DNA of 64,000 nt from Lentisphaera araneosa HTCC2155 (GCF_000170755.1 NZ_ABCK01000011.1:1-64000), one strand, 5' to 3'. Positions 1-64,000 are shown, numbered from the stretch's first letter. Program-made: numbers and translations. The notes: a model not told the origin generated them from the sequence alone.

Positions 1-986
<986 letters not shown>

Positions 987-1054
987 AATTATTTCCTTAA
1001 ATTAATAAATCTGCCTCCAAAATATGTTTTTTTTACACTTATTCCACAGTTAGA

Positions 1055-1087
1055 ACAAAAAAAGACCCGGACTTATTCCGGGCCTTT
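1055..1087 (-). terminator. Rho-independent terminator of the LamG-like gene
   Basis: Hairpin arms at 1061-1071 and 1077-1087 (core CCCGGA/TCCGGG, one mismatch) followed on the minus strand by seven T. It ends the gene at 1110-2066 and separates it from thiC. Confidence 0.85.
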
Positions 1088-1109
1088 CAAAAAGTCTATT
1101 TTTTAGCTC

Positions 1110-2066
1110 TTAGAATTTAGATACTTTAATATCGCCATCAATCACATAAGATTTGATTTTGACATTATCAATTGCCATTTTCAAACCCGATTTCCCCGGA
1201 GAAAAAGTAATAAACTCACCCGAATTTCTACGGAAACCATCTCTCAAAGCTACAGAATTTTTTGTTATCATCATAACTTCGCCATTAAAAAGAACAACGT
1301 ATGTACCAAGGAAGCTATTCCAAGAAATAGCGACGTGATTCCAAGCACCCTCTTTAAATGCATCGACATTCATTTTTTTATCACAAAGAAAATCGAAGCT
1401 TTGGCTTTTGTATAAACCAGTTTTCTTCATCTCTGCCAATTCTTTTGCTGATTCAACTGCATAACGCTCATATAAGCCTTTCTCAACTTCAACTTTTTCA
1501 GAATCACTTAAGGGGCGATCGTTCACAATATTGTAACGCTTGCGGTATATAGCCTCTTGTTCCTTGAGATCCTCTTGAAAGTTCTGCCTCTTTTCTTCAA
1601 CGATTTCTTCAACTGCGGGGAGTTCATCAACAAAAGTTGTAGCACCGCGCAAACTAAAGCGACCAAATTTATCTACAACGAGTGACAAAAAAGCTTCACT
1701 ACCACGTTCTTCTACGATTACGGCTTCTTTATCTTTTACGCCGAAACTATCTTCCGTTGCTTTAAGCCAGAAACCAAATGTTGCGACATTCGCATCATAA
1801 AACTTTTGTCCAACGCGCAAACGACCTTCACTACGCCCCTTGCCTTCGCTTAAATCAAGTGCGTAACCCTCTTTTCCCGCGATAAACTGAACTTGGCCAC
1901 GCGTATAAAAGTTCGACATTTCACCTTCTGCTGCGACAACTTGCGATGAGTAACGACTCACTTGTTTCGTTTTCGCTGTGTTAAAATTCTGATGGTAAGT
2001 GCTATCGTCAGCAATAAGAGATGCACTCATCAATGCAGCCGTGCCTAAAAACAATAAATTTCTCAT
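1110..2066 (-). CDS. Secreted LamG/concanavalin A-like domain protein
   Basis: 318 residues. An N-terminal signal peptide (MRNLLFLGTAALMSASLIA) predicts export. The rest reads as a jelly-roll LamG/pentraxin-like domain: an early strand block with GYALDLSEGKG, a middle FGFWLKA strand, and the C-terminal signature WNHVAISWNS followed by YVVLFNGEVMM and ending in MAIDNVKIKSY. A charged helical insert with many Glu and Lys (about residues 150-215) interrupts the fold, a common arrangement in such proteins. The ATG at 2066 has a GAGGAG ribosome site. It is monocistronic with its own terminator. Function is unknown; carbohydrate or surface binding is an inference from the fold. Confidence 0.72.
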   Translation of the reverse strand: MRNLLFLGTAALMSASLIADDSTYHQNFNTAKTKQVSRYSSQVVAAEGEMSNFYTRGQVQFIAGKEGYALDLSEGKGRSEGRLRVGQKFYDANVATFGFWLKATEDSFGVKDKEAVIVEERGSEAFLSLVVDKFGRFSLRGATTFVDELPAVEEIVEEKRQNFQEDLKEQEAIYRKRYNIVNDRPLSDSEKVEVEKGLYERYAVESAKELAEMKKTGLYKSQSFDFLCDKKMNVDAFKEGAWNHVAISWNSFLGTYVVLFNGEVMMITKNSVALRDGFRRNSGEFITFSPGKSGLKMAIDNVKIKSYVIDGDIKVSKF

Positions 2067-2229
2067 ATAAAAAACTCCTCAATTGGTAAATACACTAAAA
2101 AGACATCGTTAAATTACTGATCCCTAAGTCTTATGCAACTAAAAAGTATGGAGGAACAAGCCTCACAATAGAAAAAATTAGCAAATCAATGCTATTTAAG
2201 CTTAAAGCCTCGCCATGGCTTATGGCTTA

Positions 2230-2976
2230 CTAGGATTTTGCTAAGCCCGCAAAAAGCTCACTGAGTGATTGACACTCTGCTTGTTCAAGAACTTCTTTTT
2301 TGGTCCCACTATACATTAAAACACCCTGATGAAGCACAAGCAGTTTATCACATAAATTCTCGGCCTCATCGAAATAATGAGTTGAATACATCATCATTCT
2401 TTGCGGGTTGCGCATTTTTTGTATAAATTCAGTTACTTGTAGGCGTGCCACAGGATCAAGCCCTGTAGTGGCTTCGTCGAGGATCAGTAAGTCTGGACCA
2501 TGTATAAGTGCTCGACAGATGTTGACTTTTTGTTTTTGCCCGGTGGAGTATTTATCTGTATAGCGATCAATAAAATCTACCATCCCCAAGCGCGTTACAA
2601 AATCTTCTATCTTTGCTTGAAGCTCAGCTTCATCCATTGAACACATGCGGCCAAAAAACTCAAGCGTCTCTTTCCCCGTCATGCGTTTATATAAACCCGT
2701 ACTCCCCGACAAAAAACCCACATGATGACGGATTTTTTCATTCGCTTGTTCATCACCTTCAACCTTATACTCCAAACCATTAAGCGAAAGCGTTCCCGCA
2801 CTTGCTTTTAGAGTGGTCGCTAAGATTCGCAAAAGAGTTGATTTTCCCGCACCATTCATACCCAAAAGGCCTGCCGTTTCACCTGGGGCTAATTCGAAAC
2901 TCGCATTCTTTAAAGCATGCACTTCTCCCGTACGCGCATCCCCAAAAGTTCGACTGAGCCCCTCAACTAAAAGCAT
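2230..2976 (-). CDS. ABC transporter ATP-binding protein, NatA/CcmA type
   Basis: 248-residue nucleotide-binding subunit. Walker A GMNGAGKST is at residues 39-47, signature STGQK at 144-148, Walker B LLILDE at 163-168, and the switch histidine is in YSTHYFDEAE near 200. The AQxxTTGLDP-type sequence around TTGLDPVARLQ resembles NatA sodium-export and ABC-2-type ATPases. The start ATG lies one base after the rseP stop, so the two are cotranscribed and probably translationally coupled. No permease gene (NatB or ABC-2 type) adjoins it; the next gene downstream is the LamG-like protein. The transported substrate is not deducible. Confidence 0.88.
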   Translation of the reverse strand: MLLVEGLSRTFGDARTGEVHALKNASFELAPGETAGLLGMNGAGKSTLLRILATTLKASAGTLSLNGLEYKVEGDEQANEKIRHHVGFLSGSTGLYKRMTGKETLEFFGRMCSMDEAELQAKIEDFVTRLGMVDFIDRYTDKYSTGQKQKVNICRALIHGPDLLILDEATTGLDPVARLQVTEFIQKMRNPQRMMMYSTHYFDEAENLCDKLLVLHQGVLMYSGTKKEVLEQAECQSLSELFAGLAKS

Positions 2977-2977
2977 T

Positions 2978-4579
2978 TCAGCTTACTTTACCTAATGTCT
3001 TAACTGGCAGCTCAAGTGGATCTTGAACCACTTCTCTTGTATCGACTTCTCGCCTCACATCATTAAAAGTTGCGTAGAGCGCAAAAGTCATAAGTAGAAG
3101 CATGAACACAACGTAAATGGGCTGTAAAACAGCCGCAGGAACCTTGCGACGAGTTAACATCTCAATGAGCGCAATCACAATGTGTCCACCATCTAAAACA
3201 GGGAAAGGCAGTAAGTTGAAAATAGCTAGAGCCACATTGATCATTAAAACAAAACTCAAACCTTCGATGAGTCCCGCCTGCTTAACCGTCTTATACATAC
3301 CACTAGAAATACCCACAAAACTCGACATCATGGAAATATCGACACCTGAATTTGGTGAAACTAAAGCTTTAATCGTATCGTAAGTATTTTCCACTACGCG
3401 AGTGATCTGAACGACAGGATTAATTTTTTGAATCGACATTTGTGGTCCCACTCCTAACTGCTTGTAAGTATGAGTCGGTGTAAACTCAAGCTCCACCACC
3501 TCTGCTCCACGCTGCAATTTGACTTTCATCATTTCTTTTTGATGACGTGCCACCACACCTTTAAATTCTTTCAAATCCTTCATGGGATAACCATTGACTT
3601 CCACAATGGCATCTCCAGCTTTAATGCCGGCTTTTTCTGCAGGAGACTCCGCAATCACGTCCATAATTCCTGGAAAGCTTCTGAACATCATCCCCGCCTT
3701 GTCTACACTCTTAATTTGCGGTGCAATGAGAAAAGTCTTTTCTTGTCCTTCACGCTCAATGACAAAAGTGAATTCTTTGCGGTCGTCAGCGTTTATTTCA
3801 TCACCGATTTGATAGAAGTAATCAATTTGTTTATCATCAATTTTTTTGATAATATCACCAGACAAAAGCCCTGCCTCTTCGGCTGCTGAACCCTTGGCAA
3901 TGCCACCTAAACCCGCTGGGTACAAAGATTCACTCTCTATGCTCATCAACCTTAAGTTTTCATAATTCTTATTACTCTTTGGAGTAAAAGGCCCAATCAC
4001 TAAGTCTTTTTGATCACCGCGATCCACTTTTAAAGTCACATCATCACGCATGACATATTCCATCATCGTGACTTGATGGCTCGTTGCAGCTTTACCATTC
4101 ACTTCACGGATAATATCTCCCGCTTTTAAACCTTTGGTAAATTCAACTGATTCTTTGGGGACATTAGTAATTAAGAGTCCTTCAGCAACTGGAGGAACTT
4201 TCTTGCCGACAAAATAAATCACTGTCCCTAAAACTAAAGCAAATAAGATATTAAAAAATGGTCCTGCTAAAGCCGTAATAATTCGATCTAGGGGCTTGGC
4301 TTCAGGCAAGGGTTTACCATCTTCCGTCTGTGGCTCATTTGCCGCATCCATCTGAGGGAGTGCTACATAACCGCCTAAGGGCAACCAACCAATAACGAAG
4401 TCTATATTCTTCCATCTCTTGGAGAGAATCCTATGACCAAAGCCAATGGAGAACTTGTCAACATGCATCTTCCTCCACAGGGCAGCCAACATGTGCCCCA
4501 ACTCGTGAATAAATATACTAAAGCCGAAAAAGAATGCGACAAAAACAATTGATAAAACCCCTGCTAAGGTATCTGGCAT
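2978..4579 (-). CDS. rseP: RIP-type site-2 zinc metalloprotease RseP
   Basis: 533 residues, an intramembrane protease that in other bacteria cleaves anti-sigma factors and signal-peptide remnants. The metal site HELGH is at residues 25-29 in the first membrane helix and the LDGGH motif at about 462-466 supplies the third ligand. Between them, two or three PDZ-like repeats are visible, with phrases such as GLKAGDIIREVNGK, GLLSGDIIKKIDD and GIKAGDAIVEVNGYPMKDL. Family members usually have about 450 residues, so this one carries an extra PDZ-like segment. The ATG has an AAGG ribosome site. It precedes an ABC ATPase and is divergent from rpe, not in the usual dxr-cdsA context. Confidence 0.93.
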   Translation of the reverse strand: MPDTLAGVLSIVFVAFFFGFSIFIHELGHMLAALWRKMHVDKFSIGFGHRILSKRWKNIDFVIGWLPLGGYVALPQMDAANEPQTEDGKPLPEAKPLDRIITALAGPFFNILFALVLGTVIYFVGKKVPPVAEGLLITNVPKESVEFTKGLKAGDIIREVNGKAATSHQVTMMEYVMRDDVTLKVDRGDQKDLVIGPFTPKSNKNYENLRLMSIESESLYPAGLGGIAKGSAAEEAGLLSGDIIKKIDDKQIDYFYQIGDEINADDRKEFTFVIEREGQEKTFLIAPQIKSVDKAGMMFRSFPGIMDVIAESPAEKAGIKAGDAIVEVNGYPMKDLKEFKGVVARHQKEMMKVKLQRGAEVVELEFTPTHTYKQLGVGPQMSIQKINPVVQITRVVENTYDTIKALVSPNSGVDISMMSSFVGISSGMYKTVKQAGLIEGLSFVLMINVALAIFNLLPFPVLDGGHIVIALIEMLTRRKVPAAVLQPIYVVFMLLLMTFALYATFNDVRREVDTREVVQDPLELPVKTLGKVS

Positions 4580-4680
4580 AAAATTAACCTTTTTTTCTAA
4601 AATCTGTTACCGTTATACAATATTTAGCCTAGTATATGCTCAATAAGGCTTCTTTCAATGATCATAGGACGACACAAGTT

Positions 4681-5343
4681 ATGAAAATCTCTGCTTTCAA
4701 ACCTCAAGAAATCATCGTATCCCCCTCAATTCTGGCTGCGGACTTCGCAAACCTTGCCCCAGAAGTCAGCGGAGCTCATGAAGCTGGGGCTCAATTCATC
4801 CACCTCGACGTCATGGACGGCCACTTTGTGCCCAACATTTCTTTTGGTCCTGGCGTCATCGGAAAACTCCGTGCTCATTCAGAAGCACTCTTTGATGCTC
4901 ACCTGATGATTAGTCACCCTCAAAAATATATCGAGGAATTTGCCCAAGCCGGTTGTGATCACGTAACTTTCCATATTGAATCAGACTGTGATACGCAAGA
5001 AGTCATTGATCAAATCCACTCATATGGCATGAGTGCGGGACTCACCTTAAAACCGGGCACGGACATTGAGACCTTATTGCCTTTTGTGGATAAAATAGAA
5101 ATGGTTTTAATTATGACTGTTGAACCAGGCTTTGGCGGACAAAGTTTCATGCACGACATGGTCGAGAGAATCACGATCATTCGCGAAGCCAACCCCAAGC
5201 TACATATTCAAGTTGATGGTGGCGTTAATAAAGAGACGTCTAAAATTGTTCGTGACGCTGGAGCTAATGTACTCGTTGCGGGAACCGCATTTTTCCGTCA
5301 TCCCAGAGGCATGAAATCGGCTCAACTTGAGCTAAGCCAGTAG
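4681..5343 (+). CDS. rpe: Ribulose-phosphate 3-epimerase
   Basis: Interconverts ribulose 5-phosphate and xylulose 5-phosphate in the pentose phosphate pathway. A TIM barrel with the family blocks SPSILAADFANL, HLDVMDGHFVPNISFGP, HLMISHP, MTVEPGFGGQSFM and QVDGGVN; the metal-binding His and Asp residues lie in these. The ATG at 4681 (AGGA nine bases upstream) gives about 220 residues and matches the family length better than an in-frame ATG at 4636. Divergent from rseP with about 100 bases between them. Confidence 0.95.
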   Translation: MKISAFKPQEIIVSPSILAADFANLAPEVSGAHEAGAQFIHLDVMDGHFVPNISFGPGVIGKLRAHSEALFDAHLMISHPQKYIEEFAQAGCDHVTFHIESDCDTQEVIDQIHSYGMSAGLTLKPGTDIETLLPFVDKIEMVLIMTVEPGFGGQSFMHDMVERITIIREANPKLHIQVDGGVNKETSKIVRDAGANVLVAGTAFFRHPRGMKSAQLELSQ

Positions 5344-5359
5344 ATGCGTAAGTCTTTAC

Positions 5360-7999
5360 TTACTCTCTAACTAAAACAGGTTTATACTCCAACCATTCTT
5401 CTTCAGCTTCACTATGTAAAGTAAAGCGTTCCATTTCTCGAGCCAGAGATTGTGGTTTATCAGGCACAACCATCGTTATTCCACCATGGATAATTGTTGA
5501 AAGAGTCTCTGTACTGAGCTTAACGCCAAACAAACTCACATCCATACCCATTGCTGTTGCATTATAAAAAATAGAATTTCTTCTAACTAAGTAGCTAAAG
5601 TTAGGGTCAATGAACAAACGCATTTCAACTCCAGTTGAATCTGAGCTCAATTTAAAAGCTTCTATGCTACCAATTTTTATTTGTCTGTAAAAAACTGGTG
5701 ATCCCACTTTTAGACTACTTAAGCGCTCGCCTTTCACAACAACTCGCAACCCCTCTTGATTGATCGTTTCAGCAGGAGCTGTGTCCAATAAGTCAAAATG
5801 ATTCAAGCTATGCTGACTCAAACCTTTGCTGACCTTGATAAAGGCACCCGTCACAATTGCCGCCGGGTTTTTAACTTGATCAATATTAAATTCAAAATCT
5901 TCGATCCAAAATCTTGAATCTTCCGCCATAACATCTTTATACTTTTCTTCAATCATTACATCGTATTTCAGCACATCACGAACTAGACTCACGTGAGTTA
6001 CCTGACCTATGGTCATCGTTTTGTAAATCAGCTTACTCCCTACTTTTAAACCTGACTCATGCTGAGTACTCAAGCTAGCAGCAACATAAAATTTCTGAGC
6101 TTCATCTGAACTTTCATACAATTCAAACTCATCAGGTATGGGCTCCGTATTTGACTTTATGGGTGTAGCATAAGAAATCCCACCAGAAATAATACTTTCT
6201 ACTGAGCCAGTCACCAATTTAAGCCCTGTCATATCGGCTTTCACTTCAATCCCACTCATATTAAAGAACTTAGTGGAGGCGTTGATTGTATCTTTGTATT
6301 GGCCTGTTACATAGACCTTGATTTTAATGAGACCACTTTTTTGATCTAAGTCATAGGACATCACTTTACCAACATTTAAACCCTTGTATAACAAAGGGGA
6401 TCCCTGACTAACTGAGCCAAGTTCCTTAGTCAAAATCGTATAAAAAACACCTCCATCATTAGTATACTCCTGCTCTTTATACGCATGGTAACTATCCAAG
6501 AGTTCAAATGAATACTTACTAGACTGTACACTTAGATCTTCCGTCACAAGAGCAATACCTGAGTGCAACATTGAGCTAAGTGAGCCTACATTAAAGTACA
6601 TGCCCTTGAGAGACACTTCGCCTTCAACGGCTCCCTGCAAATAAAAACTAGAAGTCTCGTTCACTAAATGTTTATACTCATCGGCAATCACCACATCAAA
6701 ATCCACCTCACCAGTCTTCATAATACGAGAACGCAACAAAGTACCTACCACTAAATCATTGTAAACTATATTAACTCCCTCTTTTAAAGAGTGACTTTTT
6801 TTTGCATGTAAGCGCAGCTCCGTACCTTCCATAACTGGTGCTTGAGTATTTAATTTAAATTCACTTATTAAATCAGTACTTTTAGATTTGGTTTCAAAAG
6901 TGATGTAAGGCCCACGAGCCAAGGCATCTAGTCCCTTGACTTTTGTCAGACCAATTTTTGGTTCAACAATCCAAAAATAAGCATCTTTATTAGCTAGGTG
7001 ACGAAAATCTTCATCCAACTTAATTGCAAAAGTAGTTTCATCTCTCTTAGGGTCATAGGAGACTTTATCCACGATACCCGCATGAATACCTTTGTAGTAT
7101 ATATAAGTTGATTTTTCATCGATATTGTAACCAAGCTTTGAAGTCAAATAAATCGTATCGCTAGCCAAATGAGTGGCTTCTTCATCCTCATAAAGTATAA
7201 ATTCAGTATCTTCGCTAGAAATAGCTTTACTCTGTTCAGGAGAACTTAAAGCAATGCCACCAGCAATAACTGATGCTAATGAATCCATACTAATGCGTAT
7301 TCCTGCTAGGGAAGCACGAATATCGACACCTGAAATTTTCCAAAACTTTGAATTTTCTTTAATTAAATGTGCGTAATCCTCTTGAATATGCATGGAGTAC
7401 TCCACGCCCTCTTTAGTTAAAATCACATTTTCAACATCGCCGACCACAATATCTCGAAACATAATTGGCGCCCCAATCTTCAAATCCGATTCATCAGCTT
7501 TTAGCTTAAAACGTAAACCTGGATCAAAAGCATCAACAGGTGCTGTAGACTCCGCCTGAAAATCAAACTGGTTAGGCATACCTGCCAGCTCTAATTTATC
7601 CTTACTTGGTGGCATAACTCCAATGTACACACCACTTAAGATCGTGGATAAACCACTAATCTCCGTCAGCGTTACCTTGGGTTCAACTTTCCAAAAAATT
7701 GTTCCACGTTTGGAAATAATCGCTGCTTTTTTCTCTAGCATTAAAGTGGCATCGACTTTGGTCACATCATTCTTATTAACTTGAACACCTGTGACTTGGC
7801 CAATCTTTATACCATTATAAACGAGTGCTGTCTTATCCGCAGTGAGACCTTCACCACTATCAAAGGTAATAACAATCTCGAACCCTTTGTCATCAAAGTA
7901 TTTATATATCATCAGCCCCGCCACCGCCATTGCGACTATTGGGATAATCCAAACCACATAAATGGGTTTTTTACTTTTCACTACTGCCTTTTGTTCCAT
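5360..7999 (-). CDS. letB: LetB/YebT-like seven-MCE-domain tunnel protein
   Basis: About 880 residues with one N-terminal membrane anchor (YVVWIIPIVAMAVAGLMIYKY) and seven MCE repeats, recognisable by phrases such as GLTADKTALVYNGIKIGQV, LKIGAPIMFRDIVVGDV, LKEGVNIVYNDLVVGTL, VSQGSPLLYKGLNVGKV, LKVGSKLIYKTMTIGQV and LKVGSPVFYRQIKIGSI. E. coli LetB has the same repeat count and nearly the same length (877) and forms a stacked-ring lipid tunnel across the periplasm. PqiB has only three. Two starts are possible: a GTG at 8008 and the ATG at 7999, which is preferred. It lies just downstream of two LetA/PqiA-like genes, so the trio should act together in lipid transport between membranes. Confidence 0.9.
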   Translation of the reverse strand: MEQKAVVKSKKPIYVVWIIPIVAMAVAGLMIYKYFDDKGFEIVITFDSGEGLTADKTALVYNGIKIGQVTGVQVNKNDVTKVDATLMLEKKAAIISKRGTIFWKVEPKVTLTEISGLSTILSGVYIGVMPPSKDKLELAGMPNQFDFQAESTAPVDAFDPGLRFKLKADESDLKIGAPIMFRDIVVGDVENVILTKEGVEYSMHIQEDYAHLIKENSKFWKISGVDIRASLAGIRISMDSLASVIAGGIALSSPEQSKAISSEDTEFILYEDEEATHLASDTIYLTSKLGYNIDEKSTYIYYKGIHAGIVDKVSYDPKRDETTFAIKLDEDFRHLANKDAYFWIVEPKIGLTKVKGLDALARGPYITFETKSKSTDLISEFKLNTQAPVMEGTELRLHAKKSHSLKEGVNIVYNDLVVGTLLRSRIMKTGEVDFDVVIADEYKHLVNETSSFYLQGAVEGEVSLKGMYFNVGSLSSMLHSGIALVTEDLSVQSSKYSFELLDSYHAYKEQEYTNDGGVFYTILTKELGSVSQGSPLLYKGLNVGKVMSYDLDQKSGLIKIKVYVTGQYKDTINASTKFFNMSGIEVKADMTGLKLVTGSVESIISGGISYATPIKSNTEPIPDEFELYESSDEAQKFYVAASLSTQHESGLKVGSKLIYKTMTIGQVTHVSLVRDVLKYDVMIEEKYKDVMAEDSRFWIEDFEFNIDQVKNPAAIVTGAFIKVSKGLSQHSLNHFDLLDTAPAETINQEGLRVVVKGERLSSLKVGSPVFYRQIKIGSIEAFKLSSDSTGVEMRLFIDPNFSYLVRRNSIFYNATAMGMDVSLFGVKLSTETLSTIIHGGITMVVPDKPQSLAREMERFTLHSEAEEEWLEYKPVLVRE

Positions 8000-8014
8000 C
8001 ACTTTCACCGTCTT

Positions 8015-8611
8015 TTAATTATCAAACATTAATCTTGGGTCAAATTTCTCTGTAGCAATAATCGTAAAGATCACTGCCGCACAAAAAGAAATTGCCGCTG
8101 CACCAGTTTGGATTGTCGCCAAACCTTGAAATTGAACCATCGAAACCATCAATGCGACCACAAAAACATCCAGCATTGACCATTTACCTATAAGGTGGAT
8201 AAGGTGAAACAGTTTTAACCCTAGCTTGGCCTTATCTTTTTGCCTGAACGCCACGATCATTAACAAAAAATAAACCACTGATAATTTAAAGACTGGAACA
8301 GCTACACTCGCAATAAATATGATCAGCCCCAATCCGTATTCCTTATGAGCCAAAAAGTAAATAACCCCTTCCATGATCGTACTACCTTCATCCGTACCTA
8401 AACTCGTCACCACCATCATCGGCATCAAGTTAGCAGGTATTAAAAACAAAGTCGCCGCAATCACATAGCCAAAGGTCTGAGCCATGGAAGATGGCTTACG
8501 TTGAAAAATACCCGCACCACAACGCACACATGTTTCAGCTCCAACGTCATGCAACTCTTCACAAGTCAGACACAAAACTTTTCCCTCGCTAATATCAGTC
8601 TTCCATTTCAT
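8015..8611 (-). CDS. LetA/PqiA-like membrane protein, second half
   Basis: 198 residues. An N-terminal zinc ribbon (Cys14, Cys17, Cys28, Cys31) is followed by four hydrophobic segments, the PqiA-domain arrangement, with family phrases LFLIPANLMPMM, VAVPVFKLSVVYFLL and GKWSMLDVFVVALMVSMVQF. E. coli LetA and PqiA carry two such modules in one chain of about 420 residues. Here the second module is its own gene, starting 17 bases inside the first-half gene in another frame and ending 15 bases before letB. The two halves presumably assemble as a heterodimer that replaces the fused protein. Confidence 0.87.
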   Translation of the reverse strand: MKWKTDISEGKVLCLTCEELHDVGAETCVRCGAGIFQRKPSSMAQTFGYVIAATLFLIPANLMPMMVVTSLGTDEGSTIMEGVIYFLAHKEYGLGLIIFIASVAVPVFKLSVVYFLLMIVAFRQKDKAKLGLKLFHLIHLIGKWSMLDVFVVALMVSMVQFQGLATIQTGAAAISFCAAVIFTIIATEKFDPRLMFDN

Positions 8612-9194
8612 CGTAGTGATTCCATAAATCTTCAGCGTTAAACCACGTCACCGTCACATAGTAACTTAGGAGAAAAAAAACAAACAAAACTAAGCCTGCA
8701 TCTAGCTTCAAGGTGGCCATGCCAGCTAGCTTTACAATAGCAACAAAAATCGAAATTAAATAAACTTCTGCCATTGACCAAGGAGCCAAATGTTCGTAAT
8801 AACGAAAAAAACTTTTTAAACGAGAAATTGGTCGCCCAATTTTCGCAGGAATTATCAACATCATGATCAAAAACAGCATTAACAAAGGGATAAAAACCCC
8901 TACGGAAGATGCAATGATCGCAATCACGTAATAACCATCGTGGAAGAAAAATAAAACGGCCTCTAGTAAGGTTACCGAATGAGCCTGCCCCATGATCGTT
9001 AAAGTCATAATAGGCAAAAAGAGTGTGGGAATAAAAAACAAAAAGGCCGACAGGGCCATCACCAAGACTAAATCAAAAGATTCACCTGGCCTATAAAACA
9101 CAGAATGACAACGCGGACAGGAATACTGATGAGTCATATCAAACTCCTCAATACTTATAAGTAAACCGCAATCCTTGCAGGATGTTTCTTTCAT
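8595..9194 (-). CDS. LetA/PqiA-like membrane protein, first half
   Basis: 199 residues. Zinc ribbon Cys6, Cys9, Cys26, Cys29, then four membrane segments with PqiA-domain phrases FFIPTLFLPIMTLTIMG, GVFIPLLMLFLIM and APWSMAEVYLISIFVAIVK. It matches the first module of LetA. Start ATG at 9194 has a TAGGAGA ribosome site and is the first gene of the letA-letA'-letB operon. The C-terminus overlaps the next gene by 17 bases out of frame, so this is two genes and not one frameshifted gene: each has its own complete zinc ribbon and transmembrane set. Confidence 0.87.
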   Translation of the reverse strand: MKETSCKDCGLLISIEEFDMTHQYSCPRCHSVFYRPGESFDLVLVMALSAFLFFIPTLFLPIMTLTIMGQAHSVTLLEAVLFFFHDGYYVIAIIASSVGVFIPLLMLFLIMMLIIPAKIGRPISRLKSFFRYYEHLAPWSMAEVYLISIFVAIVKLAGMATLKLDAGLVLFVFFLLSYYVTVTWFNAEDLWNHYDEMED

Positions 9195-9312
9195 ATTCTC
9201 CTAACACTATCAAATAACACTTCAAAAAACTTACTGCATTTTTCAGCTCAGCGCAAACGTGCAGGGAAAATGAAAAATTAATTAGCTATTAGAATTTGAT
9301 GAGTTGAGTAAA

Positions 9313-10434
9313 TTAACCCAGTAAACAAGGCTCCCAGTCCTTCCAAACAACTTCATGCCCGCGAGATTCAATAATCTTTCCAATCTCATCTACATTTCTC
9401 TCGTCTGTTATATCGAATTGCTTCAAGGCAGATTCAGGATTGCAATAGCCACCTGGCTCTGTTGATGACTCCGCACTCATATGAGTCACACCTAAACCAA
9501 TTAAACCGTCGCGCAAAAATGCAGGTTCACGCGTGGAAATATTGATACCCAAATCCGGAAAAGCCAAACGCCAAGCTAAAATCAATTGCACCACATCTTT
9601 ATCACTTACGTCTACAGCTGGCTTATAATCAGTCTCGGACTCACACAAACGCGGAAGACTAACCGAATACTGAACACGCCAGTAATTCTTCATCATCCAA
9701 TCCAAGTGCAAGGCACAATTCAAAGTATCTAAGCGCCAGTCGGGTGCGAGCCCCAAGAGCACGCCCATATTAATTTTTCTCATCTTGGCTTCTGCACCGC
9801 GCATGGGCGCATCAAAACGATGATCATAATCTTTTTTCTTACCGCGTAAATGAACCTGAGCATATACATCGCGATCGTAGGTTTCTTGATAAAGCGTAAG
9901 TGAATCAACTCCCGCTTTCACTAAGTCTTCGTATTCATTTTGGCGAAAGGGAGCTGTCTCGATGGCCACAGAGGAAAAATAAGGGCGAACTGAACGAACC
10001 ATCTTTGAAACATATTCTGCTGTCACAATTTTTTGGTGTTCACCTGAAACGAGCAAAAGTTGGCGAAAACCACGATCATTTAGGTACTTAGCCTCAGCTT
10101 CCATTTCTTTTTCATCAAGAGTTTTACGTGGAATCTTATTTTCCATCGTAAAACCACAATAGGTGCAAGTATTTGTACACTCATTCGACATGTAAGCTGG
10201 TGCATAGAGACGAATCACTTTACCATGACGTTCAGAAGTCAATTGACTTGAGAGCTGAGCCAAAGGCTCTAGAAACTGACTAGCCGCAGGCGATAAAAGT
10301 AGTGAAAAAGTTTCTAAACCTTCTTTTGGATAGCCCGAACTAATCAAAGATTCGATACGACTCGTATCTTCACAGTTCAGGTTTGACTGAAGGGCACTTC
10401 GGTCAAAGGAATTGAAACTCTCGAGGAAACTCAT
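9313..10434 (-). CDS. thiH: 2-iminoacetate synthase (tyrosine lyase) ThiH
   Basis: Radical-SAM enzyme that cleaves tyrosine to dehydroglycine and p-cresol for thiazole formation in thiamine synthesis. The cluster-binding Cys86, Cys90 and Cys93 sit in the motif [12 protein letters not shown]. Other ThiH/BATS-domain phrases are [27 protein letters not shown] and [13 protein letters not shown]. The length of 373 residues is normal. Its ATG overlaps the thiG stop (ATGA), so synthesis is coupled to ThiG. Presence of ThiH instead of the glycine oxidase ThiO fits a life that includes low oxygen, as inferred from family knowledge. Confidence 0.95.
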
Positions 10435-11204
10435 TTTAAAAATGAAGTTAGTGGACTACTCGCAGAAGCCTGAGCTCCGCGCTTAGCTAAACCACATAAG
10501 TAGGCTTGACGACCTGCTTCAACGGCAACAGAAAAAGCTTTTGCCATTCCCGCAGGATCAGAACTTGCCGCCAATGCCGTATTCACTAATACACAATCAG
10601 CACCCATCTCCATGGCTTCACAAGCGTGAGAAGGTGCACCTAAACCCGCATCGACGACAACTGGGATATTAGATTGTTCAATAATGATCTTAATCATTTC
10701 TTTTGTCTGTAAACCTTGGTTGCAACCTATGGGCGCCGCCAAAGGCATCACAGTGGCACAGCCAACTTCTTCTAAACGCTTCGCCAAAACGGGATCTGCA
10801 TTGATATAGGGAAGTACAGTAAAACCTTCTTTCACCAAGGCCTCTGCTGCTTTCAGTGTCTCGATAGGGTCGGGAAGTAAATAACGTGGATCAGGGTGAA
10901 TCTCAAGCTTCACCCATTTCGGCATTCCTGCTGCATGAGCTAATTTCGCCATAACAACTGCTTCTTCAGCAGTCGCCGCACCACTCGTATTGGGTAAGAT
11001 AAGGTATTTCTCCGGGTCGAGTGCATCAATAATATTCTCGCCCTTCTCTCTTTCAAAATCTAAACGACGAAGCGCTACAGTGACAATTTCTGCACCGCTC
11101 GCTTCAATCGCAGACATCATTGCTGAGTTATTTTGAAATTTACCCGTTCCCACAAAAAAGCGGGAACGAATTTCTCTATCAGCAATTACGAGCTTATCGG
11201 ACAT
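10431..11204 (-). CDS. thiG: Thiazole synthase ThiG
   Basis: 257-residue TIM-barrel enzyme that builds thiazole phosphate from deoxyxylulose 5-phosphate, dehydroglycine and ThiS thiocarboxylate. Family blocks present: [58 protein letters not shown] and [11 protein letters not shown]. The catalytic Lys is in the VKLEI strand. It starts three bases after the secDF stop and overlaps thiH by four. Neither thiS nor thiF/thiE lies nearby, so the sulfur carrier must be encoded elsewhere. Confidence 0.95.
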
Positions 11205-11207
11205 TAT

Positions 11208-13919
11208 CTAGGCTTCTTCCTGGAATACTGTTTGATCGTTTTGACGCTTAATATCACGCTCATCACGCTCTGCAGAAATACGTTCAAGTTGAGTTGCCAT
11301 ACGGTTGCAAACAATTGGCGCTGCTACGTAGATTGAGGAGAAAGTACCTACACCAATACCGATTGTAAGAACAGTGGCGAATTCTTGTACACCGCCACCT
11401 AAGCAAAGCACGATAACAACAAATAAAGTTGTGAGTGAAGTAATAATTGTACGACCGAGCATATCATTAATTGCCGTATTCACGATTTCGAAAATTGACT
11501 TCTTCTTGATGTCGCCAGATTTCTCACGGATACGGTCATAAACAACAATCGTATCATTCAGCGAGTAACCCATAATCGTTAATACCGCACCAATAATTGG
11601 GAGTGAAATTTGATTGCCGAGAAGAACAAAGATACCCACAGCAATCAAGGCATCGTGTGCCAGGGCCGCAATTGCGCCAATCGCAAACACACTCTCGAAA
11701 CGGAAAGTAATGTAGATAAAGATCGCAACCATTACCCAAAGCATGGCGCTAAGAGCTTTACTCTTGAACTGCTCCCCAACGAGACCACCGATGCTTTCAC
11801 CGCCATTATTGACAAATGTTGCACCTGTTTCAGAACCGATCTTGTTGAGAAGAGCATCCACTTTCTTAGCAAAAGTGTCGGCATCTTCACCAGGGAGATC
11901 TTTGAATACAAGCTCTAAACTCTTGCCTTCAGCACCCACTGCCGTTTTATAAGCAATACGGGGACTTTTCACTTTGAGTTCGCTACTTAATGCCGCTGCA
12001 ATCTTTTCTTGATCAGGAGCTTCTCCTTCTACTTGATAGGAAAGTGCTGTACCACCAGTGAAGTCCACACTTAGCGCGTCAGTACCTTTTGTGACTAAAG
12101 TTACGATAGAAACACCACAAAGAATGGTTGAAAGGAGGAAAGCTTTTTTACGGTTTTTCCAGAAGTTGATGTTCCATTTCTTAGATGTACCTAAACCTGA
12201 AATAACTTTCTTATCACCGCGCTCACCATTATTCATCCAGTCGAAGAAAATGCGCGAGACAAAAATCGCTGTGAACATGGTTGTGATAATACCGATTGAG
12301 AGCGTAATTGCGAAACCTTGAATCGGACCTGTACCAAAGTTGTAGAGGATAAGTGCCGAGATAAAAGTTGTTAAGTTCGCATCAAAAATAGCTGTAAACG
12401 CACGAGCAAAACCCTCGCGAGTTGCGTTATCCGCAATTCTACCTGTGGAAAGTTCTTCACGAATACGTTCAAAAATCAGTACATTGGAGTCAACAGCCAT
12501 ACCGAGTGTTAATGCGATACCCGCAATACCTGGAAGCGTAAAAGTAGCACCGTAGATCATCATAGAAGTGGCAAGTAAAACGAGGTTGATTACGAGTCCG
12601 ATTGCTGCGAAAAGACCTGGGAGCTTATACCACCACATCATAAAGAGCATCACACCAAGGACACCAATGATGGTCATCATCACACCACTCTTAATTGAGC
12701 TTTCGCCTAATGTTGCATCAGTACGTGATTCACCATCGATATTGATTTTGACTGGGAGTGAACCTGATTGAAGAACGAGAGCTAATTCAGCCGCTTCTTC
12801 GATACTGTCCATACCGTCAATCTGAGCTGTACCACCATTGATAACGGCTTGAATTCTAGGAGCACTGTAGCAAACGCCATCAAGGACAATCGCTAAACGC
12901 TTTTGAACAAATCTTTCTGTGACTTCACCAAAATCTTTAGCACCTTCTTGGTTGAAAGTTTTGCTTACTACCCAACCACCACCATCGGGGTCTTGACCGT
13001 AAGAAGTTTTGACAATGTCTTTACCAGTCATTTCTGGCTCAACTTTAAGAAGGAGAACTTCTGGAGGTCTTCCAGACTCATCGGCTTTACTGTAAACTAA
13101 TTCATAGCCGATATCTTCTGGTTGCTTAGGACCATTGGGACGTGTTTCATGGAGAGCACGGAACTGTAATTCAGCTTGACGAGTGATTAAAGAAGCAACG
13201 GCATTTCTTTCCGCATCATTAACGACTGGAACACGTACGAGAACGGTATTATCAGAGAAAGGACGAATCTCAGCTTCCGCAACACCCTTGCTATCAATAC
13301 GTTTCTTTAGAACTTCAACGATTTTGTCACGCACTTCAATAGCTTCGCCATCTTCAGGCTTAAGTTCATCTGGATCGAAGGCCACGATAAATTCAACACC
13401 ACCCTTAAGGTCGATACCGAGCTTCAAGCGACCAGAAACTTCACCCTGTAAACGACTGACAACTTTTTTGTTCGAAAAGCTAGGCATTCCAAAGAACTTA
13501 AAGAGACGAATATTTTCCGTTCTCGTGTTGTGAAGAAGAGCTTCAGAAGGATTCATTGGCACTGGTGAGTCTTCAGCTTTCTTTTTGCCGGCTTTTACAT
13601 CTGCTTCTGCATTATCTACGATTTTCTTGAAAGTCTCAGCTTCTTCATTCGAAATATATTGATTTCTAACTTTTCTGAGTTCTCTAAGTTCACGAGCTTT
13701 ATCGCCAGTATTATCTTCATTTGCCTCAACAATGAGTTCACTCAGTTGCTCATCGAGTTTCTTGGCTTCAGTATCATTAAGCTTGGTTGCTAATGAATTC
13801 TCAGCTTGCTTGCGAATGTGCGCAAATAAGTCTTGGTTTTTAAGTGGTGTTGATTCCATCATCCATAATGCGAGAACGATGAGAACCGCAATCAAGCGGT
13901 ATTTAACTGATTTTGACAT
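11208..13919 (-). CDS. secDF: Fused protein-export membrane protein SecDF
   Basis: About 903 residues: SecD (first membrane helix, large periplasmic P1 domain, five helices) fused to SecF (six helices). Family signatures include LKLGIDLKGGVEFIV, LTLGMAVDSNVLIFERIREE, SVDFTGGTALSYQ, MGYSLNDTIVVYDRIRE and GGGVQEFATVLTIGIGVGTF. A longer reading from a TTG at 13958 would overlap yajC; the ATG at 13919 with GAGGG upstream is the sensible start. It uses the proton gradient to drive late steps of Sec export. The gene sits between yajC and thiG in one operon. A charged insert (about residues 55-110) separates the first helix from P1. Confidence 0.95.
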   Translation of the reverse strand: MSKSVKYRLIAVLIVLALWMMESTPLKNQDLFAHIRKQAENSLATKLNDTEAKKLDEQLSELIVEANEDNTGDKARELRELRKVRNQYISNEEAETFKKIVDNAEADVKAGKKKAEDSPVPMNPSEALLHNTRTENIRLFKFFGMPSFSNKKVVSRLQGEVSGRLKLGIDLKGGVEFIVAFDPDELKPEDGEAIEVRDKIVEVLKKRIDSKGVAEAEIRPFSDNTVLVRVPVVNDAERNAVASLITRQAELQFRALHETRPNGPKQPEDIGYELVYSKADESGRPPEVLLLKVEPEMTGKDIVKTSYGQDPDGGGWVVSKTFNQEGAKDFGEVTERFVQKRLAIVLDGVCYSAPRIQAVINGGTAQIDGMDSIEEAAELALVLQSGSLPVKINIDGESRTDATLGESSIKSGVMMTIIGVLGVMLFMMWWYKLPGLFAAIGLVINLVLLATSMMIYGATFTLPGIAGIALTLGMAVDSNVLIFERIREELSTGRIADNATREGFARAFTAIFDANLTTFISALILYNFGTGPIQGFAITLSIGIITTMFTAIFVSRIFFDWMNNGERGDKKVISGLGTSKKWNINFWKNRKKAFLLSTILCGVSIVTLVTKGTDALSVDFTGGTALSYQVEGEAPDQEKIAAALSSELKVKSPRIAYKTAVGAEGKSLELVFKDLPGEDADTFAKKVDALLNKIGSETGATFVNNGGESIGGLVGEQFKSKALSAMLWVMVAIFIYITFRFESVFAIGAIAALAHDALIAVGIFVLLGNQISLPIIGAVLTIMGYSLNDTIVVYDRIREKSGDIKKKSIFEIVNTAINDMLGRTIITSLTTLFVVIVLCLGGGVQEFATVLTIGIGVGTFSSIYVAAPIVCNRMATQLERISAERDERDIKRQNDQTVFQEEA

Positions 13920-13932
13920 TTGTACCCTCGAT

Positions 13933-14253
13933 TTATTTCTTAGCGTCTTCGCTGACAACTGAGCGAACTGCGTTTTGATCTACTTTAACGATAGTCTTTT
14001 CTGCAATCTCAACTTGCAGAACGCCATCTTCAATGGCTCTGACTGAACCATAAATTCCGCCTTCAAGAATAACTTCGTCATCCTTAACTAAAGATGCAAC
14101 ACGATCTTTGTGAGCCTGCACTTTCTTCTTCTGGGGACGAAGAATTATAACGTAAAAAATCGCGTAAAAGACTACAAAAATTGCAATAGTCTTAATCATT
14201 TCAGCGGGGCCACCCTGCCTTTGAGCTTGAGCAGCTAATAAATCTAAGTTCAT
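13933..14253 (-). CDS. yajC: Preprotein translocase subunit YajC
   Basis: 106 residues with one membrane helix (IKTIAIFVVFYAIFYVIILR) followed by the classic YajC stretch RPQKKKVQAHKDRVASLVKD and a small beta domain with GGIYGSVRAIED. It forms part of the SecDF-YajC complex. Start is the ATG at 14253, with AGGA upstream. It is the first gene of the yajC-secDF-thiGH operon; secDF begins 14 bases after its stop. Confidence 0.94.
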   Translation of the reverse strand: MNLDLLAAQAQRQGGPAEMIKTIAIFVVFYAIFYVIILRPQKKKVQAHKDRVASLVKDDEVILEGGIYGSVRAIEDGVLQVEIAEKTIVKVDQNAVRSVVSEDAKK

Positions 14254-14407
14254 CAAACGGAATCCTATATTCTCTAGATTAAAATTTTATTTCAAACCCT
14301 CAAGTTTAAACCCACTTCAAAAATTCTCCAGTCATCTATCGCCTCAGCATAGATAAATGTAGCTTTTTTACGCGAGCTTTAGTGAAAATCTTGTTAAATG
14401 AAAGCTT

Positions 14408-14860
14408 CTAGTACTTTCTTTCTAAGTGTCTCAACTGATGTCGAGCTTTAATCGAGCCAAGATCAGCTGCATTTTTAAGCCATTTTTTAGCAAGAGCCAT
14501 ATTGGGTCTAGGTCCATAGTATCCATACTTGTGGATCATTGCCATGCGGTAACAAGCATCTTCATCTCCCAACTCAGCCTGAGCAAGAGTTCTTTCGTAT
14601 TGCTGACGACTCATTTTACGAGTTACGAGTGCATAATCCGTCACCTCTTCATCTTTCTGAATTTGACCACTACCTTGCGCAGTTCGCATATTCTTCAAAT
14701 ACTCTTCTCGTTCCTTGTCTGGCTGCTTATCAAAGACTTGCTTATTTCGAGCTGCAAATTCCTCTTCTTGAGTCATATCTTCGTAGGGATCTTCCTCCTC
14801 CTCAAAGAAAGAACAGGAACAAAATAAAGTAAAAAGGAGTGCAATAATTAATTTTTTCAT
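14408..14860 (-). CDS. Small lipoprotein with Sel1-like repeat
   Basis: 150 residues from the ATG at 14860. An N-terminal signal (MKKLIIALLFTLFCSC) ends in a lipobox-like cysteine pair, followed by an acidic stretch EEEEDPYEDMTQEEE. The C-terminal half reads as Sel1/TPR-like helices, with GDEDACYRMAMIHKYGYYG and NMALAKKWLKNAADLGSIKA. Sel1 proteins usually mediate protein-protein contact. It is divergent from the WXG100/FtsK cassette; the shared 160-base upstream region is the only sequence hint of a link. Confidence 0.65.
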   Translation of the reverse strand: MKKLIIALLFTLFCSCSFFEEEEDPYEDMTQEEEFAARNKQVFDKQPDKEREEYLKNMRTAQGSGQIQKDEEVTDYALVTRKMSRQQYERTLAQAELGDEDACYRMAMIHKYGYYGPRPNMALAKKWLKNAADLGSIKARHQLRHLERKY

Positions 14861-15021
14861 GATGAGCAAATACCACCTATTTTTTTGACTTATGAAAAAC
14901 ATTGAGCTTATTTAGTAATATCTGCACTAATTTTAGCAAGTTTTAAGTCGATATTTTTTTATTATACTGGAATTCTCTTTACTCAATTACTAGCTTAAAC
15001 TTGTAACTTAAGGACACAATC

Positions 15022-15294
15022 ATGGCTAAAGCTTCAATTGACCCCTCACAAGTACGCGCCTTTGCCGCCGAACTTAAAAATTTTAATCAAGAATTACAAA
15101 ATCGTATGCTCTCACTCAGGGGACGTTACAAAGCCCTTAGTGAAACTTGGCAAGACCAAGAACACGCTCGTTTTGCCGAGGAATTTGAGCGCGCCATGAA
15201 AAGCTTAAAAAAATTCGTCGAATGCTCCAACGACCAAGCTCCACTTCTCATTCGAAAAGCTGACAAAATTGATGAATACTTAAAACAAAGGTAA
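15022..15294 (+). CDS. WXG100-like (ESAT-6/EsxA-type) small helical protein
   Basis: 90 residues predicted as two long amphipathic helices joined by a turn with Trp43-Gln-Asp45 (LSETWQDQEHARFAEEF). This has the size and layout of the WXG100 family, with W-x-D in place of W-x-G. Helix 1 begins at DPSQVRAFAAELKNF, and helix 2 ends in ADKIDEYLKQR. No signal peptide. Proteins of this type are usually substrates or structural partners of EssC/EccC-like ATPases. It is the first gene of a four-gene cassette ending in such an ATPase. RBS AAGGA lies eight bases upstream, and a TATACT -10-like hexamer is at 14963-14968. The family assignment rests on pattern alone and should be tested by profile search. 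Confidence 0.7.
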   Translation: MAKASIDPSQVRAFAAELKNFNQELQNRMLSLRGRYKALSETWQDQEHARFAEEFERAMKSLKKFVECSNDQAPLLIRKADKIDEYLKQR

Positions 15295-15295
15295 T

Positions 15296-15763
15296 ATGTC
15301 TAACAAAGCCAATATCCAGTCTTTTGACGCACTCGAACAGTTTGCTCTACACCTCAAGAAATCTCGTGAGCAAATTAATCAAGCAGCGGGTGAAATGCGC
15401 AATGAGATTACACGGCGACAAAAAACTATCCATGAAGTCCTTCCTCAACAAGTCAACAAGCAAATTTTGCATTGGCAAGAAGTCATTAAAAAAACTCAAC
15501 AAAGCTCTGGCAGAAGGCCTTCATCTGAAGCTAAAGACATCATTCAGCGCGCCAAAGATAAATTGGCTGACTTAGATAAAAAAAAGCAGGTGCTGCAAAA
15601 ATGGAATAAAAAGTTACCCGCCTTACTCGACCCCCATAAAGGTCAAATCACCAAATTCCGCTCCTACACCGATCTAGAAATCCTCCGAGCAAGTGAATCA
15701 CTGATGCAAAAACTTAAAACCTTAGATGACTACACCCAAATCAAGGCAAAAAAACAACTATGA
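15296..15763 (+). CDS. Helical coiled-coil protein of the WXG100/FtsK cassette
   Basis: 155 residues, almost all alpha-helical, with no signal or membrane segment. The N-terminus (SFDALEQFALHLKKSREQIN) resembles a first helix of WXG100-like proteins; Trp60 lies in the segment NKQILHWQEV. The middle (ASEAKDIIQRAKDKLADLDKKKQVLQ) is a Lys/Glu-rich coiled coil. It starts two bases after the stop of the WXG100-like gene and overlaps the next gene by ATGA. A structural or chaperone role beside the small protein is inferred from position only. Confidence 0.6.
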   Translation: MSNKANIQSFDALEQFALHLKKSREQINQAAGEMRNEITRRQKTIHEVLPQQVNKQILHWQEVIKKTQQSSGRRPSSEAKDIIQRAKDKLADLDKKKQVLQKWNKKLPALLDPHKGQITKFRSYTDLEILRASESLMQKLKTLDDYTQIKAKKQL

Positions 15764-15975
15764 ACTTCCTCACACATCGTCAACATCTAGCTGAACTCAA
15801 CCAACTTAATCAGCAAAAATGGGTTAAACTTCGCACCCATTGGAAAGATGAAAAAGCTCTTGAGTTTGATCGCGTCTACCTCAAAAACTTTCGCCGTCAC
15901 ATAAGCTTAACCCTTGATAGCCTTGACGAACTCGAACAAATCTTTAGACACTTCAAAGAGGAATACGACCAGTGA
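15760..15975 (+). CDS. Second WXG100-like mini-protein
   Basis: 71 residues, two helices around Trp28-Lys-Asp30 (KLRTHWKDEKALEFDRVYL). The W-x-D turn and the following acidic-aromatic pattern parallel those of the 90-residue protein at 15022, which suggests a divergent paralogue and possible heterodimer partner. It overlaps both neighbours by four bases (ATGA and GTGA). No recognised product name. Real coding is supported by the overlaps and the shared motif. Confidence 0.6.
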   Translation: MNFLTHRQHLAELNQLNQQKWVKLRTHWKDEKALEFDRVYLKNFRRHISLTLDSLDELEQIFRHFKEEYDQ

Positions 15976-18900
15976 TTTTCCCCTTAACACCAGAAAAACT
16001 TAAACAACTATTAGTTGAACTCAATCGTCAACTCAACAATGCTATAATCGAAATTGCTAAGCTCAAGGATAATTATCAACAGGATTTAGATAAACGATCT
16101 CTAGTTTTCAAAAATAGAAAAGCTCATCTCAAAAAAGTTCACAAAGATGAATACACTAAAATTGAGGCCCAGTTTAGAGACCAAATTTTAGATATAAAAA
16201 GAAAACAGCAGAGCGAAGTTCATCAAATCCAAAGCGCACTTCAAAAAGAAGAAGCAATCATTCAAAAGAAATTTAATGAAATTGGCGATGTTGATAGGAA
16301 GCTAATGGCTGATGCTCTTGGAGATCACCGAGAAGTTTGTGATCAAGAAATCCTTAAAGCAGAAGAGATATTTACTGAAAGGCAAAATAATTTAAATCAA
16401 CTAAATATTTCAATTGATCTAAACACACTATTCCTAAAAAAGCATGGCCGCATAAATAGCGCCCGTGATCTTGATATTGCACTCGACGACTTGATCGACC
16501 AAGAAATTGAATTTGATTTAGAGTCAACAAAAAATGAATTGAGCTATGATGATGTATATAACAAAATCAAATCCATTTATACATCAATCAATCAATTACA
16601 AACCAATATTGAAAACAAGTTTATTTTCAAACTCTTCAAGATAATTCGTCCCTACATAATCTATGCAATTTTAATCATCCTTCATATACCTGCCTTCCTG
16701 TTTGCCTACAATTATAAGCCTGATTTCCTGCCGATTTCTTACACGGTTAACTCCTTTGTAATAAATATATTTATTATCACCACTTTACTCATTATTCGTA
16801 GCGTACTCATTGCCAAATCTATTAGCAATTTACAAAAAGATCATTCTCAAATACTCCCCCTTTTGGAATTCTCCATTGAACTTGCTGCACTCGAAAGATT
16901 GCGAGTTATTAATCGCCATAAAAACACATTCTTGCAAATACAGAATCGAGAAGGTAATAAACTAGAAGAGAAATTGAGATTGATTGAAATCGACCAACTT
17001 GTCGAAATGGATAAAGTTTCTAAAAATTATTTTGAAAAAATTCATAATGTTGAATCCATAGGAAACACCGCACTTGAACTCGTACTCCAAGAAAGACAGG
17101 AATTATGGGATCGAATTAGTGTAAAAACCGACGAACAGATCAGGCATTTAGTTGAAGCTCATGAAGTAAGCCAAGCAGCTTTTGTCGAGTCATCTGAAAA
17201 AAATATTGAACAACAATCAATACTAATAAATAAAAACTTAAATAAATCATGTAGTGATTTACAAGATAGCATCAAGGAAAATGAAAGATATAAAGAAGTA
17301 CTTTTCCCAAGTTTTGAAAAAGCTCAGGCAAGCTGGGACCCCCTAGAGGAGTTTCATAATCAAATCGCATTCTCATCAATGGATGTATCTTTACATGAAC
17401 AAATTAAATATCCTGAAAACCCAAACATCCAAGCTCAAATACCCGAATTTATCAACATCCCAAATATCCTCGAACTTCCAAGTAACGGTTCAATATTTAT
17501 AGATGCTAGCAAATCAAGAAGACCACGAGGCATAAGACTTTTACAAAAAACCCTTTTGAGGATCCTGCTAACTATCCCTCCTGGCAAAGCGCGATTCAAT
17601 TTCATTGACCCCTTATCTTTAGGTGAAAACTTTGCAGCTTTCATGCATTTGAATGACTACCAAAAAAGCCTAACCGGTGGTAAAATAAGTACTAAGGTTG
17701 GCCCCATAGAGCAAGTATTGAACGACTTAAATGACCACCTAGAAAAAATCATCCAAAAATACCTTCGCAATGAGTTTTCCAATATTTGTAAATACAATCT
17801 TGCAGCTGGAGAGATAGCTGAACCCTTCCGCTTTTTAACCATAGCAGATTTTCCTTTCAATTTTTCCGAAGATGCAGTCAAAAGACTTATCACCATAGCA
17901 CAAAATGGTGCCAGATGTGGAGTTTACCTGATTATTCATCACAATACCGAGTACCCAATACCTGGTGGTTTAAGAATTGATGAAATAAAAAATCATTGCA
18001 TATTTTTAGAACCTATAGAAGATACTTTTGAGTGGGAAAAATCCCCCTTCAATCAAAAGCAATTAACTATTGAAGAAGCGCCTTCCCCTGAACTCATGAA
18101 TGAACTCATCAAGAAAGTAGGCGCAGCCTCTACATCATCTACTTTAGTGAAGATCCCATTTTCAAAAATCCAAGAACCATCACCGTGGAAAGCCAACACA
18201 AACAATTCACTCTCAATTGCAATTGGTTTAACTGGGACTCGCCAACAAGAAATTCAATTTGGTCAAGGCACTGCACAACATTGCCTTTTGGCAGGAAAAA
18301 CAGGCTCTGGCAAATCTAATCTTCTGCATATAATTATCACCAATATGTCCATCAAATATTCTCCTAAAGAACTTCAATTTTATTTAATAGATTTCAAAAA
18401 AGGTGTGGAGTTCAAGGTATATGCCAATGAAAAACTCCCCCATGCTCGCGCCATTGCTATTGAGTCTGATCGCGAATTTGGGCTTAGTGTCCTTCGAAAA
18501 ATTGATGAAGAGCTTAAAGAAAGAGGTGACAAATTCCGTCAAATCAACGCTCAACACATTAGTCAATTTCGAGATAACTCTACCGAGTTAATGCCACGTT
18601 TATTATTGGTAATCGATGAGTTCCAAGAGTTTTTCACTGAAGATGATGCCCTTGCTAAAGACGCAATCTTATTGCTAGACAGAATCGTTCGCCAAGGTCG
18701 AGCCTTTGGTGTTCATGTATTACTTGGGTCACAAACTTTAGGTGGCACACAAACACTCCCTAAATCCACTATGGGACAAATGGGCATTCGTATTGCCTTA
18801 CAATGTAACGAGAGTGACTCTTATCTCATCTTTAATGAAAATAATAATGCTGCACGCCTACTCTCACGTCCAGGTGAAGCCATAATAAATAACCAGTCAG

Positions 18901-19790
18901 GCCTACCAGAATATAACTCACCTTTCCAAACAGCTTGGCTAAGTGAGAGAAAGCATCGCGCCGAATTAGTAAAATTACGCAATAAAGAAACGGGGCATCC
19001 ATTTATTTTTGAAGGAAACATCCCAGCACAATTAGAAAGCTCAAAAGAATATTTAGAAAGTACCAATTATGAAGAATTTTTTATTGGCGAACCCTGTGCT
19101 ATTGAACCTAGTCAAAAAATAAATTTCACTAAATCACCGAGTCAAAACGCGCTCATCCTAACAAATAATAAAGAAATGAGCCTAGGCATTTTGATGAACG
19201 CTTTCACAAAAGCTTGCAAACAAAACCATGAGTCTCAATTCTTCCTTCTCAACGGCTCTCAAGGTGACGTTCAATCACAAAGTTATTTTGATTTGCTGGA
19301 AGGAATAATAAAGGTTGTTTTGCCAGACAAAGTAGAAAAACTCATTGAAGAACTCCATAATACACTTCTTAATAGGCAAGATAATAATGAAGATTCGGCA
19401 CTTTACGTTTTTGCGGCTGACTTACAACGATTCAGAAAACTCCAGAAAAAAGAAGACTTTTCTTGGGACGAAACTGAAAAATCTAGTGCCGATAAATTAG
19501 AAGAATTAATTCAACAGGGACCTGAACACAACATTCACTTTATCATTCACTGTGACACCTTCTCCAGTTATCAGCGCATTTTGAGCAATAAGCTTCTTCA
19601 AGACTTCGACATACGCCTCCTCAGTCAAATGTCTCAAACCGACTCATTAGCTTGCATTGACAATAGCGAAGCCTCGAAACTGGAACTGCACACGGCCCTA
19701 CTTTACCAAGACCATAATGGCCTTTTAAAGAAATTCCGTCCCTATGCCCTTCCCTCCGTAGCATTTTATCAAGAGCAAATGAGCTCTTAA
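15972..19790 (+). CDS. FtsK/SpoIIIE-family membrane ATPase, EssC/EccC-like
   Basis: 1272 residues starting at a GTG that overlaps the preceding TGA. Order: coiled coil (about 1-220), two membrane helices (226-246 and 260-282), second coiled coil (285-480), a degenerate ATPase-like module (about 505-690, with IADFPFNFSEDAVKRL and GARCGVYLIIHHN but no P-loop), a canonical FtsK/SpoIIIE motor (Walker A GKTGSGKS 775-782; Walker B LLLVIDEF with Asp882-Glu883; VLLGSQTLGG sensor), and a C-terminal degenerate module (about 1020-1272). Several ATPase modules in tandem behind paired membrane helices are typical of EssC/EccC of type VII secretion; chromosome-pumping FtsK has one motor and a gamma domain, which is missing. 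Gene context with two W-x-D mini-proteins supports a secretion role. Confidence 0.82.
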   Translation: MIFPLTPEKLKQLLVELNRQLNNAIIEIAKLKDNYQQDLDKRSLVFKNRKAHLKKVHKDEYTKIEAQFRDQILDIKRKQQSEVHQIQSALQKEEAIIQKKFNEIGDVDRKLMADALGDHREVCDQEILKAEEIFTERQNNLNQLNISIDLNTLFLKKHGRINSARDLDIALDDLIDQEIEFDLESTKNELSYDDVYNKIKSIYTSINQLQTNIENKFIFKLFKIIRPYIIYAILIILHIPAFLFAYNYKPDFLPISYTVNSFVINIFIITTLLIIRSVLIAKSISNLQKDHSQILPLLEFSIELAALERLRVINRHKNTFLQIQNREGNKLEEKLRLIEIDQLVEMDKVSKNYFEKIHNVESIGNTALELVLQERQELWDRISVKTDEQIRHLVEAHEVSQAAFVESSEKNIEQQSILINKNLNKSCSDLQDSIKENERYKEVLFPSFEKAQASWDPLEEFHNQIAFSSMDVSLHEQIKYPENPNIQAQIPEFINIPNILELPSNGSIFIDASKSRRPRGIRLLQKTLLRILLTIPPGKARFNFIDPLSLGENFAAFMHLNDYQKSLTGGKISTKVGPIEQVLNDLNDHLEKIIQKYLRNEFSNICKYNLAAGEIAEPFRFLTIADFPFNFSEDAVKRLITIAQNGARCGVYLIIHHNTEYPIPGGLRIDEIKNHCIFLEPIEDTFEWEKSPFNQKQLTIEEAPSPELMNELIKKVGAASTSSTLVKIPFSKIQEPSPWKANTNNSLSIAIGLTGTRQQEIQFGQGTAQHCLLAGKTGSGKSNLLHIIITNMSIKYSPKELQFYLIDFKKGVEFKVYANEKLPHARAIAIESDREFGLSVLRKIDEELKERGDKFRQINAQHISQFRDNSTELMPRLLLVIDEFQEFFTEDDALAKDAILLLDRIVRQGRAFGVHVLLGSQTLGGTQTLPKSTMGQMGIRIALQCNESDSYLIFNENNNAARLLSRPGEAIINNQSGLPEYNSPFQTAWLSERKHRAELVKLRNKETGHPFIFEGNIPAQLESSKEYLESTNYEEFFIGEPCAIEPSQKINFTKSPSQNALILTNNKEMSLGILMNAFTKACKQNHESQFFLLNGSQGDVQSQSYFDLLEGIIKVVLPDKVEKLIEELHNTLLNRQDNNEDSALYVFAADLQRFRKLQKKEDFSWDETEKSSADKLEELIQQGPEHNIHFIIHCDTFSSYQRILSNKLLQDFDIRLLSQMSQTDSLACIDNSEASKLELHTALLYQDHNGLLKKFRPYALPSVAFYQEQMSS

Positions 19791-19868
19791 CTAAACACGT
19801 CATATACTTTGCATAGCCAAGCACTCCGATTACTTTGGGGAAATTAAATTATTTTAGGAAATGATTAC

Positions 19869-20918
19869 ATGAGTATTTCTACAGAAAACTTCAGCTCTAT
19901 TCAACTCTTCACTTTAAAAAACGAACAAGGCACCACGGTGAAAATCACTAATTATGGAGCGATCATCACCTCTATTATCACTGCAGACCGCGATGGTAAT
20001 TTTGCGGACATCGCACTTGGTCACAATAGCCTTGACGAATACCTGACGGCAGTCGACAAACCTTACTTTGGTTCCACGGCAGGCCCCTTTGCCAATCGCA
20101 TTGCCAAAGGTCAATTCACTCTCAATGGCAAGACTTATCAATTGGCAATCAACAATGGCGAAAACCACCTCCATGGTGGCAATATCGGTTTAGATAAAGT
20201 TGTATGGAAAGCGGAAGAACTTTCCGGTGAGGAATTCACCGGACTTCAACTCACTTATACTTCAGCTGATGGCGAAGAAAACTACCCTGGCGAAGTCAAC
20301 ATCACTGTGGAATATAAACTCTGGGATAACAACGACCTTGAAATTAGCTATCACGCCACAAGTGATCAAGACACGCCTATCAATCTCACCAACCATTCCT
20401 ACTTCAACTTAAAAGGCGAAGGCAATGGTGATGTTTTAGATCACCTCGTGTTCATCAATGCGGATCATTACACTCCCACTGATGCTACAGCGATTCCCAC
20501 AGGCGAAATTGCCCCCGTTGCGAATACTCCTTTTGATTTCACCAAAACAAAGACAATTTCTCCTGATATCACGGCCAATCACGAACAAATTAAATTTGGC
20601 AATGGTTTTGATCACAACTTTGTTCTCAACAAAAATGAAGATGAAAAGATGAGCCTTGCTGCTTCTGTTTATGAAGAAAGCACAGGTCGTTACATGGAAG
20701 TCTTCACTGAAGAACCCGGAATACAATTTTACACAGGTAATTTCTTAGATGGGCGCTTGGCGAGCAAAGGTGGTAAAAACTATGTTCAACGCGGTGGATT
20801 ATGCTTGGAAACTCAACACTTCCCCGACTCACCTAATCAAGCCCACTTCCCCTCAACAATCCTTAAAGTTGGCGAAGTCTACTCAAGTAAAACAATCTAT
20901 TCTTTCAGTAGCAAGTAA
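19869..20918 (+). CDS. galM: Aldose 1-epimerase (galactose mutarotase)
   Basis: 349 residues; interconverts alpha and beta anomers of hexoses at the head of the Leloir pathway. Family blocks: ITNYGAIITSIITADRDG, FGSTAGPFANRIAKGQF, NNGENHLHGGNIGLDKVVW, TNHSYFNLKGEGNGDV, GFDHNFVLN, TEEPGIQFYTGNFLDG and CLETQHFPDSPNQAHFP. These contain the catalytic His (NHSYFNL) and Glu (LETQHFPD). The ATG has AGGAAA upstream. A strong hairpin follows at 20923. It is separate from the WXG100 cassette, 78 bases downstream. Confidence 0.95.
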   Translation: MSISTENFSSIQLFTLKNEQGTTVKITNYGAIITSIITADRDGNFADIALGHNSLDEYLTAVDKPYFGSTAGPFANRIAKGQFTLNGKTYQLAINNGENHLHGGNIGLDKVVWKAEELSGEEFTGLQLTYTSADGEENYPGEVNITVEYKLWDNNDLEISYHATSDQDTPINLTNHSYFNLKGEGNGDVLDHLVFINADHYTPTDATAIPTGEIAPVANTPFDFTKTKTISPDITANHEQIKFGNGFDHNFVLNKNEDEKMSLAASVYEESTGRYMEVFTEEPGIQFYTGNFLDGRLASKGGKNYVQRGGLCLETQHFPDSPNQAHFPSTILKVGEVYSSKTIYSFSSK

Positions 20919-20922
20919 TCAT

Positions 20923-20952
20923 AAAAACGCAGTTCATTTGAACTGCGTTTTT
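20923..20952. terminator. Bidirectional terminator between galM and a convergent gene
   Basis: Arms 20923-20936 and 20939-20952 form a perfect 14-bp stem (core ACGCAGTTCA/TGAACTGCGT) with a two-base loop. The A run before and T run after it allow termination in both directions, fitting the convergent genes on either side. Confidence 0.9.
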
Positions 20953-20988
20953 TATTCAGCGTAGGAATAAGCGGAAGTAAGTAAAGCC

Positions 20989-21612
20989 TTAAATATAGAT
21001 GAGCTTATCTTCCTTATTTATTTTTATAGGAGCACTCTCTTTCTTAGGACTTGGACTTTTCGGTTTAGTCTCTTTTTGTGTTTCTTTATTAGAGTTTTGA
21101 TCCTTTCCTTCGACTATAGAAATGAGCTCATAGTCTTCAATCCCATGCTCTTTTAAAAAGTTTTTTAAGATTTTGCCATTGAGCTTTATTTCAAATATTG
21201 AGAAGCCATAAGGTGTTGCTCTTTTAATAAATTCTAAATTGATATAGCGGGTATTTTTATCTTTTTTGATTTGTATCAGATCTGACGAATTACTTTCTTT
21301 ATTCTTATTGTTATGAATCAAGTTCCAGCCCTTTTTATCTTCACTTATCTTGACTTTATAATGCTTGGCGTAAGAATTTTCCCAGATCACCTCAATTGTC
21401 TTAATAGGGAGCGCTTTAGGAAGTACGATTTTCAGAAACTGCTTATCAGCAAACTCAGAACTCCAGCGACTCTGCATTTGTCCATCAAAAACCTTTCCAC
21501 CATCAAAAGTTTGTATATCTCTTTCTTTTGAACTTACTGTCACAGTCACCTCTGCCGCAAGTAATACATGCGCATTGAAGAGAAAGGCCAAAAGTATTGC
21601 GTAAAGTTTCAT
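20989..21612 (-). CDS. Secreted F5/8 type C (discoidin)-like protein
   Basis: 207 residues with a signal peptide (MKLYAILLAFLFNAHVLLA). The central part resembles a galactose-binding F5/8 type C fold: FDGQMQSRWSSEFADKQFLKI, LPIKTIEVIWENSYAKHYKV, and SEDKKGWNLI, then a closing IFEIKLNGK strand. The C-terminal 50 residues are Lys/Ser/Pro-rich low complexity ending in LIYI. RBS TAGGA precedes the ATG. It probably binds carbohydrate at the cell surface, by inference from the fold. Not evidently part of the large operon that begins downstream of moxR, since about 200 bases separate them. Confidence 0.6.
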   Translation of the reverse strand: MKLYAILLAFLFNAHVLLAAEVTVTVSSKERDIQTFDGGKVFDGQMQSRWSSEFADKQFLKIVLPKALPIKTIEVIWENSYAKHYKVKISEDKKGWNLIHNNKNKESNSSDLIQIKKDKNTRYINLEFIKRATPYGFSIFEIKLNGKILKNFLKEHGIEDYELISIVEGKDQNSNKETQKETKPKSPSPKKESAPIKINKEDKLIYI

Positions 21613-21810
21613 AATTAAATCCTATTTAGTCATATTTAAGATTATGCAAGAGTTTAAGTCTATTAGCAATAGCGAGGGTTTTAGTTAAAACCTTTAATCT
21701 TAACAGTTAATCGAAATGTATTCTTATAACTAACATCCACATAAAGTTTTTTGAATTTTGGACACTGAACTAGATCCAAAGTCCTTATGGAAGGTAGTTT
21801 ATAACTGTGC

Positions 21811-24800
21811 TTATCGCTTGATGTATGAAAGGTCTCCACCATAGACGTTGCCGAGTTTAAATTTAAGATTGGTGTAATACTCAAAGCTGTATTTGATGAG
21901 TATTGAGTTCTTTCCTTTGCGGAGGGGGATTTTTATCATATTACTTTGGTATTGATCCCGGTTGAGCACGGTATCTTCCAGTACGCTGCCGTTGTGCCAA
22001 ATGCGAAGGTTATTGAAAGTATTTCTTCTATCTTGAACTTTAATGTGCAGGTAGGCATTTGATGAAGATGTCGAAGTAAATTCTTTACGCAGGTACATGA
22101 AACCGGGGAAGTTCTTGCCATTGTCTTGCTGCGGCACGAAACTGAGTACACTTTCATTGGAAAGCTTAAAAGTGGATTTACGAAGGTTTTCCTCTGGCTT
22201 GGAGAGCAGGTCCAGGTTTGCAGATTTTTCGGTATTAACTGGCCCTAGTTGCTGCCAGTCCTGGTCAGCGAAGTTTTCCAGGGACATCGTTCTGCGAAGG
22301 TTAATTGGCACACGCGCTTTGCTCATTAAGCTTTGATAGTTCTTAAGATCTTTGCCAGCATGTTCTCCATATTCCTCGAGGATAGCTTCGAGCAAATGGG
22401 CATTAGCAGAATCATTGGCTAAAATTTCGGAGCACAGCTCTACGAGGTCATCTGCTCCCTTAAGTTGAATATACTTCTTCAACATCTCACTGGCACGCCA
22501 TCTATTAAGAGGGTTGCAGGTTAAATTCAGCAATAAGGATTTTTCATCCCAGTTATAATCAATATCCAATGACTCAAAAGCTATTTTTTGCACACGAATA
22601 CGATCACTTTTGGGGTACCAGCTTTTACTGCGTTGAGAAGCATAAAAATCAAACTGGGCCTCATGAGCATTTTTCCAGTTACCTTCTTTTAATCCTGCTT
22701 GTGCCCCCGCCTCACTATCAATTACAGGACTTAGTTTACCCTTGTGGAAGAGCTCAAATGATCCAAGTACCGCTTTAAATCTACGTGGGCTTTCGAGTTC
22801 AAGGCGATCGAGTTCTTTTAACTGCTCTCCAAAGAAACCCATGGGCAGAGCTACGCGTCCATCTGCAGCGGCAAATTGCAGGCTACCCCTAAGGTCAAGG
22901 TAAACGCTACCCCTTCCCATTAATTTTGCATGAGTTGGTAAAACATAGGCATTATTATTTTTATTGAAATCAATAACGCAGAAAGACAAGGCTCGGTCAT
23001 ACGATTTGAGACCGAGTTTATCTGCGAGTTTTTTACAGTGATTAAATGCCCTCTGTAGATCTGAATTAGTGAACTCATCGAGATTTAATGATCTAAGGTA
23101 TTCAATGAAAAGAACGGATAAAACATTGTGCGCCTGAACTGTTTTGCTGTGTCGAGTTAATAGCTCTTCCAGATAAGTAACATTAGATGCTATGCTGTGG
23201 TGATTACGGCGGGCTTTAATAAATTGTGATAAGCTTTCTCCGTCAGCGAGCAGAACCTTGCTTTCCGCATAGAGCTTATCCAGTTTTGCATAGCGTTCTT
23301 TATCCATTGCAAGGTAAGATCTAGTACCACAGGTATTTTCACGAGAGGAAGTATTGGGCTGATACACTGATCCAAAGCGCATGGAACCGACTTTTTCACC
23401 CTGATCAAGAAGTGAGAGCTCAAAACTTAAAAAGCCATCAAAGTGATTGGCCATTAAATCGGGCTTATCAATTTTTATTTCCAGATACTCATAGCCATCT
23501 GCTGAAAAGTGATGTTTAAATGGTTCTTTTAGATTATCTCCTACAAGATGACCAACATTGCTGCCCTTTTCCGTAAATTCCGCATAAAAAGCATCGTGAA
23601 AGCGGTGGCTATTGAGCGATACGCCAAAGTGATTAAGCAGTTTTGCATGATTTTTAAATCTCACCTGTAATTGAAGCTCTTTTGAGTTATCACTCAAACG
23701 GTATTCAAGTTCAGGTATGGGATAATTATTTTTCCCATACCAGAATTTAGGGTTTGCTTTTTGCCAAAATAAAGAATCAATTTTCTTGGGGTTATAAGCA
23801 ATTGTTTCAGAAGGTAAATTTAGAGAGTTGTAGAGGTAGCTGTAACCCTTGTGAACTTTTATTAAACTACGATCCGTCAAAATTGTAGCCTCTGTACTTG
23901 GGCCGTCAATCATCATACGCGAGATGAGCTTGCTTGTTTTTAAATCATAGACATTTCTCATTTTATTACTGACAACAACAAGTTGATCATCTACTTCTCG
24001 GCACCAACCTTTAAACTGTTTTCCTTTAGTGAGATTGTCATCATAAACTTTCATAAACTCAGAGAAACGTTCCAGTTTAATTAAGCCATTATTAGATGCG
24101 TAGATATAATCACTGCCCTGACCATGGACAAAACCTTTGTTCCCCAGCGCATTAAATTTATGCTTTTTATATTTACCATCAGATAGATCCAGGAGATCAC
24201 CATAATTCGTTGCAGCGTACCTTTCTGATAAACGCCAGGATCTATGCGGCGTGTGGCCCATGCGCATCTCATGCATTTTTAGTTTCCTGAAATCAAAGAT
24301 ATTAAGAGCGTGATGAGTTAACCAGCCTTGAGTATAGGAATTACTTTGCAGCTGGTCCCCCATGTGGTAGCGTTTATCAAGGATTTTAATTTCACTGAGT
24401 TTGTCCGTGATCTGATAGACTTTATTTTTAGCTGTATGTGCGTGGGGGAAACTAAGCAAGCGGTCTTCCTTGATGATAAAATCACGAGCACTTAGAAAAA
24501 ATTCTTTTGTTTGTTTCTTTGTCTTTAAATCGAACTGCTTAAGACTTCCATCTGAACAAAGAATATAAAGATGATTTTTGTTCCAGCGAGCTGCATAAAT
24601 AACTTCCCCACTTATGGGCTTATAAAGAAACTCAGACTTAAGGTTATATGTATTAAAAACACTGACAGAACCGGAGCTGTAGGCAAGGATTTTTTTCTCT
24701 TTGAGCATGAAGTTCGGAAAGCGTTTTTGCCAAACTAATTGAGATGGTGAGTACTGCCCATTAACAATTGTAGATTCTTTAATGAGCGCATAATCATTCA

Positions 24801-27800
24801 AGTACTGAATGATGCTGTAGGCTGGGTTATCAAGGGAATGAGCAATCGGTCGTTCCTTAAAATAAATGCTATTAAATGAAAAGGAAATTAGGCCATCATT
24901 AGAAAAATATTTAAGGTCAATTTCATCAGCCTTTCCCAAAGTGAGATTGATTTCTTGAGCGTTGTCATCGAGTGTCGAGGGTAGCTGACCATCGGCTCTG
25001 AGTAGAAAAGCGTTACCCTCTCCGTAAACGAGGAAATTATCATTAGATTTAGCAATTCGTTCGGGGCTGATATTAAGGAGTTTACGACCAAGTAATTCTT
25101 TCTTTTTAAGATCGAAAGAAACAATTCCACGTTTCACAGGTAGATAGACAACATTTTTATTAAGCGTCCCCTCACCTTGGAGAGAAAGGTTGCCTAAATG
25201 TTTTTGCCAAATGACACGGCCGCTAGTAATTGAAAGTGACTTGAGCATGTGCTGATTTCGACTATTGAGATGAGAAAAAACAATTTTACTCTCGGATCTG
25301 GAGTGAATATATGTTGGTAGATCCAAGGAGTTTTTCCATAGAATTTCTCCCGTTGCTGAATCCAGTGCATACCAGCTCATAGATGCATTATCAAAATGAA
25401 TTAATTTGCCATCAATAACAGTCAAATAAGGAGAGGCGGTTCTTGCAGGATTAGTCCAATCAAATGAATCACCTTCATGATATTTTCTCATTTTTTGTGG
25501 GCAAGAGCGAACCCATTCAATACGTTTTTCAAAGGCATTAACCTTCGCCACAAGACCAGATCCCGAGTATAAATAAATAGCTTCGCGGTCTTCGCAAAAA
25601 TTATCGAATTGAAGAAGACTTTTAAAAATATCGTAATGACCTTCCTGCTTAAAGGGGTCGCGTATTTTGGCTAGGGATTGAACAGATTCAAGTTCTCCAG
25701 ACTCCAGATCAATAAACGCGATGGCAAAGACTGGAGCAGCCTGACGATCGCGCTCAACTAAAAGAATAATATTGCTGTCCATCTTGGAAAAAGGTATGCT
25801 ACAGGGCTCCCACTTACTAAAGGATTTCAGGTAGCTGCTATCCCACTGTATTTCTCCTTTGAGATTTCTTTTTTGAAGAGTGAAGGTCTTTTGTGAACTA
25901 TTATAATTCAGATTGTAGTAATGCTTATTAATTACGGCCCCCTTGTACGAACGGGGGGAATTTTGAATACGATCATCAGCCGGCATGAAGGAATAATTAT
26001 TCCACAAAATTTTTCCTTGTGAATCGGAAACTTCTGTTCCAATTGGACTGGAAGAAAACCATTGTTGATTAGCTTTAACTAATTTTCTTTGCGACCTAGG
26101 AATAAAATATTGATCCCAGTCAAACTCCGATGTACGTCCATCCACCGTGCTTTTTAAATCTGAGGCAAGAGGAATTTTCACAAGAAGACTGCCCGGACCT
26201 TTGGATGCAGTTTCCTTGGAACGACATTGATCCGCTAGGGCTTTTAATTTAATAGTTTGACCTTTGAACTGAACTGAAGCTTCCAATAATTCTTGTGGTA
26301 GTTTCTGACGCAGTTCATTTGCTACTTCCAATTCCTTTTCGATAATTAGCAGGTACGCGGCTGCCTCTTTTGCGAAGTTCGCATTATTTAATAAACGATC
26401 GGCATAGGCTTTTGCATTGGATAAATCGCCACGATTAAAGTACTCCTGCATAAGCATTGCTTCAGCCTTGGGGAATGATGCCAAACCGGAAGTCTCCCTC
26501 AAATAATCTTGGAGTTTGTCTATATCAAAAGTCTCGATGGCTTTAGCCACGCGACTGGAGTAACGCTCTTTTAAATAAGCAGAAAACTGATCCGCAAAAT
26601 CCGGTATTGAACTTAATTTATGCTGAAAGTAAGTCTTTAGTGAAACAAGCTGATAATCACGACTGAATAACTTGTCCTGATTTGAACGTATAATTTTATA
26701 GACTTGGGCTAAGGTATCGCGATCAGCTTTTCTCTCAAAAAGTCGATCGAGGTCATTGACAAAAACCTCGACTTCGGGATCAGCAGTAAAGCGTGGTCTA
26801 ATACCCGACTCATCCTGCGATTCTAGTAAGGCGTACTCGATATTCTTCTGTGTAGACTTGTTTTTCTGATCGGCTACCTTCTTAAAAAGTAAAAACATTT
26901 CATGGGCGGATTTTGCATCGCCCTGCATGAGAATAAATTCTGCAATCGCATAGAGATTGTTCCCCCAACTATAACCGCTTTTGGCCTTATACTTTTTTGC
27001 ATAGAGTTCAAAAAACTGCACGATTTCTTTACCACGTCCTTCAATCGCGAGAGTGTCGAAATAACTCTTGATATGAGGGTGATTTATGGCGATCATCAAG
27101 TCTACAATTTTTTCGGTGTCAATACTTCCCATAACTTTGGACATCACACGGGGGTGAATTCCCATATGAAAGAAATGTCTTATGCGTCCCTGAGGAAGCT
27201 GCTGGTAGTTTAAATTGACTACTTGTCGTATGCCGTGAGCCTGAGCTTCAAATAAATCGGATGAGCGCAGTGCCAGCTGAAAGTTAAGCCACTCTTCCAT
27301 ATCCTGCTGTTTAATCTTATCAAATTTGCTGAGGTATTTATTAAAGGCCTCCTTAAGTTTTTCACTGTAAGGAACGGCCCTTAAGTGTGGGATATGCTGA
27401 TCTTTGGTCATGGAGATAAATACGAGATCATTGCGACCCTTTTTAAACGAGAGAGTCTGAAAGGGTGATTCTCGATGGTAGAGTAAACCACTGTCGTGCT
27501 GAGCCAAAAGCTTGCCGTTTAAGTAGGTTTTAAATAGCTTACCGTATTGAATTTTAGCAAGGACTTTCATATCTGTTGGAAGCATGGCACTGTAGCGATA
27601 TACCGCAAATGCTCTCTTTGGCTGGTGTATCCCTTTTTTGAAGTCAATAGACTGGCTCGGGGTTTTAACACCTTTATCCTGTACAAACCTTATGCTACCG
27701 ACTGGTGCATTAAAAGGACAAGCAGCGGCACTGTTTTTCTCCAGCGACTGCATCAGCCCTTGCTCGAGTTTCTTATCGTGGGCAAAATCGATAATCAACT

Positions 27801-27885
27801 CAGGTTTAAGCTCCGCAATATTGGCTTTCCAATCAGCCGAAAAAACCGTGCAGCTACATAAAAGAATTAAGTGAAATATCTTCAT
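21811..27885 (-). CDS. Giant secreted protein with PQQ-like beta-propeller
   Basis: 2024 residues. A signal peptide (MKIFHLILLCSCTVFSA) is followed by an N-terminal part with a strand-rich module and TPR-like helices (about 130-560). A long central region (about 600-1400) has PQQ/quinoprotein-like propeller strands such as WYALDSATGEILWKNSL, LSITSGRVIWQKHLGNL and QFDLKTKKQTKEF. The C-terminal third has a beta-sandwich and helices, closing with LRIWHNGSVLEDTVLNRDQ, a carbohydrate-binding-like fold. Its ATG overlaps the preceding stop (TAATG). It is the last gene of the moxR operon and probably a periplasmic or surface scaffold. No catalytic motif was recognised. Confidence 0.65.
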   Translation of the reverse strand: MKIFHLILLCSCTVFSADWKANIAELKPELIIDFAHDKKLEQGLMQSLEKNSAAACPFNAPVGSIRFVQDKGVKTPSQSIDFKKGIHQPKRAFAVYRYSAMLPTDMKVLAKIQYGKLFKTYLNGKLLAQHDSGLLYHRESPFQTLSFKKGRNDLVFISMTKDQHIPHLRAVPYSEKLKEAFNKYLSKFDKIKQQDMEEWLNFQLALRSSDLFEAQAHGIRQVVNLNYQQLPQGRIRHFFHMGIHPRVMSKVMGSIDTEKIVDLMIAINHPHIKSYFDTLAIEGRGKEIVQFFELYAKKYKAKSGYSWGNNLYAIAEFILMQGDAKSAHEMFLLFKKVADQKNKSTQKNIEYALLESQDESGIRPRFTADPEVEVFVNDLDRLFERKADRDTLAQVYKIIRSNQDKLFSRDYQLVSLKTYFQHKLSSIPDFADQFSAYLKERYSSRVAKAIETFDIDKLQDYLRETSGLASFPKAEAMLMQEYFNRGDLSNAKAYADRLLNNANFAKEAAAYLLIIEKELEVANELRQKLPQELLEASVQFKGQTIKLKALADQCRSKETASKGPGSLLVKIPLASDLKSTVDGRTSEFDWDQYFIPRSQRKLVKANQQWFSSSPIGTEVSDSQGKILWNNYSFMPADDRIQNSPRSYKGAVINKHYYNLNYNSSQKTFTLQKRNLKGEIQWDSSYLKSFSKWEPCSIPFSKMDSNIILLVERDRQAAPVFAIAFIDLESGELESVQSLAKIRDPFKQEGHYDIFKSLLQFDNFCEDREAIYLYSGSGLVAKVNAFEKRIEWVRSCPQKMRKYHEGDSFDWTNPARTASPYLTVIDGKLIHFDNASMSWYALDSATGEILWKNSLDLPTYIHSRSESKIVFSHLNSRNQHMLKSLSITSGRVIWQKHLGNLSLQGEGTLNKNVVYLPVKRGIVSFDLKKKELLGRKLLNISPERIAKSNDNFLVYGEGNAFLLRADGQLPSTLDDNAQEINLTLGKADEIDLKYFSNDGLISFSFNSIYFKERPIAHSLDNPAYSIIQYLNDYALIKESTIVNGQYSPSQLVWQKRFPNFMLKEKKILAYSSGSVSVFNTYNLKSEFLYKPISGEVIYAARWNKNHLYILCSDGSLKQFDLKTKKQTKEFFLSARDFIIKEDRLLSFPHAHTAKNKVYQITDKLSEIKILDKRYHMGDQLQSNSYTQGWLTHHALNIFDFRKLKMHEMRMGHTPHRSWRLSERYAATNYGDLLDLSDGKYKKHKFNALGNKGFVHGQGSDYIYASNNGLIKLERFSEFMKVYDDNLTKGKQFKGWCREVDDQLVVVSNKMRNVYDLKTSKLISRMMIDGPSTEATILTDRSLIKVHKGYSYLYNSLNLPSETIAYNPKKIDSLFWQKANPKFWYGKNNYPIPELEYRLSDNSKELQLQVRFKNHAKLLNHFGVSLNSHRFHDAFYAEFTEKGSNVGHLVGDNLKEPFKHHFSADGYEYLEIKIDKPDLMANHFDGFLSFELSLLDQGEKVGSMRFGSVYQPNTSSRENTCGTRSYLAMDKERYAKLDKLYAESKVLLADGESLSQFIKARRNHHSIASNVTYLEELLTRHSKTVQAHNVLSVLFIEYLRSLNLDEFTNSDLQRAFNHCKKLADKLGLKSYDRALSFCVIDFNKNNNAYVLPTHAKLMGRGSVYLDLRGSLQFAAADGRVALPMGFFGEQLKELDRLELESPRRFKAVLGSFELFHKGKLSPVIDSEAGAQAGLKEGNWKNAHEAQFDFYASQRSKSWYPKSDRIRVQKIAFESLDIDYNWDEKSLLLNLTCNPLNRWRASEMLKKYIQLKGADDLVELCSEILANDSANAHLLEAILEEYGEHAGKDLKNYQSLMSKARVPINLRRTMSLENFADQDWQQLGPVNTEKSANLDLLSKPEENLRKSTFKLSNESVLSFVPQQDNGKNFPGFMYLRKEFTSTSSSNAYLHIKVQDRRNTFNNLRIWHNGSVLEDTVLNRDQYQSNMIKIPLRKGKNSILIKYSFEYYTNLKFKLGNVYGGDLSYIKR

Positions 27886-28967
27886 TATTTAGCCCCAATA
27901 AATTGCGGGTTCAGCAAAATTATATAATCGCCGGCCGAACCGCCTTTTCCGTAATCAAGTAAAACTTTAAGATCCCCCTGACTTACGAGCAAATAGATAT
28001 TGGATAATTCCTGACCTGAAGAAATCTCTTGTTTAAATAACTCTTTACCGTTTTGGCTAATAATTAAAACAGCATGACCATTGCTCGTCCCTGGGTCAGT
28101 CGTCATAGAAAAAGAGATCGCTTTACATCCCTGCTTTGGGCTTAGAGTAAATTCAGTACGTGAGTTCAGTGAAATGAAATGATCCGCAGCAAAACCGGAT
28201 TCATTTATAGCTGCCTGAGTGTAAGACTTGTTAAAAGTTAGTGCTCTACACTGATTGATAAAAGCCGTATATTTTATATCACGTATATCTTTTTCACTTA
28301 TTGCGAAATTATTTTTGTTCGCTGCTATCTGACACAACTCATTGTGTGGGTAGGCTACAGCACCAATGGGCGTCTCGATTAATAAATAATCGTCTTTTTG
28401 CTCAAGAATTTTCCCGTAAATAATTTCTCTTGAAGTAGTTTTGAAAACATAATCAGAACTACTGAAAGCTCTCTTTTGTATAACTAAGGAATTGAGCAAA
28501 GACTTCTTGTGGCGCTTCTTAGATGGTTTGCTTTGGCCTATACTGGATTTAGTGAAATACGTAGCTTCACCCGGGTAATGGAAGTTATTTAGTGTATAAA
28601 AACCTGCCGCTTCACTCATTGGATAATGAGCACCCTGAAAGGAAATTGCGCTAATGAGTTCAAGCTTAATTTTTTTCTCTTCACCTCGGTAATCGACTAA
28701 AAGGGAGTTCTCATTACTCAGGAGTTTTGTGCTTTGAGCTCTGAGCATAGTCCCATTTTTGAAGATAATGTACTCACCTGCATTAGCTACTAAGGGACGA
28801 TCAAAACGAAGCTTGAATACATTATTGAGATTTAATTCCTTCCCATTGAATTGAAGTTTTGATTGATTCCATTTGAGCTCCCCCTCTTCTTTACGGCCAT
28901 CTTTATGTAAAACGACATCAGCACATAAACCGAAGCTTAGTAAAAATATTAGACCCAAATACTTCAT
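27885..28967 (-). CDS. Secreted protein with possible NPCBM-like C-terminal domain
   Basis: 360 residues from the ATG at 28967, which shares one base with the previous stop (TAATG). An in-frame upstream start at 29048 would add 27 residues without a signal and is less likely. The signal peptide is MKYLGLIFLLSFGLCA. The first half consists of SH3-like strand repeats about setting values in a template (DVVLHKDGRKEEGELKW, YIIFKNGTMLRAQ, LLIETPIGAVAYPHNELCQI). The C-terminal 100 residues (FTLSPKQGCKAISFSM, GHAVLIISQNGKELF, LKVLLDYGKGGSAGDYIIL) recall the NPCBM/NEW2 fold. Part of the moxR operon. Function unknown. Confidence 0.55.
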   Translation of the reverse strand: MKYLGLIFLLSFGLCADVVLHKDGRKEEGELKWNQSKLQFNGKELNLNNVFKLRFDRPLVANAGEYIIFKNGTMLRAQSTKLLSNENSLLVDYRGEEKKIKLELISAISFQGAHYPMSEAAGFYTLNNFHYPGEATYFTKSSIGQSKPSKKRHKKSLLNSLVIQKRAFSSSDYVFKTTSREIIYGKILEQKDDYLLIETPIGAVAYPHNELCQIAANKNNFAISEKDIRDIKYTAFINQCRALTFNKSYTQAAINESGFAADHFISLNSRTEFTLSPKQGCKAISFSMTTDPGTSNGHAVLIISQNGKELFKQEISSGQELSNIYLLVSQGDLKVLLDYGKGGSAGDYIILLNPQFIGAK

Positions 28968-29965
28968 TATTTTTGGTATACCGGAATGTATTGATAAGGC
29001 AAACTTGCTCCTAAAATACAGAAAGCCGTCTGATAATAAGAGCCCCATTCGCCTTTGCTTTTCTGTTCACGAATTAAATATTTTTCCAAAAGTTTGGCCC
29101 ATTCACGATAGGCATCTCCACCCTGATTGTAAGATGCAACTGAAGCATAATAAAGAAAGTAAGGAATATGCCCTACTTTTTGTTTCTTTGGATCGTTGCG
29201 CATAATCGTTAAGAGTGAATTTACAGCCTCTTCAGTGTACTTCTTTTCTTTTTCTCCACAGATAAACATGATGCAGGTTCCCGCGGCACTGGAGCCGTAA
29301 TTATTCTTACTGACTTTTGTCGTCGTATAACCATACATCTTTCGCGCTTCGTTAAAACGCGTTTTAATTAAAGATAATGCTTTCTGAATTGTTTTTTGCG
29401 GAACATAAATACCCGCATCCTGGGCGGATTTAAGGGCAATAATCTGCATAACCATGACTGAGGTATCGCCGTCTTCAGGGATTGACTTGTAGCCCCAGCC
29501 ACCTTTTTTGCCCTGTACTTCAAGGATGAGTTTCACTGCATTGCGAAGGACTTTACCAATTTCCTGATTTCGACTTTGCCCCCAAGCTTCCGAAAGCATC
29601 AATGTTGCCAAAGCATGGCCGTACATCACTGCAGCCTGCTTTTCCTGATTCGAGTACTGAATGAGACCATTTGGCTTAGCCTGATCCACAACCCAGTTAA
29701 CACCTTTGCCGACTACATGACCATACTCGCCTTCAGCGGGAAGATTGCCCATGGACATAAAAGCCATGAGACACAGCGAGGTCTCGCCAACATTGCGGCC
29801 GTGGTTTCCGTTCCACGAACCATCTTCTTGCTGGGTTGAAGCCAGATATTTTAGTCCGCGATTTAGACTTTGGCTCAAATCAGCTGAAATGGGTACTGTG
29901 GTTTCGCGTGCAGATAAGGAGACGCAGGATAAAAGTATCAGTAGATAAATAAATTTATTTCTCAT
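28967..29965 (-). CDS. Secreted prenyltransferase/squalene-cyclase-like repeat protein
   Basis: 332 residues from the ATG at 29965, chosen because it starts a clear signal peptide (MRNKFIYLLILLSCVSLSA). The mature part is an alpha/alpha toroid of the terpenoid-cyclase/prenyltransferase type: repeats GLKYLASTQQEDGSWNG, ILEVQGKKGGWGYK and QKSKGEWGSYYQTAFC carry the Q-x-D/G-x-W signature. Such proteins occur in PVC MoxR operons; no cyclase DxDD motif was seen, so enzymatic activity is doubtful. An in-frame ATG at 30091, overlapping the stop of the previous gene, would add 42 Lys/Arg-rich residues encoded by hairpin-rich DNA. Confidence 0.72.
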   Translation of the reverse strand: MRNKFIYLLILLSCVSLSARETTVPISADLSQSLNRGLKYLASTQQEDGSWNGNHGRNVGETSLCLMAFMSMGNLPAEGEYGHVVGKGVNWVVDQAKPNGLIQYSNQEKQAAVMYGHALATLMLSEAWGQSRNQEIGKVLRNAVKLILEVQGKKGGWGYKSIPEDGDTSVMVMQIIALKSAQDAGIYVPQKTIQKALSLIKTRFNEARKMYGYTTTKVSKNNYGSSAAGTCIMFICGEKEKKYTEEAVNSLLTIMRNDPKKQKVGHIPYFLYYASVASYNQGGDAYREWAKLLEKYLIREQKSKGEWGSYYQTAFCILGASLPYQYIPVYQK

Positions 29966-29966
29966 G

Positions 29967-30030
29967 ATGAGAAGGGCTCTGCCCCTCTCATACTCTCCTC
30001 GCAAGGGTCCTCGCCGTACGGGCAAACACT
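29967..30030. repeat. GC-rich hairpin element between two operon genes
   Basis: A stem with arms 29967-29977 and 29981-29991 (ATGAGAAGGGC/GCCCCTCTCAT, 10 of 11 pairs) is followed by CTCTCCTCGCAAGG and the palindromic CCGTACGG. It separates the acidic coiled-coil gene from the signal-peptide start of the next gene in an operon whose other junctions are overlaps of a few bases. It may be a REP-like or transcript-processing element. Copies elsewhere in the genome cannot be checked here. Confidence 0.45.
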
Positions 30031-30087
30031 TTTTTATCAACTTTTTTACTCTTAACCAGGCGGATTGATTTTTGTTTAATTTTTTAA

Positions 30088-31839
30088 TCATTTCTGCCTC
30101 GCAATAGCTTCGTAATACTGCTTAACAAGCTGACGGTACTGCTGAGGCGCCTGCTCTAGACGTCCCTGCATCTTTTGCCCCTCAAAGCTTTCGAATTCCT
30201 TTTCCCAGGCTTTCTTCTTTTCATAAGAAGCAGTCTTAAAAGAATTCCCCATGGATTCTGAACCACCGCCAGACTCAGATGCTTTTGATGCTTTGCCACT
30301 TTTGCCGCCCTGACCTGATTTCCCCTCTTTCCCGGCTGACATACCCGGACTCGAACTTTTAGAACTTGAAGTATTTTTGGCGAGGGCTGGCTCACTTGAC
30401 TGAGATTTGCCTCCACTTCCTTCTTGAGCTTTCTGTTTTTGATTCTGGGATGATGCCGTTTGTTCCTGGGCTTCTCCCCCCGGTTTTGCGGCCATATCAC
30501 CCTGCTCACTTTCTTGGCTCGGGTCCTCTTCACCCGTTCCACTCTGATCATTGGGCTTAAGACTTAAAGCCATGGCCTTTTCATATTCATCTTTAGCTGC
30601 TTCTAAGTCACCTTCTGCAAGTTTATCACCTGCTTTATCAAGAGCGTCTTGCACATCTTCGTTCTGTGAATCCTGTCCCGCCTGGCTAAGTTCTTCCTGA
30701 TTTGCCAAGGCGTCATCAAAGCTCTCGCTTTCCTCTGGTGCACCATCTGACTCGGCTTCCAGGTCTTCGAGTTGAGCGATTTGATCTTCAATTGAATCAG
30801 CGAGCTCTTTCATCTCTGAGCTAATGCCATCTTCAGTTTCTGCTGGGTCTTCATTTGATTGTGGATCATTGCTAGAGGCTTGAGCTTTTTCACTCATCTC
30901 TTTAAGTTTCTCAAGGAGGTCCTTCTGTTCCTGAGCTGCTTCAGCTAAATCGCCATCCTGAATCTTTTCAGCGATGTCATCAGATTCCTCATTGATTTCC
31001 TGCATATTTTCTTGAGTCAAAGGATCATTGACTGACTGATTTTCATCTTGACCTTCTTTTTGCTCTTCCTCATCAACTTCATCTTCTCCAGATTCAGAGC
31101 CCTGCTGATCTTCTTTAGCTTCTTGCTGCTGATCTTCTTTAGCTTCTTGATCTTTATCTTCCTGCTGCTGATCTTCTTTAGCTTCTTGATCTTTATCTTC
31201 TTGCTGCTGACCTTCTTGTTCTTTTTCCTGCTTGTCTTGTTTTTCCTCAGCCTGCTGCTTTTTCTCTTCGAGCTTTTCTAGGTACTTCTCTAATTGTTCA
31301 GCCTGATCAGAGATTTCCTTTTGCTGATCTGCAAGTTTTTCTAATTGATCTTGGGATTGCTCCTCGTTACTGGCATCCTGAGTTTTCTCATTGAGCTGAT
31401 CCATTTGTTCAATTAACTCATCCAGCTTGGCCTGAGCTTTTTCAAACTCAGCTTCACGAATCGCTTCTTCGAGAATTTTTTCATAGGAGATAATAGCTTT
31501 TTTCTGTTCGTCTGAGGCATTTTTTAAGTATTCATCTTTGCGAGAAGAATCATCCAAAGCCAGCATAAGATTTTGAACAGCCGACTGCAGTGATTGAGAA
31601 CCGGCCTTATCTGCTTCTTCAAGAACTGTGTCCACTACATTGATCATCGACTCTTCGATAACCCCGGACATGAGCATTTGATTTCTTATTTCAATCAAAT
31701 TCTTCTTAATCGTCATGGTGCTGCGTTTAAGTTGGCGGGTCTTGGCCATGTGCTGACGCATTTCTTTAATTTTTGCGTCATCCGCAAAAGTTGAGCTCAG
31801 TAAAAACAAGGTCAGTGAAAGACTTAATCCGTTTCTCAT
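30088..31839 (-). CDS. Secreted acidic Glu/Gln-rich coiled-coil protein
   Basis: 583 residues. A signal peptide (MRNGLSLSLTLFLLSSTFA) is followed by about 130 residues of helix, then about 170 residues of almost pure Glu, Gln, Lys and Asp coiled coil. A 13-residue tandem repeat with core QEDKDQEAKED occurs within it. A Ser/Gly/Lys/Gln-rich linker and a C-terminal helix (QAPQQYRQLVKQYYEAIARQK) close it. Its TAATG junction with the upstream gene shows coupling. Similar acidic coiled-coil proteins sit beside vWA/MoxR genes in PVC bacteria. A spacer or scaffold role in the periplasm is inference. Confidence 0.6.
   Translation of the reverse strand: MRNGLSLSLTLFLLSSTFADDAKIKEMRQHMAKTRQLKRSTMTIKKNLIEIRNQMLMSGVIEESMINVVDTVLEEADKAGSQSLQSAVQNLMLALDDSSRKDEYLKNASDEQKKAIISYEKILEEAIREAEFEKAQAKLDELIEQMDQLNEKTQDASNEEQSQDQLEKLADQQKEISDQAEQLEKYLEKLEEKKQQAEEKQDKQEKEQEGQQQEDKDQEAKEDQQQEDKDQEAKEDQQQEAKEDQQGSESGEDEVDEEEQKEGQDENQSVNDPLTQENMQEINEESDDIAEKIQDGDLAEAAQEQKDLLEKLKEMSEKAQASSNDPQSNEDPAETEDGISSEMKELADSIEDQIAQLEDLEAESDGAPEESESFDDALANQEELSQAGQDSQNEDVQDALDKAGDKLAEGDLEAAKDEYEKAMALSLKPNDQSGTGEEDPSQESEQGDMAAKPGGEAQEQTASSQNQKQKAQEGSGGKSQSSEPALAKNTSSSKSSSPGMSAGKEGKSGQGGKSGKASKASESGGGSESMGNSFKTASYEKKKAWEKEFESFEGQKMQGRLEQAPQQYRQLVKQYYEAIARQK
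31102..31212 (-). repeat. In-gene 39-bp tandem repeat
   Basis: Two full units of 39 bases and a partial one (unit starts about 31126 and 31165) encode the 13-residue Glu/Gln repeat of the acidic coiled-coil gene. Units are nearly identical at the DNA level, so copy number is likely to vary by slippage. Confidence 0.75.
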
Positions 31840-33461
31840 TATTTATCTCCTAGTCTATCCATTTTGCGGTTTACATCATTTAATTTAAGTAAAATATCTT
31901 CGACAGGCTCAACTGAGTTAATAAACTCGTCAGCGAGTCGGCTTTTTAGTTCTTCCTGAGAAATAATGGGAACTAAAATATCCTGAGAGAAACTGACTTG
32001 CGGCTCAGGTGCATTATCTGTCACCTGAAGTCGAATCTTGAGGTTTTTACCCGCTTCGACTTCGATAGATCGATTATCCCAGATTTCTTTGAGCGTGAAG
32101 TTTTTGGCATTGATGTCATCAAAGCTCTTCCAAGTTTTAAATTCGTCAAAATCCAGGTCCTGATCATATTCACTATCAATAACCGTGTAGAGAACTTTTA
32201 CTGAAAATATTTGGTAATCATCTTCAAATTCAGCTTCAAGTTTCATGCGACTGACGGGAGAAAGTTCTCGCATTGCTGAGGGCTCTATTAAGCGAATTCG
32301 CGGAGCTCTATCGGCTTTGACTCGCAAGCGAAATTCAGGGATTCCTTTACTCAAGAGCTGATCTTGGTCTAGCATCATAAATGAATAATTGACTTTGTTT
32401 TCCGCAAGCAAACTGAAATCCCACTTATCTTTACTACCCTGAATTTGCGGTAGGTTAAAATCAGCTATTTTCGAAGTCACTTTAAATTTACTGAGCTCTT
32501 TACTGGACTTTACCGAGTAGTTGAGTTTTGAGCCATAGGGCACCTGAAGGTTGCCGGACTGCTCAATAAAGGGTTTTATGCCTGTATAAGGAGGAGGAAT
32601 CACCTCAACTGTTAACTGAGAAATGGCCGGGCGCTTCTTTACGGGCAAGTCATAAACTTGGCTGGAGTAATCGCCAATCTTAAAGCGCAGTGATAAATCA
32701 GCCATTTGCGCAGGTATATCGAATTGATAAGTTCCTGCTTGCTCAGACTGCATGATTTCGTATTCCGCATCGTTTTCATCACTTGAAATAGTGATGTATC
32801 CCGACGCTGGAAGCTCTCCGACCATTTTAATGGTGATCGAAGTTTCTTCACCCGCAATGGAGTATGCAGGCAAAGTGATCTCTTCAAACTGAGTGTTGGT
32901 TGGGTAAGCCACTTGCGAATAAAAACGCTGAAGATAAATAGGGAAAGAATGTGGCGCTATAAGACTCATAAGCACGATAGCGGCTAAAGAAATAGCAAAA
33001 GTTTTAAGCATTTTCTTTAGGGCTTCAGCATCGACAATCTCAGAGAAATCATAATCACCGTACATATCGAAAGTCTGATTCATCATTCCGCCAACTAAGT
33101 CAGCGGAAACCATTTTTCCGGGCTTATTTTTACTAAACTGCAACGTCGAAATGAGACGACTGCGAAATTGCGGGAACTTCTCTTCAACGAGTAAGGACAC
33201 TTCTTCCTTGCTGTAAGGGTAAGTGTAATTTAACCAGTATTTGCTTTTGAGGTAAAAAAGAATTGAGACAATTCCCGATAGTAAGATAAGAATTCTAAAG
33301 ACAATCGGGAAATCGCCCATGCGATCAAGTAGAAAGAAAATCATTAAGCCGATGAAGAAGTAAGCAAGGCCCTCGAATATAGCTTTGACTAAAAGTTGCT
33401 GACGAAGCTTTTTACTGAGGCTTTCGAGCTCAGCATTTAGCTGATCAATTGTTTGACTCAT
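31839..33461 (-). CDS. Membrane protein with large extracytoplasmic region (DUF4175-like)
   Basis: 540 residues from the ATG at 33461 (AAGGAG upstream; ATGA overlap with the previous gene). Two membrane segments near the N-terminus (about 25-65), a third at about 155-175, then a long periplasmic part made of beta-sandwich strands (VYDLPVKKRPAISQLTVEVIPP, RIRLIEPSAMRELS and LQVTDNAPEPQVSFSQD). The layout resembles the DUF4175-type membrane proteins found next to vWA/BatA genes. No catalytic motif. It is coupled to the downstream acidic coiled-coil gene by TAATG. Confidence 0.6.
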   Translation of the reverse strand: MSQTIDQLNAELESLSKKLRQQLLVKAIFEGLAYFFIGLMIFFLLDRMGDFPIVFRILILLSGIVSILFYLKSKYWLNYTYPYSKEEVSLLVEEKFPQFRSRLISTLQFSKNKPGKMVSADLVGGMMNQTFDMYGDYDFSEIVDAEALKKMLKTFAISLAAIVLMSLIAPHSFPIYLQRFYSQVAYPTNTQFEEITLPAYSIAGEETSITIKMVGELPASGYITISSDENDAEYEIMQSEQAGTYQFDIPAQMADLSLRFKIGDYSSQVYDLPVKKRPAISQLTVEVIPPPYTGIKPFIEQSGNLQVPYGSKLNYSVKSSKELSKFKVTSKIADFNLPQIQGSKDKWDFSLLAENKVNYSFMMLDQDQLLSKGIPEFRLRVKADRAPRIRLIEPSAMRELSPVSRMKLEAEFEDDYQIFSVKVLYTVIDSEYDQDLDFDEFKTWKSFDDINAKNFTLKEIWDNRSIEVEAGKNLKIRLQVTDNAPEPQVSFSQDILVPIISQEELKSRLADEFINSVEPVEDILLKLNDVNRKMDRLGDK

Positions 33462-35782
33462 GGTAAATTCTCCTTTTTTCTCAACAGCCATTCAGCCGCT
33501 GTCAGTAAACTTACGAGTAAAATGAATATGAAGTTATCCCATAGACTCTTTTCTAAGATCACACTTCTCGTACGAGGTTTTTCTAGCATGAGTTCGGGAA
33601 TTTGATCCAGGTCAGCAATTTCAATAAATTGCCCATCAGATAAATTGGCTAATTCCGTGAGTCCTGTCTTATCCATGGAAACACGTTCAAATTCAAGCTG
33701 TGATTTACTTACACTCAAACGGTGCTTTTCATCATCAAGTTGCAGGTCCCAGGCACCTTCTGGAAGAACGATTTGACCGGCATAACTCCCCTTACTTCCA
33801 CTGTGAGCCAGTTTAAAGTTTTTCTCTTCACCACTTTCCAATTCGACCGCTAAAATTTCAACAGATTTTTCATCTCCACTTCTTAGGGCATTACCAACAA
33901 TTTTCACGCTGAGAGGTATTTTTTCACCCGCTGAATAATCGCGTTTGGAAGTCTGAAAATGCACTCCTTTACTAGTTCCTAGAAGGTGATTTAAACCCAT
34001 GTGGTGAATTGTCTGAGACCAGAAACGGTCCGTGTAGAGGGAACCAACTTTATAACGCCAGCGCCAGACAGAATTGAAACCCAGAAATAACACCTGACCA
34101 TCACCACAGCGGTGATAAGACATGAGCGGAATTGAACCATACTCATTTTTTACACTCCCGTGTTTAACCAGGGCTGTTGCCCCGGGCTTAAGGCGTTTAA
34201 TACCTTTGTAGTACCAGTGCTGACTTGGAAGCTTTTGCCATACCTTAACGTTTTCTTCTGCAAGCGGAACAAGGCGGGTAATAATGCTATCGCGACCTTC
34301 TGGAGTTAAGTCGAGTTTAAAGGGCCGATTTCTACTGCGCTTAGTATCCAGCTCATCACTTTCCTGAACTTTGCTAATAGTTACCGGCAGCATTTCTTCA
34401 ATAGGCGTCCCAACATAAGAAGATGGCGTACCACTGGAAGCACTGATCATAAGTAATGAACCGCCCTGCTTTGCAACAAAGTCCTGAAGCTTATTCATGT
34501 CGTCAAAGCTGAAATAATCGCGCTCGAGATTATTGAGAATAATAATGTCCGTTTCCTCTAAATTGTCCACTGGGAAAGCATCCAGGAACTGATCGTCTTG
34601 CGAGCTGCGACTGCTATCACCTGTACGGATAAAAACTTTTGTTTTAAAGCGTTTATCGCTATCGAGCATCCCTTTGAGGTAGCGATATTCCCAACTTGGA
34701 TTTTGAACGGCTAGAAGAACGCGGATTTCGGAATCAATCACTTTTATTTGTTTATTCTGGATGTTGTTATCCATAAAGAATTCATCCGGGTACTGCTCCA
34801 GTTCTACAGAGAAATTAAAATCTCCTTTTTGATCAGGCTTAATCACAAAACGTTCGCTGAAGCGTCCATTGCGGAATTCTACATTCTTTGATCGAACAAT
34901 TTTGGAACCCATTTTGAGTTGAACTGGTAAGATACCATCCTCTATACCACTTGCGGCAAAATTGACTTTAACTTCCACTTCATCATCGACAAAAAGTAGG
35001 TCGTCCATAACGATGCTCTCGACTCGCACATCAATATTTTCCGGCATACCAATACCAACCGGAAAAAGGCGTACGTTTCTACTCTTAAGTTCAGCAGCCA
35101 TTTCCTGTGGTGAACTTCCTTTATTATGAACACCATCCGTAAAAAGAATGATATCCGCGAGGGGAAGACCACGAAGGCTTTGTTCGACGTAGCGCACGGC
35201 AGAACTTAGAGATGTAGCTTCACCTTTAGCTTGCGGCAGTTCGATAAGTTCTTCATCAATTTTGAGCTGACGAGTCTGCTGATCAAAGATGTAAAGCTTA
35301 ACACTGTACTTGTCCTGAAGTTTATTGATTAAATTTAGTTCCTGATTATTGAGTATGGCTTTAACGAGATCGATCCTCTGAAGTTTGGAAACTTCATCTT
35401 TGCGGAGTCCGCAAGCTTCGGCCATTTGGCGTAAGTAATCATCGCTGCTTTTAGTTTCAGTAATGCTCATACTGCTGGAAACATCGATAAGCACTGGAAG
35501 AACCGTACGACTACTTTCCTGTGTATCCATTTTCACTGTAGGCTGTAAGAATAATAGCAGTAGAAGAAAACCAACGCTGAAACGAATTAAGGAAAGTGTA
35601 ACTCTGAGCTTTTTACTCATCTGTGGACTTTCTTTGAGATAAGTCACAAAGGCATATGCGAGAAGTGCCGATGTAAGTAAAACAAAGAGCCATGAAGGTA
35701 ATCCACCCGCTAGGGTAAGTTCGTAAGAGCTAATGCTTTCAGTATTGTCATTAGCGTAGAATAATTTTAGTAAGCTATTCAA
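33458..35782 (-). CDS. von Willebrand factor A membrane protein with glutamine-amidotransferase-like domain
   Basis: 774 residues. Two N-terminal membrane helices (about 30-50 and 62-82) precede a vWA domain with a complete MIDAS: Asp100, Ser102 and Ser104 in LIDVSSSMS, and a later FTDGVHNKG strand. A class I amidotransferase-like fold follows (about 350-600: EYRYLKGMLDSDKRF, IILNNLERDYFS, QGGSLLMISASSG), lacking an evident catalytic Cys. One C-terminal helix ends in LLRKKENLP. The start codon is TTG at 35782, overlapping the previous stop as TTGA, with GGAGG nine bases before it. It forms a pair with the next vWA protein. Known partners of MoxR/DUF58 in surface or redox complex maturation. 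Confidence 0.78.
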   Translation of the reverse strand: MNSLLKLFYANDNTESISSYELTLAGGLPSWLFVLLTSALLAYAFVTYLKESPQMSKKLRVTLSLIRFSVGFLLLLLFLQPTVKMDTQESSRTVLPVLIDVSSSMSITETKSSDDYLRQMAEACGLRKDEVSKLQRIDLVKAILNNQELNLINKLQDKYSVKLYIFDQQTRQLKIDEELIELPQAKGEATSLSSAVRYVEQSLRGLPLADIILFTDGVHNKGSSPQEMAAELKSRNVRLFPVGIGMPENIDVRVESIVMDDLLFVDDEVEVKVNFAASGIEDGILPVQLKMGSKIVRSKNVEFRNGRFSERFVIKPDQKGDFNFSVELEQYPDEFFMDNNIQNKQIKVIDSEIRVLLAVQNPSWEYRYLKGMLDSDKRFKTKVFIRTGDSSRSSQDDQFLDAFPVDNLEETDIIILNNLERDYFSFDDMNKLQDFVAKQGGSLLMISASSGTPSSYVGTPIEEMLPVTISKVQESDELDTKRSRNRPFKLDLTPEGRDSIITRLVPLAEENVKVWQKLPSQHWYYKGIKRLKPGATALVKHGSVKNEYGSIPLMSYHRCGDGQVLFLGFNSVWRWRYKVGSLYTDRFWSQTIHHMGLNHLLGTSKGVHFQTSKRDYSAGEKIPLSVKIVGNALRSGDEKSVEILAVELESGEEKNFKLAHSGSKGSYAGQIVLPEGAWDLQLDDEKHRLSVSKSQLEFERVSMDKTGLTELANLSDGQFIEIADLDQIPELMLEKPRTRSVILEKSLWDNFIFILLVSLLTAAEWLLRKKENLP

Positions 35783-37896
35783 CTTGCTGCCCTCCTGCTA
35801 ATGATCAGCCCGAGGATATTTTCTCCTAGCCAACATAATATCGCGAGAATCAAAAAGAATTTAGAGAGCCCAGTTCCATGACTTGAACTAGCTGTGGAAA
35901 GTTGATCTGAGCTGGACATCACAGTGACTTCTGGGTAAGTATTTTTCAGCTGTTCCAGGCTCATTGATGCTACGGCACTCTCCTTAGAATCTAAGTTCAC
36001 AGAAATCAACTCTTCTTGAGTAGAGCCGCTTTCTTTAAGTTTATATATCCCCGCCAGTTTAAACTCCTCTATATTGAGAATGGACTTCTGATCTTTTATT
36101 TGCACATTGTAAGTCTCTTTGAGCTGATCGGGTGTACTGAGGTCAAAAGTACTGCGACTCTTATCATCAGAGAGTTCTTTGTACAATGACTCGCCAACAC
36201 TGCGCTCAATAATACGATGCTCATCTTTTATAAGCTGGGAACTTAACTGACGACACAGTGGAAGGAAATAAGGGCGAGTCGCAAAATTGTTCCACTCTAG
36301 ATCCATACCGCTGGTAAATACCATAACTTTACCTTTACCGTATTCAAAGGAGGAAATAAGACTCAGGTTTTGCTCGTCTTCGCGCTTTAATTCCATATAG
36401 GATTGACCATTGCCATCAACTTTGGATAGACCGAAAGCCTGCTTGATCTTAAAACTTTCCAGTGAATCTGCGGAGTCCGCAAAACTCCAAAGCTGGCTGT
36501 CTTCATTAGTAATCTGAGTAGGCAAAAAGTCCCCGCCCTTTTTCATCGCGAACTTTTCCTCATAGAGTGGCCAGGAAACGACTCCACCTTCAACAAAATT
36601 TTGATTGAAGTTTTCCGGATCCGTACTGGCACCAAGATTTACGAGAACGCCCCCACCTTGAGCAATATACTGCTGAACCGAATCGAATTCCGAGGCCGTC
36701 ATCGCCTGTAGGTCGTCGAGAATAATAAAAGCGTAGTTATTAAGATCTTCGGTTTCCAAGACCTGGGCATCCTGCCAATTAAATTCATACAGCGCTTTTT
36801 CCGAGCTTGAGGCTCCTGGAAAAGGATTTAAGGCGAAATCAAAGAACAAACTTTTTTTCTCATATACTGACTCGGGTATAAAATTTTGAACCACGAGAAC
36901 TTTGAGTTTATCCGTTGCGTAGAAATGACTATAGCAAGTATTGTCTTGCAGATTGATGTCGGCACCAATTTCTGCACTGATTTTATGAAAACCACTTTCC
37001 TGAACTCGGCATTTAAAATTGACCGTAACTTGCTGGCCAGAAGGGATGTTTGTACTGACGCTTTCATATAATTCATCATTGAGAGAAAACCTAACTTCAA
37101 GGTCGCTGGCATCTTCCGTCCCATGGTTTATTACATCCACAGTGAACCAGGCATCTTCATTGAGCTTAGCGGCATCTTGAAGAGCACGGAAATTAGCAAT
37201 GGATAAATTTTCTTTAGCTTCATCACCCACATGAACAAACACCAAATTAGATTTCTCCTGAAGTTCCTTGATGCTTTGGCTAAGAAGAGCCTCTGGCTGT
37301 GCCCATTGACTTCCCTGGAAATCTGAAAGAAAGTAAATGCTGGGAGGAATTGAGCTTTGATCTTTGAGGAAATCTAAACAAGCGCGGACTGAAGTCAGGG
37401 CATCACCCCCAAAGTCACCAACTTTAATTTGCTTCAGAGTCTCGGTAACTAAGCTTTTATCTTCGGAAAAATTGGCTATTAGTTTTCTTGGACTTGAGCT
37501 GTTAATGAGTAAGGCTTTGGGGCCGTCATCAGAGGTGTTGATTTGATTCGCTGTTTCAACGGCGCGATCAAAGCGACTTTGACTACCGATTTTACTGGCC
37601 ATAGAAAAGCTGTCGTCCAATGATATGAGCTTGGGTTCACTGCTAGACCCGCTCACCAGATTAGTAACTGGACGAGCCAAAGCGAGAATGAGAAATAAAA
37701 TCAGCAGAGTTCTTAAAATGAGTAGTAGCAGGTCTTCAGTTTTGAAACGCTTCTTTTGTTCTTGAACCGCATCCATGAGGAAGTCCATAGCTGCCCACTC
37801 AATCTCAATGACTTTATTCTTCCTCAGCAAGTGAATAATTACTGGTAAAGAAATAAGCGGCAGGGCCCACAGTAAAAATGGATTAATAAAAGACAT
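35779..37896 (-). CDS. BatA-like (aerotolerance N-terminal) vWA membrane protein
   Basis: 705 residues. The N-terminal aerotolerance-regulator domain (two membrane helices, with LPLISLPVIIHLLRKNK and LRTLLILFLILALARP) is followed by a vWA domain with MIDAS Asp94, Ser96 and Ser98 in LDDSFSM. A cysteine-poor amidotransferase-like part and a C-terminal helix (FFLILAILCWLGENILGLII) complete it. The domain order matches BatA-type proteins in Planctomycetes and Bacteroidetes. It sits three bases after DUF58 and overlaps the next gene by four. Likely inner-membrane, with vWA domains facing the periplasm. Confidence 0.78.
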   Translation of the reverse strand: MSFINPFLLWALPLISLPVIIHLLRKNKVIEIEWAAMDFLMDAVQEQKKRFKTEDLLLLILRTLLILFLILALARPVTNLVSGSSSEPKLISLDDSFSMASKIGSQSRFDRAVETANQINTSDDGPKALLINSSSPRKLIANFSEDKSLVTETLKQIKVGDFGGDALTSVRACLDFLKDQSSIPPSIYFLSDFQGSQWAQPEALLSQSIKELQEKSNLVFVHVGDEAKENLSIANFRALQDAAKLNEDAWFTVDVINHGTEDASDLEVRFSLNDELYESVSTNIPSGQQVTVNFKCRVQESGFHKISAEIGADINLQDNTCYSHFYATDKLKVLVVQNFIPESVYEKKSLFFDFALNPFPGASSSEKALYEFNWQDAQVLETEDLNNYAFIILDDLQAMTASEFDSVQQYIAQGGGVLVNLGASTDPENFNQNFVEGGVVSWPLYEEKFAMKKGGDFLPTQITNEDSQLWSFADSADSLESFKIKQAFGLSKVDGNGQSYMELKREDEQNLSLISSFEYGKGKVMVFTSGMDLEWNNFATRPYFLPLCRQLSSQLIKDEHRIIERSVGESLYKELSDDKSRSTFDLSTPDQLKETYNVQIKDQKSILNIEEFKLAGIYKLKESGSTQEELISVNLDSKESAVASMSLEQLKNTYPEVTVMSSSDQLSTASSSHGTGLSKFFLILAILCWLGENILGLIISRRAAS

Positions 37897-37899
37897 ACA

Positions 37900-38799
37900 T
37901 TACCTATTGATATGCGTCATTCGCGAACTGAGGTATGACATGAGAAGTTCTTCGAGGGGCTGACCCGTGTTCGCCGTCACATACTCACAACGATTTTTTT
38001 CACAAACGCCCATTATTTTTCTTCTGTGTTCTGTGAATTTCTCCATGTAGCGCTTGCGAACACGCTGGGCATCAAGCTTAACTTCACCACCGCTTTCAAG
38101 GCCTTTGAATTTCACCATACCCTTAAGGTTAAAATCCACTTCCATGGGATCAACCACATGAAAAAGCACCAATTCATGATGATCAAAACGCAAACGAGAG
38201 AGGCCATCATTAAGTTCCTCGGAGTCGAGCAGGCAATCCGAAATGACCACAACTATTTGTCTCCTGCCAATGCGTTGAGCAAAGTCCATAAGACTCGCTC
38301 CCATAGCGGTTTTTTTCGCAGGAGCACGTTTCTCTATCAAATCACTTATTTTATAAACCATCTGCATGGCGTTACTAGCCGGCATGTAATCGACGATCTT
38401 ATCATTAAAGACGCCAATGCCGACACTATCTCGGGCGTTGGTAATTAGATAAGAAAGAGACACAGCCAAGTAAGCTGCGTAATCTAATTTTGACTGATCA
38501 CCTGACTTAAAACGCATAGATTCAGAAGCATCTAAAAAAATCTGAGAAATGAGATTTGTTTCAGCTTCATACTGCTTACAAAAATACTTGTCGCGCTTGT
38601 AGTAGACATTCCAATCAATATGCTTCGGGTCATCACCAGGCATATACTCCCGGTGACCGGCAAATTCCACAGAGAAACCATGAAAGGGAGATTTGTGGGC
38701 ACCGGCAATATTGCCTTCCACAATGCTCTTAGGGTCGATATTATACGCCCCTACCCTTGAGATAACTCTTGGATTTAAATATTTAGCTAAGGCCTTCAT
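37900..38799 (-). CDS. DUF58 family protein
   Basis: 299 residues from the ATG at 38799; a TTG just upstream is also possible. The DUF58 core is visible as FHGFSVEFAGHREYMPGDD followed by KHIDWNVYYKRDKYFCKQYE. A vWA-like strand with IFLDASESM follows. The C-terminus is basic. In MoxR operons DUF58 proteins act beside the AAA ATPase, probably to deliver a vWA client for metal loading or assembly. The start lies three bases after the moxR stop. Confidence 0.88.
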   Translation of the reverse strand: MKALAKYLNPRVISRVGAYNIDPKSIVEGNIAGAHKSPFHGFSVEFAGHREYMPGDDPKHIDWNVYYKRDKYFCKQYEAETNLISQIFLDASESMRFKSGDQSKLDYAAYLAVSLSYLITNARDSVGIGVFNDKIVDYMPASNAMQMVYKISDLIEKRAPAKKTAMGASLMDFAQRIGRRQIVVVISDCLLDSEELNDGLSRLRFDHHELVLFHVVDPMEVDFNLKGMVKFKGLESGGEVKLDAQRVRKRYMEKFTEHRRKIMGVCEKNRCEYVTANTGQPLEELLMSYLSSRMTHINR

Positions 38800-38802
38800 C
38801 AA

Positions 38803-39816
38803 TTAGGCGTTTTGCGGGATAGTTTCCAAAAGATGATTGATAATCGCAACTGAATCCACACCCTCGGCCATAGCGGCAAAGTTTGGCGCAATACGGTGGC
38901 GAAGTACCGGAATGGCAACAGCTGCCACGTCCTCTGTGGATACGTGGTAGTTGCCGTTCAGAATCGCTCTGGATTTAGCCGCTGAAATGAGGGAAAGGGA
39001 TGCACGGGGACCAGCACCGAAGGCCATCCATTTGCGAACAAAGTAAGTGGCTTCGGGCTTTTTGTGACGTGTTGCTCTAACCAGGTTGATCGCGTAACGC
39101 AAAACGTGATCTGAAACTGGGGCTTTTTTGATAACTTGCTGATAGCGCAAAATATCTTCACCGCTGACTGCCGACTCAATATCTTCGAAAGCACCGGAAG
39201 TCACCATGCGTACAATATCCATCTCTTCTTGATCTTCTGGGTAATCGACAAAGAGATTAAAAAGGAAACGGTCCTGTTGAGCTTCAGGAAGTGGGTAAGT
39301 ACCCTCTTGGTCGATAGGGTTTTGAGTTGCAATTACAAAGAAAGGTTTAGAGAGTGGATAAACTTTACCACCAACAGAAACCTGCTTTTCCTGCATCGCT
39401 TCGAGAAGTGCCGCCTGGGTTTTTGGGGGTGTACGGTTGATCTCATCCGCAAGGATAATATTAGAGAAGATTGGACCGGCCATAAATTTGAACATACGTT
39501 CTTTGGTCACTGGATCATCCTGAATAACTTCTGTACCCACAATATCCGAAGGCATCAAATCAGGTGTAAATTGAATACGTTTAAAATCTAGGTCAAGCGC
39601 CTCACAAAGTGAGGTCACAAGCAAAGTTTTAGCGAGACCGGGAACACCAACAAGTAAAACGTGACCACCCGCAAAAATGGAAATGAGCAAATTATTTACC
39701 ACCTCATCCTGGCCAACGATTTTTTTGTGAATCTCCTTTTTCATTCGAGCATAGGCTTGGCCTATTTCTGTGACTAACTCTGTATCATTACCCTGGGCTT
39801 CCATGAGATCGCTCAT
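38803..39816 (-). CDS. MoxR-family AAA+ ATPase
   Basis: 337 residues. Walker A GVPGLAKT is at 57-64; Walker B with Asp124-Glu125 lies in ILADEINRTPPKTQAALLEA. Other MoxR blocks are IQFTPDLMPSDIVGTEV, FFVIATQNPIDQEGTYPLPE and GASPRASLSLI-like text (GAGPRASLSLI). MoxR ATPases act as chaperones for vWA-containing complexes. This is the first gene of the nine-gene operon reaching to 21811. RBS AAGG precedes the ATG. The untranslated leader and first codons are duplicated 325 bases upstream. Confidence 0.93.
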   Translation of the reverse strand: MSDLMEAQGNDTELVTEIGQAYARMKKEIHKKIVGQDEVVNNLLISIFAGGHVLLVGVPGLAKTLLVTSLCEALDLDFKRIQFTPDLMPSDIVGTEVIQDDPVTKERMFKFMAGPIFSNIILADEINRTPPKTQAALLEAMQEKQVSVGGKVYPLSKPFFVIATQNPIDQEGTYPLPEAQQDRFLFNLFVDYPEDQEEMDIVRMVTSGAFEDIESAVSGEDILRYQQVIKKAPVSDHVLRYAINLVRATRHKKPEATYFVRKWMAFGAGPRASLSLISAAKSRAILNGNYHVSTEDVAAVAIPVLRHRIAPNFAAMAEGVDSVAIINHLLETIPQNA

Positions 39817-39869
39817 ACTTGTTTCCTTGACTTTTAAATTAAAATATATACTAATTACGTACTAGTCTA
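39797..39869 (-). repeat. Copy 1 of a duplicated moxR leader
   Basis: About 73 bases covering the first codons of moxR, its ribosome site and the upstream AT-rich stretch (AAAATATATAC ... ACGTACTAG). A diverged copy with internal gaps lies at 40122-40182. The pair suggests a local duplication that included the promoter region. Confidence 0.7.
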
Positions 39870-40069
39870 CTTTTTATTGTGCGAAGTGCAAATTTTTTAT
39901 GAAATTAAATTCTAAAGCCTATCATTAAATAAAACGAGATTAATCTAGCCCCTGTAAGATGCTTTTTCACAAAACATTATTATTCCAATTGTTTAAAATC
40001 TAATGAATTCTCAATACACTATCGACACAATTACGCCGATCATATCAAATCATTAAAATTTATTGGACC

Positions 40070-40141
40070 TTATAATTCACTTATTTTACGTTCATCAACT
40101 AATTCCATATAAGTCTTTGAAGCTTCCATGAAATCACTCAT
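40070..40141 (-). pseudogene. 23-codon ORF derived from the moxR 5' end
   Basis: From an ATG at 40141 (AAGGAA upstream) the minus strand encodes MSDFMEASKTYMELVDERK..., ending with TAA at 40070. It parallels the MoxR N-terminus MSDLMEAQGNDTELVTE; both share upstream sequence. Either a decayed duplicate of moxR, or a short leader peptide that now precedes the operon. The conserved start, ribosome site and intact frame make translation possible. Confidence 0.5.
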
Positions 40142-40182
40142 ACTTATTTCCTTAACAATTTAAAATATATACGTACTAGTAT
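40122..40182 (-). repeat. Copy 2 of the duplicated moxR leader
   Basis: About 61 bases matching 39797-39869 with a few substitutions and small gaps (shared GCTTCCATGA, CTCATACTT, TTTCCTT, TAAAATATATAC and GTACTAGT on the plus strand). It carries the start of the 23-codon ORF. Confidence 0.7.
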
Positions 40183-40466
40183 ATTTTTTGTTTAATAGAC
40201 TTCAAAAAAAATTTCTTTTTTTTATAAACTCTTAGCTAATGCATTAAGTTACCGATCCCATATTAATTATAACAGAACTGCACTGTAAAGATTTAACAAA
40301 ACCTAGTAAAAAACATTTTTTTTGAATCGCTCACTCTCAAATTAAAGTGAGAATTATTTTTTAAGTACGTCTTTTGATTTTAGTCGAGTTTTGTAAAGCC
40401 AGATTTATAACGAGCTCTTCTTATTTTTTAGAGAGCTCGAAAAAATCAAAACTTATTCCAAATCAT

Positions 40467-41894
40467 TTATTTTTTTTGATAAATTCGTACGTAGTCAACG
40501 ATAAATTTTGCGGGGTACTCTTCTTCCATTGGCCTCCCACCATTATCACCGCCAAGTGCCATATTGAGAATTATATGGTGTTCACTTTGAAATGGGTTCT
40601 TAGGTCCCCAGTTCATAGGATTTATTGTTTTAGATAAATCTGTTTTATTTAACAAGACATCATCGACATAAATTTTTATATAGTTCTCATCCCAATCCAT
40701 GCGCCATACATGGAAATGATCATCCCAGCCTTTCCCGAAGCTACTCAAACTTTTCTTGGCAGCATTCCATTCTCCATGCCAACGTTTTCTCGTTCCCCAT
40801 ACTGTATTGGCAAGAATTTTTCCTTTATAGTATTCCATAAGGTCAATCTCGCCACTACTAGGCCATTGGCCTTGATCTCCCACGGTCCAGATTGCTGGCC
40901 AAGTACCACTTATTGCATCAACTTTTGCTCTGATTTCAAAACGTCCGTACTTCCAGCTATGTAAATCACTTGTTTTAATTGAGCTTGAAGTATATTCAAT
41001 ATTATTACGTTCTTGCCTCCAATCACCACCCTTTTTATAAGTTGGGTTGGGCTTAACTTCGCGACGAGCCTCAATAATAAGCTTGCCGTCTTTACATACC
41101 GCATTTTCTTTTTGGTACCACTGCAGTTCTCTATTTCTCGAAAAGCCTTCCTCAAACTGCCATTTATCTGGATTGGGAGAACCATCAAACTCAAATTCAT
41201 CACTCCAAACAAGTTCATAGCTTGTCATATCTTCGAAGGGATTCGATTTGATCATATCTGGCGACCAAACTTTGGGCTCAGGAATATCGTACATTTGACG
41301 AGCGCCCTTCTCTAAGCAGAGGTTATCCAAATAAAATTCATTACCGCCTGCTACACCACCTCCCCAGGAAAACTGCATGAGCTTTGTGATATTTTTTGTA
41401 TCTACTCCAGCTTTTGCGAGGTCCGCAATAGGAATTTCGATACGTTGCCAAAGCCCATTAGCTTTAAAACCAAGTTCAGCCAATTCTTTCGTATACCACT
41501 TATTGGGACTTTCGATGATAAGCTTAAAACTATCCCAGTACTTTGCATCAGCTGATTTCAGGTAAAAAACGAGGCGATCGTAAGCTGAGTAATCAACACT
41601 TTTACCTTTTTTCATTTCTAGGATCCAGCGACTCCAACCATGACTAAGAGTGAACTTATATGAATACTTCCCTTCAATTTTTTCTTCTTTCGTAATATCT
41701 AATTTAGCTGACTGTTCCCACTTCCCTTTGGGTATCCAAGCGTAACAGTTTGAGTCACTATCTGATTTATTTCCACAATGCTTATTAATACTAGTGGGCT
41801 TTTCACTAAAGTAGTGAATCCCCGTTACTTTTGATTCTGCGGAAACCGCAAATAAACTAAAAGCCGCCAGCGCCATGCCAAAAAACTTATTCAT
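40467..41894 (-). CDS. Glycoside hydrolase family 16 beta-glucanase, secreted
   Basis: 475 residues. Signal peptide MNKFFGMALAAFSLFAVSA; an N-terminal beta-sandwich (about 25-200, a CBM/CIA30-like module with YDRLVFYLKSADAKYWD and NEFYLDNLCLE); then the GH16 jelly roll from ELVWSDEFEFDGSPNPDKW to FIVDYVRIYQKK. The catalytic motif EIDLME gives Glu349, Asp351 and Glu354. The closing VDYVRIYQ is typical. Substrates are probably marine beta-1,3-glucan (laminarin) or related galactans; the subgroup cannot be settled by eye. It has a member of the shared 31-base promoter motif at 41958. Own transcription unit. Confidence 0.88.
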   Translation of the reverse strand: MNKFFGMALAAFSLFAVSAESKVTGIHYFSEKPTSINKHCGNKSDSDSNCYAWIPKGKWEQSAKLDITKEEKIEGKYSYKFTLSHGWSRWILEMKKGKSVDYSAYDRLVFYLKSADAKYWDSFKLIIESPNKWYTKELAELGFKANGLWQRIEIPIADLAKAGVDTKNITKLMQFSWGGGVAGGNEFYLDNLCLEKGARQMYDIPEPKVWSPDMIKSNPFEDMTSYELVWSDEFEFDGSPNPDKWQFEEGFSRNRELQWYQKENAVCKDGKLIIEARREVKPNPTYKKGGDWRQERNNIEYTSSSIKTSDLHSWKYGRFEIRAKVDAISGTWPAIWTVGDQGQWPSSGEIDLMEYYKGKILANTVWGTRKRWHGEWNAAKKSLSSFGKGWDDHFHVWRMDWDENYIKIYVDDVLLNKTDLSKTINPMNWGPKNPFQSEHHIILNMALGGDNGGRPMEEEYPAKFIVDYVRIYQKK

Positions 41895-41957
41895 AGAAAA
41901 CCTTTATTTATGAGATGAAAACTAAACTGCCAGTGCAGCGAAAAATTCTTATACTTC

Positions 41958-41988
41958 AGATATACGCAGGATTTAAAGCACCTTAACA
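41958..41988 (-). promoter_or_regulatory. Shared promoter-like motif upstream of the GH16 gene
   Basis: Minus strand reads TGTTAAGG, 16 bases, TATATCT, with a conserved TGCG just before the second box. Identical architecture occurs at 42873-42903 and 46820-46850. It ends 63 bases before the GH16 start codon. Confidence 0.6.
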
Positions 41989-42004
41989 GGCCGAAAGAAA
42001 AAAA

Positions 42005-42832
42005 TTATTGATTGACCATGTTTTTATTTTTTACGCCACCATTTATAAGACGAGTGGCTGAGCCATCAAAATTAACCGTATTAATAGTCTGTCTAGGATG
42101 ACGAAAGTCCACTGCACCACGCCAGTAGTGAATACCATTTTGACTAGGAATTTGCTTATATCCAATAAGAGTTTCAGGTTCAGATGAACTACTAGGACCG
42201 GGAGATGCTTGATCCCAAATATCTTGCGCGTGACTTACAAAGCCTCCGGCACCGGACTCGGCCACTCTACCTACCCAGTCCTGAGCTACATCGTAAATAC
42301 TTGCAAGGGTAGCTGGCTCTAAGATTTCAGTGATATTAACATACTCTTCCTGGATGTCATTGCCTACACCTGGGTCGGTAACTCCCCAATTATTATTCCA
42401 AGGTGAACGCCCATCTGCGGCTTCATGATTATTCACCCAATATGTCAAGGCCCCATCAGTTGCCAGACCATTATCCTGCCTGACAAATATTGATTTGGAT
42501 GGACAACTAAAAACTTTTGCGTCAAATAAATTAGTTCCAGGGGAAGAAATATACTCACCAAGAAATGTGTGCCAGCGGTAACTTTGATTATTCACCTCTC
42601 CTGTATAGTCATCAGAATACCAAAGAAGTCGAGGTGGAATATTACCATCATTATCCCCAAGGTGCATCTCAGTGAACATACCCAAATTTCGTAAATTATT
42701 GAGGCAGTTCACACTCTTAGCGGATTCACGAGCACTCTTTAAACTGGGCAATAAAAGTGATGCCAAAATACCGATAATGGCTACAACAACTAAAATTTCT
42801 ATTAAGCTTACGTGCTTCTTTTTCATCTTCAT
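42005..42832 (-). CDS. Prepilin-type protein (DUF1559-like), copy 1
   Basis: 275 residues. The class III/prepilin leader MKMKKKHVSLIEILVVVAIIGILASLLLPSL lacks the usual Phe after the cleavage site but keeps the +5 Glu (SLIE) and the hydrophobic helix. A globular part follows, with CLNNLRNLGMF, YRWHTFLGEYI, FSCPSKSIF, YWVNNHEA and HYWRGAVDFRHP. The closing NTVNFDGS resembles the H-x9-DG signature, here with ten residues between H and D. Paralogous to 44188-44994. Such pseudopilins are numerous in Lentisphaerae; function unknown. The promoter-like motif lies 40 bases upstream, directly adjacent to an IS1595 insertion. Confidence 0.82.
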   Translation of the reverse strand: MKMKKKHVSLIEILVVVAIIGILASLLLPSLKSARESAKSVNCLNNLRNLGMFTEMHLGDNDGNIPPRLLWYSDDYTGEVNNQSYRWHTFLGEYISSPGTNLFDAKVFSCPSKSIFVRQDNGLATDGALTYWVNNHEAADGRSPWNNNWGVTDPGVGNDIQEEYVNITEILEPATLASIYDVAQDWVGRVAESGAGGFVSHAQDIWDQASPGPSSSSEPETLIGYKQIPSQNGIHYWRGAVDFRHPRQTINTVNFDGSATRLINGGVKNKNMVNQ

Positions 42833-42872
42833 TCTTTAAATCCTTATATATACTGAATGAACCAACCACTAA

Positions 42873-42903
42873 AGATATACGCAAGAAATATTAAACCTTA
42901 ACA
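42873..42903 (-). promoter_or_regulatory. Shared promoter-like motif upstream of prepilin copy 1
   Basis: TGTTAAGG, 16 bases, TATATCT on the minus strand. The IS1595 target-site duplication begins at the very next base (42904), so the element sits immediately upstream of the -35-like box. Confidence 0.6.
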
Positions 42904-42911
42904 AAGAAATT

Positions 42912-43950
42912 CACGATTAACCAGTTAAGAGTGTAAAACTTGATATAGCTATCTTTTAGTAGCATATTAATTACATCTAATAAGGAGATGTATTATGCCT
43001 AAGAATAAAATTCAGTTTCAAGTTGGAGTTAGTTTTCCAGAATTCATCAAAACTTTTGGAACCGAGGATCAATGTAGTGCTTACTTGGAAAGCTGTAAGT
43101 GGCCTAATGGTTTTAAATGTGAGACATGCGATAGTGATAAGTATTACCGCTATGAATCTGGAAGCCGCACCATCTTTCAATGTAAATCCTGCCGTAAAAA
43201 CCATCGTTTAACAGCGGGCACTTTATTTCATCGTACGAAAGTTCCTCTACAGAAGTGGTTCTTAGCTCTGCATCAAATAAGCCAATCAAAGAACAGTGTT
43301 TCAGCATTAGAATTACACCGCCATATTGATGTGAATTATAAAACTGCCTGGTTAATAAAGCAGAAAATCATGCAGATGATGTATGAGCAAGACAGTAAGT
43401 ATAAACTTAAAGGTTTGGTTGAAATAGACGATGCTTACCTAGGTGGTCGACTGGAAGGAGGTAAACGAGGTAGAGGTTCAGAAAACAAATCTCCATTTAT
43501 AGCGGCTGTGGAAACTAACGAAAATCGAAATCCAGTTTTTGTTAAACTGAATCCTGTATCAAGTTTTTCTTATGAAGTGATTAAACAATGGGCTATAGAT
43601 AATCTTGAGGAGAACTGTGATACAATTTCAGACGGACTTAGAGGCTTCAGCGCCTTAAAAGAAGTAAGTAATCATAACGTTTTAGTTACTAGTAAAGCAA
43701 AGAAAGAAGAAATCGAAAGTACTTTTAAATGGGTGAATACCATTCTGAGTAATGTAAAAACTTCTATTTCTGGAACATTTCATTCACTAAAATTCGAGAA
43801 ATACGGTTTCAGGTATCTTGCTGATTTACAGTTTAGGCTCAACAGAAGATTTGACCTCAGAAAAATGTTTTTTGGACTGATTTCCAAAGCTATGACTACA
43901 TCGCAAAAACCTGTAGATTACCTTAATGCATCGTTAACTGGTTAATCGTG
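42912..43950 (+). mobile_element. Complete IS1595-family insertion sequence
   Basis: 1039 bases. Terminal inverted repeats CACGATTAACCAGTTAA at 42912-42928 and, inverted, at 43934-43950 (17 of 17). Flanked by 8-bp direct repeats AAGAAATT (42904-42911 and 43951-43958), the length known for the family. Both the transposase and ends are intact, so it is probably recent and active. Confidence 0.93.
42995..43945 (+). CDS. IS1595 (ISXO2-like) transposase
   Basis: 316 residues. N-terminal zinc ribbon Cys42, Cys45, Cys63, Cys66 (CETC...CKSC), then an HTH-like region (LHRHIDVNYKTAWLI), and the ISXO2 catalytic core with VEIDDAYLGG (Asp145/Asp146), ISDGLRGF (Asp213) and the C-terminal block GTFHSLKFEKY ... 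RLNRRFDL. Intact with start RBS AAGGAG. It sits entirely inside the terminal repeats. Confidence 0.95.
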   Translation: MPKNKIQFQVGVSFPEFIKTFGTEDQCSAYLESCKWPNGFKCETCDSDKYYRYESGSRTIFQCKSCRKNHRLTAGTLFHRTKVPLQKWFLALHQISQSKNSVSALELHRHIDVNYKTAWLIKQKIMQMMYEQDSKYKLKGLVEIDDAYLGGRLEGGKRGRGSENKSPFIAAVETNENRNPVFVKLNPVSSFSYEVIKQWAIDNLEENCDTISDGLRGFSALKEVSNHNVLVTSKAKKEEIESTFKWVNTILSNVKTSISGTFHSLKFEKYGFRYLADLQFRLNRRFDLRKMFFGLISKAMTTSQKPVDYLNASLTG

Positions 43951-43994
43951 AAGAAATTTATAAATAAATATGAGCTAAGGGCCGGTATAGAAAA

Positions 43995-44156
43995 TCCTGA
44001 ATCCGTGAGCTGGCTTTTGTAGAATTTCGTAGGAATTTTATTTTCAGAACTTTACAACTTTTTGCAGGAATACCCGTAGGTCTTTTGAAAAAAGTTGTAA
44101 GTCAATGAAGGTGAAAGACCAAGACAATTCAGAGAATGTAGCTCACGGATTCAGGA
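43995..44156. repeat. 162-bp element with nested perfect inverted repeats
   Basis: Outer arms 43995-44011 (TCCTGAATCCGTGAGCT) and 44140-44156 are perfect 17-bp inverted repeats. Inside, 44052-44063 (TTACAACTTTTT) pairs perfectly with 44089-44100. No ORF. It lies downstream of prepilin copy 2 and beside the IS1595. MITE-like remnant or structured RNA; AAA flanks both ends but a target duplication is not certain. Confidence 0.6.
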
Positions 44157-44187
44157 AAATGACTACACCGAAAAATTAGCTAAGAAA

Positions 44188-44994
44188 CTATTGATTTACC
44201 ATATTTTTATTGCGCACGCCACCATTTAACAAACGGCTACCAGAACCATCGAAATTCACTGTATTCATACTCTCTCTTGGATGACGAAAATCAATCGCAC
44301 CACGCCAATAATGAATGCCATCTTGTTTTGGAATATCTTTGTAAGCAATCCGCAAATTAGGGTCATGCCCCATAGAGGCTCGAGGCCATGGCGCATCCCA
44401 AATACCTGGTCCATGACTAATAAATCCACCTGCACCCGATTCCGCCACCTTACCAACCCAATCTTGAGCTACATCATAGATACTAGCTAGAGTTCCGGGA
44501 CTAAGGATCTCGGTAATCCTCATATTGTCTGCAGGGTTTGAATCATCAATTTCACTCTTAACCATCCATAGCTCCCTATCTCCATCAACCTGCCTAGAGT
44601 TCACCCAGTATGTCAGAGCCCCATCGATTGGGTCACCATTATCAGAGCGCGTATGAATAGAATGAGAAGGGCAGCTAAATACCTCCGCTTTAAAAAGATT
44701 ATCACTCGGGGAGTTTATATACTCCCCAAGAAAAGTGTGCCAACGCCAAGCTTGTCGACTCCTATCCCCGGTATAATTCTCCTCATAAAACATCCTGGAC
44801 GCAGGTATATCCCCATCATTATCCACAATTGACATGTGTGTATACATACCCAGGTTCCTTAAATTACTAAGACAATTAGCACTTTTTGCTTGCTCTCTGG
44901 CATTCCTCAGTGAGGGTAAAAGTAAAGAGGCCAAAATTGCAATAACAGCGATTACAACGAGAACTTCTATTAAACTTACATAACGCTTTTTCAT
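44188..44994 (-). CDS. Prepilin-type protein (DUF1559-like), copy 2
   Basis: 268 residues, closely paralogous to the protein at 42005: leader MKKRYVSLIEVLVVIAVIAILASLLLPSL, and shared blocks CLSNLRNLGMY, WRWHTFLGEYI, FSCPSHSIH, DVAQDWVGKVAESGAGGF and NTVNFDGSGSRLLNGG. The N-terminal helix anchors it until prepilin peptidase processing. The 17 bases before the start codon end at the left terminus of the DUF1670 element, which has displaced this gene from its promoter-like motif. It may be silenced or driven from inside that element. Confidence 0.82.
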   Translation of the reverse strand: MKKRYVSLIEVLVVIAVIAILASLLLPSLRNAREQAKSANCLSNLRNLGMYTHMSIVDNDGDIPASRMFYEENYTGDRSRQAWRWHTFLGEYINSPSDNLFKAEVFSCPSHSIHTRSDNGDPIDGALTYWVNSRQVDGDRELWMVKSEIDDSNPADNMRITEILSPGTLASIYDVAQDWVGKVAESGAGGFISHGPGIWDAPWPRASMGHDPNLRIAYKDIPKQDGIHYWRGAIDFRHPRESMNTVNFDGSGSRLLNGGVRNKNMVNQ

Positions 44995-45054
44995 CTTTAT
45001 ATCCTTTTCCGATACGGGCGTATACCCGCTAAAGATTTAGGGCTCTAAAAATAG

Positions 45055-45112
45055 CATGGGACATCCCTTATATTAATTGTGAAAAAGCAAAAACAATAAG
45101 GAGTATCCCATG
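45055..45112 (+). promoter_or_regulatory. Inverted repeat covering the ribosome site and start of the first DUF1670 gene
   Basis: CATGGGACATCCCTTAT (45055-45071) is 14 of 17 complementary to ATAAGGAGTATCCCATG (45096-45112), which contains AAGGAG and the start ATG. Transcripts entering from outside could fold and hide the start, a device known from transposons. Confidence 0.5.
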
Positions 45113-45955
45113 ATATCAGATACAATAAATCGTAAAGAAGACAGTAGCAAACGACTTGCGCTCAGAAGTAATACCTCAACCCTGGTTAATGTCATTGTTG
45201 AGGGAACCAGTTGCTCACGCTTTGAATCAGAAGTCATAGCCGACAAAGCAGTGGAGGTATTTGGCATCGGCCCATATAGTCCAGACGCCGAACTGCAGCC
45301 AGGTCAAATGAAATGGAAGGCAATAAGTGCTTTGGAACCTGCGGGAAAACCTCTAGCAGCTTGTCAATTCAAAATCATCACCCTTACGGTTCACCAGCTT
45401 GAGGATGATCAAGAAGTGTATTTGAAGTATGGCCGCTCAGCCAAGCGAGCCAATCAAATTGTTCGGATGTGTGAGGAATGCTATGATCAGGAGTGTTTAC
45501 TGACTCAGGAAGATTTAGCTTGCATACTGGATTGTGATGTAAAAACGGTGCGCAATGACATTCGTGATTATCAAAAGAAACATGAATGCCTTGTTCCAAC
45601 CCGGGGAAACAAAAAAGATATCGGCCCAGGTATTACCCACAGAACAAAAGCCATAGAGAAGTTTATCCAAGGTGAATGTCCCGAGGATATAGCCCGTAAT
45701 ATGCAACATTCTCTCAGGGCTATAGAGCGTTATATCACATCTTTTTGTCGTATAGTCCATTGTCAAAGCGAAGTTTCTGATACTTTGAAAACATCCTTGA
45801 TCGTAGGTTGTTCATTAGCTTTGACCAACAAATGCCTTGACCTTCGAGATCAGTATATGAAAACAGCTGCGTACCGTGAGCGCTTGGAAGAAATACAGAC
45901 TATGGGCACCCGTTTTTGGGAAAGTGTAGACTCTAAAAAAAAGGCTGGGCAATAG
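45110..45955 (+). CDS. DUF1670-type helix-turn-helix protein, first of a pair
   Basis: 281 residues. Residues 131-156 (LTQEDLACILDCDVKTVRND) form a helix-turn-helix, followed by VPTRGNKKDIGPGITHRTKA and a second HTH-like segment CPEDIARNMQHSLRAIERYI. The motif R-G-x4-D-[IL]-G-P-x-[IL]-T-H is shared with the next gene. A DNA-binding role is probable; no DDE or tyrosine-recombinase residues could be seen. The assignment to DUF1670 is from memory of that family. ATG has AAGGAG. Codon style is similar to neighbours. Confidence 0.65.
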   Translation: MISDTINRKEDSSKRLALRSNTSTLVNVIVEGTSCSRFESEVIADKAVEVFGIGPYSPDAELQPGQMKWKAISALEPAGKPLAACQFKIITLTVHQLEDDQEVYLKYGRSAKRANQIVRMCEECYDQECLLTQEDLACILDCDVKTVRNDIRDYQKKHECLVPTRGNKKDIGPGITHRTKAIEKFIQGECPEDIARNMQHSLRAIERYITSFCRIVHCQSEVSDTLKTSLIVGCSLALTNKCLDLRDQYMKTAAYRERLEEIQTMGTRFWESVDSKKKAGQ

Positions 45956-45957
45956 AC

Positions 45958-46743
45958 ATGAAAGATAAACTCGTTAATAAAAAAGAGTCGAAACCTGAGC
46001 CAGCCTGGACTAAAAAGGATTTTAAAGCTGTACTCATGAATTTCTTTCTTCAGCATTGTCCGCAGCTCGGTGGCGAGCTCTTAGTAGAACGTCTTGTTTT
46101 AGAGCTCATTAAAACTATTGAAACCTATTATCCAGCAACAGAAAGAATGAAAATGGGACAAGCTTTGTGGTACGCAGTTGATGCCGCAGAAACAGCCGGT
46201 TATGGCAAAGCCCTTGAACGATGTAAGCTCGTTCCTGTTGTTTTAGATATGATTCACGATGATGATATTGAAGCGTATTTAGCCAAGGAGAAGAAACGTA
46301 AACGCAATATAACGAAGGTTGTTCGAATCTTTGATCAAACTTATCAACAGGGAGGCGTCTTAACCCTTGCTGATGCTGGCGCCATCATGGGGCTTTCTCC
46401 AAGTACAATCTCTTCATATCTAAGAGAATATGAAAAAGAACATAACAGATTGGTCCCTCGGCGAGGTACAATTCATGATCTTGGTCCCACGCTGACTCAT
46501 AAGCGTATTATTTGTATAAAACATTGTTATGAAGGAAAGTCTATTGAACAAACCGCTCGGGAAACAACACACTCAGTTCGAGCTGTTACGCGATATACCA
46601 ATGATTTCAAAAGAGTTCAGACTTGCTTAAAGGAAGGTTGGAAAGTCGAAAAAATAGCTGCCGCTACAGGATTATCGAAATCTTTGACTCAGGAGTATAT
46701 AGATCTAATTGAAAATAAACCACAGGAGGAGACAGAAGGCTGA
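45958..46743 (+). CDS. DUF1670-type helix-turn-helix protein, second of a pair
   Basis: 261 residues, paralogous to the previous gene over its C-terminal half: HTH at 135-158 (LTLADAGAIMGLSPSTISSY), VPRRGTIHDLGPTLTHKRII and a second HTH-like part SIEQTARETTHSVRAVTRY, then a third (WKVEKIAAATGLSKSLTQEY). It starts two bases after the first gene's stop, so the products are made together, perhaps as a heterodimer. Basic N-terminus. Likely needed for movement or control of the element; activity unknown. Confidence 0.65.
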   Translation: MKDKLVNKKESKPEPAWTKKDFKAVLMNFFLQHCPQLGGELLVERLVLELIKTIETYYPATERMKMGQALWYAVDAAETAGYGKALERCKLVPVVLDMIHDDDIEAYLAKEKKRKRNITKVVRIFDQTYQQGGVLTLADAGAIMGLSPSTISSYLREYEKEHNRLVPRRGTIHDLGPTLTHKRIICIKHCYEGKSIEQTARETTHSVRAVTRYTNDFKRVQTCLKEGWKVEKIAAATGLSKSLTQEYIDLIENKPQEETEG

Positions 46744-46819
46744 TTAAGAGCTAAAATCAACTACAGGGTATGTTCCCTTGCGGGCATAGACCCTTATTTG
46801 TGATCTTTTAATTCACATC

Positions 46820-46850
46820 AGATATACGCAGTGTATTTTAAGCCTTAACA
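46820..46850 (-). promoter_or_regulatory. Third copy of the shared promoter-like motif, displaced from prepilin copy 2
   Basis: TGTTAAGG, 16 bases, TATATCT on the minus strand. The next minus-strand gene in its direction is the prepilin-type gene ending at 44994, but the DUF1670 element lies between. Confidence 0.6.
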
Positions 46851-46872
46851 CTTTTTAAATCAAAAAAATCAA

Positions 46873-47400
46873 TTAATGGAAGCGCAGAACTAGACCACTT
46901 GGAAGTTTTTTTAACTCTGCTTCAGAGTACTTGCCCTTACTTAAAACAAGTATTTCGAGCTCTTTCATTGTCACAATAGGAGATAAATCTTGAACCTTTG
47001 TATTACTAATATCCAAGAGTTCTAAGTTACTCCCGCCAATAGACCAAAGGTTGAATACCTCCGTACCACTAAGATATAATTTTTTGATTTTCAGCGAATC
47101 TATTAAACAAACAGGTTTAGATAATAAAGTTCCGCGCTGATCTAATTCATTTGCTTCCACTTCAAAACGCTTAAAGCCTTTTCCAGAAATTGTTAATACC
47201 TCTGCCTTTTCATCATAATCAAATATACTTTCATCCCAATTAGGATTTACTCTTTTTAAAATATATTTAACCGCAAAGGAATGTTCTTTTTGCGAAGGCC
47301 GCACAGCTCCATCGTATTTGAGAATCTTTACAGGGTCAGCTAAGTTTTTATTATTTAACATAAGAAAAATCAGGAGTTTAAGCAGACTATCAACTTCCAA
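46873..47400 (-). pseudogene. Leucine-rich-repeat-like protein fragment
   Basis: Up to 175 codons, with only a TTG as candidate start. The C-terminal part has leucine-rich repeats: IKKLYLSGTEVFNLWSIGGS, LELLDISNTKVQDLSPI and LEILVLSKGKYSEAEL. The open frame continues upstream without a start to within a few bases of the IS30 end at 47437, so it looks like the 3' remnant of a longer gene cut by the insertion. The N-terminal part did not reappear on the far side of the IS. Confidence 0.5.
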
Positions 47401-47428
47401 TAAATCTATATTTTGATCATACTTGAAT

Positions 47429-48421
47429 TCAACTCATAAGTGCAACACCCTTTGTTTTTGTTAAATCAATTCCAGTTAATTTCTGAAATACTTCATAAGG
47501 TGTTTTAAATTTTAAGCATTTTCTAGGCCTATTATTAAGCTTGTCGACAGCAATTTCAACTTCTGAAACATTAACTTTATCAAGAGTCATGTACTTGGGA
47601 AAGTATTGACGTAGTAAGCCATTTGCATTTTCGTTCTGTCCTCGCTCCCATGAATGATATGGTTTTGCAAAATAGCTTTTACATTCCAACTTTTCAGAAA
47701 TACTCTCATGTTTAGCAAACTCCTTCCCGTTATCAAAGGTGAGAGTGTGAACTTGTTCTTTAATGGGTGTCAACAAATTAATGATGGCTTCACTAACTAA
47801 GGAAGCCTTTTTCTGAGAAACAGGCAGTGCTAACCGTACTTTTGACTTACGATCATCCATTGTTACTATTGCCCCTTTATGAGCTTTTCGGATGATTGTA
47901 TCAAGCTCCCAGTCACCAACTCGTTCTCTTTTGTTTGCAGCTTCAGGTCGCTGATCTATATCAATCCTGTTGGGAATGCCATTTCTACTGTGTTGATTAC
48001 CATAACGTTTACGGTAAGGCTTACCTTGATGTCGAAGCAACTTATATAGTTCACCACCCTATTTTTTGTCTTTGAGAATATATTGGTAAACTGTTTCATG
48101 ATGAAGTGATATTGACATATCATCTTTTAATCGCCCAACGATTTGTTCTGGACTCCAATCCTTCGTAAGATGTTCATCGATATAAATTTTAACCTCAACT
48201 GTTAATTTGATGGATTTTGGCTTTTCTTTTAGTCGCTTTTGAGCTAATTCATTAGCCTGCCTGTTACGATAACCACGTTTACCTGTGTTACGTTTAAGTT
48301 CCCGTGAGAGAGTACTCACGTGACGACATAGCTTTTTTGCTATTTTATTGATGGATGTACCTGCCTTTTGTTCCAACTCAAGGTAATGTCTTTCTTCAAG
48401 ACTCAGATGTTTATAGGACAT
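47429..48421 (-). pseudogene. IS30-family transposase with an in-frame amber stop
   Basis: N-terminal part from the ATG at 48421 (AGGAG upstream): HTH MSYKHLSLEERHYLELEQKA, KIAKKLCRHVSTLSRELKRN, DWSPEQIVGRLK and HHETVYQYILKDKK. A TAG at 48059-48061 follows. The same frame then continues with GGELYKLLRHQGKPYRKRYG, the usual IS30 sequence, and the DDE core (DWELDTIIRKAHKGAIVTMDDR, LTFDNGKEFAKHE, YSWERGQNENANGLLRQYFP-like). A single nonsense codon is thus the only damage. Total about 330 codons, family-normal. Confidence 0.85.
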
Positions 48422-48528
48422 ATTTCTTGTCTCCTCTGTTTTTGGTTTGGTCACTAATACAGAGTACATTTGAGTCTTGTTTCACTCAATAGCTTCTGTA
48501 CTAGCAACTAACAGAGGTGTTGCACTTA
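47437..48528 (-). mobile_element. IS30-family insertion sequence
   Basis: About 1092 bases with inverted ends TAAGTGCAACACC (47437-47449 and 48516-48528, 13 of 13, with a few further matches inward). It contains one transposase gene disrupted by a nonsense codon. A 2-3 bp target duplication is not evident. Confidence 0.85.
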
Positions 48529-48560
48529 CTACCCGAATTCAGCAATTATAAAAATTCAAT

Positions 48561-48830
48561 ATTGAGAACATTAGTGAGTAAACTAAGCTCTCTTTCTATC
48601 CATAAAAAAGATTATGCAATCTCAAGAAATGACTCCGAATAATACTAGATTTTACAGATAAATAATAATTGAACCTCCCTGCTCTCCCCAAATGAATTGA
48701 GAACATTAGTGAGTAAACTAAGCTCTCTTTCTATCCATAAAAAAGATTATGCAGTCTCAAGAAATGACTCCGAATAATACTAGATTTTACAGATAAATAA
48801 TAATTGAACCTCCCTGCTCATCCCAAATGA
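48561..48830. repeat. Two tandem copies of a 135-bp sequence
   Basis: Copy 1 48561-48695, copy 2 48696-48830, differing at only about three positions (for example ATGCAATCTC versus ATGCAGTCTC). No ORF of note in any frame. The 460-base gap between the IS30 and the transporter holds little else; a recent unequal-crossover or slippage duplication. Confidence 0.85.
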
Positions 48831-48990
48831 ACAGTGAATTACTATACCATATCAAGATTAGCAAAGCAAGATACCTAGATCCGATTTATTTTAATCTATA
48901 TGCGTACTTCTAAGCAGTAAACTAATAATTTGATCTACTCAAGTAAGTTAACGATGATATAATCATCGGTAAAAAAATAATGACTGACTG

Positions 48991-50382
48991 ATGCAGAAAA
49001 CTTTTAGCTTAATTAAGAAGTACTCACTTATTTTAGGACCTTTACTGGCTGGTCTAACTTGGTTACTCCTCAAGCAGTATAGCTGGTCCAATGATGCTTG
49101 CTGGGCAGGGGCAATTGCCTGTCTCTGTGCGGCATGGTGGGTTTTTGAACCCATTCCTATTCCCGTCACTTCACTGATTCCTCTCGCCTGTTTCCCGAGC
49201 CTAGGTGTCATGACTCATAAAGATGTGGCACTTGCCTATGGTCATCGACTGATTCTGCTCTTGCTCGGGGGTTTTATCTTATCCCGTGCCATGGAAAAAA
49301 GTGGCGCTCACAAAAAGATTGCCAGTGCGATTATTGAACTCGTGGGTACTTCGAGCAAGCGACGGGTGATTTTAGCTTTTATGTTAGCCTCGGCCTCTTT
49401 AAGCATGTGGATTTCAAATACCGCGACCACACTCATGCTACTCCCCATTGCTATTGCGGTTTTAGCCAAAACAAAAGACCGCAGTCTCGATATCCCTCTC
49501 TTATTAGGTCTTGCTTATGCTGCGAGTGTGGGCGGCATTGGCACCCCGATTGGAACTCCCCCAAATGTTATTTTCATGAGTGAATATCAATCGGCGACTT
49601 CTAAGGAGATCTCCTTCTTCTCATGGATGAAAATTGGGGTTCCTGCAGTGATTATCGCGATCCCCATCATGTGGTTTTACTTAACTCGCAAACTCAAAGG
49701 TAGTTTAGATTTTAAATTCTCCACAAAAGAAAAATGGACCATAGCGCAAATAAGAACCCTCATTGTTTTTTCTCTGACTGCCCTAGCTTGGATGACTCGC
49801 AAGGAACCTTTTGGCGGTTGGTCGGAATGGCTCAATTTACCAGGAGCTCACGACTCGAGTGTTGCCCTTCTTGCGGTAATCGCATTATTTATCATCCCCA
49901 ATGGTATGCAAAAACAGGAAAAACTCTTGGATTGGGAACACGCTCGCGATATCCCTTGGGGCATGCTCATCCTCTTCAGTGGAGGGATTTGTATTGCTAA
50001 TGCCTTCAAACAAACCGGACTCAGTGTCGCCCTCGGTGAACAAGTCACTCAATTGAGTTCTGTGCCACTCTTCCTCTCCGTCTTGTGCATTTGCCTTGCG
50101 GTGACTTTTTTAACTGAACTCACGAGCAATACTGCCAGTACAGTGCTTTTAATGCCGGTTCTCGCTAGTGGAGCCCTGGCTAGTGGCACGGATCCTTTAG
50201 CCTTCATGCTTCCCGCCGTCTTTAGTGCGAGCTGCGCTTTTATGCTCCCCGTTGCAACTGTGCCCAATGCGGTTGTCTATGGTTCAGGTAAATTCACCAT
50301 TGCGGATATGGCAAAAGAAGGCTTTTATCTCAACCTCATCATCGCCATCGTCATGTCGATTTACTGCTTCATCATTCTGTAA
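48991..50382 (+). CDS. DASS/SLC13-family sodium-coupled anion transporter
   Basis: 463 residues with about 12 membrane segments. Family blocks: WWVFEPIPIPVTSLIPLA, MWISNTATTLMLLPIAIAV (the SNT substrate/sodium motif), SVGGIGTPIGTPPNVIFMSE, and the second-half repeat TELTSNTASTVLLMPVL. Transports dicarboxylates, sulfate or similar with sodium; the substrate is not readable. Monocistronic. The start ATG lacks a strong ribosome site; other in-frame starts are possible. No regulatory site seen. Confidence 0.9.
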   Translation: MQKTFSLIKKYSLILGPLLAGLTWLLLKQYSWSNDACWAGAIACLCAAWWVFEPIPIPVTSLIPLACFPSLGVMTHKDVALAYGHRLILLLLGGFILSRAMEKSGAHKKIASAIIELVGTSSKRRVILAFMLASASLSMWISNTATTLMLLPIAIAVLAKTKDRSLDIPLLLGLAYAASVGGIGTPIGTPPNVIFMSEYQSATSKEISFFSWMKIGVPAVIIAIPIMWFYLTRKLKGSLDFKFSTKEKWTIAQIRTLIVFSLTALAWMTRKEPFGGWSEWLNLPGAHDSSVALLAVIALFIIPNGMQKQEKLLDWEHARDIPWGMLILFSGGICIANAFKQTGLSVALGEQVTQLSSVPLFLSVLCICLAVTFLTELTSNTASTVLLMPVLASGALASGTDPLAFMLPAVFSASCAFMLPVATVPNAVVYGSGKFTIADMAKEGFYLNLIIAIVMSIYCFIIL

Positions 50383-50459
50383 CTCTTCACTCTATTTAAC
50401 TTGAAGCGACTCAGACTTTAGATAATTTGTTGCATGAACTTAAACTGAAGGGAAATGAG

Positions 50460-50945
50460 ATGAAGCCGTTATTTTTTACATTACTTATTTTGATGGGAGC
50501 GGGACTTATGGCTAATGAAGTAAAATTCGAACAGATGGTTTATATCAAAACAACTAAAGCGAAGCTTTGGAACGCGCTCACACAGCCTGAAACTATCAAT
50601 AAGTACTATATGTGCCCCATTCTAAAAATGGGTTCGAAAAAGGGTGAGATCATCAGCTATGGAGTTGAAGGGCAAACTTTTATTGAAGGCGAAATTCTCG
50701 AGTTCAAGAAGCAAGAAAAACTCACCCATAGCTTTCGCTTTGCGGGAAAGCCCAAGGCGAAAGGTGATCAAGGCACCATGGTGACTTATGAAATCGTCGA
50801 ACAGCAAGGCTTATTAATTTTAATTCTTACTCATTCGGGTTTTAGAGCAAAGAACCAAACTTACAAAGATATTACTGGTGGTTGGCCCTATATCCTCAGC
50901 AATCTCAAAACCCTACTCGAAACGGGAAAAACACTTCGTAAGTAG
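50460..50945 (+). CDS. Exported SRPBCC/AHSA1-domain protein
   Basis: 161 residues from the ATG at 50460, which opens a signal peptide (MKPLFFTLLILMGAGLMA). The remainder is an AHSA1/START-like fold: VYIKTTKAKLWNALTQPETI, GEILEFKKQEKLTHSFRF and GWPYILSNLKTLLETG. SRPBCC/AHSA1 proteins are normally cytosolic, so a signal peptide is unusual. Ligand unknown. A shorter reading begins downstream of the signal, but the ribosome site AAGGGA supports the chosen start. Confidence 0.75.
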   Translation: MKPLFFTLLILMGAGLMANEVKFEQMVYIKTTKAKLWNALTQPETINKYYMCPILKMGSKKGEIISYGVEGQTFIEGEILEFKKQEKLTHSFRFAGKPKAKGDQGTMVTYEIVEQQGLLILILTHSGFRAKNQTYKDITGGWPYILSNLKTLLETGKTLRK

Positions 50946-51181
50946 ACGCAATGCTCTATGACTAATCAATCAAATAGTTTAGAACTCTGAAACAACTAAA
51001 GCATTTCTCTCTTACAGCACTCTAGAGGACTTTAGAAAGCAAGATGGTTCGTCGAAAGTGACAAAAGCATGAGTTTTTATTATTGCTTCCTTGTAGGTCA
51101 CATTTCAAAGTGATCATTTCAGGCTAAACTAGCACCGTCTACAATGACGTAGTTCTAAAATAATAAGAATAGGAAATTGGT

Positions 51182-51379
51182 ATGAAAAAATTTATTGTAA
51201 GCCTTATGGTTATTGCATCAGTATTAACTTTTGCATCTTGTAAAGAAGAAGCTTCAACTGAAAAACCTGGTGCTGCACTTGACGCTGCTGCTGGTGATCT
51301 TGAAAGCGATGCAAAAAAAGCTGAAAGCGAAGCAAAAGAAGTCGAAACTCCTGAAGTTAAGGCTCCTGAAGTTAAATAA
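51182..51379 (+). CDS. Small Ala/Glu/Lys-rich lipoprotein
   Basis: 65 residues. The signal ends in lipobox LTFASC (Cys20), and the mature 45 residues are a charged helix with repeats AAGDLESDAKKAESEAKEVE and the paired PEVKAPEVK tail. RBS AGGAAAT. Followed by a terminator at 51400. A tiny surface or periplasmic lipoprotein, analogous to entericidin or Lpp-like helices, though no family is recognised. Confidence 0.75.
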   Translation: MKKFIVSLMVIASVLTFASCKEEASTEKPGAALDAAAGDLESDAKKAESEAKEVETPEVKAPEVK

Positions 51380-51399
51380 CTTCAAACCAGTTCGATTTA

Positions 51400-51429
51400 A
51401 GCTCTCTAAGAATTTAGAGGGCTTTTTTT
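51400..51429 (+). terminator. Terminator of the small lipoprotein gene
   Basis: Ten-pair stem with one G-T pair (51400-51409 with 51414-51423) followed by a seven-T run. Confidence 0.88.
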
Positions 51430-51502
51430 ATTTCGATTTTCATGCGAAATTAACCACATTCAAAAGAATATAGTTCAGAATTCAAAATAAGAGAAACTAA
51501 AG

Positions 51503-52303
51503 CTATTCGCGTTCCCAACGATTGGAAATGTATTTCATAGCTTCTTTGATATTGAGCTCACGAGTACCGCCGCCTGCACGCATGAAGAACTGAGTCTTGT
51601 TGCCGTTTTGGCAGTAGACGGGGAACTTGGCAGGGAGCACGAGGATGCGACAAATTTCTTTATCTTCAAGCTTGTGAAACATGATGTTCACTTTTGCGCA
51701 AAGGTCTGTCCCTAAATAGGAAGCAATGAGGCCATTGATGTACTGCTCATAGCCATCTGAATTCTTTTTTTTTAAGGTTGATTAATCTTGATCGAGTCCC
51801 AAAATGACGCCATCATCATCAATACCAATAAGCAGTGTTCCCCCACGGGTATTCATGAAGCCGGCAAGAGTTTTGATAATCACCATTTCGAGGGCTTTGT
51901 TGAGCTTTTCGTTCTTATAATCCCAACGCATAGAAGACTTGAATTCTAGGACGTCATTCTCACCACCTTTGATAAGGGCGTCTAAGTCTTGTCCAGGCTG
52001 ATTACTGAGGAAATCAATGAGCTGTTCACGCTTGGCAATTTCCTTTAGGTAAAACCAAAACATAAAACCAATAATCATACCCACGATCGCAAAAGATAGA
52101 GTCACTAAAATGGTGTCAGGATTAAATGATCTCAACATCACTTTTGTGAGGTAAGTTGGCAAAGGAACATCCGGATTGGCGGGTAGTTCAAACTCCAACC
52201 AAATAAATAAGCCGACTAATGGTTTGAACACAAATACACCAATAATCGCGCCCATGGGAATAAAGCTCCCTAGAACTTTTTTAGATAAAACTCTATTTCT
52301 CAT
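51503..52303 (-). pseudogene. Membrane-anchored AlbA_2 (Schlafen-like) protein with an in-frame ochre stop
   Basis: From the ATG at 52303: two membrane segments (about 12-36 and 60-85), then the AlbA_2 core ENDVLEFKSSMRWDY, IIKTLAGFMNTRGGTLLIGI and DDDGVILGLDQD. A TAA at 51782-51784 interrupts, but the same frame resumes with STLKKKNSDGYEQYINGL, FHKLEDKEICRILVLP, PVYCQNGNK and FFMRAGGGTREL, the normal second half of the family. In relatives the stop position is usually Tyr (DYSTLKK), so TAT or TAC to TAA would explain it. Either a recent pseudogene or a base-call error. Function in the family is poorly known (nucleic-acid-associated ATPase). Confidence 0.82.
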
Positions 52304-52363
52304 TTTGCCTCGTTAAATTTCATAAGGAAAGGTGATCCTTATTTAGTATAAAGCAATTGCGGA

Positions 52364-54127
52364 CTACAACTTATCGAGGGTTTGGATTCCCACCATAGAA
52401 AGGCCCCATTTGAGGACACGACCCACACCACCTGCGAGGGCCAAGCGTGATTGTTTGAGTTCTTCATCTTCGAGTTTCATAATTGGGCATGAGTTCCAGA
52501 AAGAACCAAAGTCACGTGCCAACTCGTAGAGGTGATTGAGGAGAAGATGAGGAGCTAAATCACGCACCACACCCTGCCATACATCTGGCGTTGAAGCGAT
52601 TTTCTTAATCAACTTAATTTCTTGCTCTTCTGTAAGTCGAGCAAGATCAGTGGCATCCACGAGGCTATCCACATCCACACCTGCCTTACGAGAAAGTCCG
52701 CGCGTACGTGCAAAAGTCATCAAAATATAAATGGCTGTATTGCCATCAGTCGCGAGCATCTTGTTCCAATCAAATTTGTAATCAGTTGCCACACCATGAC
52801 TGAGATCTGAGTACTTGACGCCTCCGAGACCTGCTGCAAAAGCTATCTCTTTGTATTCTTCTTCACTTAAACCAGGAGTTAGTTCTCTTGCGAGCTCCCC
52901 AGCGCGGCTTTCCGCTTCCGCTAAAAGATCTTTCAGCTTAACTGTACCGCCCGTTCTCGTCTTGAAGGGTTTACCATCAGCCCCAAGCATCATGCCGAAG
53001 CCGATGTGACGCATGGAATCTTTAGGTGCCCAATCCATCAATTCTGAAATTTCGAAAACTTGATCGAAGTGCGTTTTCTGACGTGCGTCAGTTACATAAA
53101 TGAGTTTATCTGTTTTTTGCTCAGCAAAGCGGTAACGAATTGCTGCGAGGTCAGTGGTTGCGTAGATGTAGCCACCATCAGATTTTTGGACAATAGTCGG
53201 TAAAGGCTCGTCATCTTTATTCTTGTAGCCATCGAGAAAAACACCCCAAGCCCCCTCAGTTTGTTCAGCTTTCCCAGCTGATTTGAGGTCTTCGACCACA
53301 TCTTTAAGCATGTCATTGTAAGCTGACTCACCACGATCACTAATTTTAATATCGAGCTGACCATAAATTTCGTGACAATGTTTAAGGCTTTCTTCACAGA
53401 AGACTTTCCATACAGCTAAAGTCGCTTCATCACCCGACTGCAAATCAACCACGGCTCGACGAGCGGCATCTTTGAACTCATCTGATTCATCGAACATTTT
53501 CTTGGCTTCTCTATAGAAATCTTCTAAGTCCGCAATTTCAAAATTCTCAGGGTTTTCTAGTGCGCCAGGACGAGTGGTGCGGATGAACTGAATCAACATA
53601 CCAAATTGTGTTCCCCAGTCACCGACGTGATTCATTCTCAGAACCTCATGGCCTTCAAATTCCATGAAGCGTGCGACTGAGTCACCAATAATTGTCGAAC
53701 GCAAATGACCCACATGCATTTCCTTGGCCAAATTTGGACCCGAGAAATCGACTAAAACGCGCTCGGGATTTGCGACTTTCGCAATGCCTAAACGCTCATC
53801 GCGCAGCATAGTGATTGCGTAATCCGCTAAGACATCATTTTTGAGCTTAAAGTTAATGAAACCTGGGCCCGCAATTTCTGGTTCTTCACTCAATTCAGAA
53901 ACCTCGAGTTTCTCCATAATTGCCGTGGCCACTTGTCTTGGGTTTACTTTTTCACCACGAGCTTTGCCGAGTTTACCTGCGAGTTCCATGGAAACATTGC
54001 ATTGATAATCACCAAATTTTGGATTCTGTGAGGGGACTAAAATCGCTCCCTTAATTTCAATATCGCCTGCCACTGCTGAAACGGCTAAGCTTACCTTATC
54101 TCTCAATTGGGCCAGAAGTGATTTCAT
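52364..54127 (-). CDS. argS: Arginyl-tRNA synthetase
   Basis: 587 residues from the ATG at 54127 (AAGGAAA upstream). Class I enzyme: the N-terminal Add-1 domain is followed by the HIGH-equivalent HVGH at 138-141 in AKEMHVGHLRSTIIGDSVAR. The catalytic fold has DWGTQFGMLI, YATTDLAAIRYR and RHIGFGMMLGADGKPFKTR (the KMSK equivalent is degenerate, as in many ArgRS). The anticodon-binding DALR domain ends the protein (LNHLYELARDFGSFWN, RLALAGGVGRVLKWGLSMVG). Complete and of normal length. Monocistronic. Confidence 0.95.
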   Translation of the reverse strand: MKSLLAQLRDKVSLAVSAVAGDIEIKGAILVPSQNPKFGDYQCNVSMELAGKLGKARGEKVNPRQVATAIMEKLEVSELSEEPEIAGPGFINFKLKNDVLADYAITMLRDERLGIAKVANPERVLVDFSGPNLAKEMHVGHLRSTIIGDSVARFMEFEGHEVLRMNHVGDWGTQFGMLIQFIRTTRPGALENPENFEIADLEDFYREAKKMFDESDEFKDAARRAVVDLQSGDEATLAVWKVFCEESLKHCHEIYGQLDIKISDRGESAYNDMLKDVVEDLKSAGKAEQTEGAWGVFLDGYKNKDDEPLPTIVQKSDGGYIYATTDLAAIRYRFAEQKTDKLIYVTDARQKTHFDQVFEISELMDWAPKDSMRHIGFGMMLGADGKPFKTRTGGTVKLKDLLAEAESRAGELARELTPGLSEEEYKEIAFAAGLGGVKYSDLSHGVATDYKFDWNKMLATDGNTAIYILMTFARTRGLSRKAGVDVDSLVDATDLARLTEEQEIKLIKKIASTPDVWQGVVRDLAPHLLLNHLYELARDFGSFWNSCPIMKLEDEELKQSRLALAGGVGRVLKWGLSMVGIQTLDKL

Positions 54128-54330
54128 GCTCAATATTTCCTTGTTAAATTAAATTATTTTGAGGGATAATAATGGGGACGGCAACACTTACAACTCTATC
54201 AACTTACTTTTTTCACTAGACGGCTTGAAATATTAACTTTTTAGTGAATTTTACGCAACCATATTTGGCTTCGGCCCACATTTTTGAATAAATCGCCTCT
54301 ATCTAGGCACAATATTATTAGGACTTTGAC

Positions 54331-54534
54331 ATGAAAAGAGTTTTTGGTAAAAAGAATAAAAATACTAGTCGCCCTAGAAAATCTGGCGCTAGAAAGAAAC
54401 GTCGTATCCTCGAACACAAGAACCGCGTAATGGCTCTTGGCGTTCCAGAAGCAAAAGTTGCACAAATGAATACTAAGCAACTTCGCGATCACCTCAAGTC
54501 ACCACAAAAAACTGCTGCTCAATACGCTGCATAA
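54331..54534 (+). CDS. Small basic protein of unknown function
   Basis: 67 residues, about a third Lys/Arg. It begins MKRVFGKKNKNTSRPRKSGARKK and continues with a helical part (EHKNRVMALGVPEAKVAQMN, TKQLRDHLKSP). The composition resembles a ribosomal or nucleic-acid-binding protein, but I do not recognise a family. Real expression is supported by AGGA before the ATG and a strong terminator directly downstream at 54558. Confidence 0.75.
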   Translation: MKRVFGKKNKNTSRPRKSGARKKRRILEHKNRVMALGVPEAKVAQMNTKQLRDHLKSPQKTAAQYAA

Positions 54535-54557
54535 GTTTTTGACTTAAGATTTTTGAA

Positions 54558-54584
54558 GAGGCTCATTTTTGAGCCTCTTTTTTT
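54558..54584 (+). terminator. Strong terminator after the small basic protein
   Basis: Perfect 8-bp stem GAGGCTCA/TGAGCCTC (54558-54565, 54570-54577), TTTT loop, seven-T tail. Confidence 0.92.
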
Positions 54585-54671
54585 GTGCCCGAATTCAAAG
54601 TTCTACTCGTGCTCATCAAGCTTGTCTTTTTTCTGGCTCGGCATAATTTTGAATCACAAGGAAACCCCATA

Positions 54672-56132
54672 ATGAATGAACGCGATGACTTTAGCCCCAG
54701 AAAAATAAGCTCCGACCCCGGAGTTTATGTTTTTCGCGACCGCTTTGCAAAAGTGATCTACGTGGGCAAAGCTAAGTCGTTGCGCAAACGCCTAGCGACT
54801 TATTTCCAAGCCTCGCGCCTGGCCACTGCCGATCCCAAGTTGCGCTCACTAATTAATAGTATCGCTTTCTACGAAACCTATGAAGTCAAAAGCGAATCCG
54901 AAGCCCTCTTACTTGAGTCGCGCTTTATTAAGGAGTACTCCCCTCATTACAACATTCTTATGCGCGATGACAAGAACTTCTATTTAGTGAAAGTCACCAT
55001 TAATGAACCCTATCCTCGTATTTTACTTACTCGAGTCCGCAAAGATGATGGAGCGGCTTATTTCGGCCCCTTCCCCTGCTCGAGTGCGATTCGTTCCACA
55101 GTAGAGTTCCTAACGCGTTACTTTAAGCTACGCACGTGCACGAGCCGCATTCCCGACCTCAGTGATCGCAAACACTGCAAAGAACAGATCCTGCGCAATT
55201 GCTCAGCTCCTTGTGACCAAAGCGTCACCCAAGAGCAATACCGCGAGAGCGTGGGTGACATGATCAAAGTTCTCGAAGGGCAAATTGCTGACATCGTAGA
55301 TGAACTCAATGAGGCGATGCAGAATTATGTAGAAAAGCTGCAATTCGAGAAAGCCGCAACTTATCGCGATATCATCACCAATTTGAAATCGGCTCTCAAA
55401 CAGAGACGTAAGTTTGTTAACGCCTCGATCAATCCTAAGCATAAAGAAGATCCCGTTGCCGATTTAAAAAAACGTCTCGAGCTCGACATCACCCCTTCTG
55501 TAATTGAATGTTTTGATAACTCCAACTTTCAAGGCACTCATGCGGTGGCTTCCATGGTACGCTTCGTCGATGGCAAACCCGATAACAAGAGTTACCGCCA
55601 CTTCAAAATCAAGACTGTGGAAGGGCCCGATGACTTTGCTTCCATGAAAGAAATTGTTTATCGTCGCTACAGTCGTTTACTTAGAGAGAAGCGCCCCCTA
55701 CCCGACCTCATTCTCATTGACGGCGGAAAGGGTCAGCTAAGCTCTGCCTTGCAATCTATTGATGAGTTGGGCATTGATCATATTCCGACTTATGGCTTAG
55801 CTAAAAAGCACGAATTGCTGTTCACTCGCAATGACTCCGAAGGAAAAATTTTGCCGCGTACTTCTGCTGGACTCAAGATGTTGCAGCATTTGCGCGATGA
55901 ATCGCACCGCTTTGCCATTAACTTTCACCGTCAGCTCAGACGCAAACAAGTTGCCAACTCGCTTTTGGATGATATCCCCGGCATTGGCAAGAAGCGAAAA
56001 ATGACTCTGCTCAATCATTTCGGCTCCGTTCGCGAAATTCGCAAAGCCTCGCCACAAGATATTGCCGAAGCGGTCCCAGGCCTTGGTGAAAAGAGTGCTC
56101 ACATGATCCTCGAATACCTCAAGAAAAATTAG
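54672..56132 (+). CDS. uvrC: Excinuclease ABC subunit C
   Basis: 486 residues from the ATG at 54672 (AAGGA upstream); an in-frame start at 54585 would run into the preceding terminator. Nuclease that makes both incisions in nucleotide-excision repair. GIY-YIG domain (GVYVFRDRFAKVIYVGKAKS, residues 17-36), UVR domain (EKLQFEKAATYRDIITNL), RNase H-like endonuclease domain (IECFDNSNFQGTHAVASMV, DLILIDGGKGQLSSA), and helix-hairpin-helix pair (DIPGIGKKRKMTLLNHFGSV, VPGLGEKSAHMILEYL). It is over 100 residues shorter than E. coli UvrC but retains all domains. Confidence 0.93.
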   Translation: MNERDDFSPRKISSDPGVYVFRDRFAKVIYVGKAKSLRKRLATYFQASRLATADPKLRSLINSIAFYETYEVKSESEALLLESRFIKEYSPHYNILMRDDKNFYLVKVTINEPYPRILLTRVRKDDGAAYFGPFPCSSAIRSTVEFLTRYFKLRTCTSRIPDLSDRKHCKEQILRNCSAPCDQSVTQEQYRESVGDMIKVLEGQIADIVDELNEAMQNYVEKLQFEKAATYRDIITNLKSALKQRRKFVNASINPKHKEDPVADLKKRLELDITPSVIECFDNSNFQGTHAVASMVRFVDGKPDNKSYRHFKIKTVEGPDDFASMKEIVYRRYSRLLREKRPLPDLILIDGGKGQLSSALQSIDELGIDHIPTYGLAKKHELLFTRNDSEGKILPRTSAGLKMLQHLRDESHRFAINFHRQLRRKQVANSLLDDIPGIGKKRKMTLLNHFGSVREIRKASPQDIAEAVPGLGEKSAHMILEYLKKN

Positions 56133-56205
56133 TTTACTTCCATCCTTTAAAAATCCACCTCAACAAGTATTTTGAGGGCTCTTAAAAACTAAAAGGATGG
56201 ATTCA

Positions 56206-56520
56206 ATGTCTGAATTTAATAATGTTACTGTAGTGAAAGCTGCAAACGTCTACTTTGACGGAAAAGTTACGAGCCGCGCGGTTATCTTCGCTGATGGTAC
56301 AAAGAAAACTCTTGGTTACATGAATGCGGGTGATTATGAATTCGGTACTGAAAAAGCTGAAATCATGGAAGCTCTTGGTGGTAAAGCCGTTGTTTTACTT
56401 CCTGGTTCTGATGACTGGCAAACTTTTGAAGCCGGTAGTTCTTTCAATGTTCCTGCTAACTCAAGCTTCAAGCTCAAAATCGAAGAAGGTTTCGATTACT
56501 GCTGCTCTTACTTAGACTAA
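56206..56520 (+). CDS. ppnP: Pyrimidine/purine nucleoside phosphorylase PpnP
   Basis: 104 residues from the ATG at 56206 (AAAAGGATGG upstream). Cupin-fold phosphorylase (formerly DUF1255/YaiE) that cleaves several nucleosides. Matches the family by [60 protein letters not shown] and the closing [10 protein letters not shown] terminator follows. Confidence 0.92.
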
Positions 56521-56535
56521 AGTTAGATCACTTTT

Positions 56536-56564
56536 AAGCCCGACTTTTAGTCGGGCTTCTTTTT
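56536..56564 (+). terminator. Terminator of ppnP
   Basis: Ten-pair stem AAGCCCGACT/AGTCGGGCTT (56536-56545, 56549-56558) followed by CTTTTT. Confidence 0.9.
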
Positions 56565-56575
56565 GCCTAAAAGCC

Positions 56576-59059
56576 ATGAATAAACTACCCATACACGAAG
56601 TTGCTGACGATTTAATTAGCACCCTGATCAAAGACAAGTTGATGCTACTCTCCGCCCCTACGGGTTCGGGGAAATCTACTTGTGTTCCGGGTATATTATT
56701 AGACTCTGGTAAAATGCCCGGCAAAATCATTGTTTTGCAACCGCGCCGAGCCGCCGCAAAGTTTCTAGCTCACCACACCGCACGCCTCCGTTCAGAAAAA
56801 CTCGGCGATGAAATTGGCTATAACATACGCCACGACTCAAAAGTGGGGGCGCACACGCAAATTATCTTCATGACTGATGGCCTCTTTTTGCAACAACTCA
56901 AAAATAACCCTCAGCTCAATGGGATTGCCGCCGTACTCTTTGATGAGTTTCACGAACGTCGCTGGCAAATGGATTTGGCTTTTGCCATGTGTCAAAAAAT
57001 TCAGTCTCGACAAGATAAACTTCACCTCATGCTCATGAGTGCGACGCTTGACGTTGATAAGCTGCAAAAGAAACTCAATTGTCCGCTGATCACTACCGAC
57101 GTGCGACATTTTCCCGTTGACATTAATTACCTCATTCCCGATCGTCAAAAAAAGATTTGGGAAGTCGCTGCGAAATCCGCAAAAAACCTCATTGCACAAA
57201 CGGATGGGAGCTTATTGATTTTCATGCCAGGTAAATACGAAATTACCAAAACAGTGAATGAGCTTAAGAAAGTCTTAAAGACGCCCATTTTTGCACTTCA
57301 TGGCCAGCTAAATCCCCAAGAGCAGGATCGCATTATCGAAAATACTGGTCAGCAAAAAATTATCGTCTCGACGAATATTGCCGAAACTTCTTTAACCATC
57401 CCCAATATCACTGCGGTCATTGACTCCGGACTCGTTCGTCAAAGTGCCTATGATCCCCAACGTCAAATCAACACCCTTTACACCAAAAGCGTTTCACAGT
57501 CCAGTGCCGAGCAGCGAAGTGGGCGTGCCGGTCGAACTTCCGCGGGACGCTGCTTGCGTTTGTGGTCAAAATCTGAACAAAGTCGCAAACCCGAACATTT
57601 TGAACCCGAAATCCTCCGTTGTGATCCCTCTGAATTACTATTACAATGTTTAGCTCAGGGCTTCAACGACCTCTCTGACCTAGAATTAATTGATGCTCCC
57701 GATGATATTGAACAAGCTTGGGGTTTACTCTCGAATTTAGGTTTCACCAACGCACACCGTGGGCTAAGTACGGCGGGTGTCCACGCTTCCAAAATGCCTT
57801 GCTCACCACGATTGGCCGCTCTGCTTTACTACGGAACTCAGGCAGATCAAATGGATAAGGCCTGCACTTATGCCGCACTCATTTCTGAAGCGCCGATTAT
57901 TCTCAATCGCAACAAAAAGAAGTTACTCGATTTAATTCCAGGGAAGCATGTAGATTTCAGTTCCGACCTCGACTTAATGGCGGAATTGCTCTATAGCGCG
58001 AAATCGTTAAAGTTCGCTCCTCAAGAATGTGATAAATATGGTTTGAATGCTAACAATTGCCGCTCAGTTGATTTAGCTCGCATGCAATTCCTCCGTCTCT
58101 GCGAGAAATTGCCTCGCCTTAATGACTTCAATGATATGCATCCGCACTGCTGTCTCTTGCGTGCCTTCCCCGATCACCTCGCCAAGCGTCGAGATACGAG
58201 TTCCCTGCAGGTCACACTCGCCAACAAACAAAAAGGTGAAATTGATCGCTTGAGTTCACAGAAAAAAGCCGATTTAATTTTAGCCACGAGCATTGCGGAT
58301 ATCGCATCGAGTTTGGGAGCTAAAACCAAACTTTCGCAACTCACAAGTATCAGTCCCGAATTGCTCGATCATACTTTCCCTGGTGAATTACAAAGTCAGG
58401 AGCGCATGGTTTGGGATCCGAGTTCTAAATCTGTTCGTCAAGCCAAGCAACACGCTTTTCGATCGCTGATCATCGAAGAAAAAATTAGTATTTGTGAAGC
58501 CAATGCCCAAACAGAACAAGTTTTAGCCGAAAAAATTATTGATGGAACGATTAAGCTCAACAAATGGAATGAAAAAGTTGAGCTCTGGATAACTCGCGTC
58601 CGCAAATGCGCGGAACTCTACCCCGATAAAGACTTGATCACTTACTCCGACCAAGATCTAGAAATCGTCTACATGGAAATGTGTTCGGGTATAACTAAGG
58701 CTTCGGAAGTCCGCGACATGGATTGCCTCGTATATTTAAAAAACTTACTTTCTTGGGATGAACAATGCTTTATTGACGAAGCCACACCCGAAAGTATTCA
58801 GCTCCCAGAAGGCAAAAAATTACGCATTATTTATGAATCTGGAAAAGAGATTTATGCACGTGCATTCATCCAACAGCTTTTTGACTTAAAAGAGACCCCT
58901 TTGATCGGTCCAGCCCGTATTCCACTAACTTTTGAGATATTAGCACCCAATCATCGCCCTATTCAGGTGACCAAAAACCTTGAAAACTTTTGGTCAGGGT
59001 TATATCCTGAGATTAAGCCCGCTTTATCACGACGCTATCACAAACACAAATGGATCTAA
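56576..59059 (+). CDS. hrpB: ATP-dependent RNA/DNA helicase HrpB
   Basis: 827 residues. DExH-box helicase: Walker A APTGSGKST at 27-35, DEFH at 123-126, SAT motif MLMSATLD, motif V IIVSTNIAETSLTIPNI, motif VI QRSGRAGRTSAGRC. The HA2 domain and the HrpB-specific C-terminal region follow (about 580-827), with AKQHAFRSLIIEE and IPLTFEILAPNHRPIQVTKN. Its biological role is unsettled in the family. The stop overlaps the coaX start (TAATG). Confidence 0.93.
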   Translation: MNKLPIHEVADDLISTLIKDKLMLLSAPTGSGKSTCVPGILLDSGKMPGKIIVLQPRRAAAKFLAHHTARLRSEKLGDEIGYNIRHDSKVGAHTQIIFMTDGLFLQQLKNNPQLNGIAAVLFDEFHERRWQMDLAFAMCQKIQSRQDKLHLMLMSATLDVDKLQKKLNCPLITTDVRHFPVDINYLIPDRQKKIWEVAAKSAKNLIAQTDGSLLIFMPGKYEITKTVNELKKVLKTPIFALHGQLNPQEQDRIIENTGQQKIIVSTNIAETSLTIPNITAVIDSGLVRQSAYDPQRQINTLYTKSVSQSSAEQRSGRAGRTSAGRCLRLWSKSEQSRKPEHFEPEILRCDPSELLLQCLAQGFNDLSDLELIDAPDDIEQAWGLLSNLGFTNAHRGLSTAGVHASKMPCSPRLAALLYYGTQADQMDKACTYAALISEAPIILNRNKKKLLDLIPGKHVDFSSDLDLMAELLYSAKSLKFAPQECDKYGLNANNCRSVDLARMQFLRLCEKLPRLNDFNDMHPHCCLLRAFPDHLAKRRDTSSLQVTLANKQKGEIDRLSSQKKADLILATSIADIASSLGAKTKLSQLTSISPELLDHTFPGELQSQERMVWDPSSKSVRQAKQHAFRSLIIEEKISICEANAQTEQVLAEKIIDGTIKLNKWNEKVELWITRVRKCAELYPDKDLITYSDQDLEIVYMEMCSGITKASEVRDMDCLVYLKNLLSWDEQCFIDEATPESIQLPEGKKLRIIYESGKEIYARAFIQQLFDLKETPLIGPARIPLTFEILAPNHRPIQVTKNLENFWSGLYPEIKPALSRRYHKHKWI

Positions 59060-59757
59060 TGAAAACCTTATTTGTCAATATTGGAAACACTCATTCTGAA
59101 ATGGCTTGGGACAATCTCGTCAATGTAGAGATAGTCAAAACCACTGATATTATGAAAGAGCTTTCTGATCGCGAAAAAGACATCGACCGCATGGTCGTAG
59201 CCTCGGTCGTACCCAAGGTCACTGGACAACTCTGTGTGCGTTTTGGTCAAAAACTCATTTTACTTAATGCGGAGCTCGCAAAATCAATCAAGTTTGCCGA
59301 TGTGGATCACTTCTCGATTGGAGCTGATCGCATTGCTAATGCACTCGCCGCAAAAAAACATTACAGCACACCGGTCATGGTTGTGGACTGTGGGACTTGC
59401 GTAACAACTGAGCTCATTGATAAAAGTAATCAATTTCAGGGTGGAAACATTCTACCGGGACGACTCCTACAAAGAAAAATTTTGACATCTGCTACTGGCC
59501 AACTGCCTCTTGCTCCTTTGAGTTCGACCCTGGCCAAAAGCCCTGGCCGTCATACTATCGAGGCTATACAGAGCGGCGTTGACATTGGACTCATTGGTGC
59601 CATCGAAAAGCTAGTTAAGCACAATAGCAAACACTATCCAGACATGACCATTGTCTTCACTGGTGGCGACGCCAAGTTTTTCAAGAAATACTTTCCCGAT
59701 GCAGAACTTGCCCCGCCGCACTTTACCCTCAGCGGTCTTTTAGAGTTAATTAAATAA
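59059..59757 (+). CDS. coaX: Type III pantothenate kinase with atypical first motif
   Basis: About 232 residues from the ATG at 59059. Phosphorylates pantothenate in the first step of CoA synthesis. Family blocks: GADRIANALAAKKHY, MVVDCGTCVTTELID, GGNILPGRLLQ and the closing VFTGGDAKFF. The first phosphate-binding motif is normally D-x-G-N-T; here it reads NIGNT (residues 7-11), so the catalytic Asp is Asn. The start overlaps the hrpB stop by one base, so translation is coupled. Confidence 0.85.
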   Translation: MKTLFVNIGNTHSEMAWDNLVNVEIVKTTDIMKELSDREKDIDRMVVASVVPKVTGQLCVRFGQKLILLNAELAKSIKFADVDHFSIGADRIANALAAKKHYSTPVMVVDCGTCVTTELIDKSNQFQGGNILPGRLLQRKILTSATGQLPLAPLSSTLAKSPGRHTIEAIQSGVDIGLIGAIEKLVKHNSKHYPDMTIVFTGGDAKFFKKYFPDAELAPPHFTLSGLLELIK

Positions 59758-59758
59758 T

Positions 59759-60373
59759 TTATTTACTGTATTTAGCGTAGGCGAGACGGTTGGCTAATTC
59801 GACTCTATGGTAAGCATCTAAGCCCACACTTGCTACGGCTCCCGCTTTTGCGATATCCGCAAAACCATCCTCAGTTAAAATCTCATCATCAATTTCGATG
59901 AATTTAATTTCACCGATAATGAGTTCCGTTTTGTTGATTTCTAGGTGCTTCACTTCTTTCAATTCCAAAGCTATTTTTAATGCACTTTGTAAGACAAATG
60001 GAGCCTGAAAGTCGTTGACAAACTCACTTTCAATTCCTGCACCTTCGAATTCAGATTCATCTTGGGGGTAACGCGCTGAGCATTGATGTGCTAATTGAAA
60101 AAATGAATCATCCACTAAATTTAGTGTATAAACTCCCGTTTCTATGATATTTTCTAATGTATCTCTGATCACTGTATGAGGACGACTTATCATTCCTATG
60201 AGCGGTGGATTTGCTCCTAAGTGAAATACAGAACTGAATAAGGAGAGGTTATCTACTCCTGATTGACTTTTTGTTCCCACCAACATAGGACTCTTGTATC
60301 CTGAGAGGCAATTGATCAAACAGGTACGATGACGTTTCTCCATTGCCTCAATATCATCTCTATTTAAAATCAT
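59759..60373 (-). CDS. Flavin reductase-like FMN-binding protein
   Basis: 204 residues with the flavin_reduct split-barrel: KSPMLVGTKSQSGVDNLSLF, SSVFHLGANPPLIGMISRP, HTVIRDTLENI, TGVYTLNLVDDSFFQLAHQC and IIGEIKFIEIDDEIL. The FMN-binding pattern lies in the first block. Reaction and partner unknown. Seven bases separate it from the end of the DUF523 gene, so the three minus-strand genes likely form an operon. Confidence 0.85.
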   Translation of the reverse strand: MILNRDDIEAMEKRHRTCLINCLSGYKSPMLVGTKSQSGVDNLSLFSSVFHLGANPPLIGMISRPHTVIRDTLENIIETGVYTLNLVDDSFFQLAHQCSARYPQDESEFEGAGIESEFVNDFQAPFVLQSALKIALELKEVKHLEINKTELIIGEIKFIEIDDEILTEDGFADIAKAGAVASVGLDAYHRVELANRLAYAKYSK

Positions 60374-60380
60374 TACCGGC

Positions 60381-61328
60381 TCACAGCTTGTTTAAAAGAC
60401 CTAATTTATCGGGTCTTTCAAGATAGGATTGATCCATCAAATACTCTTGTTCATATTTTTGGGTATAGTGAGAAATCCTTGTGATCGGTACAACGAGAGG
60501 AATATAGCCCTTGCGATACTGCTCAATCATTTTTACGGTATCTTCTTTATCAAAAGCATCGATATCCTTTTTGAAGTAGCCCAAAAGGTGATAGAGCACA
60601 TTGGCATGTTGCAAGCGTTTTGGTGGCTTGGACATAAAGTCCATAAAGCGCGACAAATAACTTTCTGCCATAACTTCTATACTCAAGTCTCCCTTGTGGG
60701 CGATATAATTTCCAAGCTCGTTCACGGCTTCATGACTATGCGCCATGAGTGCGTATTTGTGGCGACGATGAAAGTTATGTAAGCCCCCATGACTTAAACC
60801 CTTACGCAACATTTGTTGCCAATCATTGAGAGCAAAAGCACGGAAAATGAAGTTCTCAAAAAGCGGTGCATCATTGAGTCTACCATCTTCTTCTATGGGT
60901 AGCCAAGGAAAATTCTTCTTGACTTGCAGTGCGTACATGCCCGCAGTTTTCTCGATAAGGGGATGACCTTCTTCACTGTAGATTTTTACGCGATAAGCCC
61001 CGCAGGAAGGCGAGCCTTTCTTAAATATAAAGCCACAGAGATCCAGCTTTTTAAGCCTTTCCATATCCTCTTTAGCAAAGGCTTCCATCTTCTCGGTGTA
61101 ATCACCATCACCCTTAGTTTCTTGGAGACGAATTTTTTCGTGTTGGACTAAGCGAATCGTCGGCCTCGGAGTCCCCAAGCCAATGGCCATTTCTGGGCAT
61201 ACTTTCACGTAATCAAAAAAGTCGTGGAGTTGATCCATGACTAATTTATCTCTACAGCCCTGACCGTTATAACGAACTTCATCACCTGATAGGCAGGCGG
61301 ATAAACCAATTTTAATTTTCTCTTGCAT
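60381..61328 (-). CDS. DUF523 and DUF1722 (YbgA-like) fused protein
   Basis: 315 residues. The N-terminal DUF523 half has LSACLSGDEVRYNGQGCRD, VKVCPEMAIGLGTPRPTI and KKGSPSCGAYRVKIYSEEG. The C-terminal DUF1722/YbgA half has HRRHKYALMAHSHEAVNELG, QHANVLYHLLGYFKKDID and RKGYIPLVVPITRISHY. In many bacteria the gene lies beside photolyase; none is here. Its start overlaps the upstream gene by 17 bases. Cysteines in the first half may bind a metal or cluster. Function unknown. Confidence 0.88.
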   Translation of the reverse strand: MQEKIKIGLSACLSGDEVRYNGQGCRDKLVMDQLHDFFDYVKVCPEMAIGLGTPRPTIRLVQHEKIRLQETKGDGDYTEKMEAFAKEDMERLKKLDLCGFIFKKGSPSCGAYRVKIYSEEGHPLIEKTAGMYALQVKKNFPWLPIEEDGRLNDAPLFENFIFRAFALNDWQQMLRKGLSHGGLHNFHRRHKYALMAHSHEAVNELGNYIAHKGDLSIEVMAESYLSRFMDFMSKPPKRLQHANVLYHLLGYFKKDIDAFDKEDTVKMIEQYRKGYIPLVVPITRISHYTQKYEQEYLMDQSYLERPDKLGLLNKL

Positions 61329-62757
61329 GTTGCAAAGCCCTCTTTTTAATTTCCTTAATCATCCCCCCAAAAACATAGGCGTGCAAGGGTACAACTGCGT
61401 ACCAATAGACCACACCCAAAAATCCTAAAGGGTCGTAAATTGCAGTTTGTCGAATCTTACAATTGTTCTCATCGACTGGAGTCACCTCAAATTTGAGCCA
61501 GGCTCTCCCAGGTAATTTCATTTCCGCTTCTAAAAGCAAGACTTCGTTGGCTTTATAGAGGTCCACTCTCCAAAAGTCCAATACATCTCCTTGATGCAGA
61601 GTATTAGGATCGCGTCGGCCTCGTCGTACTCCAGGCCCTCCCATGAGTAAATCGAGAAAACCACGCATAGACCAGAGCCAATTGCCACAGTACCAACCTT
61701 TGTCTCCCCCAATAGTTTGTATGGGATAAAAAGCTTTTTCTGCAGAACAATTAACTTCTAGTGTTCGCGAATCGACTAAACGATTTCCAAAGTGAACTCC
61801 CTTCCAATCAACTTTTTTAATTCCAGCAGCCGCCATCGCATCATTCCATCTCGTATGCACGTAGCCCTCATCTTCATTCTTTTGGATTAAATTAAGCGCT
61901 TCATCCACCCCAATACAATCAAAAGGAAATAATTCTTTTGATACCGGATCTGACACAACGCTATCGTGTTTCACACTATCAATAATTTTGCGACCTACGC
62001 GAGAATAAAGAGGTGTCACTAGTCCCAACCATAAACTCGATAAATGAGGCGTTAATATGGGAACGGGAATCATATATCTTTTCAGAGATCTAAGCTTGGC
62101 ATAGCTCTTCATTAATTCTCCATAAGTAGTGACATCTTTACCGCCTATTTCAAAAATATGACTACCCTCGACTCCTAATTCAATAGCTCGTACTAGATAC
62201 TTGATGAGATCACCTATATAAATTGCTTGGCAATACTTACGTACCCATGAGGGACAAACCATCATCGGTAAATGCTCTACGAGAGCACGAATCATTTCGA
62301 AGGATAGACTACCCGCGCCCAAAACCACCGAAGCGCGAAACTCCAAAACTTGAACCCCATCAGATTTGAGCAGTCTCCCTACTTCTGCACGACTTTTCAT
62401 GTGTTTTGACATCTTCGAGTCCGCTTCGACAAGTCCACCTAAATAAATAATCCTCTTTACACCGCAAGCTTGCGCCGCATGGGAAAAGTTGAGCGCATTT
62501 ATTTTGTCTTCTTGCTCAAAGTCGCCACTGCTTCCCATTGCATGAATGAAATAAAAAATAATGTCAACGCCCTCACAGGCTTTTTCCACATCCTCAGTAT
62601 TTGATGCATCGCCATAGCAAAAGTTTGCTTCGGGATACATACTTTCTAAGTAATCTTTTTTCGTTCGAGTTAAGCAAGAAATTTCATATTTCTTGTACAA
62701 AGACATCATGAGTTGTCCGCCTATGTAGCCACTCGCACCTGTAATTAATATTTTCAT
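61312..62757 (-). CDS. SDR-family NAD(P)-binding protein with DUF2867 domain
   Basis: 481 residues. The N-terminal Rossmann fold starts with ITGASGYIGGQL and continues with NFCYGDASNTEDVEKACEGV, IFYFIHAMGSS and VKRIIYLGGLVE, an atypical extended SDR. The C-terminal DUF2867/START-like part (about 330-481) has YPIQTIGGDKGWYCGNWLWS, GGPGVRRGRRDPNTLHQGDV and DPLGFLGVVYWYAVVPLHAY. Similar genes accompany DUF523/DUF1722 proteins in many genomes. Substrate unknown. Confidence 0.85.
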   Translation of the reverse strand: MKILITGASGYIGGQLMMSLYKKYEISCLTRTKKDYLESMYPEANFCYGDASNTEDVEKACEGVDIIFYFIHAMGSSGDFEQEDKINALNFSHAAQACGVKRIIYLGGLVEADSKMSKHMKSRAEVGRLLKSDGVQVLEFRASVVLGAGSLSFEMIRALVEHLPMMVCPSWVRKYCQAIYIGDLIKYLVRAIELGVEGSHIFEIGGKDVTTYGELMKSYAKLRSLKRYMIPVPILTPHLSSLWLGLVTPLYSRVGRKIIDSVKHDSVVSDPVSKELFPFDCIGVDEALNLIQKNEDEGYVHTRWNDAMAAAGIKKVDWKGVHFGNRLVDSRTLEVNCSAEKAFYPIQTIGGDKGWYCGNWLWSMRGFLDLLMGGPGVRRGRRDPNTLHQGDVLDFWRVDLYKANEVLLLEAEMKLPGRAWLKFEVTPVDENNCKIRQTAIYDPLGFLGVVYWYAVVPLHAYVFGGMIKEIKKRALQHAREN

Positions 62758-62878
62758 TCAAAGCCATTCATTATTTACACATAAATCAATAATGAACGTT
62801 TTGAACGTTTTTAAAAGTTTTTTACCAAGAAATTCACAAAAACTTTTTAATTGAAGCTAAGAATTACATATTAAGTTT

Positions 62879-63688
62879 ATGAGTTTAATTGTAATCATCA
62901 CTTCGAGCCTACTTGCGTTTTATCTCGCGAAAACTGTTTATGCTCGTAAAGCAACTCAACTCACTCGCCATAATGCCTTCCACAAAAATATTGCTGGCTT
63001 TATTTTTTTCATCATCATTGCTATGCTTGGATTTGTGCTTAGGGTTTTATCTCTTAAGTATGAGTACGCCTATAAACTGCCTCTATACCCTCAAGCTTAC
63101 GCTATTGAAATCTTTCTTTTTGGGCTCAATTCCCTTGTCGTATATTCATCAACGTTCCTTTTCTTAATTACCCTCAAGGAGAAGCAAGATCGTTTAAGTA
63201 CAAGTTTAGCCGTATTATTTATTTATATGTCACTCAATAGTATTTATCTCTATCACACGCGAAGTCCGCAAATAAAAGAACGTCAATTAAATGGAGTGAT
63301 TCTTCAAAGCGACCCCATGAGTTGTGCTGCTGCTTCACTTGCCAATATTAGTCATTACTTTCAAATGCCTCAAAGCGAACGCACTTGTGTAAATGCCATT
63401 GGAACGAGCGTGCAAGGCAGTTCTCCTGCGCAAATAGTTCTCGGTGCACGTAAGTTGGACTTTGAAGCGAAAATCGTTCATAATAAAACTGTCGAAGCAA
63501 TTATCTTCCCAGCGATACTTTTTGTCGATGCACCTTTAGGAAAAGAAAAGCACGCCTTAGTTATCATGAATAAGGTCAATGAGTTTTATGAAATTTGGGA
63601 CCCTGACAAAGGAAGGGTTTACTGGAGTGCGGAGTATTTAGGCTCGCGTTGGCATGGAAATGGAATTGAGATCAGCCCCAAAACCTAA
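62879..63688 (+). CDS. Membrane-anchored C39-like cysteine peptidase
   Basis: 269 residues. Three or four membrane segments (about 3-20, 38-57, 72-98, 105-124), then a C39-type domain: Gln143 and Cys149 in LQSDPMSCAAASLANISHYF, His225 in GKEKHALVIMNKV and Asp241 in YEIWDPDKGRVYW. These match the oxyanion Gln, nucleophile, His and Asp of C39 peptidases. No ABC exporter domain is attached. It could cleave a leader of a secreted or pseudopilin-like substrate; the gene directly upstream of a prepilin-type gene on the same strand makes this worth considering, as inference. The ATG at 62879 lies in a divergent intergenic region. Confidence 0.75.
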   Translation: MSLIVIITSSLLAFYLAKTVYARKATQLTRHNAFHKNIAGFIFFIIIAMLGFVLRVLSLKYEYAYKLPLYPQAYAIEIFLFGLNSLVVYSSTFLFLITLKEKQDRLSTSLAVLFIYMSLNSIYLYHTRSPQIKERQLNGVILQSDPMSCAAASLANISHYFQMPQSERTCVNAIGTSVQGSSPAQIVLGARKLDFEAKIVHNKTVEAIIFPAILFVDAPLGKEKHALVIMNKVNEFYEIWDPDKGRVYWSAEYLGSRWHGNGIEISPKT

Positions 63689-63813
63689 GCTTGCATTACA
63701 GCTAATTAAGATATTCATTAAAAAAAATACTTATAAATCATATTTTAATGTTATATGACCAATTGAGCTTACGTACTGGAGTTATTAAAACCTCAATTGT
63801 ACACGGAGTTAAA

Positions 63814-64000
63814 ATGAAAAAGTTTTCTTTGGTTGAATTATTAGTCGTGATCGCCATCATCTCGATCCTCTCTTCCTTGCTTTTACCTTCTCTCAGCAAG
63901 GCTCGCAAAACTGCCAAGATGACTCAATGCCTCAGCTCGGCTCGCCAACTCAGCATCTCAATCACTATGTATAACGAAGATAACGACAGCTATTTCCCTG
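63814..64000 (+). CDS. Prepilin-type protein, copy 3, truncated by the window edge
   Basis: First 62 residues: leader MKKFSLVELLVVIAIISILS, with the prepilin-peptidase site KFSLVE (Phe+1, Glu+5), followed by SSLLLPSLSKARKTA and CLSSARQLSISIT. RBS CGGAG. The 31-base promoter-like motif of the other two copies is not seen upstream. Confidence 0.85.
   Translation, partial: MKKFSLVELLVVIAIISILSSLLLPSLSKARKTAKMTQCLSSARQLSISITMYNEDNDSYFP

What the first reader, a model, noticed from the sequence alone, without database searches (positions are those of the whole stretch)
15022..19790. Minimal type VII-like WXG100/FtsK-SpoIIIE cassette in a Gram-negative bacterium
Four genes overlap or nearly touch: a 90-residue W-x-D helical-hairpin protein, a 155-residue coiled-coil protein, a 71-residue second W-x-D protein and a 1272-residue EssC/EccC-like ATPase with two membrane helices and three ATPase-like modules, of which only the middle has a P-loop. 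Type VII secretion is best known in monoderms; here SecDF, LetAB and a GH16 enzyme show a two-membrane cell. No other ESX components (EccB, EccD, EsaA, YukD) are linked, so the machine would be minimal. Whether it exports protein, exports DNA or builds something at the envelope is unknown.
Basis: partly seen in the sequence, partly recalled or inferred. Interest (0 to 1): 0.82.

Follow-up and report, generated by a model that had tools for sequence, protein, structure and literature searches.

The report
Minimal membrane WXG100/EssC-like cassette in PVC
Many Gram-negative planctomycetes, verrucomicrobia and lentisphaerae keep the same four-gene set, three small helical proteins and a membrane motor related to the type VII secretion motor, which looks like a stripped-down protein exporter whose job has never been tested.

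Summary
A (90 aa) is a true WXG100 protein. B (71 aa) is a short, divergent WXG100-like protein. C (155 aa) is a long helical hairpin. [quoted passage not shown] The order A-C-B-T recurs in 70 of 86 related loci, all PVC apart from mislabelled or unassigned bins, with no other conserved neighbour. It is usually single-copy, found in 29% of sampled Planctomycetota and 7% of Verrucomicrobiota genomes, and its tree follows the phyla, so it is an inherited unit and not a recent arrival.
The kind is not new. A 2012 table footnote records solo WXG proteins with a three-module, middle-active ATPase in these phyla; H. pylori HP0062/HP0066 and the CoCoNuT-linked loci are relatives. What is new is the fixed four-gene composition, vertical inheritance across the PVC phyla, and the membrane helix pair, which the TerY/CoCoNuT-type relatives lack. 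In relatives the C position holds nuclease-like proteins, so C is most likely the cargo. Best reading: a minimal T7SS-like export module. Export itself is untested.

The parts
15022..15294 (+). Gene A: WXG100 protein, 90 aa, W43-x-D45 turn
   Evidence: PF06013 39.7 bits, above cut-off; W43 and D45 invariant in 58 orthologues; PDB profile hits HP0062 2e-13, EsxB 3e-9, EsxA 9e-6
15148..15156 (+). W-Q-D codons of gene A (the WXG-equivalent turn)
   Evidence: alignment A1, invariant W43/D45
15296..15763 (+). Gene C: 155-aa elongated two-helix hairpin (helices 10-71 and 77-154), proposed cargo/partner
   Evidence: AlphaFold2 pLDDT 92; orthologues in all complete cassettes
15760..15975 (+). Gene B: 71-aa short WXG100-like protein, W28-x-D30
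   Evidence: W21, W28, D30 invariant in 50 orthologues; profile-profile match to A, prob 72%, E 3.5e-5, W and D aligned; best PDB hit S. aureus EsxA but only E 0.1
15841..15849 (+). W-K-D codons of gene B
   Evidence: alignment A2
15972..19790 (+). Gene T: 1272-aa EssC/EccC-type membrane ATPase
   Evidence: PF01580 93.5 bits; NCBIfam EccCa 107, EssC 106 bits; Foldseek best match EccC 1.5e-31 over the whole cytoplasmic part
16653..16811 (+). T: pair of transmembrane helices (about residues 228-246 and 262-280) with a short loop
   Evidence: hydropathy; exactly two such helices in 75 of 79 PVC orthologues
17448..18143 (+). T: module 1, ATPase-like, no Walker A (about residues 493-724)
   Evidence: model m09f047fbf6fb, pLDDT 86; no GxxxxGK[ST] there
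18144..18995 (+). T: module 2, active ATPase (about residues 725-1008)
   Evidence: PF01580 match 733-950; Walker A 775-782 at 18294-18317, Walker B D882/E883 at 18615-18620, invariant in 56 orthologues
18999..19751 (+). T: module 3, degenerate, EssC-D3-like (about residues 1010-1260)
   Evidence: VIA-align match to EssC D3 (6tv1) Z 19.5, rmsd 3.3, 219 aligned

Best explanation
It is a self-contained, minimal type-VII-like export module. A and B, WXG100-type hairpins without signal peptides, bind or escort the long hairpin protein C. The complex docks on T, a hexamer-forming inner-membrane motor (hexamer inferred from EccC/FtsK relatives) whose middle module burns ATP while modules 1 and 3 are regulatory or cargo-binding, and T threads C, with or without A/B, through the membrane at its two-helix ring. 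Shown here: the gene set, its conservation, the folds, the single active site and the membrane helices. Inferred: that A, B and C form a complex, that C is cargo, the direction of transport, and how anything crosses the outer membrane.
For: A is WXG100 and its profile hits HP0062, EsxB and EsxA. B resembles A by profile. T's profile scores 142 bits to EccC against 45 to FtsK, and the fold of the cytoplasmic part is closest to EccC, colinear with its modules. Two TM helices in 75 of 79 orthologues. The four genes are translationally coupled and kept together in 70 of 86 loci, with changing neighbours. In relatives the C position carries effector-like proteins: an HNH/colicin-DNase protein (PF14414, PF12639) followed by SMI1/KNR4 in a Helicobacter plasmid; a coiled coil plus a conserved D...ExK domain in Caballeronia, Lentisphaera marina and others; and a true homologue of the C hairpin fused to a ParB-like domain on a Rhodococcus plasmid (hhalign prob 82%, score 43.7 against 24.9 for the best control; shared C-terminal domain with L121, E 4e-8).
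Against: No experiment known to me shows secretion by any member of this clade. The PVC C proteins carry no toxin domain; only a Phycisphaerae subset has an extra Imm33-like domain. No outer-membrane partner or other ESX subunit is linked. Apart from the Rhodococcus case, homology between C and the nuclease N-termini cannot be told from generic coiled coil. Three genomes hold A-C-B and T apart. A has no YxxxD/E tail.
Confidence: 0.6

Rival explanations
1. A soluble-defence relative that has become membrane-bound: the cassette belongs to the TerY-P/CoCoNuT-linked WXG100/FtsK family and works inside the cell in stress or phage response, with C as a scaffold and T remodelling protein or nucleic-acid complexes instead of exporting.
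For: The nearest outside relatives sit in TerY-P islands with kinase, phosphatase, VWA and CARF genes, and PMC11090510 describes such loci beside CoCoNuT type IV restriction systems; those ATPases have no TM helices. The tree places them in the same three-module clade. In one family member A-C-B is followed by a Ser/Thr kinase.
Against: PVC cassettes have no conserved kinase, VWA, nuclease or restriction neighbour, T has a conserved TM pair, and PADLOC finds only general FtsK/HerA similarity.
Confidence: 0.2
2. An envelope-building or structural device: T places the hairpins A, B and C at or across the inner membrane as an architectural or signalling complex, not as released cargo.
For: Vertical, single-copy inheritance across the PVC phyla, no toxin domain, and acidic Pro/Ser/Thr-rich or Imm33-like tails on C fit a housekeeping-like role better than warfare.
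Against: Only 7-29% of genomes keep it, so it is dispensable; there is no linked envelope gene.
Confidence: 0.12
3. A DNA translocase of the FtsK/HerA kind.
For: The P-loop module alone superposes best on FtsK motor domains (VIA Z 32.2, rmsd 2.3 over 274 residues) and scores about equally to EssC D1 and FtsK in a P-loop HMM.
Against: Whole-T profile 142 bits to EccC against 45 to FtsK; no FtsK gamma domain in the Pfam table; three modules; a WXG100 partner in every complete cassette; the genome has a separate FtsK-like 828-aa frame.
Confidence: 0.05

Closest known systems
Solo-WXG / three-module 'YueA-like' ATPase systems (PMC3482391, Table 1 footnote 6)
   Same: WXG100 protein plus an ATPase with three FtsK/HerA modules of which only the middle is active; planctomycetes and verrucomicrobia named
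   Different: called mobile there; here usually single-copy, phylum-congruent and inherited; C, B, the fixed order and the TM pair are not described in the passages read
Helicobacter pylori HP0062-HP0066 locus (PMC4978471, PMC3397514)
   Same: WXG100 with a W-x-D turn and a linked FtsK/SpoIIIE ATPase in a diderm; HP0062 is A's best PDB relative
   Different: a related Helicobacter plasmid locus has an HNH nuclease and SMI1 protein where C lies
WXG100/EssC-like operons next to CoCoNuT and TerY-P loci (PMC11090510)
   Same: three-module, middle-active ATPase with N-terminal coiled coil, two WXG100-type proteins, coiled-coil protein
   Different: coiled coil fused to a D-ExK nuclease, an immunity-like protein, defence neighbours, and no TM helices
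Canonical T7SSa/T7SSb (ESX, Ess/Yuk) and T7SSc-j (PMC11217815)
   Same: WXG100 plus EccC/EssC-type membrane ATPase
   Different: no YukD or EssB found; three ATPase modules, not four; equivalog cut-offs missed; separate clade
LXG toxin with Lap partners (T7SSb)
   Same: long helical hairpin protein encoded with two small WXG-like hairpins (analogy from general knowledge)
   Different: no sequence match or significant fold match

Membership tests
WXG100 superfamily (gene A) | match to PF06013 above gathering score | tested here: met
   39.7 bits against 27.3
WXG100 superfamily (gene A) | W-x-G in the hairpin turn | tested here: not met
   W-x-D in all 58 orthologues; HP0062, treated as ESAT-6-like, also has WRD (PMC3397514). 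So A is filed by profile and not by the literal motif
WXG100 superfamily (gene B) | match to PF06013 | tested here: inconclusive
   2 of 50 members, best E 0.008; profile match to A prob 72%
WXG100 superfamily | secreted dimer | not testable with these tools
   needs experiment
Canonical T7SS (a/b) | EccC/EssC ATPase at equivalog score | tested here: not met
   107 of 509 and 106 of 778 bits
Canonical T7SS (a/b) | WXG100 gene next to the ATPase | tested here: met
Canonical T7SS (a/b) | YukD/EsaB and EssB (T7SSb) | tested here: not met
   absent from genome, B. subtilis control positive
Canonical T7SS (a/b) | EccB (T7SSa) | tested here: inconclusive
   no hit, but no control rang
Canonical T7SS (a/b) | EccD, EccE, MycP, EsaA, EssA | not tested
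   none seen in the locus; not searched genome-wide
Solo-WXG three-module system (PMC3482391) | three FtsK/HerA-type modules, only the middle with Walker A | tested here: met
Solo-WXG three-module system (PMC3482391) | mobile element behaviour | tested here: not met
   phylum changes on tree 3, the minimum; 0 of 200 shuffles as low; usually one copy per genome
FtsK DNA translocase | FtsK equivalog score, gamma domain | tested here: not met
   19 of 1566 bits; no gamma domain in the Pfam table
CoCoNuT/TerY-P WXG100-EssC operon | coiled-coil nuclease fusion, VWA/kinase/phosphatase neighbours, no TM in ATPase | tested here: not met

The most novel reading that the evidence does not exclude
An ancestral PVC-wide, toxin-free, four-protein export or envelope machine built on the T7SS core (motor, two WXG-like hairpins and one long hairpin), inherited since before the phyla split, that moves C across the inner membrane of a diderm cell.
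Probability: 0.35. Interest if true: 0.75.

Novelty: new variant of a known kind. Interest (0 to 1): 0.52.

Why it matters
Canonical T7SS need several extra membrane subunits whose roles are debated. A conserved natural system with only a motor, two WXG-like proteins and a hairpin would be the simplest test of what the core can do, in diderm phyla where T7SS is not expected. Cultured hosts are named here (Lentisphaera marina, Verrucomicrobium sp. BvORR034/BvORR106), so deletion and secretome tests are possible.

Tried and rejected
Second WXG100-like hit in the genome (C24, 201-aa frame next to a transposase): below cut-off, no cassette, not pursued. Fold search with the C model: no match below E 0.2, only generic long helical hairpins, with an LXG complex and YscO among insignificant rows. 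hhalign of C against the D-ExK fusions: prob 6.8%, not distinguishable from coiled-coil controls. Conserved neighbours: all-against-all clustering of genes around the cassette found nothing beyond the four genes. PADLOC: only SspH/HerA-type P-loop similarity. EccB search uninformative. Promoter and terminator scan: no more sites than shuffles. Literature for a PVC cassette of four genes: none found in the held library. Phage records: distant ATPase relatives only. The 2014 WXG100 superfamily paper PMC3935865 mentions none of these phyla.

Full report
What is there. Window 15022-19790 (+) holds four coupled genes, here called A, C, B and T. The genome is a 6.0-Mb, 81-contig assembly; its nearest named relative in the searches is Lentisphaera marina (T 68% identical). 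A is 90 aa and matches Pfam WXG100 above its cut-off. A profile of 58 orthologues finds, among solved structures, first H. pylori HP0062 (E 2e-13), then B. anthracis EsxB and S. aureus EsxA. The turn is W-x-D in every orthologue, as in HP0062 (PMC3397514). B is 71 aa, poorly conserved except W21, W28, D30 and a few other positions. It is related to A by profile comparison (prob 72%, W and D aligned). Its PDB hits are individually insignificant but are led by S. aureus EsxA at E 0.1 and include two streptococcal WXG100-size proteins that A also hits. I take B as WXG100-like with moderate confidence. C is modelled with high confidence as one long two-helix hairpin.

T. The 1272-residue protein has an N-terminal coiled-coil-like part, two hydrophobic helices, a second helical part and three ATPase-like modules. 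Only module 2 has Walker A and B, and their key residues are invariant. The AlphaFold2 model of residues 440-1272 has pLDDT 86. Foldseek's best matches are EccC and EssC cytoplasmic domains (1.5e-31), well above FtsK (6e-15). Colinear superposition puts modules 2-3 on EssC/EccC D2-D3, whereas sequence profiles match module 2 slightly better to EccC D1, so the exact module correspondence is open. The P-loop module alone is about equally distant from EssC D1 and FtsK and superposes best on FtsK. A tree of this module gives a separate clade of three-module ATPases beside EssC/EccC and FtsK (long branches, midpoint root).

Distribution. A scan of 84,980 species genomes returned 80 best loci, all Planctomycetota, Verrucomicrobiota or Lentisphaerota except one bin labelled Proteobacteria, which falls inside Verrucomicrobiota, and two unnamed bins. 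Adding own-family loci, 70 of 86 hold all four genes in the order A-C-B-T. Most of the rest are cut by contig or locus ends. In three genomes A-C-B lies apart from T but both are present. A-like genes occur in 26 of 384 Verrucomicrobiota and 116 of 394 Planctomycetota genomes, one copy in nearly all. The T tree needs only 3 phylum changes, the minimum possible (0 of 200 shuffles). Neighbours differ everywhere outside close relatives. So the unit looks old, inherited and often lost, and not like a recent mobile arrival. The scan used patterns taken from this T, so distant members outside PVC would be missed.

Relatives and what they say about function. Plasmid searches gave three-module relatives in Caballeronia, Rhodococcus, Deinococcus and Helicobacter. 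Caballeronia and a second locus of L. marina carry A, a coiled coil with a conserved D...ExK domain, a small protein, a B-position protein and T inside TerY-P islands. The Helicobacter plasmid has A, an HNH/colicin-DNase protein, SMI1/KNR4 (a family that often acts as immunity protein, established knowledge), a 77-aa protein and T. A Rhodococcus plasmid encodes a homologue of the C hairpin (hhalign prob 82%, score 43.7 against 24.9 for the best of the controls) fused to a domain that by eye is ParB-like and is shared with a Lentisphaeria-class locus. So the position, and in one case the domain, that C occupies is used elsewhere to carry enzyme-like ends. This is the main argument that C is cargo. 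In PVC cassettes C ends at the hairpin, in an acidic or Pro/Ser/Thr-rich tail, or, in a Phycisphaerae subset, in an Imm33-like domain.

What separates the PVC cassette from those relatives. T has exactly two hydrophobic helices with a short loop in 75 of 79 full-length PVC sequences, and none in the six TerY-P/CoCoNuT-type and Deinococcus sequences; PMC11090510 reports the same absence for the CoCoNuT-linked forms. There is no nuclease, immunity, VWA, kinase or restriction gene in common. The one kinase seen next to A-C-B is a single case.

Prior art. PMC3482391 (2012), Table 1 footnote 6, records solo WXG domains with a YueA-like ATPase of three HerA/FtsK domains, only the middle active, in planctomycetes, verrucomicrobia and others, and calls them mobile. 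PMC4978471 calls HP0062/HP0066-type pairs a minimal type VII set. PMC11090510 describes the CoCoNuT-linked form with two WXG100-type proteins. PMC11217815 lists T7SSc-j for Gram-positives only. The idea of a first type VII-like cassette in a Gram-negative therefore falls. The fixed four-gene, membrane-anchored, vertically inherited PVC form was not found described in the papers searched.

Verdict. Real, conserved, and most likely a minimal T7SS-like export module; a new variant of a known, experimentally untested kind.

Noticed in passing
L117 (Lentisphaera marina genome G002 C1:1716000-1732000): A second, soluble-type WXG100/three-module ATPase locus in a TerY-P island with a coiled-coil plus D-ExK domain protein, as in the Caballeronia plasmid pSBC2-5.
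   Followed up: partly
L118:2834-4105 and L119:3554-4939: In two Verrucomicrobiota genomes the WXG100 domain lies at the C-terminal end of an open frame of 423-461 aa with an unrelated N-terminal part; fusion or in-frame start not resolved.
   Followed up: no
L124:697-2070 (-) and L125: In genome G003 (same family) A-C-B is followed by a Ser/Thr kinase gene with a C-terminal hydrophobic stretch, and T lies on another contig.
   Followed up: partly
L037, L039, L042, L049, L052, L057, L064, L084, L088: Phycisphaerae-type C proteins carry an extra C-terminal domain; L049 matches Imm33-like PF24719 at 8e-8, an immunity-type domain fused to a putative cargo.
   Followed up: partly
G000:C24:54834-55019 (L002:1456-1959): Weak sub-cut-off WXG100 match in a 167-aa coiled protein beside a split transposase-like gene.
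   Followed up: partly
L121 (G259 C428): Rearranged relative in order T-A-A'-C'-B' with C' ending in a ParB-like domain.
   Followed up: partly
L067: MAG labelled Proteobacteria (WB5_2B_004) whose ATPase falls inside Verrucomicrobiota; probably a mislabelled bin.
   Followed up: partly
window 21811-27885 (-): 2024-aa protein with a signal-peptide-like start and repeat/propeller-like look, not examined.
   Followed up: no
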